Assembly (NCBI GenBank): GCA_016861345.1
Contig: BOLD01000002.1
Span: 1 to 64,000 of the forward strand
DNA length: 64,000 bases
Reading direction: 5' to 3'
Origin: Oligoflexia bacterium
Lineage (GTDB): Bacteria > Bdellovibrionota > Bdellovibrionia > Bdellovibrionales > Bdellovibrionaceae
Shown piece by piece: positions 1 through 64,000 of this stretch (the first letter of the stretch is position 1; the number at the start of each line of letters is the position of its first letter). A program made the translations under genes and the position numbers. The notes under the pieces are model-generated. The model made no database searches. It was not told the origin of the DNA and saw nothing but the letters and a program-made list of their open reading frames with translations.

Positions 1-158
1 TTTTCTGATTTTCGTTAACTCAAATTCAACAACATGGAGCTTCTGGATGCAATCCTTTCAACTACTTACAATCCAACCACTGCCATTCTCAACCTGAGAC
101 TACACTGAGTATCAAAATTGCCTTCAAGTTCAGGACTTGAACAGCCGATATTGTTTAT

Positions 159-1292
159 ATGAAAGTAACTACCTGTCTTATTATGATATTGATAGCAGCA
201 GGTCCTTTATTCGCTGGTGATTCCAGCCTGTTGACTTATCAGGGTCGTATACTGAAACCTGATTCAACTCCGGTCGAGGGCAATGTTAGTTTTCAAATTA
301 AAATTTACTCACCTGGTTCAGAAAAATGTCTTTTGTGGCAAGAGCAACAAGTTGTTTCTGTGGACGATGGTGTTTTTAATCTTGAGATCGGTAGTTCTTC
401 CAATCGAGTGGCCGGTCAAGCCAGTATTGATATCGCTTTTCGAAATTCAGGAACATTCTCATCACTGAGTTGTGACTCGGGAACGACTTATGCACCCAAC
501 GCCAATGACGACCGCCAAATGATTGTGAGTTTTAATGATGGATCAGGAGCCCAGACACTGACGGCAATGAGTATTAAATCAGTACCCTATGCAATGTACG
601 CAGATAAAGCGAAAGAAGCTCAGAGTCTTTCGACAGAAGGCTTGACTGCAGGGGACACAGGAAAAGTATTAAAATACAATGGAACAACTTGGGTTGCTGA
701 TACGGATGTGTCTGGTGGTAGTCCCACCTGGGCTAGTATTACGGGAAAGCCCAGTTTTGGATCGCTGGCGACAATGACCACCAGTGGAACACCAGATGGG
801 ACAAAGTTTTTACGAGATGATGGTCAATGGACAACAGTCAGTGGTGGCTCAGGTACTGTAACACAAGTTTCAACAGGAACGGGATTAAGTGGCGGGCCGA
901 TTACAGCCAGTGGAACAATTAGTTTGGCAAACACTGCGGTAACAGCGGGATCCTATGGTTCGGCAACTCAAGTGGGAACATTTACCGTGGATGCTCAAGG
1001 TCGATTGACAGCGGCTGGGAACACAACAGTAACGCCAGCCTGGTCAAGTGTGACGGGTAAGCCAACGATTGGAACTGTGGCTGCGCTCAATACGAATGCA
1101 AGCACAACTCAATTTTTAAGAGGGGACGGGACTTGGGCTATACCCGCAGGAAGTGGGGCAAGTTGCTCTTCTCCTTCGAAAACACACGGACAGGTTTGGG
1201 TGTCGAGTTGTAGTTATGGATTTTATAAAGTCTATCAATGCTGGGATGGCACAAATTCGATCGTGGGGTCGATTCCAAGCGGTTGTAAATAG
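159..1292 (+). CDS. Secreted phage-tail-fibre-like protein (377 aa)
   Basis: A signal peptide (residues 1-19, ending LFA-G) is followed by a globular N-terminal domain (about 23-150) with the LTYQGR...DGVFNLEIG pattern common at the start of Bdellovibrio fibre-like surface proteins. Residues about 185-335 hold two Gly/Thr/Ser-rich tail-fibre-type repeats, each running from W-(A/S)-S-(I/V)-TGKP to FLR-D-G-W. The last 42 residues form a small tip with four cysteines (C..C..QCWDG..GCK). There is no S74/endosialidase-type chaperone domain at the C-terminus. Family knowledge suggests a trimeric fibre exposed on the cell surface and used for binding prey or surfaces; that role is inference. The start is ATG 159, which opens the signal peptide. 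Confidence 0.75.
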   Translation: MKVTTCLIMILIAAGPLFAGDSSLLTYQGRILKPDSTPVEGNVSFQIKIYSPGSEKCLLWQEQQVVSVDDGVFNLEIGSSSNRVAGQASIDIAFRNSGTFSSLSCDSGTTYAPNANDDRQMIVSFNDGSGAQTLTAMSIKSVPYAMYADKAKEAQSLSTEGLTAGDTGKVLKYNGTTWVADTDVSGGSPTWASITGKPSFGSLATMTTSGTPDGTKFLRDDGQWTTVSGGSGTVTQVSTGTGLSGGPITASGTISLANTAVTAGSYGSATQVGTFTVDAQGRLTAAGNTTVTPAWSSVTGKPTIGTVAALNTNASTTQFLRGDGTWAIPAGSGASCSSPSKTHGQVWVSSCSYGFYKVYQCWDGTNSIVGSIPSGCK

Positions 1293-1294
1293 GC

Positions 1295-1717
1295 TTAGTC
1301 TTGATCCGTTGTCACACTCAAAAAGTTTTTTTTGCAATCGGCAGATAGCTTATCAAGTTTTTCAAATAAACAGGTTGCAATTTGTCCTTTGCTTTTTCCT
1401 GGGCACAGGACTGAAGATTGACATTTTTCGAAAGCTTGAGTGTATGACATGACAGTAATATCGCAGTAGGGCTTGAGTCCGTCATGATTGTCAAGTATGC
1501 AAGCACCTAAGCCTTTTCCCCATTTTTTATTTTCACAAACTGAAAGTTGTGCATATTCACCGCAAAGCCGAGCTGATACCTTGAGTAAATTTTGTGGCTG
1601 TGGGATAGACAAAGCTGCTGGCGCGGATGCTGATATTGATGAGCTATTTTTCAGTAAAATGAAGCTCGTCAGGACACTAAGAAAATAGATGGCAACATAT
1701 GCGATGAGTTTAGTCAT
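1295..1717 (-). CDS. Small membrane-anchored Cys-rich protein
   Basis: A 140-residue protein of unknown function. Residues 4-22 form a hydrophobic segment that could be an uncleaved anchor or a signal peptide. The rest is probably periplasmic and holds eight regularly spaced cysteines (LCGEY, VCENK, ACILD, YCDIT, KCQSS, LCPGK, TCLFE, DCKKN), resembling the short Cys-rich repeats of exported proteins with paired disulfides. It converges with the fibre-like gene with only 2 bp between stop codons. No enzyme motif is visible. Confidence 0.65.
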   Translation of the reverse strand: MTKLIAYVAIYFLSVLTSFILLKNSSSISASAPAALSIPQPQNLLKVSARLCGEYAQLSVCENKKWGKGLGACILDNHDGLKPYCDITVMSYTQAFEKCQSSVLCPGKSKGQIATCLFEKLDKLSADCKKNFLSVTTDQD

Positions 1718-1764
1718 GGACGCAGAATAGCGCTTCTTTAATCGATTGTCTTTACTTGATTGGA

Positions 1765-3168
1765 CTATAGTCTTGGAATTAGCCCTAGCATATAGCTAAA
1801 ATAATCAGTCCAGCTGAGGCCAAGGCCGCCACGAAGGTGATAAATGCTAAAGATCAGGCTGCCACCGATCAAATAAATAATGGGTTTAAACTGACCGAGC
1901 TGTATACGGAAAGTGAATCGTCTTAAATACAGGGAAAGGCATGAGAAGCTTGCAATAATAGAAAAATATATCCACGCACCCTGGGTGAATGAGGCAAGGG
2001 TTTCATATAAGGAATTTGAGTCACTGAGTACGAAAAGTTCATTTGTAAAGTGAAAAATGAATCCGCCACTAAATATGCTGAGCCAGAGCGAGAGATAAGT
2101 TTTTACATAAGCATTCTTGATTGGTGAAAATAAATTTTTAAAAGTAGGATAAAATACTGTCATGAGAAAATATCCATAATAATGGATTAGACGACCATAG
2201 AATTCTGCAAACGATCGAGCTTTCCAGGGTGAGTTAAACATTGGTGGCATTGGATAGCCTGCAAGCCGTGCGATTCCGACTGCGATTCCAAAACTGTAGG
2301 CTATTTTCAAATAGTAATTGATAAAAATAAAAATAAAGACAATCCAGCGCATCCACCAATCGGGATTATGTGCCTGTGCGACCGACAGTCCGCCCTTAAA
2401 GCCGCGTAAGTCAAGTGATGGCAGATAGTCCGATAAGTTTATAAATGATGGATTTTCACCAAATATAACAAAATTGATCGTATTTATGATGATCAGCGTA
2501 AGAAGTGCGTATAATAAAATTGAGAATCCTTTTAATTGAAGAGTTGGAAGATCCTCTTTTTTGAGACTGGAGATAGGAGAGCAGTCGGAACTTTCATCAA
2601 CGATTGGCGATGAGACATTGATAGCAAAAAAAGGAAAAGAGGTGAAAATCGTCAGTAGAAGCTCGCGAAATCCCAAGATTGCCTTTCGGTGCAGCACGGC
2701 CAACCAATAGAGATAACTCTTAAAAAAAATTGAGATATATAAAACCAAGATACTTGTTTGCGTGTAATCAAGCAGAATAGGGTAAATCAGGACGTAGGAG
2801 CCGCCAAGGTACAGAAGTCGATAGGATTGGCTAATTTTAAAAAAAATATACCCATAGCAAATAAGAAAAAATATGAGTATCGAAGGAGTCAGTATTCGAT
2901 TCATAGGGTAAGTATTAATTAAAGTTGGACTTGTAAATATACCGAAAGATAAATCGGAAAGGTACCAGAAGCTCAGACTGCTCAATGCAACTACATAAGG
3001 TCGTAGTTGCGGTTTAAAATGGATCAAAAAAAGTGTTATACTAACTGGCCAGAAGGCTGAATGGGGGAGTGAAAAATAAAGTATTCCGCAAGATAAAGTA
3101 AGATACGCTAAGCCGTTATTTATGTAAATTGGTAGGCTCCGGACAATGTTACTTGATAACAAGGGCAT
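1765..3168 (-). CDS. MBOAT-like polytopic membrane acyltransferase
   Basis: A 467-residue very hydrophobic protein with roughly ten or more membrane segments. Around residues 320-385 it has FNSPWKARSFAEFYGRL, then FYPTF, then GGFIFHFTNELF. This matches the layout of the MBOAT family (DltB/AlgI type: a N-x-P-x-x-x-R-S-x-x-E-F-W-x-R stretch, then a membrane-embedded His). The His in FIFHFTN would be the catalytic residue. The match is by pattern only. It is the last gene of the minus-strand acyl-assembly operon and overlaps the acyl carrier gene by 20 bp. I infer that it moves an acyl group from that carrier to an acceptor on the outer face of the inner membrane. A wax-synthase-like or unrelated polytopic protein is the alternative. 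Confidence 0.6.
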   Translation of the reverse strand: MPLLSSNIVRSLPIYINNGLAYLTLSCGILYFSLPHSAFWPVSITLFLIHFKPQLRPYVVALSSLSFWYLSDLSFGIFTSPTLINTYPMNRILTPSILIFFLICYGYIFFKISQSYRLLYLGGSYVLIYPILLDYTQTSILVLYISIFFKSYLYWLAVLHRKAILGFRELLLTIFTSFPFFAINVSSPIVDESSDCSPISSLKKEDLPTLQLKGFSILLYALLTLIIINTINFVIFGENPSFINLSDYLPSLDLRGFKGGLSVAQAHNPDWWMRWIVFIFIFINYYLKIAYSFGIAVGIARLAGYPMPPMFNSPWKARSFAEFYGRLIHYYGYFLMTVFYPTFKNLFSPIKNAYVKTYLSLWLSIFSGGFIFHFTNELFVLSDSNSLYETLASFTQGAWIYFSIIASFSCLSLYLRRFTFRIQLGQFKPIIYLIGGSLIFSIYHLRGGLGLSWTDYFSYMLGLIPRL

Positions 3169-3388
3169 ACATTTTATTCAGGGTATCGATTTGCTCTTTC
3201 TTAATGTCCTCAACCTTCATGGAAAGTTCACTAAATTCTGTTTCGAGAAATAAAATAAGGTCCACAATAAAAAGGGAATCAAGTTTTTCAGAGAGAACAA
3301 GTGACGTATTTTCATCAATAGGCTCAGTGACCTTTCTTTTCGTCAATTCGTCCATTACAAATTTTTTTATTTTATCATTCTTTGTCAT
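3149..3388 (-). CDS. Acyl carrier protein
   Basis: A 79-residue acidic helical protein with the phosphopantetheine attachment motif LDSLFIVDLI; Ser38 is the predicted attachment site. Length and motif position are those of a stand-alone type II ACP. It overlaps the upstream ketosynthase by 14 bp and the downstream MBOAT-like gene by 20 bp, so it is almost certainly translated with them. Its sequence departs from housekeeping AcpP (AcpP normally has GADSLDTVEL here), consistent with a dedicated carrier for this cluster. Start ATG 3388 lies within the end of the ketosynthase gene. Confidence 0.85.
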   Translation of the reverse strand: MTKNDKIKKFVMDELTKRKVTEPIDENTSLVLSEKLDSLFIVDLILFLETEFSELSMKVEDIKKEQIDTLNKMYALVIK

Positions 3389-4565
3389 ATTGATCTCCTT
3401 TACTTAAGATAAGACATGCATTTTGGCCTCCAAAGCCAAAACTATTACACATTATATTATTAATATTAGCATTTCTTGATACGTTCGGCACATAGTCCAA
3501 ATCACAGATAGGGTCAGGTGCTTTAAAATTGATCGTAGCGGGTATGATTTGCCTTTTGATCATCAGGCAGGCGGCGATTGCTTGGCTTACGCCCGCAGAA
3601 ATCAGACTGTGGCCAAGCTGTGATTTTAAAGCAGTGATGGGGATTTCATGAGCTTTGTTGCCAAAGACACTCTTTATAGCTCGAGTTTCGATAGGGTCAT
3701 TGAGTTTTGTAGATGTACCGTGGGCACTGATGCAATCAATCTCACTAATGCTGAGGTGAGCTTCGGCTAAGGCAGTTTTCATCACTTGAATAGAGGCTTT
3801 ACAATCAGGTCGTCCATCTGTATGGCGCCAGGCGTCCGTTGCATGTGAGACTGCGCAAATAGTCGCGAGCGGAGGTCTTCCGTTTTTAATAGCATCAGAT
3901 TTTCTTTCGAGAAAAAGAATTCCAGCTCCCTGGGATTTGCAAAATCCATCACGATCAGCAGAGAATGGGCAACTTGCTTGATCTCCGGAAACTGCCCTTT
4001 TTGTATGGGCACCGAGAGCAAAAAATGGGTAGCAATCTGCTGTACTCATTCTGGGCTCAATGCAAATAACGAGAGCGTTATTCCAAATTCCAGACAGAAT
4101 CCGTTCTCTGGCTGCCCCGATAGCCACATGGCTCGTTGAGCACGTCGCAAAAATGGGAATAAATTGTGTTGGATCAGGTGGTCGGCAGTTTCGTTTTATT
4201 AACTCAGATGAAATAAACTCCTCAAAGCGATCCGGTGAAAAATAATCCGGATCTTCAAATGATGTGAGTATATTGGCTTCATTTGTTGTAAAGTAGGACG
4301 AGGTAATGAGGCCGTCAATTTTTTGTGGCAAAGGGTGCTGAAGAATAAATTCATTCAGTAAATGAGCTGAAATGCTATAAACATCGTCGTTATATTTTAA
4401 GCCACTTCGATCAAATAATCCGACTGACCTTGGCGGGAGCGGTACTGTTGGCGATGTCTGTGTTCCGGATTTGCCAGAAAAAAGATTATGCTCAAATGAA
4501 GTTATTGTTGATCCGAGTGGTGAAGCGATGGAATATCCAGAGATCACGATTTCATGTTTTGTCAT
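3375..4565 (-). CDS. Beta-ketoacyl-ACP synthase (KAS II/FabF type)
   Basis: A 396-residue decarboxylating condensing enzyme that should extend an ACP-bound acyl chain by two carbons from malonyl-ACP. The Cys-His-His triad is complete: Cys142 in ATCSTSH, His282 in SAHGTSTKLNDPIET and His319 in KSQLGHSLISAG. The C-terminal NSFGFGGQNACLIL is the usual Gly-rich loop. It overlaps the preceding ketosynthase-like gene by 14 bp and the ACP by 14 bp. The pair of an intact ketosynthase and a Cys-less partner resembles KS/chain-length-factor pairs of type II polyketide and aryl-polyene systems; whether they form a heterodimer here is inference. Confidence 0.9.
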   Translation of the reverse strand: MTKHEIVISGYSIASPLGSTITSFEHNLFSGKSGTQTSPTVPLPPRSVGLFDRSGLKYNDDVYSISAHLLNEFILQHPLPQKIDGLITSSYFTTNEANILTSFEDPDYFSPDRFEEFISSELIKRNCRPPDPTQFIPIFATCSTSHVAIGAARERILSGIWNNALVICIEPRMSTADCYPFFALGAHTKRAVSGDQASCPFSADRDGFCKSQGAGILFLERKSDAIKNGRPPLATICAVSHATDAWRHTDGRPDCKASIQVMKTALAEAHLSISEIDCISAHGTSTKLNDPIETRAIKSVFGNKAHEIPITALKSQLGHSLISAGVSQAIAACLMIKRQIIPATINFKAPDPICDLDYVPNVSRNANINNIMCNSFGFGGQNACLILSKGDQYDKE

Positions 4566-5274
4566 TTTGAATATCCTGTACTAATTGAATAAGTGGAGTC
4601 GCTATTCCATAGCTTGTAGAAGATGTTCTCATATTTAGGACAGAAGACCAATTTGTCCGAGATCCATTTGGTGCAAGTAAGAGGCAAGAAGACCCCTCGG
4701 ATAATATTTGGTCTTTATTTAAGAAGTTTCGTTCTTTTATTTGAAGGATAGGGTCATCAAAGGCAAAGGATGCTGCGACAATAGCCTTTTTTATTTTACC
4801 AAGCTCGAGGTGTAGTTCAGCTTGCTCTAAAGCGTGCAGAACACCATTCTTTCGAGAAGGGTAGGTTAATATGGGGCCCATAATCTTTGTTTGAATTCCG
4901 ACAAGCCCAGCCATGACGCTGGGAGAGTTTTTCATAAGATTCTCAAAATAAATTAAAGTATCGGTGGGCATGGGCTCATGTGAATTGAGGAGTGCGGCAG
5001 TAAAGTAGTCAAGACTTCCTCCTTCGATTGCACAATAAATTCCTGCATCAAAGGGGGATTCAAGATCCAGCGCTTTCAATCTGGTTATAGCCTCGGAGAC
5101 GGAATGAACAAGAAATGTTGCGTTTCTGCTATTTAAGTGCAGCGTTGGGTGCTCAACAAAGGATTGAGTTTTTGTAACCACCACTTTTTTATTCTGAAAT
5201 TCATATTCAAGATTTTTAAGTGGCGTTGTGCTTGGATCTGGGAGGTAATTATAACAACCGATAACTTTACTCAT
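4552..5274 (-). CDS. Cys-less ketosynthase-like protein (chain-length-factor-like)
   Basis: A 240-residue protein with the N-terminal half of a thiolase/ketosynthase fold (IYCAIEGGSLDYF, then GLVGIQTKIMGPILTYPSRKNG, then KKAIVAASFAFDDP). Where a ketosynthase would have its nucleophile (TACAS or similar) this protein reads LTYPSRKNG at residues 137-144, so the active-site Cys is absent, and no catalytic His motifs follow. It is about 60% of normal ketosynthase length and ends cleanly, with no sign of a frameshift into the next gene. It overlaps the KAS III stop by 4 bp (ATGA). A structural, chain-length-setting role beside the intact ketosynthase is the best guess. Confidence 0.65.
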   Translation of the reverse strand: MSKVIGCYNYLPDPSTTPLKNLEYEFQNKKVVVTKTQSFVEHPTLHLNSRNATFLVHSVSEAITRLKALDLESPFDAGIYCAIEGGSLDYFTAALLNSHEPMPTDTLIYFENLMKNSPSVMAGLVGIQTKIMGPILTYPSRKNGVLHALEQAELHLELGKIKKAIVAASFAFDDPILQIKERNFLNKDQILSEGSSCLLLAPNGSRTNWSSVLNMRTSSTSYGIATPLIQLVQDIQNDKT

Positions 5275-6188
5275 ACGACCCTCTTGAGTAAGCTGCCGGC
5301 CCAGGCTAGGCCGCTACCAAAACCACAGATATAAATCAGTTTATTTGATGATTTATGTATTTCATTTTCAAGAAGAAAAGGGATGGAGCAAGAACCTGTA
5401 TTTCCATATTCAGCTGCAGCAAAAGGTGCTTTTTCCGGAGATACCTGTAAGAGACTTTGAATTTTTTCGACTGCCTTTTTTCCGGCTTGATGGAAGCAAA
5501 AAAGATCTATGCTTTCGATATTGTATCCAGTGCTTGATAGATGTTTTTTTATTTCTTTGGGAATTGTGCGAACGGCAAAATCATAGACCGCAACACCGTT
5601 CATTCGTAGCTCACCCTCTTCAATTAGCAGTTCAAATCCTTTCTTGCCAATTGTTCCAAAAGTATAACTCATTGGCTGATAAATTGATTGAGAACTAAGA
5701 AGACAGACTGTGGCTGCATCGCTAAATATTAGACTGAGGCCATCTCGGTCATCGTGAATATAGCGGGAAAGGGTTTCGACGTTAAAAAGTAGACCATATT
5801 TTAAATTCTGACTTTCCATAAGTGATTGAGCAGAGAGAACTCCTTGAACAAAGCCAGCGCACCCAAGTCCATAATCAAGACTGATGCACTTTTCAGGTAA
5901 CTGAAGATCGCCGTGGAGCTTGGCAGCTAAATTGGGCAATTTAATTTGAATTTGCTGACTAACAACGCCAATAAAACTAATTTCATTCACGTCAATATTC
6001 ATCTTTGTTTTGAGCTGTTCAAATGCCTTTAGACACAAAGTTTCAGGCTCATCGCTTAAATCCATTCGATGAACTTGTTTGAAGCCAACCCCCTGTTCGA
6101 TCGTAATTGGGTCAAAACGACTTTTTTGCGATCTATTGTCTATTTTCAATGGAGGTAGGTAGGTACCAATTTCCTGAATGCCAATCAT
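5271..6188 (-). CDS. KAS III (FabH-like) condensing enzyme
   Basis: A 305-residue thiolase-fold enzyme with the KAS III Cys-His-Asn triad: Cys110 in DYGLGCAGFVQG, His233 in FCFHQAGKKAVE and Asn263 in EYGNTGSCSIPF. Family members start a chain by condensing an acyl-CoA with malonyl-ACP, or act as ester- or ketone-forming acyltransferases in secondary metabolism. Length is slightly below the usual 315-330. It overlaps its upstream neighbour by 4 bp and the Cys-less ketosynthase by 4 bp. Its place in a cluster with its own ACP suggests it chooses the starter unit of this pathway rather than serving primary fatty acid synthesis. Confidence 0.85.
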   Translation of the reverse strand: MIGIQEIGTYLPPLKIDNRSQKSRFDPITIEQGVGFKQVHRMDLSDEPETLCLKAFEQLKTKMNIDVNEISFIGVVSQQIQIKLPNLAAKLHGDLQLPEKCISLDYGLGCAGFVQGVLSAQSLMESQNLKYGLLFNVETLSRYIHDDRDGLSLIFSDAATVCLLSSQSIYQPMSYTFGTIGKKGFELLIEEGELRMNGVAVYDFAVRTIPKEIKKHLSSTGYNIESIDLFCFHQAGKKAVEKIQSLLQVSPEKAPFAAAEYGNTGSCSIPFLLENEIHKSSNKLIYICGFGSGLAWAGSLLKRVV

Positions 6189-6835
6189 ATAACTGCCCCA
6201 TATTTATTGTATTCACATCCAACGAATTTTCCATTTAAAAGAAAAGTTGATTTTAGGATATTCATCGAATTGAAATAATCCATGCGGACTGTGTACTCAC
6301 TCAATCGATATTGATTTAAATCAAACTGAGATACAATTTTAATAGCGGGCAGGGGTGGGGCTTGGTTTTGGTAGTCACGACAGAACTGTGGAAAATTTTT
6401 GGTAAAAAGCAGGCGTGGAAGAATGGATAAAATTCTTAACATTGGATTCGATGGGGTACCAGTATAGATGACTTCTTGATCTGATAAAAATCGCGAGTCT
6501 TTTAAGACGTCGGCGCTCTTGAGGCTATATTTTTCAATTGTTTTTGATTCGCTCTCGCTAATCAGGGAATGGTAATGATCTCCCTGACTTTGGAATGAAA
6601 ATATTGCTTTAGTTGTTTTCGGATATGCTGTGAGTTTCCCAGAATAAAATTGTATATAGGGATCTTTGTAAATGGGTCCGATCATTGAAAGGGAAATTTC
6701 AGTAGGTGGTACCTTCAATATTTCATTAGCCTTCGTGCAAAGACTGCTGTACAAATCGGATATATGAAGAAACTCACGATCGTCGCGAAACGGAATTTTG
6801 ACGGTACTTTCAAAAAGAGTCCTTTGACCAGACAC
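6185..6835 (-). CDS. Unrecognised protein heading the acyl-assembly operon
   Basis: A 216-residue soluble protein with no signal peptide and no motif I recognise. It is rich in aromatic and hydrophobic residues and has two distinct halves. The first includes a stretch around residues 60-90 (IQFYSGKLTAYPKTTKAIFSFQSQ). The second carries ILPRLLFTKNFPQFCRDY and ends in an alternating strand-like segment (STFLLNGKFVGCEYN). The stop overlaps the KAS III start (ATGA), so it is translationally coupled to it. Position suggests an accessory enzyme or partner of the condensing enzymes. It is divergently transcribed from the hotdog gene across fewer than 100 bp that must hold both promoters. Confidence 0.6.
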   Translation of the reverse strand: MSGQRTLFESTVKIPFRDDREFLHISDLYSSLCTKANEILKVPPTEISLSMIGPIYKDPYIQFYSGKLTAYPKTTKAIFSFQSQGDHYHSLISESESKTIEKYSLKSADVLKDSRFLSDQEVIYTGTPSNPMLRILSILPRLLFTKNFPQFCRDYQNQAPPLPAIKIVSQFDLNQYRLSEYTVRMDYFNSMNILKSTFLLNGKFVGCEYNKYGAVI

Positions 6836-6879
6836 TACTCCTCCCCATCAAAAAAAATGACATCACCTATTGGAGATCA

Positions 6880-7236
6880 TTGCAATGTGATTATCGTGAT
6901 GCGCAATGTCTTTTGCGGGGTGTTTTTCTGATGGGTATCGCTCAGATGCATGATGAAATAGTTTACGAAGCAGCTGGTATTACAGAATATGGTGAAACAG
7001 GTGCGCTATTGCTTCTTATTTATAGGTCTCTTTTGAAGACTTATGGTGCGGGTGGCATAATTACAGAATGGGATTCTGAGTTTTATAAAATCCCAGAAAT
7101 AGGAAGTCTTGTACTTGTTGATTTTGCAATTCGAAGTATATCGAATCTTGGATTTGCTATAGTGACCATTCAGGCAAGTTTGCAGGATGGGACAGCTTTG
7201 ATGAAGGTGCGCTATATCACTCAATTAAAAAAGTGA
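6880..7236 (+). CDS. Hotdog-fold protein, MaoC-like half domain
   Basis: Up to 118 residues. The spacing of ITEWDSEFYKIPEIGSLVLVDFAIRS and FAIVTIQASLQDGTALMKVRYI fits the second part of a MaoC/hotdog domain (substrate-cleft strand, then a V-x-x-x-x-x-Q-D-G strand). The N-terminal Asp/His active-site segment of MaoC hydratases is not present, so dehydratase activity cannot be assumed; it may be a thioesterase-like or binding hotdog. The start is uncertain. TTG 6880 follows GGAG by 4 bp; ATG 6931 follows GGGG by about 10 bp and would remove 17 residues. It is the first gene of the plus-strand arm, 6 bp before the nitroreductase. Confidence 0.55.
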   Translation: MQCDYRDAQCLLRGVFLMGIAQMHDEIVYEAAGITEYGETGALLLLIYRSLLKTYGAGGIITEWDSEFYKIPEIGSLVLVDFAIRSISNLGFAIVTIQASLQDGTALMKVRYITQLKK

Positions 7237-7242
7237 GGCAAG

Positions 7243-7893
7243 ATGAGTATTGAAAGAAAATTTCTATTTGAAAGTCTGATGTGGAGATATGCCACGCACG
7301 CCTTTGATAAGAATAAAAAGATTTCCCAAGCGGATTGGGATTTGGTTGAGGATGTTCTCAGGCTTACGCCATCGACATTTGGGCTTCAACCATGGAAATT
7401 TATAGTTGTACAGAATGTCGAACTAAGGCAGAAGTTGTTGCCTTACACATGGAACCAGTCTCAGGTTCTCGATTGCTCTCACTATATCGTATTTGCAACG
7501 CTTAGCCAAATCTCTGAAGCGTATGTTATGAAGTATATGAAGAAAGTGAGTGATGTGAGGCGAGCTCCTTTGGAGCTCATGGCGGAATATAAAAATAAAA
7601 TCATGGGGTCGGTGCAGGGGCCGATAAATGAAGCAAACATTATTCATTTTACACGTCGTCAAGCTTACATTGCAATGGGTTCATTGCTGACGTCAGCAGC
7701 CTTAATGCGAATTGATACATGTCCCATTGAAGGGCTTGATCGTGAAAAATATGATGATCTCCTTGGATTGAAAGGGACGGACTACCGCACAATTGCTGCT
7801 GTTGCATGCGGATACCGCAGTTCAGAGGATCGGTACGCCAAGCTTCAAAAGGTTCGTTTTGAGAAGAGTGAGATTATTTCACATATTGATTGA
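7243..7893 (+). CDS. Nitroreductase-family flavoprotein
   Basis: A 216-residue member of the FMN-dependent nitroreductase superfamily. Visible landmarks are the RYATHAFD N-terminus that contacts FMN phosphate, the LTPSTFGLQPWKFIVV helix-strand (S-x-x-N/G-x-Q-P-W), and AALMRIDTCPIEGLD with a following Gly. Members reduce nitroaromatics, quinones, enones or flavins using NAD(P)H, and some oxidise heterocycles in biosynthetic clusters. The start ATG 7243 follows a GAGGCAAG site. It lies between the hotdog gene and the cysH-like gene in the plus arm, so a redox tailoring step for the cluster product is plausible but unproven. Confidence 0.8.
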   Translation: MSIERKFLFESLMWRYATHAFDKNKKISQADWDLVEDVLRLTPSTFGLQPWKFIVVQNVELRQKLLPYTWNQSQVLDCSHYIVFATLSQISEAYVMKYMKKVSDVRRAPLELMAEYKNKIMGSVQGPINEANIIHFTRRQAYIAMGSLLTSAALMRIDTCPIEGLDREKYDDLLGLKGTDYRTIAAVACGYRSSEDRYAKLQKVRFEKSEIISHID

Positions 7894-7902
7894 GGTCGAC
7901 TA

Positions 7903-8592
7903 ATGAATTTTGAGAAAAAGAGATGTCAGGCGATTGATTTATTGAATAAGGTGACAGCGAATCACTCTCCTGCGGTTTTCACAACGAGCTTCGGAGCTGA
8001 AGATATGGTTTTGATGGATATCATTGGGCAAAATGCCTTTGATATTGAAATAGTAACCCTCGACACTGGAAGACTTCATGAAGAGACCTATAAGCTGATG
8101 CAAGAAGTTTTGTTATACTATAACTTAAGATTTAAAACGTACTGTCCCGACTCTTCAGAACTTGAAGAATATATTAATCAATCTGGAATAAATGGTTTTT
8201 ATCGCAGTGTAGATCAAAGGAAAGCCTGCTGTCAGATCCGAAAGATCAATCCACTCAAACGAGCATTGCGCGGCAAAAAATCTTGGATTACGGGGCTTCG
8301 TCGAGATCAATCAGTTGAAAGGCAAGGCGTTCAGATTCAATTTTTCGATGATTATTATAAAGTTGATAAATTTTCGCCTTTAGCAGAATGGACTTCAGAT
8401 GATGTCTGGGAATATATTCGAAATTATAGAGTTCCATACAATCAGCTTCATGATCAAAATTATCCCAGCATTGGATGTCAACCTTGCACGCGACCCATTC
8501 AGCCTGGTGATCATATTCGATCAGGCCGGTGGTGGTGGGAGAATGCAGTAGTTAAAGAGTGTGGGCTTCACGGGATAGGTTGTAAAAAGTGA
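7903..8592 (+). CDS. cysH: Sulfonucleotide (APS/PAPS) reductase
   Basis: A 229-residue PP-loop protein of the CysH family. TTSFGAEDM (27-35) is the nucleotide-binding loop, LDTGRLHEETY (53-63) the following signature, and TGLRRDQS the substrate loop. Cys109-Cys110 plus Cys192 and Cys195 (GCQPC) form the [4Fe-4S] set of the APS-reductase-like group, and Cys220 in KECGLHG is the C-terminal catalytic Cys. It should reduce adenylylsulfate to sulfite using thioredoxin. It lies among acyl-assembly genes with no other sulfate-assimilation gene in the window, and its TGA overlaps the next GTG start. Either the cluster uses reduced sulfur or this is the only cysH carried along. Confidence 0.85.
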   Translation: MNFEKKRCQAIDLLNKVTANHSPAVFTTSFGAEDMVLMDIIGQNAFDIEIVTLDTGRLHEETYKLMQEVLLYYNLRFKTYCPDSSELEEYINQSGINGFYRSVDQRKACCQIRKINPLKRALRGKKSWITGLRRDQSVERQGVQIQFFDDYYKVDKFSPLAEWTSDDVWEYIRNYRVPYNQLHDQNYPSIGCQPCTRPIQPGDHIRSGRWWWENAVVKECGLHGIGCKK

Positions 8593-9332
8593 AAAGTCTT
8601 CAGGGGAAAAATATTTTTATTACAGGTGGAAGTCGCGGGATTGGAGCTGCAATTGTCCGAGTACTTGCTGAAAAAGGGGCCCATGTTGGTTTTTCTTATT
8701 CAAGTCAGAAAACCGCTGCCGAAGAGCTTTTATCTGAAATTGGTGGTAATCCTCATTTTACAATTCAGATGGATATTTCTGATGAAGCATCGGTCCAAAG
8801 TGCAGGCCAGCAGATCGTTCAGAAATTTGGGGCTATTCATGGTCTCGTGAATAATGCAGGAATCACAAATGATATTCTCTTATTTCGTATGAACTCTGAT
8901 GACTTTAGTACAGTGATTGATACGAATTTAATAGGCACCTACTATGTGACGAAATATTTTTTGAAATATCTGATGAAGAGCTCAGGTTCATCCATCGTGA
9001 ATATGGTGAGTGTTGTTGGCCAAGTTGGTAATGTTGGACAGGCAAATTACGCCGCGTCCAAAGCGGGAGTTGAGGGGCTATCAAAGTCACTTGCGCTTGA
9101 GGTAGCATCCAGACAGGTTCGTGTGAATTGTGTGGCCCCAGGTTTTATTGCGACTGAAATGACAGATGCAATCCCTGAGGCAGTACGGGAGAAAAAAATA
9201 AATAGTATTCCAATGGGAAGACCTGGAAGGCCTGATGAAGTAGCTTATGCTGTTGCATTTTTGCTCAGTGATGAGGCCAGTTTCATCACAGGACATACTT
9301 TAAACGTCAATGGTGGTATTTTTTTAAAGTAA
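8589..9332 (+). CDS. fabG: 3-oxoacyl-ACP reductase (FabG-type SDR)
   Basis: A 247-residue NADPH-dependent short-chain reductase that should reduce the 3-keto group left by the ketosynthase. TGGSRGIG (12-19) binds the cofactor, NNAGI (88-92) follows, and Ser141, Tyr154 and Lys158 (YAASK) form the catalytic set. PGFIATEMT and GHTLNVNGG are typical FabG landmarks. The start is GTG 8589, overlapping the cysH stop by 4 bp, so the two are coupled. The symbol names the family; context suggests a cluster-dedicated paralogue rather than the housekeeping fabG. Confidence 0.9.
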   Translation: MKSLQGKNIFITGGSRGIGAAIVRVLAEKGAHVGFSYSSQKTAAEELLSEIGGNPHFTIQMDISDEASVQSAGQQIVQKFGAIHGLVNNAGITNDILLFRMNSDDFSTVIDTNLIGTYYVTKYFLKYLMKSSGSSIVNMVSVVGQVGNVGQANYAASKAGVEGLSKSLALEVASRQVRVNCVAPGFIATEMTDAIPEAVREKKINSIPMGRPGRPDEVAYAVAFLLSDEASFITGHTLNVNGGIFLK

Positions 9333-9384
9333 ATGTAAGCGGCCAGGAGTCCCAATAGTTTTTCAAGACCTGCATATTGGAGTT

Positions 9385-10197
9385 TTATTCATTTGTTCGG
9401 CCATCATAAGTTGGTGTGGAAATCTCTTTAAGAAACTCACTGACAGGCTTTTCATATTCCGCTCTGAAATCCTTTAACCCATTTAAATGAGCGGCTTGAG
9501 GAAGAGAAAGCTTCTGCCAGTCCAAGTGTTGGTGGGGTTCAAAAACTTTGTCGATTTGGTCAACTGTGATTATCTTATCTTTCCAACCTCGAATGGAAAG
9601 TATGCGAAAGTGGTGGGGGAGTTTTGCCAGGTCTTCGTGAAATGCTATTTTAAATTGGGGATGCCAGATCAATGTTGTGGCAGCAGAGGCCACAAGTTTC
9701 AACGGAGATAATCGGATAGGCTCTTCTGTCGTAAAATACGCGATCATGGATTTAAATAAGTCACCTGATGGTCCGCTGTCACAAACAAGACCGGCAATAT
9801 CATAGGCGTTACGACGGGCGATGGCCTCAATCGCGCTGGCGCTGGGATTTGAAAAAGCATAAACAATTTTTCGTCCTGGAATAGCATTGAGCATGGCTTG
9901 AATTTGATCTGCCCAAATGTGTTTCAAGCCCAATTGCATTTCCGAGCTAAAAAGATGATTGATTAATTTCCAATTTCTGGGCTCTCTCTGCAGGTTGAAA
10001 ATGACGACGTCATAGCCAAGTTCGGCTAAGAAATTGACATGTCTAGCAAGAGAAGGTTTTTTTGCTCCATAAAAGGGAACAATCAGAACAGTTTCTGAGA
10101 ACTTTTTGTCCGGAGAGATGTGAAGCTCTCCTCCAAAGGGGTAGAGCTTCTCTTTTAGTGACGACTCTGTGGTCGAGCTGGCCATAAATCCGTCCAT
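9385..10197 (-). CDS. Alpha/beta hydrolase-like protein
   Basis: A 270-residue cytosolic protein with an alpha/beta hydrolase outline. VLIVPFYGAKKPSLARHVNFLAELGYDVVIFNL is the opening strand-helix-strand, with the long run broken by the oxyanion region. The nucleophile elbow reads AFSNPSASAIEA, so the usual G-x-S-x-G is altered (F-S-N-P-S). A late Asp (GWKDKI) and His (AAHLNGL) could complete a triad. The substrate is unknown. The start region overlaps the aceE 3' end by 43 bp; ATG 10185 is an alternative. Co-transcription with aceE is likely. Confidence 0.7.
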   Translation of the reverse strand: MDGFMASSTTESSLKEKLYPFGGELHISPDKKFSETVLIVPFYGAKKPSLARHVNFLAELGYDVVIFNLQREPRNWKLINHLFSSEMQLGLKHIWADQIQAMLNAIPGRKIVYAFSNPSASAIEAIARRNAYDIAGLVCDSGPSGDLFKSMIAYFTTEEPIRLSPLKLVASAATTLIWHPQFKIAFHEDLAKLPHHFRILSIRGWKDKIITVDQIDKVFEPHQHLDWQKLSLPQAAHLNGLKDFRAEYEKPVSEFLKEISTPTYDGRTNE

Positions 10198-12968
10198 TTT
10201 GCTGGTTGGGGAGCGCTGGCTTGGATTTCTCCAAGTACACGCTGACTGACGCGAACTTCCTCAAGGGCAGTCTCGGATAACACTTTACCGCAAGCCTCGA
10301 CAACTGATTCAGCGTCAATGCTGTGGTACTCGTAGATATCTTTTGGGCGGCCGCATTTTGAATGTTTGTAAACGGCTAAGGTCTCTTGTCGAACACCGAC
10401 GATTGAGCCAAGGTTGTCCAGAAGTCCTGGTTCACCATCGTGAACACTGACGATGGGGACCCGTCGACCTGAAACAGTAACAAATTCGTGACTTCCCATT
10501 TCTTCAGTTGGATGAACATGAAGATTTCCGTTAATTCCAAGGCCCTCTTTGAGCCAGTGGTAATCATTTTCATGTCCAAGAATGCCGCAGAGCAAGTCAG
10601 AGCTTGTGACAACAATCACATTGGCATAAATACCATGAGCCAAAAGGGCCTCTGAAGCCTTAATGGCCTCAGTCGTTGGAGATCCCATCGACATGATATT
10701 CACAACATTATCGCCAGGCTCATATCCTGCATAGCCACGATAATCGATGAGGTAGTAAGCGCCCTGAAGAACATCTTCTCTGATCGTCGACATGATTTCT
10801 TGCTCAGACATTGTTTCAACGGTGGACTCATCTGCGGCACCTTCAAGAGCAAATTGTTGTCGACACAAAGGCGTCGACAGTCCGATTTTAAATCGAGCTT
10901 GTTTTTTCAAGTTTGTTAAGAAATCTTTTTGCTCAATACCGCGGGTGGTTCCACGAATGAGAACTCCCGATCTGCCCGCGTTGTCATTTAAGCAGTGACG
11001 CTTAATCGAGTCACATAGAATCCAATCGAGCTCTTGGCAGAAAAATGGTTCCCATGTGATTTGATTGGGGATTTGAATATCTGATTTCCAGCCATGCTGA
11101 GCGCCTTCGGGTGAAAGAGTGACGCCGGATGGGGTTCCGACAAGAATGAAGCTCGATTTCCAATATAAGTTATAAAAATACTGATCCAGGGCTCTTTTAA
11201 TAAAGAAGTCATAGACTGTCATTAATGGAATAATGGGAACGCCCAAGACATCTCTCAGTTTTCCAAATGAACCAACACAGGACATGACGTTTCCTTCTGC
11301 GATTTCAAATCTCAAAAATCGGTCAGAAGGATCTTCGCCGGGAACAAGATCCGGCAGCTTATCATCTTTAACGCCAAGGTCGGCTTCAAAATCAGGAACA
11401 GCGGCAGCTCCAAAAATTTTTCCATCCATTGCTGGGTTTAAGTTTGTCGAAGTGCCCACATCGGGAGCCATGGAAACAAGAAGCTCTGCGGGTTGTTTCC
11501 AGACCTTTTCGTTTTGTGCCAGTGGCTTTTGATTTTTCCCAAGATTTTTTTCACTCAGTGGAGTGTTTGCTATGCGGGTGAGTTTAGCTGTGAGCTGTCC
11601 CAGCATCCACTGGGTGTGGGGATAGCTTGTCATTTTTGTGCTAATGTCGAGAGAGTGGGGAATTTCACCGTACTCCGTAAACTTTTGTGCAAAATACTTT
11701 TGATTTTCAATTTTGATTTCGTGCTCTTTCAAAATATCAGAATAAATTTGATCACCACGGGCTTTTAAAAACTCAGCCTCTGAGGTTCCCTTTTGAAATC
11801 GTTCAAATAAAACTCCATCCTTGATCCCTTGTGCTTTTCGAAGGTCCTCGACTTCTTCCTCGCTCGGAAGGGCGGAGTGGTTACCTGGAGCTGCAGCCAT
11901 TTTCAAGCCCCATCCTTTTAAAGTGTGAGCGATGATGATGGTGGGTTTGCGGCTATTCTTTTTGCTCTCGATCATGGCCTCTGCCAAAGCAATCATATCG
12001 TGGCCACCAAGATCTCGAAGGGCAAGATAAAGTGCTTCGTCAGAAATTGTATCAAGGAATTTCTTAAGACTGGGGTGTTCTTTAGAGATTCCTTTTTTCA
12101 ATGCCTTCATGTCTTTCACAAGTAGAAGAGCCTGAAACTGGTAGTCTTCTAATTCATTTTCAAGAAAGTTTTTAAAAGCTTCTCCGCCGGACTTTTTAAA
12201 GAGTTCTTGTCTGATATGTCCGTGCTGGATTTGGATGACATTCCATCCATTGGCCTTCATCGTGCGCTCAATGCGAACAGCATCTGTTCCATCCATGATT
12301 TTCTTGTTGGTAATGCGATGTCCATCAAGGCTTTGACGGTTATAATCTAAAATCCATGTGAGATTTCCAATTTCTCGCTCAGCAAAATCGGGGATGGCTT
12401 CGTACATGGAGCCTTCGCGAAATTCAGAGTCTCCGCAAATCGCCCAAAAGTGTGCCTCTGGAACATTGTAATTATGTTCTTTTGCATATCTGTAAGCGAG
12501 AGCTAAATAGCCTGCTTTGACGGGTGGAATACCAACAGTGCCAGATGGGAAAAAGTTGTGGGCGTCTGGGTCCAATGCCGAATGGTAAGACTGAAATACG
12601 GGTTCACCTTTTTGCGAAAAATGTCGAAGTCCCATCATCGCCGTGTTGGATTCTTCAAGACTGAATTTGGTGAGATCTGGTTTTAATAATAAATCCAACA
12701 AATAGTTATAAGCATGATCTGTAGGCGAAGCATGTGGCTTGTTTGCGATGTGATCAAATCCAGTCTTCACCAAAAGATGAAGTGCGCCTAAGATGTGCAG
12801 GGCAGAAGAAGATGCGGCAGCATGACCACCGATTTTAGGATCGCCCTTTTCCTTGTTTGTTCGATGATTGGCTTGTGAAATCATCTGTGTTGCCAAATAG
12901 TGAGCACGAAGAGCAATCGAGTTTAAAGTTTTACGATCCCAATTTTTCTGATTATTTTGATTCGCCAT
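10155..12968 (-). CDS. aceE: Pyruvate dehydrogenase E1 component (homodimeric)
   Basis: A 937-residue thiamine-diphosphate enzyme that decarboxylates pyruvate and loads acetyl onto the lipoyl arm of E2. Length matches AceE of proteobacteria. The ThDP motif runs from GDSEFREG to LDYNRQSLDG, and HTLKGWG, GTTRGIEQKDF and SMGSPTTEA are typical of the single-chain E1. The start ATG 12968 has an AAAGGA site upstream. No aceF or lpd is adjacent, which is unusual since they commonly follow aceE; E2 and E3 must lie elsewhere. Confidence 0.95.
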   Translation of the reverse strand: MANQNNQKNWDRKTLNSIALRAHYLATQMISQANHRTNKEKGDPKIGGHAAASSSALHILGALHLLVKTGFDHIANKPHASPTDHAYNYLLDLLLKPDLTKFSLEESNTAMMGLRHFSQKGEPVFQSYHSALDPDAHNFFPSGTVGIPPVKAGYLALAYRYAKEHNYNVPEAHFWAICGDSEFREGSMYEAIPDFAEREIGNLTWILDYNRQSLDGHRITNKKIMDGTDAVRIERTMKANGWNVIQIQHGHIRQELFKKSGGEAFKNFLENELEDYQFQALLLVKDMKALKKGISKEHPSLKKFLDTISDEALYLALRDLGGHDMIALAEAMIESKKNSRKPTIIIAHTLKGWGLKMAAAPGNHSALPSEEEVEDLRKAQGIKDGVLFERFQKGTSEAEFLKARGDQIYSDILKEHEIKIENQKYFAQKFTEYGEIPHSLDISTKMTSYPHTQWMLGQLTAKLTRIANTPLSEKNLGKNQKPLAQNEKVWKQPAELLVSMAPDVGTSTNLNPAMDGKIFGAAAVPDFEADLGVKDDKLPDLVPGEDPSDRFLRFEIAEGNVMSCVGSFGKLRDVLGVPIIPLMTVYDFFIKRALDQYFYNLYWKSSFILVGTPSGVTLSPEGAQHGWKSDIQIPNQITWEPFFCQELDWILCDSIKRHCLNDNAGRSGVLIRGTTRGIEQKDFLTNLKKQARFKIGLSTPLCRQQFALEGAADESTVETMSEQEIMSTIREDVLQGAYYLIDYRGYAGYEPGDNVVNIMSMGSPTTEAIKASEALLAHGIYANVIVVTSSDLLCGILGHENDYHWLKEGLGINGNLHVHPTEEMGSHEFVTVSGRRVPIVSVHDGEPGLLDNLGSIVGVRQETLAVYKHSKCGRPKDIYEYHSIDAESVVEACGKVLSETALEEVRVSQRVLGEIQASAPQPAKWTDLWPARPQSRH

Positions 12969-13012
12969 TTCGAGGTTCCTTTTGAATTTTCGAATATTTA
13001 CTCTAAAATTGA

Positions 13013-13921
13013 TTAGGCCTCAAGGATGAAATCCCAGCGAATCTTGATTGTTCCATCTTCATCGATAATTCCACGAGGTGGATTGGGAAATGGCGCAGCG
13101 GACCGGAAAGCATCCACAGCAGCTTCGTCGACATCATGGACTCCTGAGTTGCCGATAATTTGTACTTTGACAAGATTTCCAGTTTTATCAAGGGTGACCA
13201 GACACTTGGTGATTTTATTTTCAGTCGAGGCAATATTTCTTCCCTCTCGGTAAAGGCGAGTCAGCCGCTCTTTCAGCTTTGGTCCCCAATGCTGATTCAA
13301 TTGCGTTTTGATACGGGCGTAATAGCTAAAATAAGTAAATTCGCGAGTGCTCAAGAGAGTTTCTAGTCCCGGATCTAAATTGGGAATATAATCCAAAGTC
13401 TGACTGACATCTCCGCCAGCAGGGGGTGTTTGTTGAGACTTCTGAGTTGGTTTTTTCTGATTAGCAAGAAGAGCATTTTTTTCTAACTCTTCTTCTCTTG
13501 CCCTTTCTTGTGATTCACGGTCGTGAATAGATTTTGTGATATCAAAACTAGGCTTAAATTGATCAAGTGATATTTTTCCTCGAGCTCCGCTTTTGGCTAT
13601 GTTTTGAAACTCTCCACGATTTTGAGCTACGGTTTGTTTTTGAACCTTTTGATTGTGCTTGGATAAATATTTGGCGTTGGGATCAATTTCGTCATTCAGT
13701 TGGTGATCGCTTTGATCAACGACTTGTTTTGGAGTCATTTCTTCGGGTTTTTGCTCCACGACTTCGGCATCCGAAGTTTCAATGAGATCAATCGAAATTT
13801 GATTGGAATTTGGACTGACCTCGACCTTATAGATCAACATGAAAAGCAGAGCGCAGATATGCAGTGCAACTGATAAAAATAGAGCCTTTTGGATAGAAAA
13901 CCTGCGCCTATAGTCCATCAT
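13013..13921 (-). CDS. TonB-family energy transducer-like protein
   Basis: A 302-residue protein with one N-terminal membrane helix (about 14-35, LFLSVALHICALLFMLIY) and a cytoplasmic start rich in Arg. A charged Gln/Lys/Glu-rich periplasmic stretch follows, then a C-terminal TonB-type domain (about 205-300: LTRLYREGRN, LVTLDKTGNLVKVQIIGNSG, DEAAVDAFRSAAPFPNPP). Such proteins span the periplasm and pass proton-motive energy to outer-membrane receptors; others of this type serve gliding or secretion complexes. No exbB/exbD or TonB-dependent receptor is in the window. It is transcribed divergently from the phosphatase gene. Confidence 0.8.
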   Translation of the reverse strand: MMDYRRRFSIQKALFLSVALHICALLFMLIYKVEVSPNSNQISIDLIETSDAEVVEQKPEEMTPKQVVDQSDHQLNDEIDPNAKYLSKHNQKVQKQTVAQNRGEFQNIAKSGARGKISLDQFKPSFDITKSIHDRESQERAREEELEKNALLANQKKPTQKSQQTPPAGGDVSQTLDYIPNLDPGLETLLSTREFTYFSYYARIKTQLNQHWGPKLKERLTRLYREGRNIASTENKITKCLVTLDKTGNLVKVQIIGNSGVHDVDEAAVDAFRSAAPFPNPPRGIIDEDGTIKIRWDFILEA

Positions 13922-13970
13922 ATACTACATCGGATTTACTTTTGATTTCTTGAAGGCTAGAATCACTTTT

Positions 13971-14693
13971 ATGTCGTTAGATGTGTGGTGCAAGACAGAT
14001 AAGGGTTTGCGGCGTGAATCAAATCAAGACTCGTACTTGATTAACAAGGATTTAGGCCTATTTATCGTTGCAGACGGCATGGGAGGCCACTCTGGAGGCG
14101 AAGTGGCTTCGGCACTTGCTGTCCAAACTGTCGAAGAGGTCATCAAAAAACCGGCAGTTCCAGATCTTTCACCTAAGGATTTACTCGTTTATGCATATAC
14201 TCAGGCAAGTCGTCGAATCTATGAAAAGGCTCAAAATGAGAATCCGGAATTGATGGGAATGGGCACGACAATGGTCCTGGTTTACAGGTCGGGGTCAAGT
14301 TTGTATATTGCCAATGTTGGGGATTCAAGAGTTTATCTTTTTCGTCGCCCACACTTATGGCAATTGACCGAGGATCATTCTCTTGTGAATGAACAGCTTC
14401 GAGCGGGGCTTATTACAGAAGAGCAATTAAAAACTGTGAGCGGGAAAAATGTGATTACTCGAAGTGTTGGGTATGAGCCTGATGTGGTTGTTGATGTTAT
14501 TGAAAGACCTTTGACCCGAGGTGACGTTTTTCTGCTTTGTTCTGATGGACTGCATGGTTTAGTGATTGATCAGAAAATTTGTGAGCTATTAAATAAAAAT
14601 ACTCTTGATAAAGTGGTGGATCGCTGTATTGATCAGGCATTGGCAAATGGTGGAGATGATAACGTGACCGTTATGACTGTGGCGGTAAAGTAA
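13971..14693 (+). CDS. PP2C-family Ser/Thr phosphatase
   Basis: A 240-residue metal-dependent protein phosphatase of the bacterial Stp/PrpC group. All main motifs are present: RRESNQDSYL, VADGMGGHSGGE with metal-binding Asp and Gly, GMGTTMV, NVGDSRVYLFR, LTEDHSLV, CSDGLHGL and GGDDNVTVM. It removes phosphate from Ser/Thr residues and usually opposes a Hanks-type kinase, but no such kinase is adjacent. I chose ATG 13971, which starts MSLDVWCKTDKG as in relatives; an in-frame TTG at 13950 would add seven residues. The M23 peptidase gene follows after 15 bp, so they probably share a transcript. Confidence 0.88.
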   Translation: MSLDVWCKTDKGLRRESNQDSYLINKDLGLFIVADGMGGHSGGEVASALAVQTVEEVIKKPAVPDLSPKDLLVYAYTQASRRIYEKAQNENPELMGMGTTMVLVYRSGSSLYIANVGDSRVYLFRRPHLWQLTEDHSLVNEQLRAGLITEEQLKTVSGKNVITRSVGYEPDVVVDVIERPLTRGDVFLLCSDGLHGLVIDQKICELLNKNTLDKVVDRCIDQALANGGDDNVTVMTVAVK

Positions 14694-14708
14694 AGCGAAT
14701 TAAAAAGC

Positions 14709-15719
14709 ATGGGAACGGATAAGAAAAAGGTCACATTTTTTATAGTAACAAATGACGCTGGTGAGACCAAAAAATTGGTTCTCTCAACGGCATGGATAAA
14801 GGGCGGAGTCCTTTTAGGCGCCATTTTGTTTTTTGCACTAATTGCAGGTTTGGTGGATTATTTTGGTCTTCTTGTGCAAACGGCAGAGAATAAAAGGCTT
14901 AAGGTTGAGAACACTCAGCTCATCAAACAATTTCAAGCCATTGAGGGGAAAGTCACGGCCCTTGAAACAAATCTTGAGCGAGTCAAAACCTTCACGACAA
15001 AACTGAAACTCATCACAAACATTGAAAATCAAGATCGAGATTTAAAATTATCGATGAACCCAGAGCCAGCCCCCAATCAGCAGATTGAAGAATTTGATGT
15101 GCCCATGGAAAAGCGAGAAGGGCTGGCAGAGTTAGAAAAGGCTGGTCAAGACTTCACTGGTCAAAAGCCTTTGGATGAGAGCAAAGGTGAACTTGCTGTG
15201 CACGAAAATCGGGATTATCAATCACTTGCAATTCGAATTGATCGCTCCATTAAAGATGCCCAACTAAGAGAACAGTCTGTTTTAGATTTGTGGGAAACTC
15301 TTTCGGAAAAACAAAGTTTGATGAATGCCATTCCCAATATTCGTCCAGCGCGTGGATGGCTGACTTCTCGATTCGGTTACAGAATGTCTCCGTTCACGGG
15401 AAGAGCAGCTTTGCATGCAGGCCTTGATATTGCTGCAGCACCGGGATCTCCTGTGTATGCGCCTGCCGATGGAGTTGTTTCATTTGCAGGCTACGATGAA
15501 GGATATGGAAAAATGGTTGTGATAGATCATGGGTATGGATATTCAACCCGGTATGGCCACAATGCTCAAATTTATGTCCAAGTTGGTCAAAGATTAAATC
15601 GGTGGGATATCATAGCTTCAGTTGGAAATACGGGCCGATCTACTGGTCCGCATTTGCATTATGAGGTTCGTCTTAACGGGGTTCCGAAGAACCCCGCAAA
15701 TTTCATCTTGGATGAGTAG
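14709..15719 (+). CDS. M23 family metallopeptidase (murein hydrolase/regulator)
   Basis: A 336-residue protein anchored by one membrane helix (about 32-55), followed by a coiled coil (about 58-105), an acidic linker, and a C-terminal LytM/M23 domain (about 210-330). The zinc ligands are intact: HAGLD (first His and Asp) and HLHYE (last His), with RYGHNA between. It should cleave peptidoglycan cross-bridges in the periplasm. The coiled coil resembles that of EnvC/MepM-type proteins involved in wall remodelling. Ends LDE-stop, 15 bp from the convergent gene. Confidence 0.9.
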   Translation: MGTDKKKVTFFIVTNDAGETKKLVLSTAWIKGGVLLGAILFFALIAGLVDYFGLLVQTAENKRLKVENTQLIKQFQAIEGKVTALETNLERVKTFTTKLKLITNIENQDRDLKLSMNPEPAPNQQIEEFDVPMEKREGLAELEKAGQDFTGQKPLDESKGELAVHENRDYQSLAIRIDRSIKDAQLREQSVLDLWETLSEKQSLMNAIPNIRPARGWLTSRFGYRMSPFTGRAALHAGLDIAAAPGSPVYAPADGVVSFAGYDEGYGKMVVIDHGYGYSTRYGHNAQIYVQVGQRLNRWDIIASVGNTGRSTGPHLHYEVRLNGVPKNPANFILDE

Positions 15720-15734
15720 TTGGTCAATTAATAA

Positions 15735-17996
15735 TTACTTATTCAGTTGATTATTGTCGTACATTGAGCAATTGAGCTCATCTATTTTTTTACGAATCAG
15801 TAAAGCGTCACTGCGGGACTTCTTGCTTAGCTCAGCGCGTGAAGCCTCGACCTCTGACTTCTTGAGAGATTTTCCGCTGAGATCTTGATACCCAACGCAG
15901 CGAGCGCGAAGGTCTCTCTCTGTTGTTGAATCCATGAAGAGGCGGATGTTTGAACAGAAGAATTCTTGAGCGGCAAGATGGTTCACAGCTGAATACCAGT
16001 TGAACCAGATATTATCAAGGCGACTACACATGACTTTATGAGCATCGCTTCCCTCTGGGGTCATTTTTGTTGAGATCGGTCCAAGTGTTTGCATTAAGTT
16101 GAGATCGTTAAATATTTGTTCATTTTGCTTATGTGGTGGAAGCATGATGCGGCGACCTTTCTCATCAACATAGGAGAAATCCATTTTTCCTGAGCGAGTA
16201 TGCAGAGAGAACAATTGCTGACGAAGATTTTTCATTTCGTTGGTGAAGTCACCCTGGGCAAGTCTCATTTGTTCATCGATCTTATTGAGCCATGCGAGAG
16301 CTGGAGAATCCCCAGCGGTCTTTAGTAGGTTTGAGATCATGCTCATATTCAAACCTTTTCTCGCTCCAAACAGAGCAAACTTCACTTCACGAAGAGCGAT
16401 GTCGATCTCCGAGTCATCTAGCACGCCATTGTCTTGGCCAATATAACGGAAGACGCCGGCACTTTTTGTTAGAGCAGAAATCTTATCAATTTCAGTTTGA
16501 AGAGAGGTTTCTTGGATTTTGAATGATCGATAATCTGGGTCTTTGCTCATTGTTTCGTCAACAACAGTGGTTAACGATTTGATTGCTGACTTTGTGCCAA
16601 CAACGATGCGGCGAAGAGCTTCAATATAAGATTGGCCTTGCTGCGCACATGACTCGATTTGTTTCTCTGAGGTTTGATCTAATGCGCTCAGGATTTGATT
16701 GCGGAGAGAGGCCTCGGCTTTAAGCATCGCACCCATGCTGAGCATTGTTGCCTGTGATACTTTGACCTTATCTTGATTTGCTAAAACGCCGCGAAGATTT
16801 GAGATTACTCGACCAGGAAGTTGATTTGAATTATCTGCGCCAGCGACTAACTCGCGAGCAACAAAACATGATAAAGTTTTATCCGCATTGTCAGAGACCT
16901 GGGTTTGAATGTCTTTGATTTCAGTTTCAATAGCATCAGCACTTGTCTTTGCTTGTTTTAAGTTTGTCTTAATGGGAGCAAAGTCAGTTTCAAGTTGCAT
17001 AACCTTGCTGGACATATTTGCTCGAAGACTTGCTCGCACAGCGCTAAAGCGATTCATGTTTTCCGTAGCTTCTTTCATTTCACCTGTTTTTGCCTTTTTA
17101 AACGAAGAGGCCCGCTGGTGAACTCTTGTGTATTCGCAAATGCTTTGGAGAACGGCCATGCGAGTTTTTGAGTCCTCCATGTTCAACGTGTTTTTGTCAT
17201 GAAGATTTCTTGCCAATTTGGCAACTGCACCAACTCCGTTGATACCAATCACGAATGGAATTGCTGGTGCAAAAGCTGGATTAAGTTGAATGGCTTGCAT
17301 GGCAAACGGAGTCGCTGCTTGGATAAGATCGTTTAGTCCAAGCAGGATGTCAGATGATTTCATCATGTCTCGACCACACTCTGAATTAACAACAGGACTT
17401 GTTTGTAAAAAACGAGCCACTTGATCAATTCCAGTGATCATATTCGAGACATCGTTTTGCATTGACGTCATTTTTGTTTTATCAGCCTGAACCGCTGCCG
17501 GATCTTGAGCAAGGCCGTGAAGATTTGTTCCTGAGGTCATAATTGAATCTAGTGTTTTCTGCATCGTCTCAACTTCAGCAGTGTTCTTACATTGATTCAA
17601 AAGACTCATGCTATTTCTGAGATTCTGTGCAGCTTTGACAAGATCCAATCGAGGGCGACCATCGACAAGGGGGCAGGTTACTCCTGGTACCATTGATACT
17701 TCTATTCCGCGCATGATGACTCCGTCATCAGCTTTGCCGCCAGTTTTCCCATTGGATCCATTGCCGACACCAGGCATAGGTTTAACGCCAGGGCCGGGCT
17801 GAGTACCAAAATCAGGGTTGGTGACGGGGTCAGAGATGATAATTGGATCAATTGATATCGTGTCATCAGTAGCCGCGCCAACTACAGGTAACGTATGCTG
17901 TGCCGGAGCTCGCCTGATTTGTGACCAAGAGGTCGAAGAACTTACGATTGAAAACACAATCATAGCTGATGTGAATCTACGCTTCATCATATTCAA
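15735..17996 (-). CDS. Large secreted helical protein, function unknown
   Basis: A 753-residue protein with a signal peptide (about 1-25, ending TSWSQ), a Pro/Gly-rich low-complexity linker (about 45-90, GTQPGPGVKPMPGVGNG) and a long mostly alpha-helical body with heptad-like stretches near 320-370 and 470-510. Cysteines are sparse but spread (VTCPLVD, LNQCKN, SECGRD, LSCFV, ESCAQQ, VMCSRL, FFCSN, LNCSMY) and could form disulfides. No domain is recognised. Large secreted helical proteins of this sort are frequent in predatory deltaproteobacteria-like lineages. It stands alone, followed in the same direction by no gene and preceded by the subtilase 117 bp away. Confidence 0.7.
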   Translation of the reverse strand: MNMMKRRFTSAMIVFSIVSSSTSWSQIRRAPAQHTLPVVGAATDDTISIDPIIISDPVTNPDFGTQPGPGVKPMPGVGNGSNGKTGGKADDGVIMRGIEVSMVPGVTCPLVDGRPRLDLVKAAQNLRNSMSLLNQCKNTAEVETMQKTLDSIMTSGTNLHGLAQDPAAVQADKTKMTSMQNDVSNMITGIDQVARFLQTSPVVNSECGRDMMKSSDILLGLNDLIQAATPFAMQAIQLNPAFAPAIPFVIGINGVGAVAKLARNLHDKNTLNMEDSKTRMAVLQSICEYTRVHQRASSFKKAKTGEMKEATENMNRFSAVRASLRANMSSKVMQLETDFAPIKTNLKQAKTSADAIETEIKDIQTQVSDNADKTLSCFVARELVAGADNSNQLPGRVISNLRGVLANQDKVKVSQATMLSMGAMLKAEASLRNQILSALDQTSEKQIESCAQQGQSYIEALRRIVVGTKSAIKSLTTVVDETMSKDPDYRSFKIQETSLQTEIDKISALTKSAGVFRYIGQDNGVLDDSEIDIALREVKFALFGARKGLNMSMISNLLKTAGDSPALAWLNKIDEQMRLAQGDFTNEMKNLRQQLFSLHTRSGKMDFSYVDEKGRRIMLPPHKQNEQIFNDLNLMQTLGPISTKMTPEGSDAHKVMCSRLDNIWFNWYSAVNHLAAQEFFCSNIRLFMDSTTERDLRARCVGYQDLSGKSLKKSEVEASRAELSKKSRSDALLIRKKIDELNCSMYDNNQLNK

Positions 17997-18113
17997 TGCC
18001 CGCCTTTCAAGAGGGTGTTCAACTTTTAGCCACCATCGCCAGAAAAGAGCCCCATTTGATAACGGGACTCTGTTAAATGCGTTCTGACAAGGGCGGCTGT
18101 ATCCGGGAGAGTG

Positions 18114-19406
18114 TTAGTGCAAAGAATTGGCCGAAAGAATTCCGTACTGGATTTTATCTTTAAGGCTTCTTGTAGGCTGGGCTTTTTGAATAAGAAGAGA
18201 TCGCAGTTCGGTAATTGAGAGCTTTGGATTTTCTTTGAGCATTTTTGCAGCGATATTAGTGACCAGCGGAGCGGCGAATGAAGATCCGTTTACAGTCCAT
18301 TGGCCTCCGCCGGCGTGGGCTGCGGAAACATTTTCTCCCAAGGCTGCAAAGTGCACGTGTTGGGGGCCGTAGTTGGAAAAGCTCGAGAGCTGTCCGTTTT
18401 GATCAACTGATGTCACCACAATCATATTGGGCAGAGAGAGTGAGCTCGGGTAGCTGGGATTATCATCAATATTTTCAGATTCGTTTCCAGCGGCGACAAT
18501 AAAGAGAATTTCGGGATGATTTCTCATAGCTTTCTCAAGGGGGCGCCATTCGTGTTCACGATATCCACCTTGACTGATATTAATCAAACGCACATTTTTT
18601 TGAGCCAGATACTCGACCGCCTCAGCGGCATAAACAGATTCGTTCGCAATCCGGACGGGAACAATCAGGGCATTTACATTTCGAGAAGCAATGTCTGCCA
18701 CCGCACTTCCATGAGTAAAATGCCTGCCCATTAATTCGTTTTGAATTGAATTTGTATAATCATAGGGTGGGCGAGCCTGGTCCGTGAGATCTATGCCCAG
18801 CATCGGACGCGATTTGCCAATCAAGGCGGGGTGGTTGTAATCAATTCCAGAATCAATAATCCCGATGCGGATCGCATTTGCGCTCACAGGGGAGCCATCT
18901 TGGACGGGCTCTTCAATAACTACACTTTGTGTGATCATCTGCCAAGAATCCACTTTGATACGATAAATTGGTCTGAGAGCAGAATTGTAAAAGGTGTACC
19001 GCGCTTCGATCAGATTGCAGCTTTGATCAAGAGAGATGTTGGCAATAGATTCAATTTGTGACCGGGATTGTCTGTAACTAAAGCTCAGATAATTTCCATT
19101 TTTGAAAAGTCGCAAAAATCCACCTGGTTTACCTGCTAAAATATAATCGGCGCTCCATCCGGAACTATCCTGACTGATTTCAGAAACTCCATCTGCAAAT
19201 GAAAAATATTTTTTGAGCAAAAAAGAGTATTCATCAGCCAAAATTGTTTTTTTGTCTTGAACTTCCTTGCAGAGATTTTTGGTTCCAGCTAAAAGATTTT
19301 CACGATTCGGGTAGGTATCCTGGTTGAACAGGGCAAAAGCTGGAACAGAAAAGGCCACCGTCAATGTCATAGACAAAGTCGACAAGAATGGTCTTCTCAT
19401 GAGCAT
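18114..19406 (-). CDS. Secreted subtilisin-like serine peptidase (S8)
   Basis: A 430-residue protease with a signal peptide (about 1-25, ending VPAFA) and a pro-region of about 145 residues. The catalytic domain has the full triad: Asp185 (IIDSGIDYNHP), His232 (RHFTHGSAVADIA) and Ser376 (NGSSFAAP), plus the oxyanion Asn308 (VAAGNES). It probably acts in the periplasm or outside the cell; in a predator, digestion of prey protein is a reasonable role but is inference. The motif around Ser has SSFAAP in place of the usual GTSMAAP, still functional in the family. ATG 19406 starts the signal peptide. Confidence 0.92.
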   Translation of the reverse strand: MLMRRPFLSTLSMTLTVAFSVPAFALFNQDTYPNRENLLAGTKNLCKEVQDKKTILADEYSFLLKKYFSFADGVSEISQDSSGWSADYILAGKPGGFLRLFKNGNYLSFSYRQSRSQIESIANISLDQSCNLIEARYTFYNSALRPIYRIKVDSWQMITQSVVIEEPVQDGSPVSANAIRIGIIDSGIDYNHPALIGKSRPMLGIDLTDQARPPYDYTNSIQNELMGRHFTHGSAVADIASRNVNALIVPVRIANESVYAAEAVEYLAQKNVRLINISQGGYREHEWRPLEKAMRNHPEILFIVAAGNESENIDDNPSYPSSLSLPNMIVVTSVDQNGQLSSFSNYGPQHVHFAALGENVSAAHAGGGQWTVNGSSFAAPLVTNIAAKMLKENPKLSITELRSLLIQKAQPTRSLKDKIQYGILSANSLH

Positions 19407-19583
19407 AAAAGCCCCTTATTCGCTAATAGATCAGATATTTACTTCGCAGCTAAGACTGATTAGCAAAGAGCGGGCCGCTGGAATGAGGGCCCGACTTTGG
19501 TATGTAGGCGGCCCTATTCTCAAATTGGGACATCATATAAATCTACTTGTGATTCAGCATGGTTCACCTATCATAGAGGGAGG

Positions 19584-22145
19584 ATGGTTCGAGCGAAAAC
19601 TCAAATCTCACGCCGAGACTTTGTCAAATCCCTGGCGGCGATGCCGGTGGCTGCGTCTATTATTGCTTCAGCAGAAAAAGCTAAAGCTGGATTCTACAAC
19701 CTGGGAGCTTTTTGGAAGAATTCCAGTTCGTCTGGCTTTGGGGCGAGCGGAGTGGAGCGCAGCCTTAGGTTTCGAGCAGCAACAGGGTCTTATCTTAACC
19801 GTACTCCTGCAACGGCTGGTGATCGAACACGATTTACTTTTTCAGCTTGGATAAAGTTTGCTGATGTGACAACCCAGCTCAACTTTTTTAGTGTTGGCCC
19901 CAGTGGTGCGACAGGAAACAATTTAATTCAGATTATTCGCCAGGCAGATGGCAAATTGAGATTATCAAATCAATCCACAAATATATTGATCACAACAGCT
20001 GTGTACCGAGATCCCGCAGCTTGGTACCATATTGTGGTGGCCGTGGACACAAACTTGGCTACTCAAAATGATCGACAGCAGATATTTGTCAACGGTGAGC
20101 GGATTACGGCATTAGACACAAACAATCCTTGGGCAACGCAGGGAACTCAGCTTGCTGTGAACAACAGCGTGGTTCACACAATTGGTCGATATGATGGGGG
20201 GACTTATCCCTTTGATGGCCACATGACCGAAGTCTATCTTCTTGATGGGCAGACTCTTCCAGTTGGTTTAAACAATTGGGCCGAAGCCTTTGGTCAATAC
20301 AATTCAAACAACATCTGGGTTCCTAAGGCCTACACCGGTAGCTTCGGAACGAATGGTTCATACATGAACTTTAGAGAAACGGGGAACACTGTCGGTGCAA
20401 ATTCAGGAATTGGAAAAGATTCTTCGGGGCTTGGTAATTATTGGGTGAGCAACAACATTCAGACAACGGATACGGCTCTCACAACTTACGATTCGATGAT
20501 GGATTATCCTGTGAATGCCGCAAGTGGAGTTAGACCTGTAGGAAATTATTGTACATTAAATACGCTCGACCATAGTAATGATGCGGGAACAGTGTTTTCT
20601 AATGCTAATTTACAAGTGTACACTGATGCTGGTGGAATACGACAGGCCCGGGGAACAATAGCTGTGTCATCTGGGAAATGGTATTATGAGTGCAGCCCAG
20701 TAACAGCAGGTGGCCTCATTTTCGGATTTGCAGCCATTGAATCCAGCATGGCGACCAATTTTAATTCACAGTCCACAGCCTGGGGTTATCATCAAAATAA
20801 CGGATACAAATATAATGGAAGTGGTTCGGCCTATGGTACAAACTACAATACCGGGGGGCCTCTTGTTGGGGTAGCTCTGGATTTAGATAACGGGGCAATT
20901 TACTTTCATAATGAAGGTGTATGGCAAACATCTGGAGATCCAACCAGCGGAGCTGCAAAAACAGGAGCAGCTTTTACGAATCTCACAAATGTCACTGTTG
21001 CCCCAGCTTATGAGAGTATCGCTGGTGGAGGGCGAGCGACGGAATTTAATTTCGGCCAACGCCCCTTCGCATACACGCCCCCATCTGGATTCAAAGCGCT
21101 GTGCACAGCGAATTTGCCGACACCGGTGATTGCGAAACCTAAAGAGCATTTTGCGGTGACAACCTATGTGGGAAATTCTTCGACAAAGGCGATTTCAGGA
21201 CTGCAATTTAAACCTGACTTTGTCTGGATCAAAAACCGAGATGCTGCATATTCGCATGCATTATTTGATTCAGTCCGTGGTGTGAATAAAAGACTTTGGA
21301 GTGATTCGACCACTGCAGAGGCTGGCGGTGATGGTTTAGGAATTGATTCATTCAACGGCGACGGCTTCACAATGAACGACAACTCGAATTTGTGGAACAT
21401 GAACGCCATTAATTATGTGGCTTGGATGTGGAAAGCTGGTGGCGCGGGTGTAGCAAACAATCAAGGAAGCATTTCATCTGTGGTTTCCGCAAATCCTACA
21501 GCTGGTTTTTCTATTGTGACTTATACGGGTACTGGAGCCAACGGCACAATCGGGCATGGGCTTGGAAGTGTTCCGCAATTTATTCTTGTCAAGGGTTTAA
21601 CCTTTGCTCAAAGTTGGTGTGTTTATCACTCTGGAAATACAGCAACGCCAGAATATGATCATCTTGTTTTAGACGCAACGAATGCCACAATTTCAAATGC
21701 AACGTCTTGGAATAACACAAAACCAACCTCGACCGTTATTCACGTGGGTGGATTTGCGCGCGTTAATCTTGCCGCAAATCAACTTGTAGCTTACTGCTTT
21801 GCAGAGGTTCCAGGTTTTTCAAAGTTTGGATCTTATGTTGGTAATGGAAATGCAGACGGACCTTTTGTGTGGTGTGGATTTAGGCCAAAATATATCATGT
21901 ACAAACGGACAGATACGACTGCGAATTGGATTATTTGGGATTCTCTGCGCGACCCATCGAATGTCGTTCAAAATTACTTAACTGCTAGCTCAAATGGCGC
22001 AGAGTCTGTTTACGCTCAACTTGATATTCTATCGAATGGATTCAAGCATCGTGGAGTTGGCGCGGGTGATAATGCTTTGAACGGTACCTACATCTTCGTC
22101 GCCTTTGCCGAATATCCTTTTGCGCTGAATTGTCGAGCTCGATAA
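19584..22145 (+). CDS. Tat-exported LamG/SPRY phage-like surface protein
   Basis: An 853-residue protein. The Tat signal has SRRDFVKSL with the twin Arg at 10-11 and a cleavage region near KAKAGFYNLGAFW. Next comes a LamG-like lectin domain (about 55-230: FTFSAWIKF, AWYHIVVAVDTN, FVNGERI, FDGHMTEVYLLDG), then a SPRY-like domain (about 370-510: GKWYYECSP, GVALDLDNGAIYF). Two repeats follow of a module seen in phage structural proteins (about 530-850: KPDFVWIKNRD, VPQFILVKG, RPKYIMYKRTD). It ends FAEYPFALNCRAR. I chose ATG 19584, directly after GAGGGAGG; an upstream in-frame start at 19497 adds 29 residues that spoil the Tat signal. A paralogue lies at 31184-34368. An adhesive surface role is inference. 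Confidence 0.75.
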   Translation: MVRAKTQISRRDFVKSLAAMPVAASIIASAEKAKAGFYNLGAFWKNSSSSGFGASGVERSLRFRAATGSYLNRTPATAGDRTRFTFSAWIKFADVTTQLNFFSVGPSGATGNNLIQIIRQADGKLRLSNQSTNILITTAVYRDPAAWYHIVVAVDTNLATQNDRQQIFVNGERITALDTNNPWATQGTQLAVNNSVVHTIGRYDGGTYPFDGHMTEVYLLDGQTLPVGLNNWAEAFGQYNSNNIWVPKAYTGSFGTNGSYMNFRETGNTVGANSGIGKDSSGLGNYWVSNNIQTTDTALTTYDSMMDYPVNAASGVRPVGNYCTLNTLDHSNDAGTVFSNANLQVYTDAGGIRQARGTIAVSSGKWYYECSPVTAGGLIFGFAAIESSMATNFNSQSTAWGYHQNNGYKYNGSGSAYGTNYNTGGPLVGVALDLDNGAIYFHNEGVWQTSGDPTSGAAKTGAAFTNLTNVTVAPAYESIAGGGRATEFNFGQRPFAYTPPSGFKALCTANLPTPVIAKPKEHFAVTTYVGNSSTKAISGLQFKPDFVWIKNRDAAYSHALFDSVRGVNKRLWSDSTTAEAGGDGLGIDSFNGDGFTMNDNSNLWNMNAINYVAWMWKAGGAGVANNQGSISSVVSANPTAGFSIVTYTGTGANGTIGHGLGSVPQFILVKGLTFAQSWCVYHSGNTATPEYDHLVLDATNATISNATSWNNTKPTSTVIHVGGFARVNLAANQLVAYCFAEVPGFSKFGSYVGNGNADGPFVWCGFRPKYIMYKRTDTTANWIIWDSLRDPSNVVQNYLTASSNGAESVYAQLDILSNGFKHRGVGAGDNALNGTYIFVAFAEYPFALNCRAR

Positions 22146-22252
22146 ATTTCACAGACGCTCCACGTCTTATTCCGAGATGACTGTTACACTGACTACACCT
22201 GTCTATTCATTTTCAGATTGATGTTATCAGAGCCAATATATTTGACCAGGGG

Positions 22253-22269
22253 CTGGCACGATCATTGAA
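22253..22269 (+). promoter_or_regulatory. Sigma-54-like promoter
   Basis: The sequence CTGGCACGATCATTGAA matches the RpoN consensus (YTGGCACGRNNNTTGCW) at every fixed base except one: GA replaces GC in the -12 element. The GG at 22255-22256 and the G at 22267 have the required 12-bp offset. Transcription would start near 22280, about 37 bp before the ATG of the secreted protein at 22317. No enhancer-binding regulator gene is adjacent. Confidence 0.5.
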
Positions 22270-22316
22270 CTCTCTATGGATAAGAGGAGTGAGACCATTT
22301 CGTGTCTCAAAATGAT

Positions 22317-22928
22317 ATGAAAATATTGGGGCTGATTTTTATGTTATCCGTTCTGATTCTCGCTAACCAAGCGAGCGCTGCGGTATATTCAAGAAATCCA
22401 GCAGCCATTAATCGAGCGGCTCAGGTGTTGGCTCGACCTTCTCAAATTTTTGATAGCGGCATCTTGCTTTCTTCGGAATTGATTCAAACTTATAACGAAG
22501 TGAAAGAAAAAGAAAAAGCTGAAACCTATGTCGAAATCATTCCAGAGAACATCCAAGAGATGAATGAATCCAATCAAGTTGTTGCGGCAATAGCAGATCG
22601 AGGTTTATCAAAGTGGTGGAATTCAGAGGCCGTGCAAAGTTCATCTTTTGGTCGACGAGCTGAGATGGTTGAAAAGAAGATGCAAGGTGAAGTCGTTGTT
22701 CATTCAGCGATTGAACATAAACTGAATTTTCAATTTCAAGCTTTTCAAACTCGGGCAAAGATTGATTACTCAGGACTGACTCACGCAACACTTTACTATC
22801 AGGCAAGAAACTCTGAGGTCGGCGTTGAGGTCACTGAGAAAATAGCCGACAGTCAGGATCTTATTCTTTCACACGCGATCAAGTCTGAGAACCAAGTGAG
22901 CCAAGTTAATTTGCGTTGGTCTTGGTAG
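22317..22928 (+). CDS. Secreted protein of unknown function
   Basis: A 203-residue protein with a clear signal peptide (MKILGLIFMLSVLILANQASA). The mature part has a charged Lys/Glu stretch (KEKEKAETYVEI), a helical middle, and a C-terminal half of alternating strands (KLNFQFQAFQ, ATLYYQARNSEVGVEV, QVNLRWSW) ending in an aromatic residue. Such an end may mark an outer-membrane-associated strand domain. I start at ATG 22317; GTG 22302 is in frame but adds residues before the signal. Its 3' end overlaps the end of convergent purD by 23 bp. A sigma-54-like promoter lies upstream. Confidence 0.7.
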   Translation: MKILGLIFMLSVLILANQASAAVYSRNPAAINRAAQVLARPSQIFDSGILLSSELIQTYNEVKEKEKAETYVEIIPENIQEMNESNQVVAAIADRGLSKWWNSEAVQSSSFGRRAEMVEKKMQGEVVVHSAIEHKLNFQFQAFQTRAKIDYSGLTHATLYYQARNSEVGVEVTEKIADSQDLILSHAIKSENQVSQVNLRWSW

Positions 22929-24192
22929 GATTTGGTTTAATCATTTTCGCACCGATATCTTTTCTCATCTGTATTCGATTCCAAGTCACCTTTGAGGCTT
23001 GCACGTAGGCGGCCTTTTGAGCTTCTTCCAAAGTGGGCCCAATTCCCATGGAGCAGAGAACTCTTCCTCCGTTGGTAACCCAATTGTTGGCATCTGCCTT
23101 TGCCGTTCCTGCATGAAGAAAATATCCTGATGGAGAAGAGAATTGAAGATCACCTTCGATTTTGACTCCTTTTTGTGGACTGTAGGGATATCCAGGAGCG
23201 GCCATCACAACACAGGTTGCTGCCATATTTTTTGTTTGAATGGGTTTTAAAATTCCAGCCGCAAGATCTTTTAAAATTTGTCCCCAATCTCCATCAACCA
23301 GAGGAAGGATGACTTGCGTTTCAGGATCTCCAAAGCGACAGTTGTATTCAAGTAACGAGGGGCCTTGTTCTGTGATCATCAGTCCAAAGAAAATGACTCC
23401 GCGATACAAGATTCCATTTTTCTTTAAGTTATCCAAAGTGGGGCGAACAATTTTTTGATCAATATCATCTCTCAGGTTTTGAGAGATTTTTAAAGGAGCG
23501 ATGGTGCCCATGCCGCCTGTGTTTGGGCCCTCATCATGGTCGCAAAGTCTTTTGTGATCCTGAGCCAGAGGTAGTGTTTGAAAATCATTCCCGTTTGTTA
23601 GGATTAGATAGCTCAGCTCCCATCCTGGTGAAAACTGCTCCAGAATGGCTCGGCGGCCGGCATCACCTAGAATTTTTTTCTCAAAAACTTCTCTCGCAGA
23701 TCGCTCGAGATCTTCTTTATCTTTGCAAATGTAAACGCCTTTGCCAGCGGCTAGACCGTCGGCCTTAAAAACGTAGGGCGGAGTAAAGTGTTCACATTTT
23801 TTGAGAGTTTCTTCAACGTATGAAACCACTTCGTATTTTGCTGTTGGAATTTTTGCTTGAGTCATAAACTCTTTTGCAAAAATTTTTGAACCTTCAAGTT
23901 TTGCGCCCTCTTGACTGGGGCCGACGCAGAGAATTCCTCTTTCTCTTAGCCGATCTGCAAGGCCGGCGACAAGGGGATCCTCTGGTCCAATCACAACATA
24001 TTCAATTTCGGTTTTGAGACAGAAATCAATCAGAGCTTCAGTACTTTTCCAATCAAGTTTGTGACATAATGCTTGGCTCATCATTCCATCACTGCCGGGT
24101 ATAACATGGATTTCAGTCACAAGAGAGGATTGAGAGAGAGCGTGAACAAGTGCGTGTTCGCGGCCGCCTTGACCAAGGACGAGGACTTTCAT
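22906..24192 (-). CDS. purD: Phosphoribosylamine-glycine ligase
   Basis: A 428-residue ATP-grasp enzyme that joins glycine to phosphoribosylamine with ATP to give GAR, the second step of purine synthesis. Landmarks are LGQGGREHAL at the N-terminus, IGPEDPLVAGLADRL, FVFKADGLAAGKGVYIC-type ATP-grasp strands (KADGLAAGKG), NTGGMGTIAP and NCRFGDPETQ. Length is standard. It is not adjacent to other pur genes. The divergent gene on the right encodes a thiolase, with about 80 bp between starts. Confidence 0.96.
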   Translation of the reverse strand: MKVLVLGQGGREHALVHALSQSSLVTEIHVIPGSDGMMSQALCHKLDWKSTEALIDFCLKTEIEYVVIGPEDPLVAGLADRLRERGILCVGPSQEGAKLEGSKIFAKEFMTQAKIPTAKYEVVSYVEETLKKCEHFTPPYVFKADGLAAGKGVYICKDKEDLERSAREVFEKKILGDAGRRAILEQFSPGWELSYLILTNGNDFQTLPLAQDHKRLCDHDEGPNTGGMGTIAPLKISQNLRDDIDQKIVRPTLDNLKKNGILYRGVIFFGLMITEQGPSLLEYNCRFGDPETQVILPLVDGDWGQILKDLAAGILKPIQTKNMAATCVVMAAPGYPYSPQKGVKIEGDLQFSSPSGYFLHAGTAKADANNWVTNGGRVLCSMGIGPTLEEAQKAAYVQASKVTWNRIQMRKDIGAKMIKPNPTKTNAN

Positions 24193-24274
24193 TTGACCTC
24201 CTGCATTTTATCAGGAGCAGTTTGTAAAAAATTGATATCAAATGCAATGATAAATATTTGAAAGAGGTGGTGCG

Positions 24275-25456
24275 ATGGAAAATATCGTCTTTGTCGCAGG
24301 AAAAAGAACAGCATTCGGGTCTTTTGGTGGATCGCTTAAAGATGTTTCAGCAACTGATTTAACAGTGACTGCTGCAAAAGCAACTTTATCTCAAGTTGGT
24401 GTTAAGCCAGATCAAATTGATCATGTTGTCATTGGCAATGTGGTTCAATCAGGATCTGATGCCCCTTACATCGCGCGACATATTGCACTGAAGATGGGAT
24501 GCCCGATATCAACACCTGCCTACATTGTGAATCGCCTTTGCGGAAGTGGATTTCAGTCTTGGGTCAACGCAGTTCAAATGATTCAGGCGGGTGAGGCCTC
24601 GATGGTTCTTGCTGGCGGTGTTGAGCAAATGTCTCAAATTCCCTACATCATGAGAAATATGCGCTTTACCGGAATTCGAATGGGCAATGGTCAGCTGGAA
24701 GATTACATGACCTCGGCATTAACCGATGCCTACACAGGAACACCAATGGCGATCACGGCTGAAACTCTTGGTGAGCAGTACGGAATCACCAGAGATCAGG
24801 TGGATGAGTACTCAGCCTTTACTCAAGCTCGTTGTAAAGCTGCTCTGAGTGCAGGAATTTTTAAAGAAGAAATTGCTCCAGTGATTATTGAAGGAAAAAA
24901 AGGAACAGTTGAGTTCACAAATGACGAGCATCCCAAGCCAGATGTTCCGCTTGAAAAAATCAAGGCCATGAAGCCCCTTTTTAAACAAAATGGTTTAGTG
25001 ACTGCTGCAACAGCATCAGGAATTGTGGACGGTGCAGCCTGCGCACTGCTCACAAGTGACAAAAATGCCAAGGCTCTTGGTTTAAAACCACTGGCTCGAA
25101 TTCTTTCATATGCCTCTGTTGGTGTTGATCCTAAAATTATGGGTATTGGTCCGGCGCCAGCTTCTCGAAAAGCTCTGGAGCGGGCCGGTCTAAAACTGGA
25201 TCAGATGGATTTGATTGAAGTGAATGAGGCCTTCGCTGCTCAATATTTAGCTGTTGAAAAAGAACTTGGCCTTGATCGTCAAAAGACAAATGTGAACGGT
25301 GGAGCGGTTGCTATTGGTCATCCACTGGGGGCATCAGGAACTCGGATCATGAATCATTTGGTGTATGAACTTCACCGACGAAATAAAAAATATGCCTTAG
25401 GCACCGCTTGCATTGGCGGTGGTCAAGGTATTGCTGTTGTGATTGAGAGACTTTAA
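24275..25456 (+). CDS. Acetyl-CoA C-acyltransferase (thiolase)
   Basis: A 393-residue thiolase with Cys89 (NRLCGSGFQ) as acyl acceptor, His349 (AIGHPLGASGTR) and Cys379 (TACIGGGQG) as acid/base pair. It is equally close in pattern to biosynthetic AtoB/PhaA and degradative FadA types; length and the GGVEQMSQ segment favour an acetoacetyl-CoA thiolase. It is translationally coupled to an SDR-like protein whose ATG shares the last A of this stop codon. An AGAGGTGG site precedes ATG 24275. Confidence 0.92.
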   Translation: MENIVFVAGKRTAFGSFGGSLKDVSATDLTVTAAKATLSQVGVKPDQIDHVVIGNVVQSGSDAPYIARHIALKMGCPISTPAYIVNRLCGSGFQSWVNAVQMIQAGEASMVLAGGVEQMSQIPYIMRNMRFTGIRMGNGQLEDYMTSALTDAYTGTPMAITAETLGEQYGITRDQVDEYSAFTQARCKAALSAGIFKEEIAPVIIEGKKGTVEFTNDEHPKPDVPLEKIKAMKPLFKQNGLVTAATASGIVDGAACALLTSDKNAKALGLKPLARILSYASVGVDPKIMGIGPAPASRKALERAGLKLDQMDLIEVNEAFAAQYLAVEKELGLDRQKTNVNGGAVAIGHPLGASGTRIMNHLVYELHRRNKKYALGTACIGGGQGIAVVIERL

Positions 25457-26220
25457 TGGAGTTCGTACTGAGAGAGCGAACAATTGTTATTTTTGGTCCT
25501 CTGAATACGGTGACTCAATCACTGCTGACCGGGCTAACCGGTCAAGGTGCGGATGTGGCTTTGGTACATGCCGAGGCTCAAAAGGCTGAAAAGTTTTGCG
25601 CACAGCTCACAGATCAAAGAGAGATCCAAACGAAACATGGCCGAGCTGCCGCAATTAAAACAGACACTTCAACATTTCTGAATGTCAAAGATGCTTTTGG
25701 TAGAGTTGTTCAATCATTTGGCGGAATTGATGTTTTCATTGATGCCAATTTGACAAATACTCCGACTCCACTGAATTTTGAATCCGCGGAAATTAATTTT
25801 GATACAATGATTAACGATAATTTAAAAACAACACTGATGGCGACTCAGGCGATTTTGGGATTTTTAAAAAATAGAAAAAAAGGCCGCATCGTTTACTTGA
25901 TGAACAAAGCCGCTCAGAACCAGGCCCCAGAAGATGCCATTCAGTCGGCTTGTCGCTCGGGTTTAGTTGCCTTCACGCAAGCTTTGGCGAAACAAGTTCA
26001 AGAACACAGCATGACAGTGAATGTGTTAAGTCTTGGGATGACTGAAGAGTTTCTTCTTGGGCATTACGAAGGCTTAGCTATTCGCGAAGCTCTTGAGAAA
26101 TACAAAATTCAAAATCCTTATGCGCGAATCACAGAACCTGAAAAAATCACGAACTCGCTGATTTATTTATTAAGCCCTTCGGGGGCTGCGATTAATGGAC
26201 AATGTATTGGGGTGAATTAA
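25456..26220 (+). CDS. SDR-fold protein lacking the catalytic Tyr-Lys pair
   Basis: A 254-residue Rossmann-fold protein of the short-chain dehydrogenase shape (IVIFGPLNTVTQSLLTGL at the start, IDVFIDANL for the NNAG segment, SACRSGLVAFTQALAKQV for the active-site helix, INGQCIGVN at the end). The cofactor Gly motif is degraded (G-P-L-N-T-V-T), NNAG has become IDANL, and the Y-x-x-x-K pair is replaced by S-x-x-R-S. It is therefore unlikely to be an ordinary oxidoreductase. It overlaps the thiolase stop by one base, so it may be a partner subunit or regulatory remnant. Confidence 0.75.
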   Translation: MEFVLRERTIVIFGPLNTVTQSLLTGLTGQGADVALVHAEAQKAEKFCAQLTDQREIQTKHGRAAAIKTDTSTFLNVKDAFGRVVQSFGGIDVFIDANLTNTPTPLNFESAEINFDTMINDNLKTTLMATQAILGFLKNRKKGRIVYLMNKAAQNQAPEDAIQSACRSGLVAFTQALAKQVQEHSMTVNVLSLGMTEEFLLGHYEGLAIREALEKYKIQNPYARITEPEKITNSLIYLLSPSGAAINGQCIGVN

Positions 26221-26954
26221 TCAATATTGTAAAATTCAAGAGCCTTATTCTTTTGAGGCCTTTGAACATCGTCAATGATGTCAATCATTCGCTGAGCAGA
26301 ATGAGACAACGAGAATTTGCTTAAGACAAAATTTCTAGGGTTAAAAGTTGGAAGAAGTTTGAGGAACTGCTCAAATCGACCTTTAAATTCCTGTGCATTA
26401 GCGAAATCAAGTCCCACTTGTGGGCTGAGATAAGGACAGGTCGAGGCTTGGTCATAAATCTTGCCAAAATAGTCCATTGTTTTTTTATTCCAGATCAGAG
26501 TAGGGACATTCATGCTCCAAGCTTCAAACACAGCAACGCCTTGGGTTTCACTTGATGAAATGTAAATCATCAAAAGTGATTTTGAAAGCAGGTGTTTGTA
26601 TTCTTCATGAGTGAACTTTCCACTTTGCAGAACAGTGTAGGGCATGTTTTGAGATTGAAGATGAGATTCGATTTCATTCTGAAGCTGGGGGGAGTCAGCC
26701 TTTTTGAAGATCAGAGCGTGATTTGTCTTTTCTAGATTTTCAGGCTGCCAGTATTCTGTATTCACGCCTGAGAACCAAAGGTAATCTCTTGGGGGATTTC
26801 CCTGGTAATGTTTAAGGAATAAATTTCGATGCCAGTCAGAAAGAAAAAGTAGTCCATCAATTTCTGTTGAGTAGAGAATACCTTGGTTTTCGTTGGGAAA
26901 AGTGGAGATAAAAGGACCCGCGATGAGTTTCTTAATTTTTCCTTGGCTTAAAAT
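26217..26954 (-). pseudogene. Glycosyltransferase fragment missing its N-terminus
   Basis: The open frame on the minus strand runs from 26954 (just after an in-frame TAG at 26955-26957) to 26217. It encodes the back part of a GT-B-type glycosyltransferase: KKLIAGPFISTFPNE, IDGLLFLSDWHRNLF, FSGVNTEYWQPE, then the donor-binding half with SSSETQGVAVFEAWS and VPTLIW. The glycosyltransferase pattern clearly begins upstream of the first usable start (GTG 26765, mid-domain). No start codon or ribosome site exists where the N-terminal Rossmann half should be. The gene is cut at about 26950, exactly where a second broken gene on the plus strand begins. Confidence 0.7.
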
Positions 26955-27508
26955 CTACAAAGCTCCCCAAGGACTTTGTTTTTGATAACGAAGTCCAAGC
27001 TGAATTAAAGGCACTTCGTGATTTGGCGGCGAAGGAAATTTCAGGGTCTGGTACTGTATCTCGTGAAACTTATGCTCGGCTTAGCAAAATAGCAGATAAA
27101 ACCTGGAGACTAGCCGAGACACAAACACGTATGATTTCGAATAGTATTGCTAAGCTTGTGATGAGGCGTAACTACACAGTTGGTCCTTATTTCGCTGAAA
27201 AAATCGGGGGGGTAGGGTCAAAGCTGATGGCATTTTTAGCATCGGGGGCCTTTTTAGGCATTGATCTGATGTTAACGAGCGGTGAGACCCAGGCAGCAAC
27301 GATGTCTGAATACTATCTTAGGGATGAGCAACTGTTTAGTGGCGACATTAGGCCCGAGGATGTGTGCGCAGCATATCGCAAAGGATCGAATGATGAGAGA
27401 GCTCAATATGCAGAAAAACTAAGTAGCATGCTGGCGATGATTAAGCGGGAACAAAAGCCGACAGCGACTCAGCCGCCTGCGAAGGATCAGAAATCTGGAG
27501 TTCAGTAA
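26936..27508 (+). pseudogene. 3' fragment of an unknown gene
   Basis: The plus frame is open from 26936 (after TAA 26933-26935) to 27508. The first in-frame start is a TTG at 27023 with no ribosome site, and continuous charged helical sequence (KLPKDFVFDNEVQAELKALR) precedes it, so the 5' end seems to be missing. The remainder has a helical region (RETYARLSKIADKTWRLAE), a hydrophobic segment (LMAFLASGAFLGIDLMLTSG) and a Lys/Pro/Gln-rich tail. I do not recognise the family. A short protein from TTG 27023 cannot be excluded. Confidence 0.5.
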
Positions 27509-27763
27509 AGAAACTACAGAGCTTCATTTTTAGATCGAAGTCCTTAATTCAAACGTTTTGAGTTAAAACTGTTGCTAAAAAAACAGCGATTTTTGCTTTC
27601 CGAAAAGTTTTGAAAAATCAATAGCATATGGGCGATTATGGTCATTAAATCACTGTTGTTAAAATGTATTTCTCATTGTGGAGTGATCGCTACAGCCAAA
27701 GTCCTTTCTTTTCAATATCCTATTCATGTGATGAACGACAGTTTTGAATAGGAGGAAATCGTC

Positions 27764-28483
27764 ATGAGATTAATAAACGGAATTATTCTATTCGGGACAG
27801 GTTTGATATTGAGTGCTTGCTCAAATACATTATCGAGCAATATTAAAACCAGTGGTTTTTATGTGACTTATTCAGTGAATGCTACGGGGGGAGCTATTGC
27901 TAGCTGTGAGGCTTCTTTTAATGTTGGCGGATCAACGGGTACCTACGTTGATTTAGATGGTGGCGATACGGTGACTTGCAATGGACTTTCAATGTCGCGC
28001 TATCAAGATCCAATATTTCATACGATAACATATAAGGTAAATGTGCCTGCGGTTGTAGGCGGCGTTTACGAAATTAAATTTGTTAGAGTAGGAGAGAATC
28101 CCTACAGCGCTACAGTAACATTGCCCGCACCTATTTTGGCGACGGCTCCGGCTGCGAATGCAAATATTGTGAAGGGTTCAACACTAACTGCCTCTTGGGT
28201 TGCCAGTACTGATCCATATACTTCAATGGCAGTCAATTTGTCTTACTCTGTTCCAAAAGATTCGGGTTCAACAACGTATTCTTACTCAAAATATGATTCT
28301 GCCCCAGAGAACGGCACGGTGGGTTGGGGTATATCGGAAACTCAAGTGTACCCAGCTCAGGCCGGCCCATGGACAGGAACAGTGAAGTTTACTCGTTCAA
28401 AGAGTGGTGAAATGGCAGCAGGTTTATCTGGGTATATCTCGGCTGAGCAAACAGTTAGCGTTAGTGTTAGCTTGGTAGATTAG
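27764..28483 (+). CDS. Lipoprotein of unknown function
   Basis: A 239-residue protein with a lipoprotein signal: hydrophobic core, then LSAC with the lipidated Cys at 19. The mature part is rich in Ser, Thr, Gly and Tyr and looks all-beta, with two segments that resemble Ig-like or fibronectin-like strands (TITYKVNVPAVVGGVYEIKF; LTASWVASTDPYTSMAVNLSY). An AGGAGG site lies 6 bp before ATG 27764. It is a single-gene unit to the right of the deletion scar, and its start and signal are intact. Confidence 0.75.
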   Translation: MRLINGIILFGTGLILSACSNTLSSNIKTSGFYVTYSVNATGGAIASCEASFNVGGSTGTYVDLDGGDTVTCNGLSMSRYQDPIFHTITYKVNVPAVVGGVYEIKFVRVGENPYSATVTLPAPILATAPAANANIVKGSTLTASWVASTDPYTSMAVNLSYSVPKDSGSTTYSYSKYDSAPENGTVGWGISETQVYPAQAGPWTGTVKFTRSKSGEMAAGLSGYISAEQTVSVSVSLVD

Positions 28484-28507
28484 TTGATGAGATTTATTGA
28501 AAAATAA

Positions 28508-29806
28508 TTACAGCTTCTTGCTGATTAGAATCTTTTCCGCTTTTTTATAATCTTCTGGGGCGACGTAAAGGCGATCAATAATACGAGCGCCTTCGTAGCG
28601 ATTAAAAATTTCAGTGGATTTATCAATCGGAGCAGGGCGATCCAAACGGTCGTACTGATCCACAACAAAAATCTGTGAAGATCGATCCTCTGCCGAGGTG
28701 GCGTGATATTTTGAAAGGCGAGCTTTGGAGCTTGACCAGATCACATCAATTCCTTCCCGCTGCAGGGCTTTTTCAATGGCTGCGGGGCGAAGGCTCTCTT
28801 CTGTGTTGTGAAGTTCAATGAGCACCTTGTAGGGCTTTCGCAGAGCTAATCGCTGAGCCCAAGGATTTTTTTGCTGCGATAAGTGTTCATACAGTTTGTA
28901 ATCTGTGTAAGAGGTGTACTCGTGAATATCTGAAGGCAAAAAGAATGTACAATCTTCAGAGGTCAGATATTTATTCAACATTTCTTCGTAGATGATGCTC
29001 TTGTGGTGGAAGTAAACCATCAAGTGCATGTGGTGTCTTGAGATCAAGAAATCATCAAAAGTATAAAGAGCGCGGCGATTCAGAGCGAGATACAGTTTTC
29101 CCTTATGTTCATAGGGGATCAGATTTGAGACCAACCAGGGCAGATCAAATTTTCCATAATTCGTCCCACAGAAATGCGAATCTCGCTCGAGATAATCCAT
29201 TCGATCACAATCAAGCTCTGAGCTGACAAGCTGACTTAAGATGGGGCGAAAGTCCACGCCTTGATCGTGAAAGAAGTCATCTGAAACCTGCAAAGTTTTA
29301 TCAATCAGGCAGGCCACATGAAGCGGAGAAATATCTGAAAAAGTTTTCTTTAAAACATCAGAAAGATCGGAATCAGTCAGGTATTTAATGGTGTAGTCTT
29401 CGTGATTGGCGCGAAGATCATTTGTTAATTTAAAATTCTTTCTGTGTTTATAGATATCAACTTTGAGCTGCTTGAGCGGAGGCATGACCTCTTCAGTGGT
29501 GTGCGAAAGTGGTCCGTGGCCGACGTCGTGAAGAAGGGCCGCTAGCCTGAGTGTTTGACGAAGTCTTTCTTTCACACTGGATTTTGAAAATTTGAACTCT
29601 TTAAAGGCTTGGTCGAAGGCTTGACCTGCGATGTGGGTGACTCCAATTGAGTGCAAATATCGATTGTGGGTCGCTCCTGGGAATGAATACTCAGCAAATC
29701 CTAATTGTTTGATTTGACGCAGGCGTTGATACTCAGGTGTATCAATGACAATGGTTTCAGCATCTGAAATTTCAATTGTGCCGTGGACGGGATCGCGAAT
29801 TTCCAT
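28508..29806 (-). CDS. HD-domain phosphohydrolase (dGTPase/SAMHD1-like)
   Basis: A 432-residue protein. MEIRDPVHGTIEI at the N-terminus, then RYLHSIGVTHIAG and LLHDVGHGPLSHTTEE, give the H...HD...D metal site of the HD superfamily subgroup that includes SAMHD1-like dNTPases and YdhJ-type proteins. ELDCDRMDYLERDS adds the distal Asp. It probably hydrolyses dNTPs or related nucleotides in the cytosol. I start at ATG 29806, where the conserved sequence begins; the frame extends 24 unconserved residues upstream. It is divergent from thyA-folA, which fits a shared role in balancing deoxynucleotides. Confidence 0.85.
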   Translation of the reverse strand: MEIRDPVHGTIEISDAETIVIDTPEYQRLRQIKQLGFAEYSFPGATHNRYLHSIGVTHIAGQAFDQAFKEFKFSKSSVKERLRQTLRLAALLHDVGHGPLSHTTEEVMPPLKQLKVDIYKHRKNFKLTNDLRANHEDYTIKYLTDSDLSDVLKKTFSDISPLHVACLIDKTLQVSDDFFHDQGVDFRPILSQLVSSELDCDRMDYLERDSHFCGTNYGKFDLPWLVSNLIPYEHKGKLYLALNRRALYTFDDFLISRHHMHLMVYFHHKSIIYEEMLNKYLTSEDCTFFLPSDIHEYTSYTDYKLYEHLSQQKNPWAQRLALRKPYKVLIELHNTEESLRPAAIEKALQREGIDVIWSSSKARLSKYHATSAEDRSSQIFVVDQYDRLDRPAPIDKSTEIFNRYEGARIIDRLYVAPEDYKKAEKILISKKL

Positions 29807-29891
29807 AGTTAAAACTTGTAATTTTATTGCGCTCGAATAGAAACATAAATCCCTTGCTGCCGCCCTGCATAAGCCCATAAAATCCTAGTCA

Positions 29892-30686
29892 ATGAAGCAA
29901 TATCACCAATTAATGAAAGAAATTCTGGCAAATGGCGTAGCCAAAGAAGACCGAACGGGTACTGGGACCATCAGTATTTTTGGTCATCAAATGCGGTTTA
30001 ATCTTGAAGAGGGTTTTCCGTTATTGACGACAAAAAAGCTTCACACGAAATCCATTATTCATGAGCTTTTATGGTTTCTCAAGGGCGACACGAATATTCA
30101 GTATTTGAAAGAAAATGGAGTTCGCATTTGGGATGAGTGGGCCGATGAAAATGGTAATCTGGGTCCTGTCTATGGAAAGCAGTGGAGAGCTTGGGAAGCT
30201 CCTGATGGAAGAAAAATCGATCAGATCACAAATGTGATCAATCAAATTAAAAAAAATCCCGATTCACGCCGGCATCTTGTTGTTGCTTTTAACCCGTCAG
30301 ATGTGGACAAAATGGCGCTGCCGCCCTGTCATGCCTTTTTCCAATTTTATGTCGGCAACGGAAAACTTTCTTGTCAGCTTTATCAGAGATCTGCAGATGT
30401 GTTTTTAGGCGTGCCGTTTAATATCGCGAGCTATGCGCTGCTGACCCATATGGTGGCTCAGGTTTGTGATCTTAAGGTTGGGGATTTTGTTCACACCTTG
30501 GGAGATGCCCATCTTTACAGAAATCATCTTGAACAGACAAACTTGCAACTGACTCGGGATTTTAAAGCTTTACCTCAGTTGAAAATGAATCCGAATGTGA
30601 AAAATATTTTTGATTTTAAATTCGAAGATTTTGAAATCGTTGGCTACGACCCACATCCTCATATCAAGGCCGAGGTCGCCGTATGA
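29892..30686 (+). CDS. thyA: Thymidylate synthase
   Basis: A 264-residue enzyme, the same length as E. coli ThyA, which makes dTMP from dUMP with methylenetetrahydrofolate. Visible are the EDRTGTGT phosphate-binding loop, [12 protein letters not shown] with the catalytic Cys, [22 protein letters not shown], and HLYRNHLEQ. It overlaps folA by 4 bp (ATGA), the usual coupling, since ThyA oxidises the folate that FolA reduces. Confidence 0.97.
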
Positions 30687-31183
30687 TTCTCTCAGCGATT
30701 GCAGCCATGTCTCGCAATCGCGTGATTGGCAAAGAAAACAAATTGCCCTGGCACTTGCCGGAAGATCTCAAATACTTTAAAGAAAAAACAAAAGGCAAAA
30801 TCATGATCATGGGTCGAAAGACCTTTGATTCGATCGGACAACGTCCACTGCCTGGGCGACTGCACATCGTGATCACCAGAAATCCAGATTACAAATCCAA
30901 GGATGACTTGGTGAAAATTGTTTCCAGTCTTGAGCAGGCTATTGCCTTGGCAAAAACTCTTATCGGTCATCCCTATCCTGATGAAGTTTTTGTGGTGGGT
31001 GGGGCAGAGATTTACAAGCAAGCTCTGCCACTACTGAATCGGTTATACCTGACGGTGATTGAAAAAGATTATGAAGGGGACGCTTTTTTCCCTGAGTTTG
31101 AACAATTCAATTATAAATTGGTTTCAAAAGACTCTCATACGGGTGAGATTCCGTATTCGTTTCAAATTTTTGAAAGAAAATAA
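30683..31183 (+). CDS. folA: Dihydrofolate reductase
   Basis: A 166-residue NADPH-dependent enzyme regenerating tetrahydrofolate after Thy[16 protein letters not shown], the [13 protein letters not shown] active-site loop (with an acidic residue in place), [10 protein letters not shown] and [14 protein letters not shown] are all typical. It is translationally coupled to thyA. Its stop codon is immediately next to the stop of the convergent frameshifted gene at 31184, so there is no room for a terminator between them. Confidence 0.97.
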
Positions 31184-34100
31184 TTATCTCGCCCTTGCGT
31201 ATTTAAATGGAGCTTCTGCAAAAGCTGCAAAGATGTAGGTTCCGCCAGAGGCATTATCATATGCATAATTCGTGTCAGAAGAGGACGAGCGAATCTTAAA
31301 ACCATTTGATAAGATATCGACAGAACCGCTGATGTTTGCGGTGACATTATTTTCATCATCACTTGTATTAGCTGTGATATCTCGATAGCTCCTATTGAAA
31401 GTATCTCTAGCTGTATCATAAATGATCCAAGGCCCGGATGAATCAGTTCTTTTGATCATGATCCATCTTGGTTGAAATCCACACCAAATAAATGGGCCGT
31501 CCCCTGTTGAAGAACCATTACCTGTATACGATCCAAATTTAGAAAAGCCGGCAATTTCTGCAAAGAGATAAGCAACTACCGAGGTGCTGGCCCAACTATA
31601 AAATTGAAATTGAGTAGAGGTATGTGCCGTCGTTCCCCACTGCGTAGCAAAAGACCCTAGGCTGTTGGTGTTGAAATTTAAATAATTTGCTTGGCCAAAG
31701 CTTGGCCACCAAATATGCCAATTTGTAGCAGAGTTATCACGACCTTTGATGAATATGGCAGAAGGAGCTTTTCCAAGATTGTGATTTATTGTTTCAACCC
31801 CATCTGTGCCGGCAGTTCTTTGATAGGTGACGATATCAAATCCCGGTGTTGTTCCTTTTTTCCAGCTCCATGCCACATAAGTTCGTCCATTGATACTCGG
31901 AGTATTCCCATTCGCGGATACAGTAAGTCCACTTGCCGAAATATTGGTTACATCAATGTCTTCGCCTTCGATACTTGTGAGATCAGGTTTTATAGTTTTG
32001 TAAAATGTGGTTCCTTTTCCTCGAATAGTATCAATGATTCGGTGGTTTTCTGCTGTATTACGACACTTTGTCCAAACCATATCTGGTGTAAAGTTTCCGA
32101 GCGCATAATTTCTTGCTGTTCCATCTGCGGCCCAAATTGCAGCATTAAAATACAAACTTGGATTCTTGATGGTTGGATCAGGCAAATTCGAAGAGCAAAG
32201 TGCTTTGAACCCTGTTGGTGGAGTGTACTTAAATCGTCCTCCGCTGGCCGAGTTATAGGTTAGCCCCGACTGTCCACCCTGCCCGAAGTTAACGAGATAA
32301 ACTGCGGAAGTACTCGACCCCACAGCTGGGTAATATGAAGCACCTGAGGTGATGGTTTGTGTGGGGCTTGTTCCTGCTGTGGGATCACCACCGCTGAGCC
32401 AGACCTCGTTATTAAATCTGTACCAGATTTTATTGTTGTCAAAATCAATGGCCATACAAAGATAATCGCCATCTACAACACTATGGCCGAATGATATCGA
32501 AGTTGCGGAACCGTCTTTGTTGACGTAGTTAATATTGTTTTGCAAGATAATCGAGTTACCGCCGTGGATTGTGGCATCAGTACTTCCAGGAAGGCAGTTC
32601 GCTTCTTTAATCGAAGATTCACGAATGATCCCTGGCACGATTCCATTGGTGTTCCAGGAAACAACTTGCGTCTCCCAATACCATTTTCCTGCGTTTAGCG
32701 CTATTGTTGATCTCATGGTGTAACCTTGAGTTGCCGCTTGCGAAGATACTTTTAGTCCAGCATTACCCAAAGTGTGTCCACTGAATGAATTCAGGGGATT
32801 GAGTGTTGCAAAATTATTTGTCGGAGTATCAATTACTTGATTTTCAGAACCAATCCCACCGTACAAACCAAATCCACCGCCACCAGTACTTGGATTTTCA
32901 GATGTGGGGGGAGTGAAATTGTATGTGTACCGTGCCGCGCCCTTCGTGATTCTGAAATCATCAATGTTGCCTTGCCAATTGTAATTGCCACCAATAATAA
33001 ATGGGACGGCAACATTCAGATTGGTTGTTGAGGTAAAAGTATCTTCTTGTGATCCATTGATAAAAAGTCGCATTGTGGACCCACTTCGGGTGACGGCGAT
33101 ATGATACCAAGTTCCAGCAATTAGATTGGTTGTGGATTCAAGTGCGTACTGTCCACCCTCATTGGCGTTCATGGCAAAAGTAACGCGCCCAGGGGTGCTA
33201 TTGTTGACAAAGAGGCAATAAGCATTAGCATCTGTGGTACCATTTGCTCGATTAAAGATGTATTTCAGAGAGGTAAAAGACACATCTGACTTTACCCAGC
33301 ACTCGATACAAAAATCTCCGCTTAAGTCCCAAGTTGATGAGCTTGCGTATGAAAGATAATCTCCGCTGCCGTCAAAGTAGCCCGATGAGCCACCGGCAAA
33401 GGGACTTGTTGAACTGCTGATCTGAGTGTTGCCATAGACAGTTGGGACAAGTCCACTTTTTGAATCTGTAAATGTTGTGCTCCCATTTGTGCCGTTCATA
33501 TTGAGAGAGAGAACTACATTATTCCAATATGGATCGCCTGAGCTGGATTGATTGTCACCGCCAAGCATATTCGCATTGGAAAAATCCAGTTTGTATCCAT
33601 TTGTTCCATAGGTCCCGGCATAGTTCTTTGGCACCCAGACGCCTGTTTGGGTGGAAACACGACCGAAAGAAGTTGGAGTAAGTGCCTGGCCATCAATGAA
33701 GTGCACTTGTGAAATGTACCCATCAAAGTATCCGTATGATCCATTGAGTAGAGTTCCAATTTGTTGAGGTGTGGTGGTGTTGTAAAAACCAATATCCATA
33801 TTCTGTGTTGGTGGATAAGTGGCTGTAATGAACGAGGTCACTTGGGCACCATTAATATAAATTTTCACTCTGTTGGTATCAGTCGCCTGGGTCGTGTCAA
33901 CAGCTATAACAATATGATACCAGGCAGAAGGATCGCGAAAAACAGCCGTGGTTTCCATCTGAATTTGTGCATTGTTTGCGACAACAACAATCAACTTCAG
34001 GGTGTACTCGCGTTATAAAATGCGTTTGCAGAAAACGTGAGCAGGGCGTAGTTGGTGGTGCCAGTTCCAGAACAGAAAATAGGTTGTTGAGATCCAAACC

Positions 34101-34368
34101 GTGAAGGCTTAACCCAGGCCGAAAATGTCCAGATTTTTTGATTTCCATTTGTGTCTTGGGTTCTGCTGAGATACTGACTGCTCGCAGAGTTCAATAAGAG
34201 TGAATATGAAATTGTGTCGCCAACATCGACAGTTGAAGTGCCCGAATTTGTTCCTCGCCAGAAAGCCCCTGTATTATAAAAGGCCGCTTTTGCCGCAGCG
34301 GATTCTAACAGCGTGGCTGCACTGGCTAGGGCCGTGAGTTTCAGAAAAGAGCGTCGGGTGGATTTCAT
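31184..34368 (-). pseudogene. Frameshifted Tat-exported LamG/SPRY protein (paralogue of 19584-22145)
   Basis: Two minus-strand frames join to make one protein of about 1060 residues. Positions 34368-33997 encode a Tat signal (TRRSFLKLTALASAATLL, then KAAFYNTGAFW) and the start of a LamG domain. Positions 34012-31184, in the other frame, continue it through AWYHIVIAVDTT, a second LamG domain, a SPRY-like domain (GKWYWETQVV) and phage-type modules to FAEAPFKYARAR. The break lies at 34000-34014, where loss of one base (for example in ACACCC) would explain the shift; re-reading one base restores the frame. The paralogue in this window is intact and aligns across the break. Mutation, phase variation or a sequencing error are all possible. 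Confidence 0.75.
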
Positions 34369-34517
34369 TAGTGGACTTATCGGTTTTGCGAGAAGGATTC
34401 TCGAGACAAAACTATTGTTTTCAGAGTTTTTTTCCTCATCCTTGGTCCAGAAAACCCATCACTTTAGGCTAGATTTGCATAAAAATGAGACGTCTCACTT
34501 TAGGATTTTTTAAACCC

Positions 34518-34525
34518 GCCGATGA
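34518..34525 (+). promoter_or_regulatory. Flagellar sigma-28-like -10 element
   Basis: GCCGATGA differs from the FliA -10 consensus GCCGATAA at one base and lies 87 bp before the flagellin ATG. The -35 side is weak (TTTA at 34499-34502 where TAAA is expected). I count it as a candidate because the gene behind it is a flagellin. Confidence 0.35.
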
Positions 34526-34567
34526 GAAGGGTAAGTGAAAGTACCCATTGAGCTGCAAGGCTCACCA

Positions 34568-34606
34568 AGCATCAAGGAATGATGCTCGGGGATCTTCAAG
34601 GAGGAG
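34568..34606 (+). promoter_or_regulatory. 5' UTR hairpin and strong ribosome site of first flagellin
   Basis: AGCATCA (34568-34574) can pair with TGATGCT (34580-34586) around a five-base loop. Ten bases on comes AAGGAGGAGG (34597-34606), an almost ideal ribosome site five bases before ATG 34612. The hairpin does not cover the site, so it may stabilise the 5' end of an abundant mRNA. Confidence 0.4.
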
Positions 34607-34611
34607 GAATT

Positions 34612-35460
34612 ATGGGATTACGTATTAATACAAATACGAGTTCCGTCAACGCTCAACGAGTGTTGTGGGGAACAAAGATGAATCTTGATAAGAGCATGGA
34701 AAGGCTCGCATCAGGATATCGAATCAACCGCGCTGGTGACGACGCTGCCGGTCTGGCGATCTCTGAGAACTTAAGAGCTCAGATTCGCGGATTGAAGCAG
34801 GCTTCACGAAACGCCAATGACGGTATCTCTCTCGTGCAAGTGGCGGAAGGATCAATGAACGAAATGAGTTCAATCCTGATCCGTTTGCGTGAGCTAGCAG
34901 TACAATCTGCTTCAGATACTATCGGTCCTGTTGAAAGACAGTTCCTGAACGTGGAATATGATCAGCTCGTATCAGAGATTGATCGTATCGCGGACGCGAC
35001 TGAATTCAACGGTACTCAGCTTCTGTCCGGAGTGGGATCTATTATGGATTTCCAAGTCGGTATCAGAAACAATCCTGAGATTGACCGTATTTCTTTTGAC
35101 TCATCAAAAGCAGATGCGAACTCTGCAGCACTGGGTGTGAACCTGACAAGTGTTGCTGATAAAGCGTCAGCGCAGAATGCTCTTTCGGCAATTGATAATG
35201 CGATCATGAGTGTGTCAGCGATGCGAGCGGACTTTGGTGCCCTTCAAAATCGTCTGCAAACCACTGTGAGCAATATCCAGAACTCGATTGAGAACATGTC
35301 AGCTGCGAACTCTCGAATCCGTGACGTCGATGTCGCTGAAGAGACTTCAGAGTTGACACGAAATAATATATTACTCCAAGCTGGTACTTCGGTTCTAGCA
35401 CAAGCTAATCAGTCAGCAAACGTAGCACTTAGCCTCTTGAACAAGACTTTTCAGGGTTAA
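34612..35460 (+). CDS. fliC: Flagellin
   Basis: A 282-residue flagellin with conserved N-terminal (MGLRINTNTSSVNAQR, LASGYRINRAGDDAAGLAIS) and C-terminal (SRIRDVDVAEETSELTRNNI) D0/D1 coiled-coil regions and almost no variable outer domain. It is secreted through the flagellar apparatus without a cleaved signal. I chose ATG 34612, behind a strong ribosome site; an in-frame ATG at 34579 gives 11 extra residues not seen in flagellins. The stop codon lies inside a long palindrome. It is a paralogue of the next gene. Confidence 0.96.
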   Translation: MGLRINTNTSSVNAQRVLWGTKMNLDKSMERLASGYRINRAGDDAAGLAISENLRAQIRGLKQASRNANDGISLVQVAEGSMNEMSSILIRLRELAVQSASDTIGPVERQFLNVEYDQLVSEIDRIADATEFNGTQLLSGVGSIMDFQVGIRNNPEIDRISFDSSKADANSAALGVNLTSVADKASAQNALSAIDNAIMSVSAMRADFGALQNRLQTTVSNIQNSIENMSAANSRIRDVDVAEETSELTRNNILLQAGTSVLAQANQSANVALSLLNKTFQG

Positions 35461-35474
35461 TGATTAACCCTGAA
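35450..35474 (+). repeat. Perfect 12-bp palindrome over the flagellin stop codon
   Basis: Bases 35450-35461 are exactly complementary to 35463-35474 around one central G. The TAA stop (35458-35460) is in the left arm. No T-run follows, so it is not a standard intrinsic terminator; it may protect the 3' end of the flagellin mRNA from exonucleases or mark a processing point. Confidence 0.5.
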
Positions 35475-35537
35475 TCGTCCTCGGTACACTGATCTTAACG
35501 ATCACCCACCGAATTTGTTCAGCTTACAAGGCCTCTA

Positions 35538-35645
35538 TTTTTTGCTGAAGTATTGATCTGTTTCCTGCGCCGTGGGCCCCCTTCAGGGGGGCACCACACT
35601 TGATGATGCAACTTGCATCACGGCGAGGAAGTGCGCTTGCAAAAA
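35538..35645 (+). ncRNA. Candidate structured RNA between flagellin genes
   Basis: Nested pairing is visible by eye. TTTTTGC (35539-35545) can pair with GCAAAAA (35639-35645). Inside, TTCCT plus CGCCG (35562-35566, 35568-35572) pairs with CGGCG plus AGGAA (35621-35630) with one bulged G. Inside that are two hairpins: GCCCCC/GGGGGC (35576-35581 with 35587-35592) and TGATGCA/TGCATCA (35604-35610 with 35614-35620). It could be a stable RNA, an mRNA spacer or a REP-like element. The 503-bp spacer holds no credible ORF; the rest is AT-rich, with a further TGATCA/TGATCA hairpin at about 35646-35662. Confidence 0.4.
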
Positions 35646-35932
35646 TGATCATGAAGTGATCAGGGCTTAATCAAAAGCTAAAATATTTTTTGCATTTCCT
35701 GTGCAGAAAACAACTTTTTTCTCTCTGAAAAATCGATTCTCAAAAATAAAAAATTAAAATCTCTTATCTACAAAATTATTTTTTTCATTCGCAAAAAACC
35801 ATTTCTAGACTTTATTTTTATGTTTACTAATCCGATCAGTTCATTAAGAAGAAGTGTACTTATTTTGAGTGCACAATGTTTAACCCAAGGATGCAGAATG
35901 CGTCCGGATGCCAAAATGGATGGCTAAATATC

Positions 35933-35962
35933 AAGGAGGATATAGGTATGCAAGGAGGATAA
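35933..35962 (+). promoter_or_regulatory. Duplicated ribosome site with a 4-codon leader ORF
   Basis: AAGGAGGA occurs at 35933 and again at 35952. Between them ATG 35948 starts a minigene, ATG CAA GGA GGA TAA (Met-Gln-Gly-Gly), whose own codons form the Shine-Dalgarno of the flagellin that starts one base later at 35964. A ribosome on the minigene would end at the flagellin start, so the arrangement could tune initiation. The same decamer appearing twice points to a short duplication. Confidence 0.5.
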
Positions 35963-35963
35963 A

Positions 35964-36797
35964 ATGGGACTAAGAATAGCAACAAACGTTGCATCGTTGA
36001 ATGCTCAAAAGAATTTGGGCGCAACAAACAGAGGACTCAATACAGCACTAGAAAGATTGAGCTCTGGAAATCGTATCAACAAAGCTGCGGATGATGCCGC
36101 AGGATTGGCGATCTCAGAAAATCTGAGAGCCATCATTAGAGGATATCGTCAGGCAAATCGAAATGCGAACGATGGTATCTCACTGGTGCAGGTCGCAGAG
36201 GGTAGCTTAAACGAAGTATCAACTATGCTGATTCGTTTAAGAGAACTTGGTGTTCAGGCCTCATCTGATACGATTGGTGACACTGAAAGAAGATTTCTGG
36301 ATGTTGAATATCAACAGCTAAAATCAGAGATTCAGCGAGTAACGGATTCAACAAATTATAACGGATATGACTTATTGAATGGATCTGGCGGAGTGATTGA
36401 CATTCAAGTTGGTGTTCACAATAACCCTTTCTTGGATCGAATTTCGTTCAATGCTTCGGCAGCTGACGCAACTCTCGAGGCTCTAGGTTTAACAGCCGAG
36501 ACTTTGGCGACAAAGCAATCAGCCCAGGCCAGTTTAAATATGGTTGATAATGCTCTGACTTCTGTAAACGCTATCCGAGCAAACTTCGGTGCGCTTCAGA
36601 ACAGATTAACATCGACCTCTCAGAACTTGTTGGTCGCAGATGAAAACTTCTCGGCTGCAAATTCTCGTATCCGAGACACTGATGTCGCTGCAGAAACTGC
36701 AGAGATGACTCGTAATAATATTCTGCTTCAGGCTGGTATTTCAGTTCTGGGACAGGCTAACAATGCTCAGCAAATGGCTTTGAAATTGTTAGGTTGA
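35964..36797 (+). CDS. Flagellin (second copy)
   Basis: A 277-residue flagellin, clearly paralogous to the gene at 34612 (LSSGNRINKAADDAAGLAIS; SRIRDTDVAAETAEMTRNNI; VLGQANNAQQMALKLLG). It also lacks a variable D2/D3 domain. Several flagellins making up one filament is usual in Bdellovibrio. The start is fixed by the MGLRIATN conserved N-terminus. It has its own leader with a duplicated ribosome site and is followed by a good terminator, so it is probably a separate transcript. Confidence 0.96.
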   Translation: MGLRIATNVASLNAQKNLGATNRGLNTALERLSSGNRINKAADDAAGLAISENLRAIIRGYRQANRNANDGISLVQVAEGSLNEVSTMLIRLRELGVQASSDTIGDTERRFLDVEYQQLKSEIQRVTDSTNYNGYDLLNGSGGVIDIQVGVHNNPFLDRISFNASAADATLEALGLTAETLATKQSAQASLNMVDNALTSVNAIRANFGALQNRLTSTSQNLLVADENFSAANSRIRDTDVAAETAEMTRNNILLQAGISVLGQANNAQQMALKLLG

Positions 36798-36810
36798 TCG
36801 TGAAAAAAGA

Positions 36811-36841
36811 CTGAGGGCGTGAAAGCGCCCTCAGCTATTTT
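36811..36841 (+). terminator. Rho-independent terminator of second flagellin
   Basis: CTGAGGGCG (36811-36819) pairs perfectly with CGCCCTCAG (36826-36834) around a GAAA-containing loop, followed by CTATTTT. It lies 13 bp after the flagellin stop and also faces the end of the convergent lysR-type gene. Confidence 0.85.
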
Positions 36842-36851
36842 GATTTGAAAA

Positions 36852-37625
36852 TTATCCTTGAAAATGATCTTCGATTTTTCCCCAAAGAGTTGGGCTAATC
36901 AAATCACTACCAATGAGATAAATTGTGTATTGCCCCTTGCCTCGGCCAGTTTTGGCATCAACTGGTAAAATCCCAGTTCCACCAATAGATTTTAACCACT
37001 GCTCACGAACAGCTAATGAATTACTGACAAAGGCTGAGGTTGCTTGCTCGGTTGTTTTTTTATCAAAACCTGTAAACTCGTAGGGGCTCACAACGTAAAT
37101 ATTTTTGTCCGTTGTGACTTTTTCCATTTGTTGATAGCCCACCTCGATCATATGAGAGTACTTTTGCTTACTTGGACTTCTCACTGTAAAAATGAGATCT
37201 AGATTTCCACTCAAAAATTGTGAATCTAAATCTTTAAAATCAAGAACATCAAGATAGATCACTTTCATTTTCAAGTGGTCAAAGCAGTCCTTAGCAAACT
37301 GCATAGCAATTTGAGACAAGCCTTCAAGTGTTCCGATGTGAAGTTCGGTGACCTCTCGTTCTTGGGCTAATGAGACTATTTCAGTTTCAAGGCGACCGAT
37401 ACCCTTTGTGTAGGTAAGAGCCAAATCCTGAGCAAGAGCTGTCCAGCCTGATTTCCGGCGAGCACTTCGATCAAGGAGAACGATATTCAGCTCAGACTCA
37501 ATCTTGTGAATAAGACGCGAAAGTTGGGGTTGGCTCAGTCCCACATGGACAGCGGCTGCGGATAAATTCTTGTGCTGAACCGCTTTGGCAAGAACGCTCA
37601 GTTCATAGGTTAGATTTTGAATCAT
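36852..37625 (-). CDS. LysR-type transcriptional regulator
   Basis: A 257-residue regulator. The N-terminal winged helix-turn-helix is clear (LAKAVQHKNLSAAAVHVGLSQPQLSRLIHKIE, recognition helix QPQLSRLIHKIE, then LNIVLLDRS). The effector-binding part is short and diverged compared with the usual 300-residue LysR family, so I cannot name a ligand. It is the third gene of an rnr-ubiB-lysR unit, with 11 bp between it and ubiB; such placement is not typical of an autoregulated LysR, which is normally divergent from its target. Confidence 0.8.
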   Translation of the reverse strand: MIQNLTYELSVLAKAVQHKNLSAAAVHVGLSQPQLSRLIHKIESELNIVLLDRSARRKSGWTALAQDLALTYTKGIGRLETEIVSLAQEREVTELHIGTLEGLSQIAMQFAKDCFDHLKMKVIYLDVLDFKDLDSQFLSGNLDLIFTVRSPSKQKYSHMIEVGYQQMEKVTTDKNIYVVSPYEFTGFDKKTTEQATSAFVSNSLAVREQWLKSIGGTGILPVDAKTGRGKGQYTIYLIGSDLISPTLWGKIEDHFQG

Positions 37626-37636
37626 GACGGGTTCTC

Positions 37637-39310
37637 CTACTTTCGAATGTAATTAAAAAAGGCAACAAGGCCCAGGCCGAGGGCAAGGACGTATCCGGTA
37701 AAACTCAGAGCAGGAATGCCTGCAATTAAATTATTTGATGTTTGGTTAACAAGCATCGATGCGCTGATCAGTAGACAGCCTATCACAATACCCAAAAACA
37801 AAAGATTAAAAGAAGATTCGACGGATTTTCGAACAAGTTCAAGCTCTGGAATTCGAACTTTCATTGTATAGTTCGGGCTATTCCATTTTCTTAAGAGATA
37901 GTGAATTTGTCTTGGAAAGTTGGCAATTAAATTTTTTGACTGCCGGAAAAGAAGTCCGACTTCCCCCATGACCTTGCTTGGTTCATATTGATGCTTAACA
38001 AGTTCTGCGGCGAATTCAAGAGAGTAGGTGAGAAAATCAAAATCTGGACGAATTCTTTTTCCGAGGCCTTCGATAGCAACCATGGATTTAAAAAAGAGCA
38101 TGAGCTCTGTTGGAACCATGACTGAGTGTTTAGCGGCAATGGCTGAAGAAGAAAGAAGTATTTTCCCGAGATTGACGTTTTTAAACGTAAGGCCGTAATA
38201 GGGGGCAATCAGATCGCGCAAATCCTTTGCAAAAAGATCGACGTCAACTTTTTCACTGTAAGGAGCGAGATCAATGTATTCAAAAGCAAGTCTCTCGTAA
38301 TCCTCTCTTGAGAGGGCGAGAAGCATGTTTGCAATTGCGGTTTGCGTACGGTGCCCCAGTCGTCCGACAACTCCAAAATCAACCAGTCCTATTTGATTAT
38401 TTGGCAGAACAAAAAAGTTTCCAGCGTGCAGGTCGCCGTGAAATAATCCATCCATGAAAACCATTTTTAGATAACATCGAAGGCCTCTGCGAATCAATTC
38501 AGTTGTATCAAGCCCATCGTGATTTGAAAGTGTCATTGAGCTGAGTGGTTTTCCAGGCAGAGCCTCCATTGTGAGCACTCGTTCTGTTGTCAAATCGAAG
38601 TATACCTTGGGAATTTTGACAGATGGGTCGGAAGCAAAATTCTGAGAGAATCGACGAATGTTATTGGCTTCGACAACAAAATTTGTTTCCAGCTCCAAAG
38701 TCTTAAAATACTCATCCACAATACCCATGGGGTTATAGGGCTTCGATTCGGGAATATAGGTTTCAATCAATTCGGCCAGGAAATAAAGAACATTCAAATC
38801 ATCATTGATGGTTTGAATAAGGCCTGGGCGCTGAACTTTAATGACAACCCCAGTGCCATCGCGAAGAGTGGCTTTATGGACCTGAGCCATGCTTGCGGAG
38901 CCTAAGGGACTTTGGTCAAAAGAAGAAAAATGCTGTTCTAGGCTTTGTCCAAACTCTTCTCGAAGAACTTGTTCGATGGTTGAAAAAGGAAGTGGTTGAA
39001 CTTGGTCATGAAGTTTAGAGAATTCATTAACAAAATCTTCGGGAACAAGGTCTGGGCGACTTGCCAGAAGTTGCCCCAGTTTCACGAATGTTGGCCCGAG
39101 CTCTTCAAAGCTCATTCGAATCCGCTCAGCCATGGTGTATTTATCGATATCTTCCGCCGAGCTAAGTCGTTCTAAAACATAACGACCCAACTTCAATCGT
39201 TCAGCCAAATTATGAAATCCATGTTTGGCGAAAACACCGACGATGGTGCGCAGTCTCGCAGCATTCTTCAGTGTGCGTCCAATTTGTTGACTTGTTTTAA
39301 TTATTCTCAT
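37637..39310 (-). CDS. ubiB: UbiB/ABC1 family atypical kinase
   Basis: A 557-residue protein kinase-like ATPase. FVKLGQLLASRPDLVP carries the KxGQ motif, GSASMAQVHKATL is the Ala-rich loop, VVIKVQRPG the ATP-binding Lys strand, HGDLHAGNFF the catalytic loop and LVDFGVVGRL the metal loop. Two C-terminal hydrophobic helices (about 500-550) anchor it in the inner membrane. Members support ubiquinone or other isoprenoid-quinone metabolism. The gene sits 10 bp after rnr. Confidence 0.92.
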   Translation of the reverse strand: MRIIKTSQQIGRTLKNAARLRTIVGVFAKHGFHNLAERLKLGRYVLERLSSAEDIDKYTMAERIRMSFEELGPTFVKLGQLLASRPDLVPEDFVNEFSKLHDQVQPLPFSTIEQVLREEFGQSLEQHFSSFDQSPLGSASMAQVHKATLRDGTGVVIKVQRPGLIQTINDDLNVLYFLAELIETYIPESKPYNPMGIVDEYFKTLELETNFVVEANNIRRFSQNFASDPSVKIPKVYFDLTTERVLTMEALPGKPLSSMTLSNHDGLDTTELIRRGLRCYLKMVFMDGLFHGDLHAGNFFVLPNNQIGLVDFGVVGRLGHRTQTAIANMLLALSREDYERLAFEYIDLAPYSEKVDVDLFAKDLRDLIAPYYGLTFKNVNLGKILLSSSAIAAKHSVMVPTELMLFFKSMVAIEGLGKRIRPDFDFLTYSLEFAAELVKHQYEPSKVMGEVGLLFRQSKNLIANFPRQIHYLLRKWNSPNYTMKVRIPELELVRKSVESSFNLLFLGIVIGCLLISASMLVNQTSNNLIAGIPALSFTGYVLALGLGLVAFFNYIRK

Positions 39311-39320
39311 TCACAGAGAA

Positions 39321-41525
39321 TTATGGTCTTGATTTTCTTTTCTGTCGACGACTTTTTCCAGATTTAGAGGTCGAAGTCTTTTTATTTTTCTTTAGAAACT
39401 TCTTAAAAAATAAATTAGAAACCTTTTTCTTCTTGCCCTCGTCATCACTACCTTCAATCTCTTGATGGCCGGATGCTTTTCGCGACTTGCGGTGTCGCTC
39501 TTCCCGAGAATCTTCCTTTTTGTAAGATTCTTTTTTCCAGTGCCTTTGGGTATGGTGCTGGGCTTCGGCTTCCTTTGCCGGAAGAGTTGGTGCAGCGCCA
39601 TCGTGGACCAGTTTGAAATTAATTTGTCCAGCCTCAATATCCACTGAGGTCACCTGAATTTTAACATTATCGCCAATGGAAAAGGCTTTGCCGCTGCGGG
39701 GCTGAACTAATCTTAAATGCTCTTCATCGAATTCAAACTTTTCGTACTTATCTTTGCCCAAATCTTCAATTCGAACTAGACCATCGATTTCATAACTTCG
39801 AAGTAAAACAAAAACGCCAAATTTAGTAACGGAACTGATCATGCCCTCAAGCTCTTGACCTAAGAACTTTTCCATAAATCGGGCTTTCTTGATCGCGTTG
39901 AGTTGTCTTTCGGCCTTCACTGATCTTTGCTCACAGGCAGAAAGCATGGTTCCGGCAGCACTCAGGTCGTCTTCGCTCATCAGGCGATATTTGGATTGAG
40001 GCATCACTTGATTTTTCAAAAGTCGATGCACAATTAAATCCGGATATCTTCGTATCGGAGAAGTAAAGTGAGTGTAAAACTCAAAGCCAAGTCCAAAGTG
40101 CCCAACATTGTTGTGACTGTATTTTGCCTGAGACATGGACCGAAGTGTGAGAATGTTCAGAACCTGAGCTTCTGGTCTATTCTCAAATTCTTGAAGAGCT
40201 TTTGTTAAACTCTTTTGAAGATTTGATCCTCGCAATTTGTATTTTCCACCGAAACTAATGAGATATTTTTCCAAAAGGTAGATGGCGTCTTCTTTGGGGG
40301 GCTCGTGGATTCGATAAAGAGCAAAAATTTCTTTACTGGCTAAAAACTTGGCCACGGCAACATTGGCGGCCAACATCATTTCCTCAATTACCCTATGTGC
40401 AAATAATCTTTCTGAACGGATTATGTCAATTGGATTTCCCGAGGCATCAATGACCATTTGAGTATCAGGAATCTCAAGATCCAAAGAGCCTTCTTTAAAT
40501 CTTTTTGCCATTAAAATTTTAGCTAGATCTGATGCCCGTTTAATTTCATCAACAACATGATCCAGCCGATCAATTTTATTGTCCTCGATGATTTCTTGAG
40601 CTTCGCCGTAGGTCACTCGAGCCTTACTTTCGATGACGGCCTCATAAAAATCAGATTGAATTACTTCTCCGGTGAAATCCATCTGCATTTCGGCAACGAG
40701 AGCCAATCGAGGCACATGGGGATTCAGTGAACAAAGTCCATTACTCAGGACTTCCGGTAGCATCGGAACCACAAAGTTCGGGAAATACACACTTGTTCCC
40801 CGTTCATAGGCATCTTTATCAATTGCAGAACCAACCTGGACATAGTGTGAAACATCCGCAATGGCGACATAAAGTAAAAATCCTTGGTGATTAATTTCGA
40901 CATAGATCGCATCGTCAAAATCTTTTGCCGTTGCGCCGTCAATGGTGACAAATTTTAAATGTCGAATGTCTCTTCGGCCTTTCATGTCTTTTTCATCAAC
41001 GAGTTCAGAAAATTTTTCAGCTTCACGAAGGCAGGCAGAGCTAAATTCGTGAGGAATATTGTTTGTCAAAAGGACTCTTCGAATATCTATAAGAGGATCT
41101 TGAGAGTCGCCAAGAACTTCAACGATTCTCCCTCGGAATTCTTGACCTTCTTCGGGATATGTGAGGATGTCTGCGGCAACTAATTCTCCATTAGCGGCAT
41201 TCATCGAATCTTCGGGTTTTATTTTCAGATCTTGGCCCCAGCCTTTTCCCTCGTCACGAATAAGTCCGCCGCCATCATGAAGACGAAAATATTGGCCAAC
41301 AACTTTTTTAATTCCTCGTGAGATGATTTTAATAATTTCACCGCGGAATCTTTCACCGCCATGTTCAGGTTCAACCTCAATCATGACCCTATCGCTGGTC
41401 ATTACTCCCAACATTGAATGGCGAGGGATATAAACATCCGGGTGATCAACTTTGTCGGGGATAAAAAAACCGAATCCGTCGGGATTTCGCTTTACTGTGC
41501 CTTGAAGAAATTTTTTTTTATGCAT
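39321..41525 (-). CDS. rnr: Ribonuclease R
   Basis: A 734-residue 3'-5' exoribonuclease of the RNB family. It opens with a cold-shock-like OB fold (TVKRNPDGFGFFIPD), continues with a second OB fold and the RNB catalytic core (TIDGATAKDFDDAIYVE with Asp ligands, AIADVSHYV, HFTSPIRRYPDLIVHR), then an S1 domain (about 590-670), and ends in a Lys/Arg/Ser-rich tail. It lacks the N-terminal helix-turn-helix of E. coli RNase R. It is the first gene of rnr-ubiB-lysR. Confidence 0.95.
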   Translation of the reverse strand: MHKKKFLQGTVKRNPDGFGFFIPDKVDHPDVYIPRHSMLGVMTSDRVMIEVEPEHGGERFRGEIIKIISRGIKKVVGQYFRLHDGGGLIRDEGKGWGQDLKIKPEDSMNAANGELVAADILTYPEEGQEFRGRIVEVLGDSQDPLIDIRRVLLTNNIPHEFSSACLREAEKFSELVDEKDMKGRRDIRHLKFVTIDGATAKDFDDAIYVEINHQGFLLYVAIADVSHYVQVGSAIDKDAYERGTSVYFPNFVVPMLPEVLSNGLCSLNPHVPRLALVAEMQMDFTGEVIQSDFYEAVIESKARVTYGEAQEIIEDNKIDRLDHVVDEIKRASDLAKILMAKRFKEGSLDLEIPDTQMVIDASGNPIDIIRSERLFAHRVIEEMMLAANVAVAKFLASKEIFALYRIHEPPKEDAIYLLEKYLISFGGKYKLRGSNLQKSLTKALQEFENRPEAQVLNILTLRSMSQAKYSHNNVGHFGLGFEFYTHFTSPIRRYPDLIVHRLLKNQVMPQSKYRLMSEDDLSAAGTMLSACEQRSVKAERQLNAIKKARFMEKFLGQELEGMISSVTKFGVFVLLRSYEIDGLVRIEDLGKDKYEKFEFDEEHLRLVQPRSGKAFSIGDNVKIQVTSVDIEAGQINFKLVHDGAAPTLPAKEAEAQHHTQRHWKKESYKKEDSREERHRKSRKASGHQEIEGSDDEGKKKKVSNLFFKKFLKKNKKTSTSKSGKSRRQKRKSRP

Positions 41526-41654
41526 GTAACAAAAGACTATCTATTTTTTCGTCAAAAAGTGAGGGGAACTTTGTGGATTGGCAAGACAAAGGTCGAGTTT
41601 ACAAGTGTGACAATAATATTTTTGCCGTCCTGCGCCAATAATCAATGTTCTCAG

Positions 41655-41683
41655 TTGATCTCAATGCTGCATATGATTAGGAT
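41655..41683 (+). promoter_or_regulatory. Candidate sigma-70 promoter of the outer-membrane protein gene
   Basis: TTGATC (41655-41660) and TAGGAT (41678-41683) are spaced 17 bp and match the -35 and -10 consensus at four of six positions each. They lie about 70 bp before ATG 41753 in the divergent interval next to rnr. No other good match was seen there. Confidence 0.4.
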
Positions 41684-41752
41684 TTTCGTTGTAAGACAAA
41701 AGTGAGAACCAAACATTTTTTGCGAAGGCAAAGAATTACGAAAGGAACAACA

Positions 41753-42838
41753 ATGACAAAGGCATTATTAATTGCAGCTCTAGCGCTTGTTTCAACAAAC
41801 GCATTTGCTTCTAAAGCAAGAAAAGCTGCTATCAGCAACTCTGTAACTGCAGCAACAGATGTTCAGGACGTATGGTCAAATGCAGCTAAAATTCATGGTT
41901 TTGGCGATTTAATGACATTTGAGTTCGGAGCGACTCCTACTGATATCACAGCTGGAACTTGGGAAAATCAGGCAATTCCAGAGGGCGGTATCTTTAAGTC
42001 TCAGGGTGACAGCAAATGGGGCTTTTATGTTGGTCACAGAAGCACAGCTCTTGATCTAGCAAAATATGTAACTGGAATGACTTTAACGACTACTGCTTAT
42101 ACTCCAATGGCTTTCTTCTACGGAAAAAAATCAGGAGATATGAGTTGGGCTGCAGGTTTTTCTTACTACTCAGCTAAGAAAACTGTTGGAACAGCAGAGA
42201 CGAAGAATGATGGAATGGGTCTTCGTTTAGGTGCAACAACTGACAAGTGGGAAGCTTATGCTAACCTTGGTCTTTCTGCAAAAGAGACAGTTTCAACTAC
42301 TGATGAGTTCAAAGGAAATGCAAGTTTCCAAATTGGTGGTCAGTACGATCTTGGCGATATGCTTGTGTACTTAGAGACTTTATCAGCTAGTGGAACTCGC
42401 ACGGTCAGTAGCACTGATGTTAAAGGAACTTTCACTCAGACTTATGTTGGTCTTGAGAGAAAACTAAAGTCAGAAGGTTCACATGTATTCTACGGCGCGA
42501 AGTACTACATGTCCAAGTTGAACAATGACCAAACTGGTGCAAGTGAGACAGTTGTTGAGTCAACAACTCTTCCTCTTTACTTCGGATTTGAAGCTGACGT
42601 TGCTTCTTGGTTAGCTTTCCGTGGTGAAGTGAGCAAGGCATTCTTTGTTGATACAGCAAAAAATAAGACTGGTGGAACAGAGACTAAGAACGAAGGAATG
42701 GGCGGAGCAACTGTTAGCTTCGGTTCTTCATTCAAGTTTGCTAAGTCAACTCTTGATTGGAAAGCTTCATGGGCTGGAAACGGCAACTTAACTGCTGCTG
42801 GTTTCGGAACAAACGCTTCTTACACTTACAATTTCTAA
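41753..42838 (+). CDS. Outer-membrane beta-barrel protein (porin-like)
   Basis: A 361-residue exported protein with a signal peptide (MTKALLIAALALVSTNAFA) and a mature part of alternating strands rich in Gly, Thr, Tyr and Phe (WGFYVGHRS, MGLRLGATTDKWEAYANLGL, ASFQIGGQYDL), ending in SYTYNF-stop. The final Phe is the signal used by the outer-membrane assembly machinery. I choose ATG 41753 behind AAAGGAAC; the frame runs 17 residues further up without a ribosome site. A good terminator and a candidate promoter suggest a strongly expressed single-gene unit. Confidence 0.82.
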   Translation: MTKALLIAALALVSTNAFASKARKAAISNSVTAATDVQDVWSNAAKIHGFGDLMTFEFGATPTDITAGTWENQAIPEGGIFKSQGDSKWGFYVGHRSTALDLAKYVTGMTLTTTAYTPMAFFYGKKSGDMSWAAGFSYYSAKKTVGTAETKNDGMGLRLGATTDKWEAYANLGLSAKETVSTTDEFKGNASFQIGGQYDLGDMLVYLETLSASGTRTVSSTDVKGTFTQTYVGLERKLKSEGSHVFYGAKYYMSKLNNDQTGASETVVESTTLPLYFGFEADVASWLAFRGEVSKAFFVDTAKNKTGGTETKNEGMGGATVSFGSSFKFAKSTLDWKASWAGNGNLTAAGFGTNASYTYNF

Positions 42839-42864
42839 TTTAATTAGAAAATTGAAGTTCTTGG

Positions 42865-42895
42865 AAAACCCCGCCGAAAGCGGGGTTTTTCTTTT
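42865..42895 (+). terminator. Rho-independent terminator
   Basis: AAAACCCCGC (42865-42874) pairs with GCGGGGTTTT (42880-42889) around CGAAA, followed by a T-rich stretch. It ends the outer-membrane protein transcript 26 bp after the stop codon. Confidence 0.92.
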
Positions 42896-43005
42896 GTCCT
42901 AGATTTTGTCCGGCGGTCCGGTCGACGAGTCTCAAATAAAAAATATCAGGTGCTGGTCGGGCCCAAAGATTGCTCTCTCCCCAGAATTGAAAAAGGGGAG
43001 GTCCT

Positions 43006-44067
43006 GTGAAAAAGATTATCTATGCAATATCATTTTTATTACTTAACGCCTGTGTTGAGGTACAAAACAAAAACTCCAATCCTGAGGAATCGCCAGCTCC
43101 AGAGTCTCATTCTGTGGTTCAAGAGCAAAAAGCTGAAATAGATCAACAAGAATCCACTCATGAGAAAGTCCAATATTCATTGATAGGTGGCAAGCCCAAC
43201 CAGTACGAGGTGCAATTTAAATCAACAGGTTATTCAGCAGTGGTCAAAAAAACAGTTCAAGGCCAAGTCTTGATACCATTGCAGAGCGAGACTTGGAGTG
43301 ACACACAAGTTGTTGCAAATGAAAAATATACTTACCAATTTGGTGAAATCAGTGATGGAAAGTTTCAATCTGCAGAAGAAGTCAGTATTCAAATACCAAC
43401 GGATCAAGTCGTTTCAGGGGTGATCAATATTGATAATGACGAACAGGTCCGACAGTTAAAAAGTGCGAACCGAATTTTCTTTACTCGCGGTACGACGATA
43501 ACAACGATGGGACGGGATATTTTGATTGCCGCTAATGAAGTTTATTTTGATGACGTCATCATTCAAAGCTGGCCTAAGGGGAGTCAAGCCTTTAGTGGTG
43601 CAAATGGTATGTCCGGTGGACATTTCACGATCAAGTCCAAATTAGCTCAAGGTAAAGTTGTGGTCTATATGCGAGGTCAGAACGGGGTTGATGGGGTCTC
43701 TGGAAAGCCCTATAAGAATCCAATGGAATGTATTGGACTTGGCAATATTCCTGAGTGTGATTTTTTGAAATACCAAGGGCGAGGGATTCCTGGGACAAAC
43801 GCTACGAATGGAGGAGATTCTGGAGTTGCACTTATTCAAATTCAAGATATGGACGATCTTCATGCTCAAGTTTATCATGAAATAGGCATTGGTGGTAAGG
43901 GCGGAAAGGGTGGCCCAGGGATGCCAGAGCAATACTCAATTGGCTTTATAGAGCCGAGAACTAAAGTGCGTGATAAGCAACCTGATGGACCTGATGGACA
44001 AGATGGAATCAACGGTCATTTTGGTCAAACCTGTTATCAATCAATGCAGCCTCGCGATTGCAGATAG
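43006..44067 (+). CDS. Lipoprotein with Gly-rich collagen-like segments
   Basis: A 353-residue protein with a lipoprotein signal (LLLNAC, lipidated Cys at 16), a charged Glu/Gln/Pro linker (about 20-55), an all-beta middle part, and Gly-rich stretches near the C-terminus (GQNGVDGVSGKP; GGKGGKGGPGMPE; PDGPDGQDGINGHFG). These resemble short collagen-like or Gly-X-Y runs. Four late cysteines (ECIGLG, ECDFLK, TCYQS, DCR) may pair. The start is GTG 43006 behind GGGGAGG. Function unknown. The gene ends 3 bp before the convergent nuclease gene. Confidence 0.75.
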   Translation: MKKIIYAISFLLLNACVEVQNKNSNPEESPAPESHSVVQEQKAEIDQQESTHEKVQYSLIGGKPNQYEVQFKSTGYSAVVKKTVQGQVLIPLQSETWSDTQVVANEKYTYQFGEISDGKFQSAEEVSIQIPTDQVVSGVINIDNDEQVRQLKSANRIFFTRGTTITTMGRDILIAANEVYFDDVIIQSWPKGSQAFSGANGMSGGHFTIKSKLAQGKVVVYMRGQNGVDGVSGKPYKNPMECIGLGNIPECDFLKYQGRGIPGTNATNGGDSGVALIQIQDMDDLHAQVYHEIGIGGKGGKGGPGMPEQYSIGFIEPRTKVRDKQPDGPDGQDGINGHFGQTCYQSMQPRDCR

Positions 44068-44070
44068 GAC

Positions 44071-45171
44071 CTACTTTCCAGAGTTAGATTTAGAATCACT
44101 TGACGGAATTTGATAATAATCAGGCATCACAAATTCAGGAGTAAACGGGTATTTAAAACTACGATAGGCGGCCAAGGAGGGCTTGCCAGCTTCGAGATAG
44201 GCCTGATCCCACAATGCGGCCAAGGTCACAGCACCACGAGCCAGATGAGTCACTAATAACTTCTCAAATTTAGGTTTTGTTTTTGTGAAAGGCGCTCGCT
44301 CAGCGACTTTTTTAATTTCCATGCCTTTTTCTCTTTTCACCTCTGATGGTTTAATCAAAGCGTCAGCTTCAAGAAGTTTAGGCAGATCATCAAATGTAAC
44401 AATCGAAAGTGCTTTTACTTTCTCAATTGGTTGATGTGCTGATAAGAATGGCAATGATTTTGATTTTTTTTGCATTTGTTGAGCCGCTGCTAAAACTTTT
44501 GAACTGAGCGAGTGATCCATTGATGTTAAGGCGAAGTCCTCGTAATAAGAGTGAAGGCCTCCGTGACCTTTCTCAAATCCATCGTAATCATCGGTATTGT
44601 GTAGAGGTTGTGCGGCGTCTCCAACAAAGTGTCCCATTAGCCCTAGATTAGTAAAAAATTGGTAAACGCCTTTGTTGTATGACTGATTTTCATCTTGTTC
44701 TTCTTTTTGGTTTTGTGGATTTGTTGCAGCTCCGGCCTGCTTTCCGCCCTCGAGACTTCGCTGATAAAATTGTTGAGCTCTCCACCACAATGATCCGAAC
44801 TCATGTGGAAAGGAGACGATATGAGAATCTTTGTTGGCTTTCTTTTTTCCAGTGAACTCAGTGCTCAGTTTAGAAAAATCAGTGGAGATGTCTTTAAGTT
44901 TTAATCCCGTGATTTCAGTATCAAGAAAATGAGTGAAGTTTCCCTGTTTGGTGTATTCACCGCTTAAGCTTTTCCAGTAGATGTCAGGGATATTGCAAAG
45001 ATGACCCATGGTGTGAGGTCGGGATTTTAAGAATTTTTGAAGATCAGGATCTTGAACAAGATAAACGGCTGCATCGCAAAGGGTATGATGTCCGCGGCCT
45101 CCCCAAGAGAAAGCGGAGACAGAAGTTAGTGTTAGGAAGGAAAAAACAATAAAAAGAAAAATATTTTTCAT
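44071..45171 (-). CDS. Secreted S1/P1-type nuclease
   Basis: A 366-residue protein with a signal peptide (MKNIFLFIVFSFLTLTSVSA). The mature start FSWGGRGHHTLCDAA supplies the N-terminal Trp and His zinc ligands, and HFVGDAAQPLHNTDDYDG plus GGLHSYYED supply the later His/Asp ligands of the trinuclear zinc site. Family members cleave single-stranded DNA and RNA to 5'-nucleotides and often remove 3'-phosphates. The start is ATG 45171, overlapping the permease TGA by 4 bp, so it is coupled to the nucleoside importer; a longer in-frame extension runs back into the permease gene and lacks a signal. Periplasmic or extracellular action is expected. Confidence 0.88.
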   Translation of the reverse strand: MKNIFLFIVFSFLTLTSVSAFSWGGRGHHTLCDAAVYLVQDPDLQKFLKSRPHTMGHLCNIPDIYWKSLSGEYTKQGNFTHFLDTEITGLKLKDISTDFSKLSTEFTGKKKANKDSHIVSFPHEFGSLWWRAQQFYQRSLEGGKQAGAATNPQNQKEEQDENQSYNKGVYQFFTNLGLMGHFVGDAAQPLHNTDDYDGFEKGHGGLHSYYEDFALTSMDHSLSSKVLAAAQQMQKKSKSLPFLSAHQPIEKVKALSIVTFDDLPKLLEADALIKPSEVKREKGMEIKKVAERAPFTKTKPKFEKLLVTHLARGAVTLAALWDQAYLEAGKPSLAAYRSFKYPFTPEFVMPDYYQIPSSDSKSNSGK

Positions 45172-46040
45172 ATGTGTTGTCCTAATCCTTTGGGGGCTTG
45201 GCTGCGCCCAAAAAAACCAGCCAAGGCGATGATGGTGATGAGATAGGGTAATATTTGAATAAATTGAACAGGAATTCCAGTTGTGGCACCTTGAAGTCGA
45301 ATTTGAATGGCATCTGTTAGAGCAAAAAGCAGGCAGGCAAAAAATGTTGGTAGCGGCCTCCATCTTCCAAAAATCAGGGCAGCTAGGGCCATGAAGCCTC
45401 GGCCCGCAGTCATGTTGGGTGAGTATGCAGAGGCCAGACACAGTGATAAAGTAGCTCCCCCCATTCCGGCGAAAAGTCCACAGGTGAGAAGTGAAAAGAG
45501 TCGAACTTTACCGACAGAAATTCCAGAAGCCTGAAGGGCTTGGGGAGCTTCTCCGGCAAATTGAACCCACAGACTGGATCTGGTTTGGCTAAACCAATAC
45601 ATCAGTCCGCCACTGAGTAAGAACGAAATCACCAATGGCGCATACACGAATCGTGCTTCGATTGGAAGATTGGGAGTTGATCCTGTGGATTGAAATAATA
45701 TTTTAGTAATAAAGGGGGCTATTCCAACAGCGAGAATATTGATCGCAGTTCCCGTGACAATTTGATCTGTACGAAGTTTTAAAACGAAAAAAGATTTAAG
45801 CCCGGCCATAATTAATCCCGCCAAACTTCCAGCAGCGAAGCCCAACCATGGAGACCCTGTAAAGTAGGACGTGATTGCGGCAAAAAGCGCTCCCATGAGC
45901 ATCATGCCTTCAAGGGCGATTTGAATCACCCCTGAACGCTCACTCAGTAGTCCCCCCATGGCTGCAAAAAGCAAGGGTGCAGCTCCACGAGCAATACTAA
46001 TCAATAGTGTGGATAGGGCTAAGCCTGTTTCTTGATCCAT
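45168..46040 (-). CDS. Nucleoside ABC importer permease 2
   Basis: A 290-residue inner-membrane permease with about eight helices of the BMP/ribose-type family (GLLSERSGVIQIALEGMMLMGA is the family signature near the N-terminus; TAGRGFMALAALIFGRWRP near the C-terminus). It pairs with the permease encoded just upstream, overlapping it by 22 bp, to form the channel of a YufPQ/NupPQ-like importer. The downstream nuclease gene overlaps its stop by 4 bp. Confidence 0.9.
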   Translation of the reverse strand: MDQETGLALSTLLISIARGAAPLLFAAMGGLLSERSGVIQIALEGMMLMGALFAAITSYFTGSPWLGFAAGSLAGLIMAGLKSFFVLKLRTDQIVTGTAINILAVGIAPFITKILFQSTGSTPNLPIEARFVYAPLVISFLLSGGLMYWFSQTRSSLWVQFAGEAPQALQASGISVGKVRLFSLLTCGLFAGMGGATLSLCLASAYSPNMTAGRGFMALAALIFGRWRPLPTFFACLLFALTDAIQIRLQGATTGIPVQFIQILPYLITIIALAGFFGRSQAPKGLGQHI

Positions 46041-47062
46041 TTTTTGACCTTCTCAAAGTTTAAAGGAATCAGTGCAAATGAAATCACCGAGAGAATAATT
46101 ACTGCCTGAAGTATTTTTGCAAAATCTCTGGTGATCGCATTTGTTTCAAGATCTAGATCTGAGGCCCCCTTTTGAAGAGCGCCAAAAAGAAAAGCTGTAA
46201 AGATAATTCTAAGGGGACGATTTCTTGCCATCAGCGCAACCGCGATGCCAATAAATCCGTACTCAGGAGAAAATCCAAGTTGAAACTTCCCAGCGGAGCC
46301 CAAGATCTCATTTGTTGCCACTAATCCTGCAAAAGCTCCAGCTAAAGTCATGCACAGGGTTTTTAATTGCACACCTGAAATGCCAGCAACAGATGCGGCC
46401 TCTTCGTTTTGACCAAGAGCTCGAATTTCAAAGCCCTTGATGGAGCGAAATAAGAAAAAGTGAAGTGCGACAGCCAAAAAAATGGCAATGAGAAGAGATA
46501 AATTGGCGGGAGAGTCTTGAAAAAATTGAGAGATCGGATCAAAAGATTTAAAAAGATAGTTGGGCGAGACCATCTCGGACTCTGGATTTTGAGAAGTTGT
46601 GCTTTTCAGTGCTCCGACGACATAGTAGCTGGCAATTCCGGCAGCAATAAAATTCATCATCATGGTGATAATGACTTCGTGACTGCCGCGTTTTGCTTTG
46701 AGGATGCCGGGAATAAATCCCCAAAGGCCCCCTGTGATGATTGCGACACCAATTCCGAAGAGGGGAGCTAATGATGATGGGACATTTGGAAATAAAATTC
46801 CAACCGCAGCTGTTGCCAGGGTGGCTATAATCAGTTGTCCTTCTGCTCCGATATTAAACATCCCTGCATAAAAGGCGATACAGACAGAAAGGCCAGTGAA
46901 AATGAGCGAAGTCGTATAAAACAGGGTCAGGCCGAGATCGTATTTTGAGCCAAAGGCGCTCTTAAGAAGCACCATTAAAACATGGGTTGGGCTTTCGCCG
47001 GCAAAGAGACTTAAAATCAGACATAAAAAAACTCCGAAGAGAAAACCAAGGAAAGACTTCAT
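46019..47062 (-). CDS. Nucleoside ABC importer permease 1
   Basis: A 347-residue polytopic permease (YufP/NupP-like). FTGLSVCIAFYAGMFNIGAEGQLI is split here only for length: GMFNIGAEGQL is the family signature, and KAKRGSHEVIITMMMNFIA follows as the coupling-helix region that contacts the ATPase. I start at ATG 47062, which overlaps the ATPase stop by 4 bp and begins MKSFLGFLFGVFL; the frame extends eight residues further with no support. Forms the membrane channel with the second permease. Confidence 0.9.
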   Translation of the reverse strand: MKSFLGFLFGVFLCLILSLFAGESPTHVLMVLLKSAFGSKYDLGLTLFYTTSLIFTGLSVCIAFYAGMFNIGAEGQLIIATLATAAVGILFPNVPSSLAPLFGIGVAIITGGLWGFIPGILKAKRGSHEVIITMMMNFIAAGIASYYVVGALKSTTSQNPESEMVSPNYLFKSFDPISQFFQDSPANLSLLIAIFLAVALHFFLFRSIKGFEIRALGQNEEAASVAGISGVQLKTLCMTLAGAFAGLVATNEILGSAGKFQLGFSPEYGFIGIAVALMARNRPLRIIFTAFLFGALQKGASDLDLETNAITRDFAKILQAVIILSVISFALIPLNFEKVKKWIKKQA

Positions 47063-48606
47063 TGGACAAGTCCCCCCATCAGGCAACCAATTCGGTTTTC
47101 GTCGAACTCGGTGGATTTCAGTTCGGCCGCGATTTTCCCTCTGAAAATAACATAGATTCGGTCAGACAATTTAAGTGTCTCATCAAGATCAGATGAGACA
47201 AGTAAAACAGATTTTTGTTTTTTGGTTAGATCAATCAGAGCTTGGTGGATAGACTCGGTGGCTCCGATATCGACTCCTCTTGTCGGTTGAGCTGCGATTA
47301 AGAGATCAGGATTTTGTTCAATTTCGCGTCCAACGACGAATTTCTGTTGGTTCCCGCCGGAAAATTTTCCAAGCGGTAGGCTGAGATCTCTTGGGCGGAC
47401 ATCGAAATCTTCAAAACCCTTCTTTGTCTTGGCTAAAAGAAGGTCGGTTTGAATCAGTCCATTTTTTTTAAAATCAGAGCGCCATTGTTGGCCCAGTAAA
47501 TAATTATCTGGAGCAGGAGATTCTGTGAGAATAGCTTGATGTATCCTGTCTTCTGCCAAGTAGTTAAGACCCAATTCTCGAATTTGATGAGCGGGGGTCA
47601 TTGATATTTCAACACCTTTGAGTTGCGCTGAACCCGAAATTTTTCCTGAAATTGATTGAGGCCGGGTGAGAATTTGAAGAAGTTCACTTTGGCCATTGCC
47701 TTCAACGCCTGCGATTCCAACAATTTCTCCGGGATATACCTCAATGGACACATCTGAGAGGTGTGATAGGCCGTTGTGATTATAGGAAAGATTTTTGATA
47801 GATAGAATGGATTTTGAATTTTGAATTCTTTGTGATGAGTGTTCAGTATGTTGAAGTTTTCTCCCGATCATCAACTCACTGAGAGACTCGATGGTTTGGT
47901 CCTGAATAGACCCACTATGGGTGACTTTGCCTTGTCTCATCACGGTAACCTGATCAGCAAGAGCAAGAACCTCTTTGAGCTTATGGGTGATAATGATAAT
48001 TGTTTTGCCAGCTGCTTTGAGAGCTCGCAATTGCTTGAAGAATTCTTCAACTTCTTGGGGGGTGAGAACTGCCGTCGGCTCATCGAGAATCAATATTTCA
48101 GACTGGTTGTGGAGGAGCTTGAGAATTTCAATGCGCTGATGAATCCCGACAGAAAGATCCTGAATTTTTTTATTCCAAGGAACAGGCATTCTATACTTCT
48201 GAGATAGATAATTGAGTTCTCCATAAAGTTTTTTTCTTTTTAATGGGGCGAGCAGAGAGAAAAATAGGTTTTCATCGGTGCGTTCATCAAGAAAAATATG
48301 ATCCAGTGCTATCAGGGGGCCAGCGAGCATAAAATGTTGGTGAACCATGCCGATACCAAGTTGTTTTGCAATTGAAGGCGAGCTGATGGTGGCTGATTTT
48401 CCTCGAAGAATGATTTTGCCCTGGTCGGGTTGATAAAGACCAAAGAGAATTTTCATGATGGTGGACTTGCCGGCCCCATTTTCTCCAACAATGGCGTGAA
48501 TGGATCCGGCCTGAATTTGAAAGGTAACATTTGCGTTGGCCTGAACACTTCCGAAGGTTTTGCTGATATTTTTAAACTCAAGCAAAACCTTCGAATGATC
48601 CAACAT
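47059..48606 (-). CDS. Nucleoside ABC importer ATPase (two ABC domains)
   Basis: A 515-residue double ATPase typical of BMP/ribose-type importers. Domain 1: Walker A VGENGAGKST, signature LSVGIHQR, Walker B ILILDEPTAVLT. Domain 2: a degenerate Walker A (AGVEGNGQSE), signature FSGGNQQK and Walker B region DLLIAAQPTRGVD. One intact and one degenerate site is usual in this family. It follows the binding-protein gene by 2 bp and overlaps the permease by 4 bp. Confidence 0.94.
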   Translation of the reverse strand: MLDHSKVLLEFKNISKTFGSVQANANVTFQIQAGSIHAIVGENGAGKSTIMKILFGLYQPDQGKIILRGKSATISSPSIAKQLGIGMVHQHFMLAGPLIALDHIFLDERTDENLFFSLLAPLKRKKLYGELNYLSQKYRMPVPWNKKIQDLSVGIHQRIEILKLLHNQSEILILDEPTAVLTPQEVEEFFKQLRALKAAGKTIIIITHKLKEVLALADQVTVMRQGKVTHSGSIQDQTIESLSELMIGRKLQHTEHSSQRIQNSKSILSIKNLSYNHNGLSHLSDVSIEVYPGEIVGIAGVEGNGQSELLQILTRPQSISGKISGSAQLKGVEISMTPAHQIRELGLNYLAEDRIHQAILTESPAPDNYLLGQQWRSDFKKNGLIQTDLLLAKTKKGFEDFDVRPRDLSLPLGKFSGGNQQKFVVGREIEQNPDLLIAAQPTRGVDIGATESIHQALIDLTKKQKSVLLVSSDLDETLKLSDRIYVIFRGKIAAELKSTEFDENRIGCLMGGLVQ

Positions 48607-48608
48607 AG

Positions 48609-49580
48609 TTACTTCGCCTTTTTGTAATAGTCCGGGACTACTATTTGGCCTGAAATGATTTGTTTTTTCAACTCTTCAGCTTTTTTTCGAGTCTCTGCAT
48701 CAAGAATTTTATCATTGTGCTCATCAACTGAGTAATCAACACCTTTGGATTTAAGCCCAAATCGCACGGGGCCTCCAGCAAATTTTCCTTCTTTTGCGTC
48801 TTTAATCGTATCAAAGACAGCGATATCAACTCGCTTAAGCATACTGGTCAGAATGAACCCTGGCTTCATCCAGTTTTGATTTGAGTCTACTCCGATAGCG
48901 AGTTTCTTTTTCTCTTCTGCGGCATCAAACACACCTGATCCAGAGGCTCCTGCGGCAACGAAAATGACTTCTACTCCGCTGTTGTATTGAGCAAGGGCAA
49001 GTTCTTTGGCTTTTGCGGGATTATTCCAGGCTTCTCCGGTGATGCCGATATAATTGGAAACAAGAGTGGCTTTTGGATTTTGCTTTTTTATTCCAGCCGC
49101 ATAACCCATCTCGAAACGACGAATGAGAGGAATATCCATGCCGCCAATAAAGCCAACTTTTGTTTTTGATTTCATTGTGGCGATGGCGCCAACTAAATAG
49201 GAACCCTCGTGCTCTTCAAAGAGAAGAGATTTGACGTTCGGCAGATTCACCTCTCCGTCGACAATGGCGAATTTTTTTTCCGGAAATTGAGCTGCGATTT
49301 TCTTAATGGCGTCAGCTTGAGCGAAGCCAATTCCAACGATCAGATCAAAATCTTTTTTCGCAAATGATCGGTGTAAATTCTCGATGGCGTTGGTGTCCAT
49401 GGCCTCGACGTATTTCAATTCAATCCCTAATTCTTTTTGAGCTTTGGTGGCTCCAGCGTAGGCGCTGGAATTGAAGGATTTATCATCTTTTCCCCCCTTG
49501 TCGAGAACAAGTCCGACTTTAAAAGCAAAGGCTGTTTGGGTCAGAATCAGGACTAAAGACAGGGGAAAAAGTTGCTTCAT
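48609..49580 (-). CDS. BMP-family nucleoside-binding protein
   Basis: A 323-residue periplasmic substrate-binding protein with a signal peptide (MKQLFPLSLVLILTQTAFA). KVGLVLDKGGKDDKSFNSSAY is the characteristic BMP/PnrA start (DKGG-x-DDKSFN), followed by VGIGFAQADAIK, KVGFIGGMDIPLIRRFE and AAGASGSGVFDAA. Relatives bind purine or pyrimidine nucleosides. No lipobox Cys is present, so it is probably soluble in the periplasm rather than a lipoprotein. I start at ATG 49580; 23 further in-frame residues precede it. First gene of the importer-nuclease operon. Confidence 0.93.
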   Translation of the reverse strand: MKQLFPLSLVLILTQTAFAFKVGLVLDKGGKDDKSFNSSAYAGATKAQKELGIELKYVEAMDTNAIENLHRSFAKKDFDLIVGIGFAQADAIKKIAAQFPEKKFAIVDGEVNLPNVKSLLFEEHEGSYLVGAIATMKSKTKVGFIGGMDIPLIRRFEMGYAAGIKKQNPKATLVSNYIGITGEAWNNPAKAKELALAQYNSGVEVIFVAAGASGSGVFDAAEEKKKLAIGVDSNQNWMKPGFILTSMLKRVDIAVFDTIKDAKEGKFAGGPVRFGLKSKGVDYSVDEHNDKILDAETRKKAEELKKQIISGQIVVPDYYKKAK

Positions 49581-49698
49581 TGCGACCTCTGGTGAGTTAT
49601 TTTGTGAGATATTTGAGGGCAATTTAGAACTGTGACTATATTGAGTCAAATTGCTTTTCCATGAATAATCAGTAGGTTAAGACTTGGCGTTATTGTTA

Positions 49699-49713
49699 AT
49701 CAATAAAATTGAT
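49699..49713. promoter_or_regulatory. Inverted repeat upstream of the Crp/Fnr gene
   Basis: ATCAATAAAATTGAT is a perfect inverted repeat with a 3-bp centre in the divergent interval between the importer operon and the Crp/Fnr-type gene. Symmetry and position fit an operator. The arms differ from the classic FNR (TTGAT-N4-ATCAA) and CRP sites, so the bound protein is unknown. Confidence 0.3.
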
Positions 49714-49858
49714 GAGTGTAAATGATAAAATCTATTAGGTTTATTGTTGAATTTCATATAAATTGACCTCATCGCTAGGGATGACAAGGTGAAAAGTCAT
49801 ATCGAGCGAAGAAATAACTGGTAATCCGCAGGGATGATCGGAGAGAAGAGAGGTGAGT

Positions 49859-50587
49859 ATGCCATTTGTCAATGAAAGCAATATCAATTTATCCTATAAC
49901 TCAACCCTAGGGCTGATTGGCAATCAGCAAGGAAGTCAGGTCCTTTTTGACCTGCCCTACGAGGTTATGAATCTGAAAGAAAATGAAGTTATTTTTAAAC
50001 CAGGAGATTATGTCCGTGGACTTTATTTTTTAAAGTCTGGAGCTGTGAAGACAGTTGTGAATCGCGAACTGACTCGCGGGAGAATCCACTCTCCTGAGTA
50101 CATCACGAAGATCGTTGGAGAGGGAGAGTTTTTTGGTTTACGCACTTTAATTAAGGGCGGAAGCCACACTTCAATGGCAAAAACTTTGCGCCCTTGTGAA
50201 GTTCTCTTGTTTCCTCGTGAGGGGATCACCAATATTATGAATGGCCCTCGAACGATGTTAAAGATGGTGCTCACTCAATTAACCAAGGACATGGATGAGT
50301 ATGAAGTTGTCAATCAGCTCCATTATTTGGCCTCAGTCCAGGAAAGAATTGCCTATCGGTTAGTCTTGTTGGCTGAAAAATTCGGAGTACCAACTGCGGG
50401 TGGAGTCTCAATTAATATGAAGCTCACTCGAAATGAACTGGCTCAGTTGGCAGGCACCATTAATGAGTCTCTTTCTCGTCATCTTTCTGAAATGAAATCA
50501 GAAGGGATACTGGAGTTAGTTGGAAAAGAGATTATCGTGAAAAATATGGATGCATTAAAGTCGAAGTCTGGTAATTATAGGGCTTAA
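49859..50587 (+). CDS. Crp/Fnr-family transcriptional regulator
   Basis: A 242-residue regulator. An N-terminal cyclic-nucleotide-binding-like beta roll (about 35-130: IFKPGDYVRGLYFLKSGAVK, VGEGEFFGL) precedes a long dimer helix and a C-terminal winged helix-turn-helix (LTRNELAQLAGTINESLSRHL). The phosphate-cassette residues of CRP are not clearly kept and no N-terminal Fe-S Cys cluster is present, so it may respond to another signal or none. ATG 49859 follows AGAGAGG by 5 bp; GTG 49853 would add two residues. Overlaps trmO by one base. Confidence 0.9.
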   Translation: MPFVNESNINLSYNSTLGLIGNQQGSQVLFDLPYEVMNLKENEVIFKPGDYVRGLYFLKSGAVKTVVNRELTRGRIHSPEYITKIVGEGEFFGLRTLIKGGSHTSMAKTLRPCEVLLFPREGITNIMNGPRTMLKMVLTQLTKDMDEYEVVNQLHYLASVQERIAYRLVLLAEKFGVPTAGGVSINMKLTRNELAQLAGTINESLSRHLSEMKSEGILELVGKEIIVKNMDALKSKSGNYRA

Positions 50588-51297
50588 TGCAGATAGAGCC
50601 CATTGCAATAGTTCGATCCTGTTATCCTGACAAATTTGGAACACCCAGACAGCCTGGGCTTGTGAAGCATTCATGGGCGAGAATTGAATTTAAACCAGAA
50701 ATGCAACCCGAGGAATCCCTCCAGGGACTGGAGGGATTCACTCATCTTTGGATTATTTTCGAGTTTCACAAAAACAAATCAGATCGCTTTCACGCCAAGG
50801 TTCATCCGCCTCGTCTTGGCGGGCAGACAATGGGGGTTTTTGCCACCCGGTCTCCTCATCGTCCAAACCCCATTGGACTTTCTCTTGTTGAAATTGTTCG
50901 AGTTGAAAAGGATGGAGTCGTAGTATCGGGTATTGATTTAATCGAGGGGACTCCTGTGCTAGATATAAAACCCTATCTGCCCGAAATAGAAGCAGTCCCT
51001 TTGGCAAAAAATGGGTGGACAGATCAAGTTCCCAAAAAAGAAATCCAGATTTCATGGACAGAAGATCAGCTCCAAGAGATCCAAGCTTGGTCAAAAAAAA
51101 TAGGGCAGCCCAATTTGCGGGATCTTATCGAGGAGACTCTTCAGCAAGATCCTCGACCCACCGTATATAAAGGGTACGAAGGGGGAGAGTCTCCCTACCG
51201 GTCAAATCATGCTGTGCGTTTTTTTGATGGAGATGTTCATTTTGAATTCACTTCGCCGACAGAAATACGAATTTTAAAAGTCATAACGCAATCATAA
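50587..51297 (+). CDS. trmO: tRNA (N6-threonylcarbamoyladenosine) methyltransferase
   Basis: A 236-residue protein of the TsaA/YaeB family, which methylates t6A37 of certain tRNAs using SAM. IGIV-type start (IEPIAIVRSCY), GTPRQPGLV, LEGFTHLWIIFEFH, HPPRLGG and FATRSPHRPNPIGLSLVE are family landmarks; the last contains the substrate/SAM-binding segment. The C-terminal part (about 165-236) matches the second domain of the full-length form. It overlaps the regulator stop by one base. Confidence 0.9.
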   Translation: MQIEPIAIVRSCYPDKFGTPRQPGLVKHSWARIEFKPEMQPEESLQGLEGFTHLWIIFEFHKNKSDRFHAKVHPPRLGGQTMGVFATRSPHRPNPIGLSLVEIVRVEKDGVVVSGIDLIEGTPVLDIKPYLPEIEAVPLAKNGWTDQVPKKEIQISWTEDQLQEIQAWSKKIGQPNLRDLIEETLQQDPRPTVYKGYEGGESPYRSNHAVRFFDGDVHFEFTSPTEIRILKVITQS

Positions 51298-51355
51298 CAG
51301 CTCATAATAATTGAGAAGGTGGGATGCTTTAGTTAAGCTTTTGTCGGGTGTAAAT

Positions 51356-52093
51356 ATGAAAGCACAAAAGAAATTTCTTTTTAGTTTGGTTGGTGTCTTG
51401 GCAGCTCTTTTTCTTTTCGTATTTCTTCGGGACGGAAGCTTTTCGAACAAACTTTTTGAGACCCCCATTCAAACAAAGCTGATCGAGGCCGTTGAGTCTG
51501 CAGATCAAAGTGTGCAAGAAAAGTTGGGAGAGGTTGTTTCAAAGAATCAAGAACAGGGAATGAGTGCGGAGGAGATTAAGAATTTCTGGGGCATCATTTC
51601 TGACATGCAAGATTGTGTTGATGTGCGTGGACAGCCAATTAGCGAAGACACTCCGATTGGTTTTGAGCCACTGATGCAGTCGCTGCAAAGTGAACTTGGG
51701 CCCGGCACTCAAGCAGATCTTTGGATGAATTGGCACTTGAGATGGAAAGATGGATCTGAAAAAAGACTTCGTCTTGAAATTATTGAGAGTGATGAGGGCA
51801 AGGCTATTCGAGAACTTCATCTCTTTGCTGTCGATAAAGAGGGATTACCAATACCGATTGAATTACCAGCTGAAAAATCGATAAACGTTACTGATGAAGT
51901 GATCAGTCAAATGTTGAAAGAGGGAGATGTTTACTACAAAGAAAAGGCCGGAGTTCTTTTATTTCCGACAGGTGATCGTCTTGAATATGTAGAGAAAAAC
52001 GGAATTCTATCCGAACTTGAGTTCATCAGGGGCGACAAAATCTACAAATGCACGAATCTTAAATCAAAAGAAAGTTGCCAGTGCATTCGGTAA
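51356..52093 (+). CDS. Membrane-anchored protein of unknown function
   Basis: A 245-residue protein with one N-terminal membrane helix (about 5-24, KKFLFSLVGVLAALFLFVFL) and an acidic, probably periplasmic body with no recognised domain. The C-terminal segment YKCTNLKSKESCQCIR has three cysteines. I start at ATG 51356; an in-frame TTG at 51311 lacks a ribosome site and adds residues before the membrane helix. It follows trmO by 58 bp, in the same direction. Confidence 0.65.
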   Translation: MKAQKKFLFSLVGVLAALFLFVFLRDGSFSNKLFETPIQTKLIEAVESADQSVQEKLGEVVSKNQEQGMSAEEIKNFWGIISDMQDCVDVRGQPISEDTPIGFEPLMQSLQSELGPGTQADLWMNWHLRWKDGSEKRLRLEIIESDEGKAIRELHLFAVDKEGLPIPIELPAEKSINVTDEVISQMLKEGDVYYKEKAGVLLFPTGDRLEYVEKNGILSELEFIRGDKIYKCTNLKSKESCQCIR

Positions 52094-52203
52094 ACTCATA
52101 TGGACCATTGGGGCTAATATCTATCTGATTTCAGGGGTGTTTTGAAAAATTGGCTATTCATTTTTTATACAGTTGGTAATCTCTTTTTATTTTAGCTTGG
52201 GCT

Positions 52204-52234
52204 GGTGTAAAACACCCTCGTTTTCGGGAGGGTG
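52204..52234 (+). promoter_or_regulatory. Ribosome-site hairpin with a competing hairpin
   Basis: CACCCTC (52213-52219) pairs perfectly with GAGGGTG (52228-52234), burying the GGGAGGG ribosome site (52226-52232) of the next gene. The upstream GGTGT (52204-52208) can instead pair with ACACC (52212-52216), using the same bases and freeing the site. The two folds exclude each other, the usual layout of a translational switch. Confidence 0.4.
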
Positions 52235-52235
52235 C

Positions 52236-53264
52236 ATGAAATCAATGGGGGCGGTGTTTAGCCTATCTTTTGGGTTGCTATTATCACAGTCAGTCTTGGC
52301 CTTAGAGATTTACAGAACTGGAAACCCTGCCGATGTCGTTACGCCAACTCGTGAAAGTCTTTGTCTGTCTGGTGGTGGTTATGATGAAGAGTGGATTGAT
52401 GGATGGCGGTATCTTATTCACAGCTCGGGCGGCGGAGATATCTTAATCATACGTGCTGATGGTGAGCGGGGAGAATATGAACATTGGATTTATACAGATT
52501 CAGATCATCATCGGTTTCCTCGAGTTAACTCGGTCACCACAATTTCACTGAGCAGCAAGCGTGACGGGGACGAGCCAGCCGTTGTTAATCAGATTTTGAA
52601 AGCGGAAATGATTTTCTTCGCTGGAGGCGATCAGTCTTTGTACATTGATTGGCTTGGTGGCACGCGTGCAGAGAGGGCTTTAAACCATCAATTGCATATC
52701 AAGAAAATCCCCTTCGCTGGAACAAGTGCAGGAATGGCCTTTTTGGCGGGAATTGATTTTAGTGCTCGGTATGAATCTCCCTCGGAAGAGGGGGGGATTG
52801 TGACCTCTGAGGATGTCTTAAAAAATCCCACAGGTCATTTTATTGATCTGGATCCGCGCGTTCTTGTTCCGAAGCACATGAGATCTGTGATCACCGAAAC
52901 GCACTTTGCAGCCAGAAATCGACAGGCCAGAGTCGTTGGCTTTATGGCAAATGCAATTTACAAGAAATTAGCAAGTGTTCAGCAAATTCGAGCAGTGGCT
53001 GCTGATGAAGATACTGCTGTCTGTCTGAATGGAAATGGCATTGGGCGAGTTTACGGAAAAAATGAAGTTTACTTTTTAACTGCCAACTCAGCTCCAGAAG
53101 TCATTCGCGCCAATGCTCCGCTTGAGTGGAATAATAACCAGTCCGCCGTTCAAGTTAAGCGTCTACGTCAGAGCAACGCCCCATTTAATTTTAAAACTTG
53201 GAGCTCTCCAGATGGAATTGAGCAATTTTGGTGGGTGGAGCACGGAGTTCTTAAAGAACGATAA
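52236..53264 (+). CDS. Cyanophycinase-like exported peptidase (S51)
   Basis: A 342-residue exported protein with a signal peptide (MKSMGAVFSLSFGLLLSQSVLA). CLSGGGYDEEW opens the domain, MIFFAGGDQSLYIDWL is the Asp/Gln loop, and AGTSAGMAFLAG carries the nucleophilic Ser of the S51 cyanophycinase/dipeptidase E clan; THFAARNRQARVV is the later His-Arg segment. Members hydrolyse beta-aspartyl or similar peptides. I chose ATG 52236 just after GGGAGGG; an upstream in-frame start has no site. The POT transporter follows after 73 bp, suggesting peptide breakdown and uptake together. Confidence 0.82.
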   Translation: MKSMGAVFSLSFGLLLSQSVLALEIYRTGNPADVVTPTRESLCLSGGGYDEEWIDGWRYLIHSSGGGDILIIRADGERGEYEHWIYTDSDHHRFPRVNSVTTISLSSKRDGDEPAVVNQILKAEMIFFAGGDQSLYIDWLGGTRAERALNHQLHIKKIPFAGTSAGMAFLAGIDFSARYESPSEEGGIVTSEDVLKNPTGHFIDLDPRVLVPKHMRSVITETHFAARNRQARVVGFMANAIYKKLASVQQIRAVAADEDTAVCLNGNGIGRVYGKNEVYFLTANSAPEVIRANAPLEWNNNQSAVQVKRLRQSNAPFNFKTWSSPDGIEQFWWVEHGVLKER

Positions 53265-53280
53265 TCTGTTATTTCATAAT

Positions 53281-53335
53281 TGACCCCGTGCTCAAGATGC
53301 GCTTGAGTCTTTGTATATAGACAAAGGCGGGGTCA
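53281..53335 (+). promoter_or_regulatory. Three-way-junction leader RNA over the POT ribosome site
   Basis: Fifty-five bases fold almost completely. TGACCCCG (53281-53288) pairs with CGGGGTCA (53328-53335), giving an 8-bp closing stem that includes the GGCGGGG next to ATG 53338. Inside are hairpin A, GCTCAAG/CTTGAGT (53290-53296 with 53302-53308), and hairpin B, CTTTGT/ACAAAG (53309-53314 with 53321-53326). Only one or two bases stay single-stranded at the junction. It could control translation; no known riboswitch consensus was recognised. Confidence 0.5.
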
Positions 53336-53337
53336 GA

Positions 53338-54867
53338 ATGTCAGCAACTTTAGATAAGAAAAACACATGGTTCGGTCACCCAAAGGGTCTCTTTATTCTC
53401 TTTTTTGCAGAGATGTGGGAGCGGATGTCCTATTACGGAATGCGGGCTCTTTTGGTTCTGTACATGACAAAGTATCTGCTCACAGATCCTGAGCGAGCTG
53501 CCCGCATAACAGGGTACAACACCTTTAAAAGTTTACTTGAGATGGGGTTTGGTCCTTTAGATATTCAGCCTTTTTCTTCTCAGCTTTATGGTTTGTATAC
53601 GGGCTTTGTTTTTCTTTCTCCATTTTTCGGTGGAATTTTAGCGGATAAAGTTTGGGGCCGACGACGATCAGTTTATGTTGGTGGATTCTTAATGGCGATT
53701 GGTCATTTTTTGATGGCTTTTGAAAGTCAGTTCTTATTCGCTCTTTTCTTTTTGATTCTTGGTAATGGAGCCTTTAAGCCAAATATTTCAACTCAAGTGG
53801 GCAGTCTATATCCCGAGGGCGATCCTCGTCGTGATGGCGCTTTTACGATTTTCTATATGGGAATTAACTTGGGTGCCTTCTTTTCTCCTTTTCTGGCGGA
53901 TAATTTGGCCAATTGGTTATGCGGAGTTTTAGGCCGAACTGAGCCAGGAGCTGCTTGGCATATGGGTTTCACTTTTGCGGGAATTGGAATGTTAATCGGA
54001 ATGCTGGTTTATCATTTTGGTCGACATCAATTACCAAAAGAAACAGATGTGCACTTGGCTCCGCCCAAGGACCGAAATAAAATTGCAGTGAAGACTACCT
54101 TGGGACTTCTGGGTTCCATGGCGGGCTTCTTGTTGCTTCTGATGCTGCCAGGTATTTACAAAGCCATTATCATCGGACTAATTCTTTACTTTGTTGTCTT
54201 CAGTATTCGAAAAATCTCTGATCAATTGGATCGATCAAAAGTGACAGCTCTTGTTGTTCTTTGTCTCGGTACGATTGCCTTTTGGGCCATCTTTGAACAG
54301 CAGGGAAACACCTTGCAGCTATGGGCAGATGAAAAGGCAGACTGGGAAACCTTGGGTTTACGTTCGACGAACTACCAAGCTTTTAATCCCTTTATGATCT
54401 TTGTCTTTGCCCCAATTTTGACAGGATTGTGGGAGTCTCGAGCTCGAAAGGGAAAGGCAAAATCTAGCTCTGTCCGTAAAATGGCCATCGGAAGCTTTTT
54501 AGCTGGAGCCGCATTTTTAGTGCTCTCATTGGCGACTCAATCGATCACTGCAGAAAAATCTTTATCCAATTTATTCTGGCTGACCTTGACCACTTGGATT
54601 TTCACCATGGGAGAACTTTATTTATCACCCATTGGCTTGTCTTTGGTGACAAAGGTTTCACCAAACAGATTCCTGTCCATGATGATGGGGATGTGGTTCC
54701 TGTCTTCATTCATCGGGAACTATCTATCGGGATATTTGGGAAGCTTCTATTCGAGCATGTCGAATCAAAGCTTCTTCATGCTCTTTGCCGTTCTTGGGGG
54801 CGTTGTGGGACTTTTCTTCTTATTTTCAGAGCCCCGCCTTCAGAAAATCATCGGGAAGGACGTCTGA
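53338..54867 (+). CDS. POT-family proton-coupled peptide transporter
   Basis: A 509-residue inner-membrane transporter of the MFS-related POT/PTR family, importing di- and tripeptides with protons. FFAEMWERMSYYGMRALL holds the E-x-x-E-R proton-coupling motif on helix 1; GGILADKVWGRRRSVYVGG and FYMGINLGAFFSPFLA are further family landmarks. About 12-14 helices. The start ATG 53338 is fixed by the conserved helix 1 distance and lies 2 bp after a structured leader that covers the ribosome site. Ends 4 bp before convergent valS. Confidence 0.93.
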   Translation: MSATLDKKNTWFGHPKGLFILFFAEMWERMSYYGMRALLVLYMTKYLLTDPERAARITGYNTFKSLLEMGFGPLDIQPFSSQLYGLYTGFVFLSPFFGGILADKVWGRRRSVYVGGFLMAIGHFLMAFESQFLFALFFLILGNGAFKPNISTQVGSLYPEGDPRRDGAFTIFYMGINLGAFFSPFLADNLANWLCGVLGRTEPGAAWHMGFTFAGIGMLIGMLVYHFGRHQLPKETDVHLAPPKDRNKIAVKTTLGLLGSMAGFLLLLMLPGIYKAIIIGLILYFVVFSIRKISDQLDRSKVTALVVLCLGTIAFWAIFEQQGNTLQLWADEKADWETLGLRSTNYQAFNPFMIFVFAPILTGLWESRARKGKAKSSSVRKMAIGSFLAGAAFLVLSLATQSITAEKSLSNLFWLTLTTWIFTMGELYLSPIGLSLVTKVSPNRFLSMMMGMWFLSSFIGNYLSGYLGSFYSSMSNQSFFMLFAVLGGVVGLFFLFSEPRLQKIIGKDV

Positions 54868-54871
54868 TAAT

Positions 54872-57550
54872 TTAAGATTGCAATCGCGCAAGGGCTTCTC
54901 GGAGAGACTCAACTTTTGATTTGTTCTCTTCAAGAAGCTTCTTGTCGGCTTCGACAACTTCTTCTGCCGCATTCTTGACGAAGTTTTCATTCGAAAGTCG
55001 ACCGGTCAATGTCGAGATGTCTTTTGTGAGTTTCTCGATGGATTTTTGAATTCGTTTTACTTCCTCTTCAAGATCAACCAGGCCCTCAAGGGGGATAATC
55101 ACCTGAGCTCGAGATTGGCCAACAGTCACAAGGGTCACTGCGCACTTAGCAAGCGACCCGGCTTCGCCAATTTCAAGATTTTCAATTCGGCCAATGGTGG
55201 TGATTGAACTTTTATTATTGCCCAAAATCTTTTGAACGTTGGCATCACTTGGGGAAATACGAGCCGCAATTTTTTCTGCTGGCGAAATTCGATTTTCTCC
55301 ACGGATATTTCGAATAGCTGAAATCACTTCTTTAACGAGATCAACTTCGGCAGCTGCGGCCTCTGATCCTAGGGCGAGCAACTCTCGATCGACTCGAATA
55401 TTGGGATATTCATCAACAATACAGGCTGTATTTTTGATCGGAAGCTTTTGATAAAGCTCTTCTGTAATAAAAGGTGCCATGGGGTGAAGTAGTCTCATCA
55501 TGCGGTTGAGAACCTGAGCCATCACTAATTGCGAAGCTTGTCTTTCTGGCGACTGCGGACCGCTGAAAACAGGTTTGCTAAATTCAATGTACCAATCGCA
55601 GAACTCATACCAAGAAAACTGATAAATCGCAGATGCGGCATCAGAGAATCGATTCTGTTCTAAGGCCTCATCAACGGTTTTTTCAACAAGGCTGAGCTTA
55701 TGAAGAATCCACTGGTCATAGACAGACATGTGGCCCTTAACTGGTAGGGCCTTGGTGCCCGCTGAAGGAACTTGGAAATCTTGAAGATTGCCAAATGCAA
55801 ATCGAGTGGCATTCCAAATCTTGTTCATGAAATTACGGTAGCCCTCGGTTCGCTGTTCGCTGAATTTAAAATCTTTTCCAGAGTGAATATGAGCCAAGAA
55901 AGAAAATCTCAGCGCGTCAGCTCCGTACTTTTCAATCATCTCGACAGGATCGACAGAGTTGCCAAGACTTTTTGACATTTTTCGACCTTGTGAGTCCCGA
56001 ACGATTCCGTGCAAGTAGATTTGGCGGAAGGGAACGTCTCGCATGAATTCAAGTCCCATCATCATCATTCGAGCAACCCAGAAGAAGAGAATATCGTGTC
56101 CAGTCACAAGCACAGATGTGGGATAAAATGTTTTTAAAGCTTCAGACTGATTGGGCCATCCCAAAGTGCTAAAGGGCCAAAGTGCTGAGCTAAACCAAGT
56201 GTCTAGAACGTCTTCATCTTGATGGATTTTTTTACTCTTACAAGATTCACATTCTGTGACATCTGTTTCTGAAACGGTAATGTGATCGCACTCATCGCAA
56301 TACCAAGCTGGAATCCGATGTCCCCACCAAAGCTGACGAGAAATGCACCAGTCTTCGATAATATTCAGCCAGTGAAGGTAAACCTTTGTCCAAGATTCGG
56401 GTTCAATTGTTGTCGTCCCACTTTCAACAACTCGTTTTGCGGGAATGGCCAATTGCTCAGTTTTTACGAACCATTGTTCTGACAAGAAAGGCTCAACAAC
56501 GGCACCTGATCTGGAGCAGTGACCAACATTCAATTGATGTGGCTCTTCTTTTTCAAGAAGATTTTGGTTTTTAAGATCTTCAAGAATGCGTTTGCGGGCT
56601 TCTTGAACAGAGAGACCTTTATAGGGACCTGCGTTTTCATTGAGGTGACAGCGTTTATCCAGAATGTTAATAAAATGAAGATTGTGAGTCTTTCCAATTT
56701 TATAATCATTAAAATCATGAGCGGGAGTGATTTTCACAACTCCTGATCCAAAGGTCTTATCAACGTAAGTATCAGCGATAATTGGAATCGGGCGATTCAT
56801 CAATGGTAAGAGAACATTTTTTCCAATCAAGGCTTTGTATCTTTCATCTTCGGGATGAACGCAAACGGCCGAGTCACCTAAAAGAGTTTCAGGTCGTGTT
56901 GTGGCCACAACAAGAAATTCATTTGTGCCTTCAACTTGATATTTAATATGCCAAAGTGAGCCCTTAACTTGTTTGTGCTCCACTTCGAGATCTGAAATTG
57001 CAGTCTCAAGGGGGCCAGACCAGTTCACCAGTTTTTGTCCGCGATAAATCCAACCTTTTTTATGAAGAGAAACAAAAACTTTTTTAACAGCTTTTGATAC
57101 TCCTTCATCCAAAGTAAAGCAGGCGCGGTCCCAATCACAAGAATCTCCCAGTCGGCGCATTTGTTTATAGATGCGATCACCGTACTGGTGTTTCCAGCTC
57201 CATACTCTTTCTAAGAATTTTTCTCGACCCATTTGTTGACGGGTTAGGTTTTCTTTTTTGAGTTCTTTTTCAACAACAGATTGGGTCGCAATTCCGGCAT
57301 GATCAGTGCCTGGAAGCCAAAGGGCATTAAAACCGCTCATGCGTTTCCAGCGAATCAGGCAATCTTGAATAGTGTGATCAAGGGCGTGGCCGATATGTAA
57401 AAAGCCAGTGACATTTGGTGGTGGAAGAATGACGCAAAAAGGAGGCTTGGTGGATTGATCTGTGGATTTGAAATGCCCATTTTCTTCCCACCAGGCATAG
57501 GTTCGTGATTCAACATCTTGAGGATTGTAGCGATCTGATAGTTGTGACAT
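54872..57550 (-). CDS. valS: Valine-tRNA ligase
   Basis: An 892-residue class I aminoacyl-tRNA synthetase. FLHIGHALDH (HIGH) and GRKMSKSLGNS (KMSKS) are intact, as are the editing-domain segment TTRPETLLGDSAVCVHP and the PGTDHAGIATQ motif specific to ValRS. The C-terminal 70 residues form the ValRS coiled-coil arm (EEVKRIQKSIEKLTKDIS). Full length. Start ATG 57550 is close behind the barrel-like gene at 57557, only 6 bp away, so both are probably on one transcript. Confidence 0.97.
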   Translation of the reverse strand: MSQLSDRYNPQDVESRTYAWWEENGHFKSTDQSTKPPFCVILPPPNVTGFLHIGHALDHTIQDCLIRWKRMSGFNALWLPGTDHAGIATQSVVEKELKKENLTRQQMGREKFLERVWSWKHQYGDRIYKQMRRLGDSCDWDRACFTLDEGVSKAVKKVFVSLHKKGWIYRGQKLVNWSGPLETAISDLEVEHKQVKGSLWHIKYQVEGTNEFLVVATTRPETLLGDSAVCVHPEDERYKALIGKNVLLPLMNRPIPIIADTYVDKTFGSGVVKITPAHDFNDYKIGKTHNLHFINILDKRCHLNENAGPYKGLSVQEARKRILEDLKNQNLLEKEEPHQLNVGHCSRSGAVVEPFLSEQWFVKTEQLAIPAKRVVESGTTTIEPESWTKVYLHWLNIIEDWCISRQLWWGHRIPAWYCDECDHITVSETDVTECESCKSKKIHQDEDVLDTWFSSALWPFSTLGWPNQSEALKTFYPTSVLVTGHDILFFWVARMMMMGLEFMRDVPFRQIYLHGIVRDSQGRKMSKSLGNSVDPVEMIEKYGADALRFSFLAHIHSGKDFKFSEQRTEGYRNFMNKIWNATRFAFGNLQDFQVPSAGTKALPVKGHMSVYDQWILHKLSLVEKTVDEALEQNRFSDAASAIYQFSWYEFCDWYIEFSKPVFSGPQSPERQASQLVMAQVLNRMMRLLHPMAPFITEELYQKLPIKNTACIVDEYPNIRVDRELLALGSEAAAAEVDLVKEVISAIRNIRGENRISPAEKIAARISPSDANVQKILGNNKSSITTIGRIENLEIGEAGSLAKCAVTLVTVGQSRAQVIIPLEGLVDLEEEVKRIQKSIEKLTKDISTLTGRLSNENFVKNAAEEVVEADKKLLEENKSKVESLREALARLQS

Positions 57551-57556
57551 CTGTAT

Positions 57557-58627
57557 CTACCTTTGTCTTTTCCTTTTCTTATCCGTTTTCAGCTCAATTT
57601 GCATCTCTGTTTTATCAAGCTCATCTTGAATGTTATTTTTTTGTTTTTTTCGAATCGTTGGAGGCGGAGGCTCAGGTTGAAAAAGTTCTTGATTGACCCC
57701 GTCACTGACTTCCTCTTTGAATCGATCGACCTCTGGGATTTTTTCAGGAACAATAATGCTTGGAACGCGGTAAGTTAAACCGAGAAAAGCATTCCATCCT
57801 GCGGCATTATTTGATCCGTTTAATGTCGTGCCGCCTCCAAAATCCATAACGAAATCCTTAGAAACTTGAACTTGGGCCCAGAGATGGGTTTCGAGCAAAG
57901 CTGGATTAATGGAGTAATGTTTTAAGCTTCCGCCGTTTGAAGAAATGGTCCAAGCATTCCGTGCCAGCTCATTGTTCGTGTCTTTGTCATAGTTTGAATA
58001 TGTATATCCCTTAAGATCTGCGCCGAGCTTCCATTTTCCCAAGGCGTAATCTGCAGTAAGGCCATAGGGGATTAATGAAGCTCGATTTTCATCACGATAG
58101 GTAAACCCAACATAAGCTCCAAGGCGTGATTTTGCCCACTGAGTTTGAGCAATCAATCGACCAGCGATCTCCATGGCGCCTTCATTGATTGCGACAGCGT
58201 CTGAATTCACATCATTTCTTTTAAAGGGATATAAAAATGTAAATTCAGGAATCAAACTAAAAGTACCCTGGTGCATGATGAAATCAGTACCAATCAAAGC
58301 ACTTGTTAATGCGCTATTTGTTCGGGTGGAATAGGGAGTGGTGCTTTCTCCCGCGGCAATTTGGAACTCAGTGAAGTAAGCCATGTTGAGATCAGGAACT
58401 GTGGATCTTGTTCCGATATCGACATTGTGTAACTTGTATCCATATCCAGAAGGGAGAGATGAAAATGATCCGCCCGAGCTTGAGTAGTTGGCTGTTGCCT
58501 GAAAGAACCTGTAGCCTGCATTGATTTCCCAATAGTTTTGGGGATACGACTTCAGATCTTTATAGGCAAAAGAGTTTTGACAAAACACAATTAACAAAAG
58601 TGAGAAGAATGTAACTGACAATCTCAT
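57557..58627 (-). CDS. Exported barrel-like protein
   Basis: A 356-residue protein with a signal peptide (MRLSVTFFSLLLIVFCQNSFA). Residues about 25-290 alternate in strand-like patterns with aromatic residues (WEINAGYRFFQATANYSS, LGAYVGFTYRDENR, WKLGADLKGYTYSNY), typical of an outer-membrane barrel. A charged C-terminal tail (about 290-356, EVSDGVNQELFQPEPPPPTIRKKQ) follows, so the protein does not end in the usual aromatic barrel residue. Function unknown. It precedes valS by 6 bp and is divergent from the MFS gene. Confidence 0.72.
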   Translation of the reverse strand: MRLSVTFFSLLLIVFCQNSFAYKDLKSYPQNYWEINAGYRFFQATANYSSSGGSFSSLPSGYGYKLHNVDIGTRSTVPDLNMAYFTEFQIAAGESTTPYSTRTNSALTSALIGTDFIMHQGTFSLIPEFTFLYPFKRNDVNSDAVAINEGAMEIAGRLIAQTQWAKSRLGAYVGFTYRDENRASLIPYGLTADYALGKWKLGADLKGYTYSNYDKDTNNELARNAWTISSNGGSLKHYSINPALLETHLWAQVQVSKDFVMDFGGGTTLNGSNNAAGWNAFLGLTYRVPSIIVPEKIPEVDRFKEEVSDGVNQELFQPEPPPPTIRKKQKNNIQDELDKTEMQIELKTDKKRKRQR

Positions 58628-58652
58628 AAATAACGATTATCTCTTACCCTGC

Positions 58653-59867
58653 ATGGCCAATCAAAATAAAACACAACTCGTAATTATATTCTTGACCGTT
58701 TTTATTTATCTTGTGGGTTTCGGAGTTGTGATTCCCATTATACCCGTCTTAAGTCGGGACTTTGGTGCGACCTCTACGCAGGTGGGCCTGATGATGTCTG
58801 TTTACTCGTTCATGCAGTTCTTATTTTCTCCATTTTGGGGAAAAATGAGTGATCGAGTTGGCCGCAGACCTATCCTTCTTCTTTGCCTGTTGGGCGAAGG
58901 AGCTTCTTATCTTCTTTTCGCCTCGGCCCGAAGTCTTGAGGTCCTTTTTCTTGCGCGCATTTTTGCTGGTTTTTTTGGCGCAAGTATTTCGACGGCTTCG
59001 GCTTATATTTCTGATATCACTCCTCAGCATGAACGTTCAAAGGGGATGGCCCTTATTGGTGCGGCGTTTGGACTTGGATTTATTATTGGTCCAGCGCTCG
59101 GTGGGTGGTTGGCAATGTGGGGACAGAGCATATCCAGTGAACCCCATTTTGGAACAAGTTTTGCCGCCCTGTGGGTGGGTGGCATTTGTTTTTTGAATTT
59201 TCTTTTTGGCATCAAATTTTTAACTGAATCTCACAAAGTCAAAGGTCAAATTCGTCCCCAGGATCTTGGCAGAATTAAGCAAATTCTTAACTATGCCAAA
59301 AGACCACTGCTCGGCTCATTGATGCTCATTTTTCTATTGGGTTCTCTGAGTATGTCAGCGATGGAAGCAACCTTGATTCTTTTTGTTGGAGAGAAATTTC
59401 AGTGGGGTATTAAAGAAGTGAGCTTCGGGTTTGCCTATATTGGAATCATTGCAACCTTTAACCAGGGCTTCTTAGTTCGAAAGCTTCTTCCAAAAATTGG
59501 AGAGAAGACAATGATGCTCATGGGATTTTCGTTGATGGGGCTAGGATTGTTGGGAGTCTCAATATCAAATCAAATTTGGATTTTAGCCATCATGATGACC
59601 ATGTTTTCATTCGGTCATTCATTCACAAACCCTTCTGTTTTGGGAAGCATCAGTGTTCTTGCTCATGAAAATGAACAGGGTGCAGCGCTGGGGACAACTC
59701 AAGGTTTAGCTTCATTAGGAAGGATCATCGGCCCCGCTTTCGGCGGCTTTGTCTACGGAGCTGTTCACATGGTTGCCCCTTTTGTGGCAGGTGGGCTACT
59801 TTGTTTAGTCGCAGTTTTCCTGATTCTTAAAAATTTCAAAAACTTGCCAGAGAGCGCAAAACGTTAA
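58653..59867 (+). CDS. MFS efflux transporter
   Basis: A 404-residue 12-helix transporter of the TetA-like drug:H+ antiporter branch. GKMSDRVGRRPILLLCLLGEG is the loop 2-3 motif A (given here to 21 positions as 58845-58907), RIFAGFFGASISTASAYISD is motif B, and LGFIIGPALGGWLA motif C. It probably exports a small molecule. It stands alone on the plus strand; a terminator-like hairpin is 260 bp downstream. Confidence 0.88.
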   Translation: MANQNKTQLVIIFLTVFIYLVGFGVVIPIIPVLSRDFGATSTQVGLMMSVYSFMQFLFSPFWGKMSDRVGRRPILLLCLLGEGASYLLFASARSLEVLFLARIFAGFFGASISTASAYISDITPQHERSKGMALIGAAFGLGFIIGPALGGWLAMWGQSISSEPHFGTSFAALWVGGICFLNFLFGIKFLTESHKVKGQIRPQDLGRIKQILNYAKRPLLGSLMLIFLLGSLSMSAMEATLILFVGEKFQWGIKEVSFGFAYIGIIATFNQGFLVRKLLPKIGEKTMMLMGFSLMGLGLLGVSISNQIWILAIMMTMFSFGHSFTNPSVLGSISVLAHENEQGAALGTTQGLASLGRIIGPAFGGFVYGAVHMVAPFVAGGLLCLVAVFLILKNFKNLPESAKR

Positions 59868-59978
59868 AGAGAGCGACCCTGCCAAAAGCTCATTCCATGT
59901 GTCATCTCTATCCGTAGTTTAGGGACCCAACCTAGGTCCTGATAAGTTCAACTGTACATGTTGGAGCATTATCAAAAT

Positions 59979-60089
59979 CTAAGCAGCTCGGAGTTTTAGA
60001 TAAATTATGATGACGAGCAAAATAATTTTCAGAACTCCTAATGTAATCCTCAAAACGCGCCGAATGAATACATAACTGGATGTACGCAT
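59979..60089 (-). CDS. Small membrane peptide (36 aa)
   Basis: A 36-codon ORF starting ATG 60089 with GGAAGGAGG ending 6 bp upstream, one of the best ribosome sites in the window. The product has a basic N-terminus (MRTSSYVFIRRVLR) and one strongly hydrophobic helix (LGVLKIILLVIIIYLKLRAA), typical of single-span small membrane proteins. It lies 85 bp after yggU on the same strand. A 64-codon frame on the same strand overlaps it in another phase but has no ribosome site and no such pattern. Function unknown. Confidence 0.55.
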   Translation of the reverse strand: MRTSSYVFIRRVLRITLGVLKIILLVIIIYLKLRAA

Positions 60090-60125
60090 ATCGGACCTCC
60101 TTCCGGAAATCGGACAGAGGTTCCA

Positions 60126-60168
60126 CAATAAGCGAGTTTGACAGGGTCGGACTCGCTTATTGCATTTT
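60126..60168 (+). terminator. Intrinsic terminator-like hairpin
   Basis: CAATAAGCGAGT (60126-60137) pairs perfectly with ACTCGCTTATTG (60151-60162) around a 13-base loop, followed on the plus strand by CATTTTT. It is placed to end plus-strand transcription from the MFS gene before it runs against the yggU operon. On the minus strand no T-run follows, so read-through from yggU into the small-peptide ORF is possible. Confidence 0.65.
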
Positions 60169-60174
60169 TGGGGC

Positions 60175-60456
60175 CTAGATTTTCAGAAGCGTTTGCACAT
60201 CAGTGAGAGAGAATCCTCGAACCAAAATCTTTTTCTGTTTTGATTTGTCGCCTTTGAGAATTTCAATTTTGTTTTTTGAACAGTGAAGAATTTCAGAAAA
60301 AAAGCGAATGATTTCGTCATTCGCTTTTCCATCCACAGGCGGGGCTTTAATTTTAATTTTCAGGCAGTTGTTGTATTCGCCGATGATTTGAGATTTGGGA
60401 GCCTGAGGCTGAACATGGAGGGAGATAATCACTCCCTCGGATGTTTCTTGGAACAT
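60175..60456 (-). CDS. yggU: DUF167/YggU family protein
   Basis: A 93-residue protein with the family pattern VQPQAPKSQIIGEYNNCLKIKIKAPPVDGKANDEI broken here only in quotation: AP-x-D-G-K-A-N is the signature. The function of the family is not established. It is the last conserved gene of the maf-yggS-proC-divIVA-yggU operon, 6 bp after divIVA. In enterobacteria yggU also ends a yggS-proC-yggT-yggU string, so the association is old; yggT is absent here. Confidence 0.88.
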   Translation of the reverse strand: MFQETSEGVIISLHVQPQAPKSQIIGEYNNCLKIKIKAPPVDGKANDEIIRFFSEILHCSKNKIEILKGDKSKQKKILVRGFSLTDVQTLLKI

Positions 60457-60462
60457 GTTTGA

Positions 60463-61053
60463 TTAGCCAACTGAGAGCGGAGAGATCTGTGGTGAGCGCG
60501 GAGCTGGTCGCGTTGTTGGAATTGATTGAGTCGCCGTGGCAGCTTTTGGTGCTGTCATCGCCGTCTCAGTTTCCATTGTCACATTAGGAAGTCCGATGCT
60601 GGGCATGTATTTCTCGCCCTGCTCTAACAAAGTTAAATGAGCTTGAGCCAGAGCTTTCAGGTTGGCCTCAAACTGCATGCGCACACGCTTAAGGTCAGCA
60701 ATTTCCTGGTACATTTTTTTCAGAGAATCGCGAGAGTCTCTTAAGATGATTTCAGCTTTTTGTTGAGCATCGGCAATAATCAGTTTTCCTTCACGCTCTG
60801 AATCTTGGCGGAACTTATCAGCCATTTGTGAAGCTGTAGTGATTGTTCCTTGCAGGACCTGGTCGCGCTGGCGAAGGTCATTCATCTGTAGTTCTTTTTC
60901 ACGAAGAGCTTCTTTTAACGCATTTCTTTCGTGAATGAGCTCTTCCATTTGGCTTGCAACTTGCTCGAGGTATGTTTGAACTTCGATCTCATCGATGCCA
61001 AACATCTTTTTGTTGAAAGATTTGTGATTAATGTCGATAGGAGTAATTTTCAT
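60463..61053 (-). CDS. DivIVA-domain coiled-coil protein
   Basis: A 196-residue protein. The N-terminal segment MKITPIDINHKSFNKKMFG-IDEIEVQTYL matches the DivIVA lipid-binding start (I-x-x-K-x-F-x-x-x-x-F-G-Y-x-x-x-E-V). A long coiled coil (about 30-150) and a Thr/Pro-rich tail follow. DivIVA-type proteins gather at curved membrane such as poles and septa and recruit growth or signalling proteins; in Bdellovibrio a DivIVA influences cell shape. Placement behind yggS-proC mirrors the division-gene neighbourhood of Gram-positive bacteria. Confidence 0.85.
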   Translation of the reverse strand: MKITPIDINHKSFNKKMFGIDEIEVQTYLEQVASQMEELIHERNALKEALREKELQMNDLRQRDQVLQGTITTASQMADKFRQDSEREGKLIIADAQQKAEIILRDSRDSLKKMYQEIADLKRVRMQFEANLKALAQAHLTLLEQGEKYMPSIGLPNVTMETETAMTAPKAATATQSIPTTRPAPRSPQISPLSVG

Positions 61054-61109
61054 AAGCTTCCTCCGTGAAGCAAGATGGATTGAATTCTACCCTTTCAGGA
61101 TACGAAGAA

Positions 61110-61928
61110 TCAGGTCTGTTTCGCAAGTTCTTGATTGCGGAGCGCCGCTTTTTCGAAGCTATATCGCAGAAGGCGCTCAATTTCGAGCTCCCGCATGGAC
61201 TCAAGTCCAGCTGCAGTCACTCCTTTTTTGGAAGTCACTTTGCTCTGCAGTTCTTCTAAGGGCTGGTCTTTTTGTTGAACAGCTAGGGCCGAGGCCCCTA
61301 AAAAAGTTTCCACAACCATCTTTCGAGCTGTTTGAGTGTCAAAGCCTCTTTCCTCGATCCAATCTTGAAAATACATCATCAGTTCATAGACGAATCCTAC
61401 GCCTGAGGAGCAGCTGATCATCAGGGCATCCAATTGTTCCTCATCGCCGACCTGCAGAACTGTTCCCAGAGGAGAAAAGATATCTTCAGTGAGAGATTCT
61501 AAGCCTGGATCGGGTTCTGAGGTCAGATAGCCTGTGACTCCTTTTCTAAGAATAGCTGGAGTGTTGGGCATAGCTCGAACTATGCGACAGTTGGGAAGCT
61601 TTTTTTCAAGAGTGGCTAAGGGCACTCCGGCGGCTAGGCTGATGACAACTTGTTTGTCACGAAAGGCGGATATTAAGGGATCAAGCGCTGTGTTCATGTC
61701 CTGAGGCTTCATTGCAAGAATGATAATGTCCGCAGCATCCACCACGGCTTCGTTCGTTGAAAGAGCATTAATTTTCCAGGTATCAGTAACTTTTTGCAGT
61801 TTTCCGGGAGATCTGTTTGAGGCAAAAATATGCGAACTTGTTAGTGCTTGGGCCTCAAGTAGTCCGCGAATAATTGCCTGGGTCATGTTTCCTGCGCCAA
61901 TAAAACCAATTTTATAATGCAAAGCCAT
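61110..61928 (-). CDS. proC: Pyrroline-5-carboxylate reductase
   Basis: A 272-residue enzyme for the last step of proline synthesis. KIGFIGAGNMTQAIIRGL binds NAD(P)H; AMKPQDM, RAMPNTPAILRKGVTGY and SSGVGFVYELM are typical. I start at ATG 61928, which puts the Rossmann motif at residue 7; the frame extends 45 residues further but overlaps yggS in sequence unlike any ProC. Second to last enzyme gene of the right-hand operon; 46 bp after yggS. Confidence 0.94.
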   Translation of the reverse strand: MALHYKIGFIGAGNMTQAIIRGLLEAQALTSSHIFASNRSPGKLQKVTDTWKINALSTNEAVVDAADIIILAMKPQDMNTALDPLISAFRDKQVVISLAAGVPLATLEKKLPNCRIVRAMPNTPAILRKGVTGYLTSEPDPGLESLTEDIFSPLGTVLQVGDEEQLDALMISCSSGVGFVYELMMYFQDWIEERGFDTQTARKMVVETFLGASALAVQQKDQPLEELQSKVTSKKGVTAAGLESMRELEIERLLRYSFEKAALRNQELAKQT

Positions 61929-61974
61929 AATGTGGACATTCTCTCTATTTTTTGATTTTGGTTCAAGAAATACT

Positions 61975-62625
61975 CTATGACAGTCTGCGAGGACGCTCAC
62001 CAAAAAGAATTGTTCCAAGTCGGACCCAGGTGGCACCCTCTTCTGCAGCCACCGAGTAATCATGACTAGTTCCCATTGAGAGTTCAGTGAGCTCAGGTGA
62101 GAGCGAAGTAAGCTGGTCCCTCAGTTTGCGAAGTTCTCGAAAATAGGGGCGAGCCTGCTCAGGATCTAATTCGAGGGGAGGCATCGTCATCAGGCCCTTA
62201 ATTTTGATGTTGGGAAGGGCTTTTATTTTTTCAACCAACTCTTTGACTTCGCTGAGTTTAATTCCTGATTTTGTTTGCTCTTCGGCAATATTGACTTGGA
62301 TCAGAATATTTTGAATGACATTTTTTTTGACGGCCTCTTTTTGAAGAGCTTGAGCAAGTTCAAAGCTGTCCACAGAGTGAATCAGATCGACCTTGCCAAC
62401 GATGTATTTCGCTTTATTCTTTTGCAATGACCCGATGAAGTGCCAGTGAATATCCAGATTGGCCAGATTCTCCATTTTTTTTGTAAGCTCTTGAACGTAA
62501 TTTTCACCGAAAGATCGCTGGCCTTTTTCGTAGAGGGCTCGGATTTGGTCTTCAGACTGCAATTTGGAAACGGCTAATATTTTGGTGGTCGTCGGCAGTG
62601 ATTTTTGAATTTCAACTAAGCTCAT
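61975..62625 (-). CDS. yggS: YggS-family PLP-binding protein
   Basis: A 216-residue PLP homeostasis protein. KILAVSKLQ contains the PLP Lys, followed by RSFGENYVQEL, WHFIGSLQKNKAKYIV, LIQVNIAEEQTKSGI and ELSMGTSHDYSVAAEEGATWVRLG (last split by family motif SMGMS-x-D). No catalytic partner residue is expected; the protein buffers PLP. ATG 62625 overlaps the maf stop by 4 bp. Confidence 0.93.
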   Translation of the reverse strand: MSLVEIQKSLPTTTKILAVSKLQSEDQIRALYEKGQRSFGENYVQELTKKMENLANLDIHWHFIGSLQKNKAKYIVGKVDLIHSVDSFELAQALQKEAVKKNVIQNILIQVNIAEEQTKSGIKLSEVKELVEKIKALPNIKIKGLMTMPPLELDPEQARPYFRELRKLRDQLTSLSPELTELSMGTSHDYSVAAEEGATWVRLGTILFGERPRRLS

Positions 62626-63248
62626 TTGACCTGCCAATTATTTTCCTTCAGCATTTTTTGAAGAAGGCCGATGGGAAGACCGACAACATTGTCATAGGGA
62701 CCCACGATTTTTTCCACAAATTTTCCGCCAAGCCCCTGAATTCCATAGGCGCCGGCTTTATCCATGGGTTCTCCAGTTTTGATGTAGTCTTCAATTTCTT
62801 GATCAGTCAAAGTTTTAAAAAACACATCCGTGGTTTCAATATCACAAATAAAATGAGGATTATTTTGTTGATCTTTTTGACAAGGCTGTTCAACGACTAA
62901 GCAAATTGCAGTTTTGACCTGATGTTTTTTTCCCGACAATCGTCTTAAAATTTGAAAGGCCTCATTAGGATTTTCTGGTTTTCCAAGCGGCTCATTTCCT
63001 TCGACGACCATTGTGTCCGCAGTGAGTATTAAATAATTGTGTAAATTCAACAATTTATATTGATCAAAGGCGGCGACAGCCTTTCGTCTGGCAATGGAAA
63101 TTATTTGGTCGTCAACATTTAGGTTTTTCTCAAGATTTTCCGATACCTTAACAGGGAACACCGTGAATTGAAATCCGGCTTCGCTGAGAAGCGATTTGCG
63201 GCGCGGTGACTCGGAAGCAAGAACAAGCTTGAAGATGTCTTGGTGCAT
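62622..63248 (-). CDS. maf: Maf-family nucleotide pyrophosphatase
   Basis: A 208-residue house-cleaning NTP pyrophosphatase. LASESPRRKSLLSEAGF is the conserved start, LTADTMVVEGNEPLGKP the metal-binding strand, and KAGAYGIQGLGGKFVEKI the end motif. Family members act on dTTP/UTP or modified nucleotides and influence septum formation. First gene of the operon, divergent from the secretion gene at 63277. Confidence 0.93.
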   Translation of the reverse strand: MHQDIFKLVLASESPRRKSLLSEAGFQFTVFPVKVSENLEKNLNVDDQIISIARRKAVAAFDQYKLLNLHNYLILTADTMVVEGNEPLGKPENPNEAFQILRRLSGKKHQVKTAICLVVEQPCQKDQQNNPHFICDIETTDVFFKTLTDQEIEDYIKTGEPMDKAGAYGIQGLGGKFVEKIVGPYDNVVGLPIGLLQKMLKENNWQVK

Positions 63249-63276
63249 ATCACCAATTCATCACAAAGGAACAAAA

Positions 63277-64000
63277 ATGGGAAGTGCTGAATTCATTCTG
63301 GGTGGAGCATTATTCTTAGCAGCAGTGTCTGTGTACCTGCTCGTTTCGACATTGCTCACGAACAACACCGACAAAGACAAACTTCTCTGGGCCACAGGTC
63401 AAGAGCCAGCCAAGTCTAAGTCGGCATTAGTGAATTGGTCTCGTCCCTTTGTTCATAATTTTACTCTTCAGCATGCCCTTAAGATCAAGAATCCACGCTA
63501 CAGAAAACGTGTTGAGCGTTTGATATTAACAGGGGGCTTGTCACGAGAGCTTAATGTTGACGAGTTCATTGGTCTTCAGATTCTTTGGGGAGTTGCCTTT
63601 CCCTTACTTTTACTGATCATGAATTTCGCCCTTGATCTCGGGATACCTTGGATCGGAGTTCTTTTGGCTTCGCCAGTTGGGATTTATTTTCCTCATCTCT
63701 ACGCGAATAATCAAAAACGCAGTCGAGAGTCCGCAGTTCGTGCAGATCTTCCCTTCTTTGCAGATTTGTTGGCTCTTTCGACTGAGGCCGGGCTTGATTT
63801 CATTTCAGCACTTCAGCGAATCGCAGATAAGGCCGAGGGCAGCGTATTTGCCGAAGAGCTTGCGATTGTACTGAAAGATATTAAGCTCGGTGCCTCTCGC
63901 GCTGATGCTCTTCGTGGTTTGGCAAAAAGAATTGATGCTCAAGAAATTGTGAGCTTTGTTGCTGTCTTGGTTGATGCGGATGCGACAGGAGCAAGTATTT
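63277..64000 (+). CDS. Type II/IV (Tad) secretion F-family membrane protein, partial
   Basis: The window ends inside this gene; 241 codons are visible. ATG 63277 follows AAAGGA. An N-terminal membrane helix (about 5-27) is followed by a cytoplasmic stretch, then two or more helices near 110-150, and the start of a T2SF domain (RADLPFFADLLALSTEAGLD, then SALQRIADKAEG, LAIVLKDIKLGASRADAL and LRGLAKRIDAQEIVSFV). This is the TadC branch of inner-membrane platform proteins that work with the TadA ATPase to build Flp-type pili or secrete proteins. More tad genes are expected just beyond the window. Confidence 0.85.
   Translation, partial: MGSAEFILGGALFLAAVSVYLLVSTLLTNNTDKDKLLWATGQEPAKSKSALVNWSRPFVHNFTLQHALKIKNPRYRKRVERLILTGGLSRELNVDEFIGLQILWGVAFPLLLLIMNFALDLGIPWIGVLLASPVGIYFPHLYANNQKRSRESAVRADLPFFADLLALSTEAGLDFISALQRIADKAEGSVFAEELAIVLKDIKLGASRADALRGLAKRIDAQEIVSFVAVLVDADATGASI

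Follow-up and report, generated by a model that had tools for sequence, protein, structure and literature searches.

Gene content and organization of the cluster

The window, as we call the whole 64,000-nucleotide stretch analysed, covers the first 64 kb of contig 2 in an assembly of 2.76 Mb that is 85% complete, and it carries ten genes arranged in two tight divergent arms (Table 1). The first-pass annotation had described such an arrangement, with a minus arm overlapping at every junction, and the ORF check agrees with it in full: all ten reading frames are present at the limits given there, the minus-arm junctions overlap by 4, 4, 14, 14, and 20 bp, and the plus-arm genes are spaced by 6, 9, and -4 bp. 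The divergent intergenic region is flanked on both sides by GGAG-type ribosome sites and reaches 95 bp at most with a plus-arm start at the ATG at 6931; no consensus promoter is reported inside 6836..6879. Beyond the last minus-arm gene, 47 bp past it and on the same strand, a Cys-rich ORF of 140 aa with an N-terminal hydrophobic segment (1717-1295), for which Pfam returned no family, may be a seventh gene of this arm.

Table 1. Features of the divergent cluster and its flank, with the basis of each assignment.
Feature	Position	Strand	Basis
Cys-rich 140-aa ORF, possible end of the minus operon	1295..1717	-	same strand, 47 bp past MBOAT
MBOAT-like membrane acyltransferase (predicted), 467 aa	1765..3168	-	MBOAT_2 below cut-off, His373 and motif, z scores
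Divergent acyl carrier protein	3149..3388	-	NCBIfam ACP models below cut-off, DSL
FabF-like ketosynthase, 396 aa	3375..4565	-	PF02801, TIGR03150, motifs
Half-size chain-length factor (predicted), aryl-polyene type, 240 aa	4552..5274	-	PF00109 below cut-off, BLAST, z scores
KAS III, glycan-cluster clade, proposed chain initiation	5271..6188	-	ACP_syn_III and ACP_syn_III_C, alignment, tree
Double-hotdog protein (predicted), 216 aa, GTG start	6185..6835	-	family HMM and AlphaFold2 fold
Short divergent intergenic region, presumed two-way promoter	6836..6879	.	sequence
Small protein, possible single hotdog	6880..7236	+	low-confidence fold only
FMN nitroreductase-family oxidoreductase, NfsB-like	7243..7893	+	PF00881, PDB matches
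CysH, APS-reductase type	7903..8592	+	TIGR02055, motifs
FabG-type 3-ketoacyl-ACP reductase	8589..9332	+	TIGR01830, YAASK

The region had also been called AT-rich, and this holds for both arms, with a GC content of 0.394 in the minus arm and 0.408 in the plus arm vs. 0.435 in the 43 other genes of the window; none of 2000 random gene sets was as low in GC as the cluster arms, and the codon usage of the cluster is likewise atypical (reached by about 1% of random sets). Overlapping genes and this common composition tie the two arms together.

The minus arm: a glycan-type module with an inserted ketosynthase pair

The first gene of the minus arm, listed as unknown in the first-pass annotation, encodes, as judged from a family profile and a structure model, a double-hotdog protein of an un-named, KAS III-linked family of about 200 aa. 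Pfam has no match for this 216-aa protein, and a family HMM, made from 25 other members, recovers it at 24.5 bits (E=1.2e-6), the best of 1000 shuffled controls reaching 9.4 bits. The AlphaFold2 model, computed with the family alignment after excluding one plasmid-derived row, has a pLDDT of 85.5 and a pTM of 0.82, and its Foldseek matches are double-hotdog acyl-ACP thioesterases and PKS dehydratases (2ess, E=6e-6; 5hst, a PKS DH, E=2.6e-5; TM about 0.45), so that a dehydratase- or thioesterase-like role is likely on the modelled fold. In many genomes, a gene of this family lies directly upstream of a KAS III gene with an ACP gene directly downstream, in sets placed among surface-glycan genes (aminotransferase, hexapeptide acyltransferase, NeuB, and others), and the order double-hotdog > KAS III > ... 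> ACP also occurs in Cyanobacteriota, Campylobacterota, Bacteroidota, Pseudomonadota, Chloroflexota, and others. Family members, which occur in the glycan clusters of eight phyla or more (some of the records being MAGs), carry the motif FxFKGxRxY(V/L)HGxD and include L069:7373-7993, L072:7375-7965, L074:7400-7990, L080:331-951, and L095:7419-7997, among others; a Pfam search with three members gave no family over cut-off. In Oleiagrimonas, a double-hotdog/KAS III pair has another cysH gene (L111:4518-5231) some 3 kb upstream.

The adjacent KAS III contains the ACP_syn_III and ACP_syn_III_C domains, and its catalytic Cys110, His233, and Asn263 are intact in the alignment with the members of its clade, to which it is 33-39% identical. 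In the tree it falls inside the glycan-cluster clade and apart from FabH, with the KAS III of G251, a genome from the order of the window organism, as its sister (support 99/86, on long branches). Close relatives of this KAS III number four in 369 genomes of the phylum and hundreds elsewhere. As a side observation, two IMG/VR contigs filed as viral (L196 and L197) carry tandem KAS III genes and an SDR gene beside sugar genes, L196 having an ACP gene too, in sets that resemble cellular glycan acylation modules.

Inserted between KAS III and ACP are the chain-length factor (CLF) and the ketosynthase (KS). The KS keeps Cys142 and both His motifs, HGTS and KSQLGH, and matches PF02801 (3.7e-30); the stretch before its Cys is about 20 residues shorter than in FabF, and it is 34% identical to FabF and 31% to the aryl polyene KS. 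A scan of genome contigs with this KS found no relative, and neither did a scan of viral contigs with the CLF. The latter, noted beforehand as a Cys-less KS, indeed contains no Cys in its 240 aa, and the comparison can now be refined: its PF00109 match stays under the cut-off (E=8e-4), while BLAST relates it to the aryl polyene CLF of G251 (E=3.6e-8), with a z score of 15.1 vs. this CLF and of 0.0 vs. FabF, which identifies it, at the level of sequence, as a half-size chain-length factor of specifically the aryl polyene type. Such CLFs are half-size proteins with one thiolase domain that pair with a KS (PMC8358021). The ACP has its DSL serine at residue 37 and matches NCBIfam ACP models at E=3e-5 and weaker, all under their cut-offs; it is not clearly of the glycan-module type. 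Given the family HMM and the fold of the 216-aa protein, the minus-arm backbone reads as a glycan-type module, and the whole arm is, by these sequence relations, a mosaic of a glycan-type KAS III module and an aryl-polyene-type half CLF.

The last gene of the arm encodes a protein that we call "MBOAT-like" on account of its MBOAT_2 score of 16.2 bits vs. a gathering threshold of 25. It has the invariant His373 and the preceding SPxKxxSxxEF motif in common with an AlgI-type MBOAT, features present in part in the membrane protein beside the G251 KAS III (L049), and its z score is 9.2 vs. this L049 protein and 7.5 vs. an AlgI-type. Its sequence thus marks it as a divergent MBOAT with the catalytic His kept, and it is likely the terminal acyltransferase, which we propose moves the acyl group off the ACP onto an acceptor in the membrane or at the surface. 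The earlier statement that the cluster lacks an acyltransferase is inaccurate if the MBOAT is counted as one. The adjacent KAS III and MBOAT genes of G251 are the sole other such pair found, and a search of 60 relatives for MBOAT genes returned AlgI-type acetylation genes only.

The plus arm

The small protein that opens the plus arm has 118 aa from the TTG at 6880 or 101 aa from the ATG at 6931, and had been labelled a hotdog protein. The label has no sequence support: Pfam returned no match, and a search of 369 genomes from the phylum gave no clear homolog; a single-sequence AlphaFold2 model (pLDDT 60.5, order b-a-b-b-b-b, best Foldseek E=9e-3) makes a single hotdog possible at low confidence. 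The nitroreductase is placed by PF00881 (5.3e-21) and, at E=1e-31, by NAD(P)H oxidoreductases of the PDB. FabG scores 286.8 bits with TIGR01830 vs. a cut-off of 297.75, has the GGSRGIG and YAASK motifs, and is closest (52%) to a FabG of fatty acid synthesis (FAS) in the same phylum, that of G251.

CysH passes TIGR02055 (250.8 bits, cut-off 235.3) and carries the CC, CxxC, and ECGLH motifs, a sound sequence basis for assigning it to the assimilatory APS reductase type. It is the sole PF01507 protein found in the 85%-complete assembly, where a search for CysD and sulfite reductase recovered neither. A clear copy is absent in 39 of 40 genomes, the two matches being the organism itself and one weak hit, and on this ground CysH was rejected as an old neighbour; it is an orphan gene in this assembly.

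Genomic site and probable acquisition

The cluster is located at the variable edge of a conserved block comprising a hydrolase, aceE, a TonB-like, and a PP2C gene, which is kept in most of the nine family members examined. Downstream of the hydrolase, the genes differ in each family member, and the cluster is absent there. Scattering of the genes in close relatives had been named beforehand as an observation against a cluster; in the relatives examined, the set is missing rather than scattered. No second genome with the full ten-gene set was found, and therefore conservation does not demonstrate co-function of the ten genes. Plasmid searches with the KS, MBOAT, CLF, CysH, nitroreductase, and KAS III proteins gave nothing, or ordinary relatives in unrelated contexts, limited to those of FabF, KAS III, CysH, and nitroreductase. 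The variable site and the atypical composition support acquisition, so that the earlier hint of transfer, drawn from base composition, is borne out by low GC, atypical codons, and the site itself, and the ten-gene cluster was probably acquired. Separately, the downstream edge of the aceE block, compared between window positions 9385-15719 and the loci L187-L195, may be an insertion-prone site.

Comparison with known systems

As far as the sequence models tested can tell, the cluster fits no definition of an aryl polyene, dialkylresorcinol, flexirubin, cispentacin, or FAS system, and the initial reading stands: a divergent cluster for acyl/polyketide assembly whose composition has not been described. 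Dialkylresorcinol (StlD-DarB) was rejected with 15.8 of the 450 bits of the DarB-family model NF005293, cispentacin (Amc) with 19 of 80 bits for AmcB (ACP) and 123.5 of 325 bits for AmcF (KS), a FAS FabF label for the KS with 235.6 bits vs. the TIGR03150 cut-off of 493.75, and flexirubin on scores or missing parts. The aryl polyene label was rejected in view of the gene list of such clusters (PMC8253772), with the half CLF beside a KS present and the starter supply and export set missing. Like aryl polyene clusters (ApeO-ApeC; L066), the window cluster has a half-size one-domain CLF beside a KS, a ketoreductase, and, as we propose, a membrane-directed product; unlike them, it has one ACP instead of two, a KAS III start, and an MBOAT end. 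The ammonia lyase, exporter, and lipoprotein carrier already noted as missing are indeed so: no ApeH ligase or ammonia lyase exists among the ten genes by Pfam/NCBIfam or in the ORF list of the window by eye, and the set of LolA, RND/MMPL exporter, and LolB-like lipoprotein is absent from the cluster. The order to which the window genome belongs does contain an aryl polyene cluster (L066, contig 18 of G251), where LolA-like, exporter-like, ammonia-lyase-like, CLF, and several KS genes were read by eye.

With the glycan clusters L069, L072, L074, and L015, the locus shares a same-clade KAS III, a double-hotdog gene directly upstream, and a dedicated ACP, and with the viosamine island it shares a ketoreductase; in that island, VioS, VioR, an ACP, and VioB are proposed to build 3-hydroxybutyryl and place it on a flagellin sugar (PMC3927599). 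In contrast to these sugar acylation modules, it has an inserted KS and CLF and an MBOAT in place of aminotransferase, nucleotide-sugar genes, and hexapeptide N-acyltransferase; neither amino-sugar synthesis genes nor a hexapeptide acyltransferase are present in the ten genes or, by eye, in the ORF list of the window. The end of the arm recalls Dlt D-alanylation, in which the carrier protein DltC passes its acyl group to the MBOAT DltB (PMC9338922), by having a carrier gene beside an MBOAT that could take its acyl group; it differs in having no DltA ligase or DltD and in an acyl group that would be made by condensation. Finally, the cluster has a heterodimer-type KS, a Cys-less partner, and one ACP as in cispentacin/coronafacate systems (AmcF-AmcG, AmcB), whereas their models are not reached, the CLF has no detectable relation to theirs, and there is neither an AT nor an aminotransferase.

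Proposed function and alternatives

We propose, at a probability of roughly 0.5, that the locus is an acquired composite operon pair working as a small reducing type II PKS-like line that ends in membrane transfer. What the sequence data establish is which genes are present, their active-site residues and family relations, the lack of the cluster in the relatives examined, and its atypical composition; the reactions, the order of the steps, the acceptor, and the product, which would be a short hydroxy- or polyenoyl chain, we infer. KAS III would condense an acyl-CoA starter with malonyl-ACP, and FabG would reduce the 3-keto group. Dehydrating or holding the chain would fall to the double-hotdog protein, perhaps together with the small protein of the plus arm; the KS with its half-size CLF would extend the chain on the dedicated ACP, and the MBOAT would take the finished chain off the ACP and link it as an ester to a hydroxyl group on a lipid or on an envelope glycan. 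As guesses, the nitroreductase might perhaps reduce an enoyl group and CysH might perhaps supply sulfite. For this proposal count the intact motifs of KAS III, KS, ACP, and FabG, the gene order held in common with glycan modules, the HMM match and fold of the double-hotdog protein, the aryl polyene type of the CLF, the KAS III-MBOAT adjacency of G251 with its sister KAS III, and the overlaps and common composition that tie the arms together. A carrier protein that supplies an MBOAT has a precedent in DltC-DltB, and a KAS III/KR/ACP set that supplies a sugar acyltransferase has one in VioS/VioR/ACP/VioB. On the other side of the balance stand the sub-Pfam score of the MBOAT, the long branches under the KAS III sister relation, an ACP not clearly of the glycan-module type, the lack of a second genome with the full set, the orphan small protein, and CysH and nitroreductase having no obvious place.

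In a less likely alternative, only the minus arm would make up the functional unit, as a KAS III/KS acyl module that decorates an envelope glycan or lipid by way of the MBOAT, and the plus arm would be a neighbouring redox/sulfur operon, co-acquired or pre-existing. CysH and nitroreductase have no known role in acyl assembly, FabG is nearest to a FAS FabG of the same phylum, and separate functions are common for divergent arms; against this, CysH is no old neighbour, low GC and atypical codons are common to both arms, and the minus arm would be left without a ketoreductase of its own. It is quite improbable that the product is a diffusible polyketide or a cyclopentanoid-like compound of cispentacin/coronafacate-like KS-CYF chemistry, with no membrane-bound acyl group: the weak matches of ACP and KS to the AmcB and AmcF models, AmcF being likewise a KS with an early Cys (PMC10698177), lie far under the cut-offs, the CLF is kin to the aryl polyene CLF with no NCBIfam match, and an MBOAT is present with no aminotransferase or AT.

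We consider it very improbable that the cluster is the diverged housekeeping fatty acid synthesis of the organism itself, even though the sole true KS match of the assembly is here, the FabG is FAS-like, and neither FabD nor another ketosynthase was found in the 85%-complete assembly. At this completeness, a whole FAS operon (fabD-fabG-acpP-fabF in relatives) may sit in a gap, so the missing FAS genes other than FabH are not read as loss; moreover, a separate FabH is present, the KS is far under the FabF cut-off, and CLF and MBOAT are not parts of FAS. Elsewhere in the genome, we note a lone fabH gene (L163, 7237-8277) and, on contig 9 (L164, about 4435-9721, by eye), oleABCD-like genes (KAS III/thiolase-like, AMP ligase, alpha/beta hydrolases, SDR) beside a UbiA-like gene. 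An extension of the PKS-like line, in which the chain started by KAS III and extended by KS and half CLF would receive sulfite through the APS reductase and be transferred by the ACP-dependent MBOAT as a sulfonated acyl decoration, is a long shot.

Significance

Besides the cluster itself, this analysis brings to light a double-hotdog family that is widespread and un-named, and whose members accompany KAS III in the glycan clusters of eight or more phyla. The locus suggests that the KAS III module that decorates surface sugars can be combined with a KS/CLF pair as in aryl polyene synthesis and joined to an MBOAT. Such a coupling would give type II PKS-like chains an exit that has not been described before, and the sulfonated decoration, if true, would represent a novel class of lipid or glycan modification in the envelope. 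For a predatory lineage, an acquired cluster that modifies the envelope would, by our reasoning, bear on prey recognition or self-protection.
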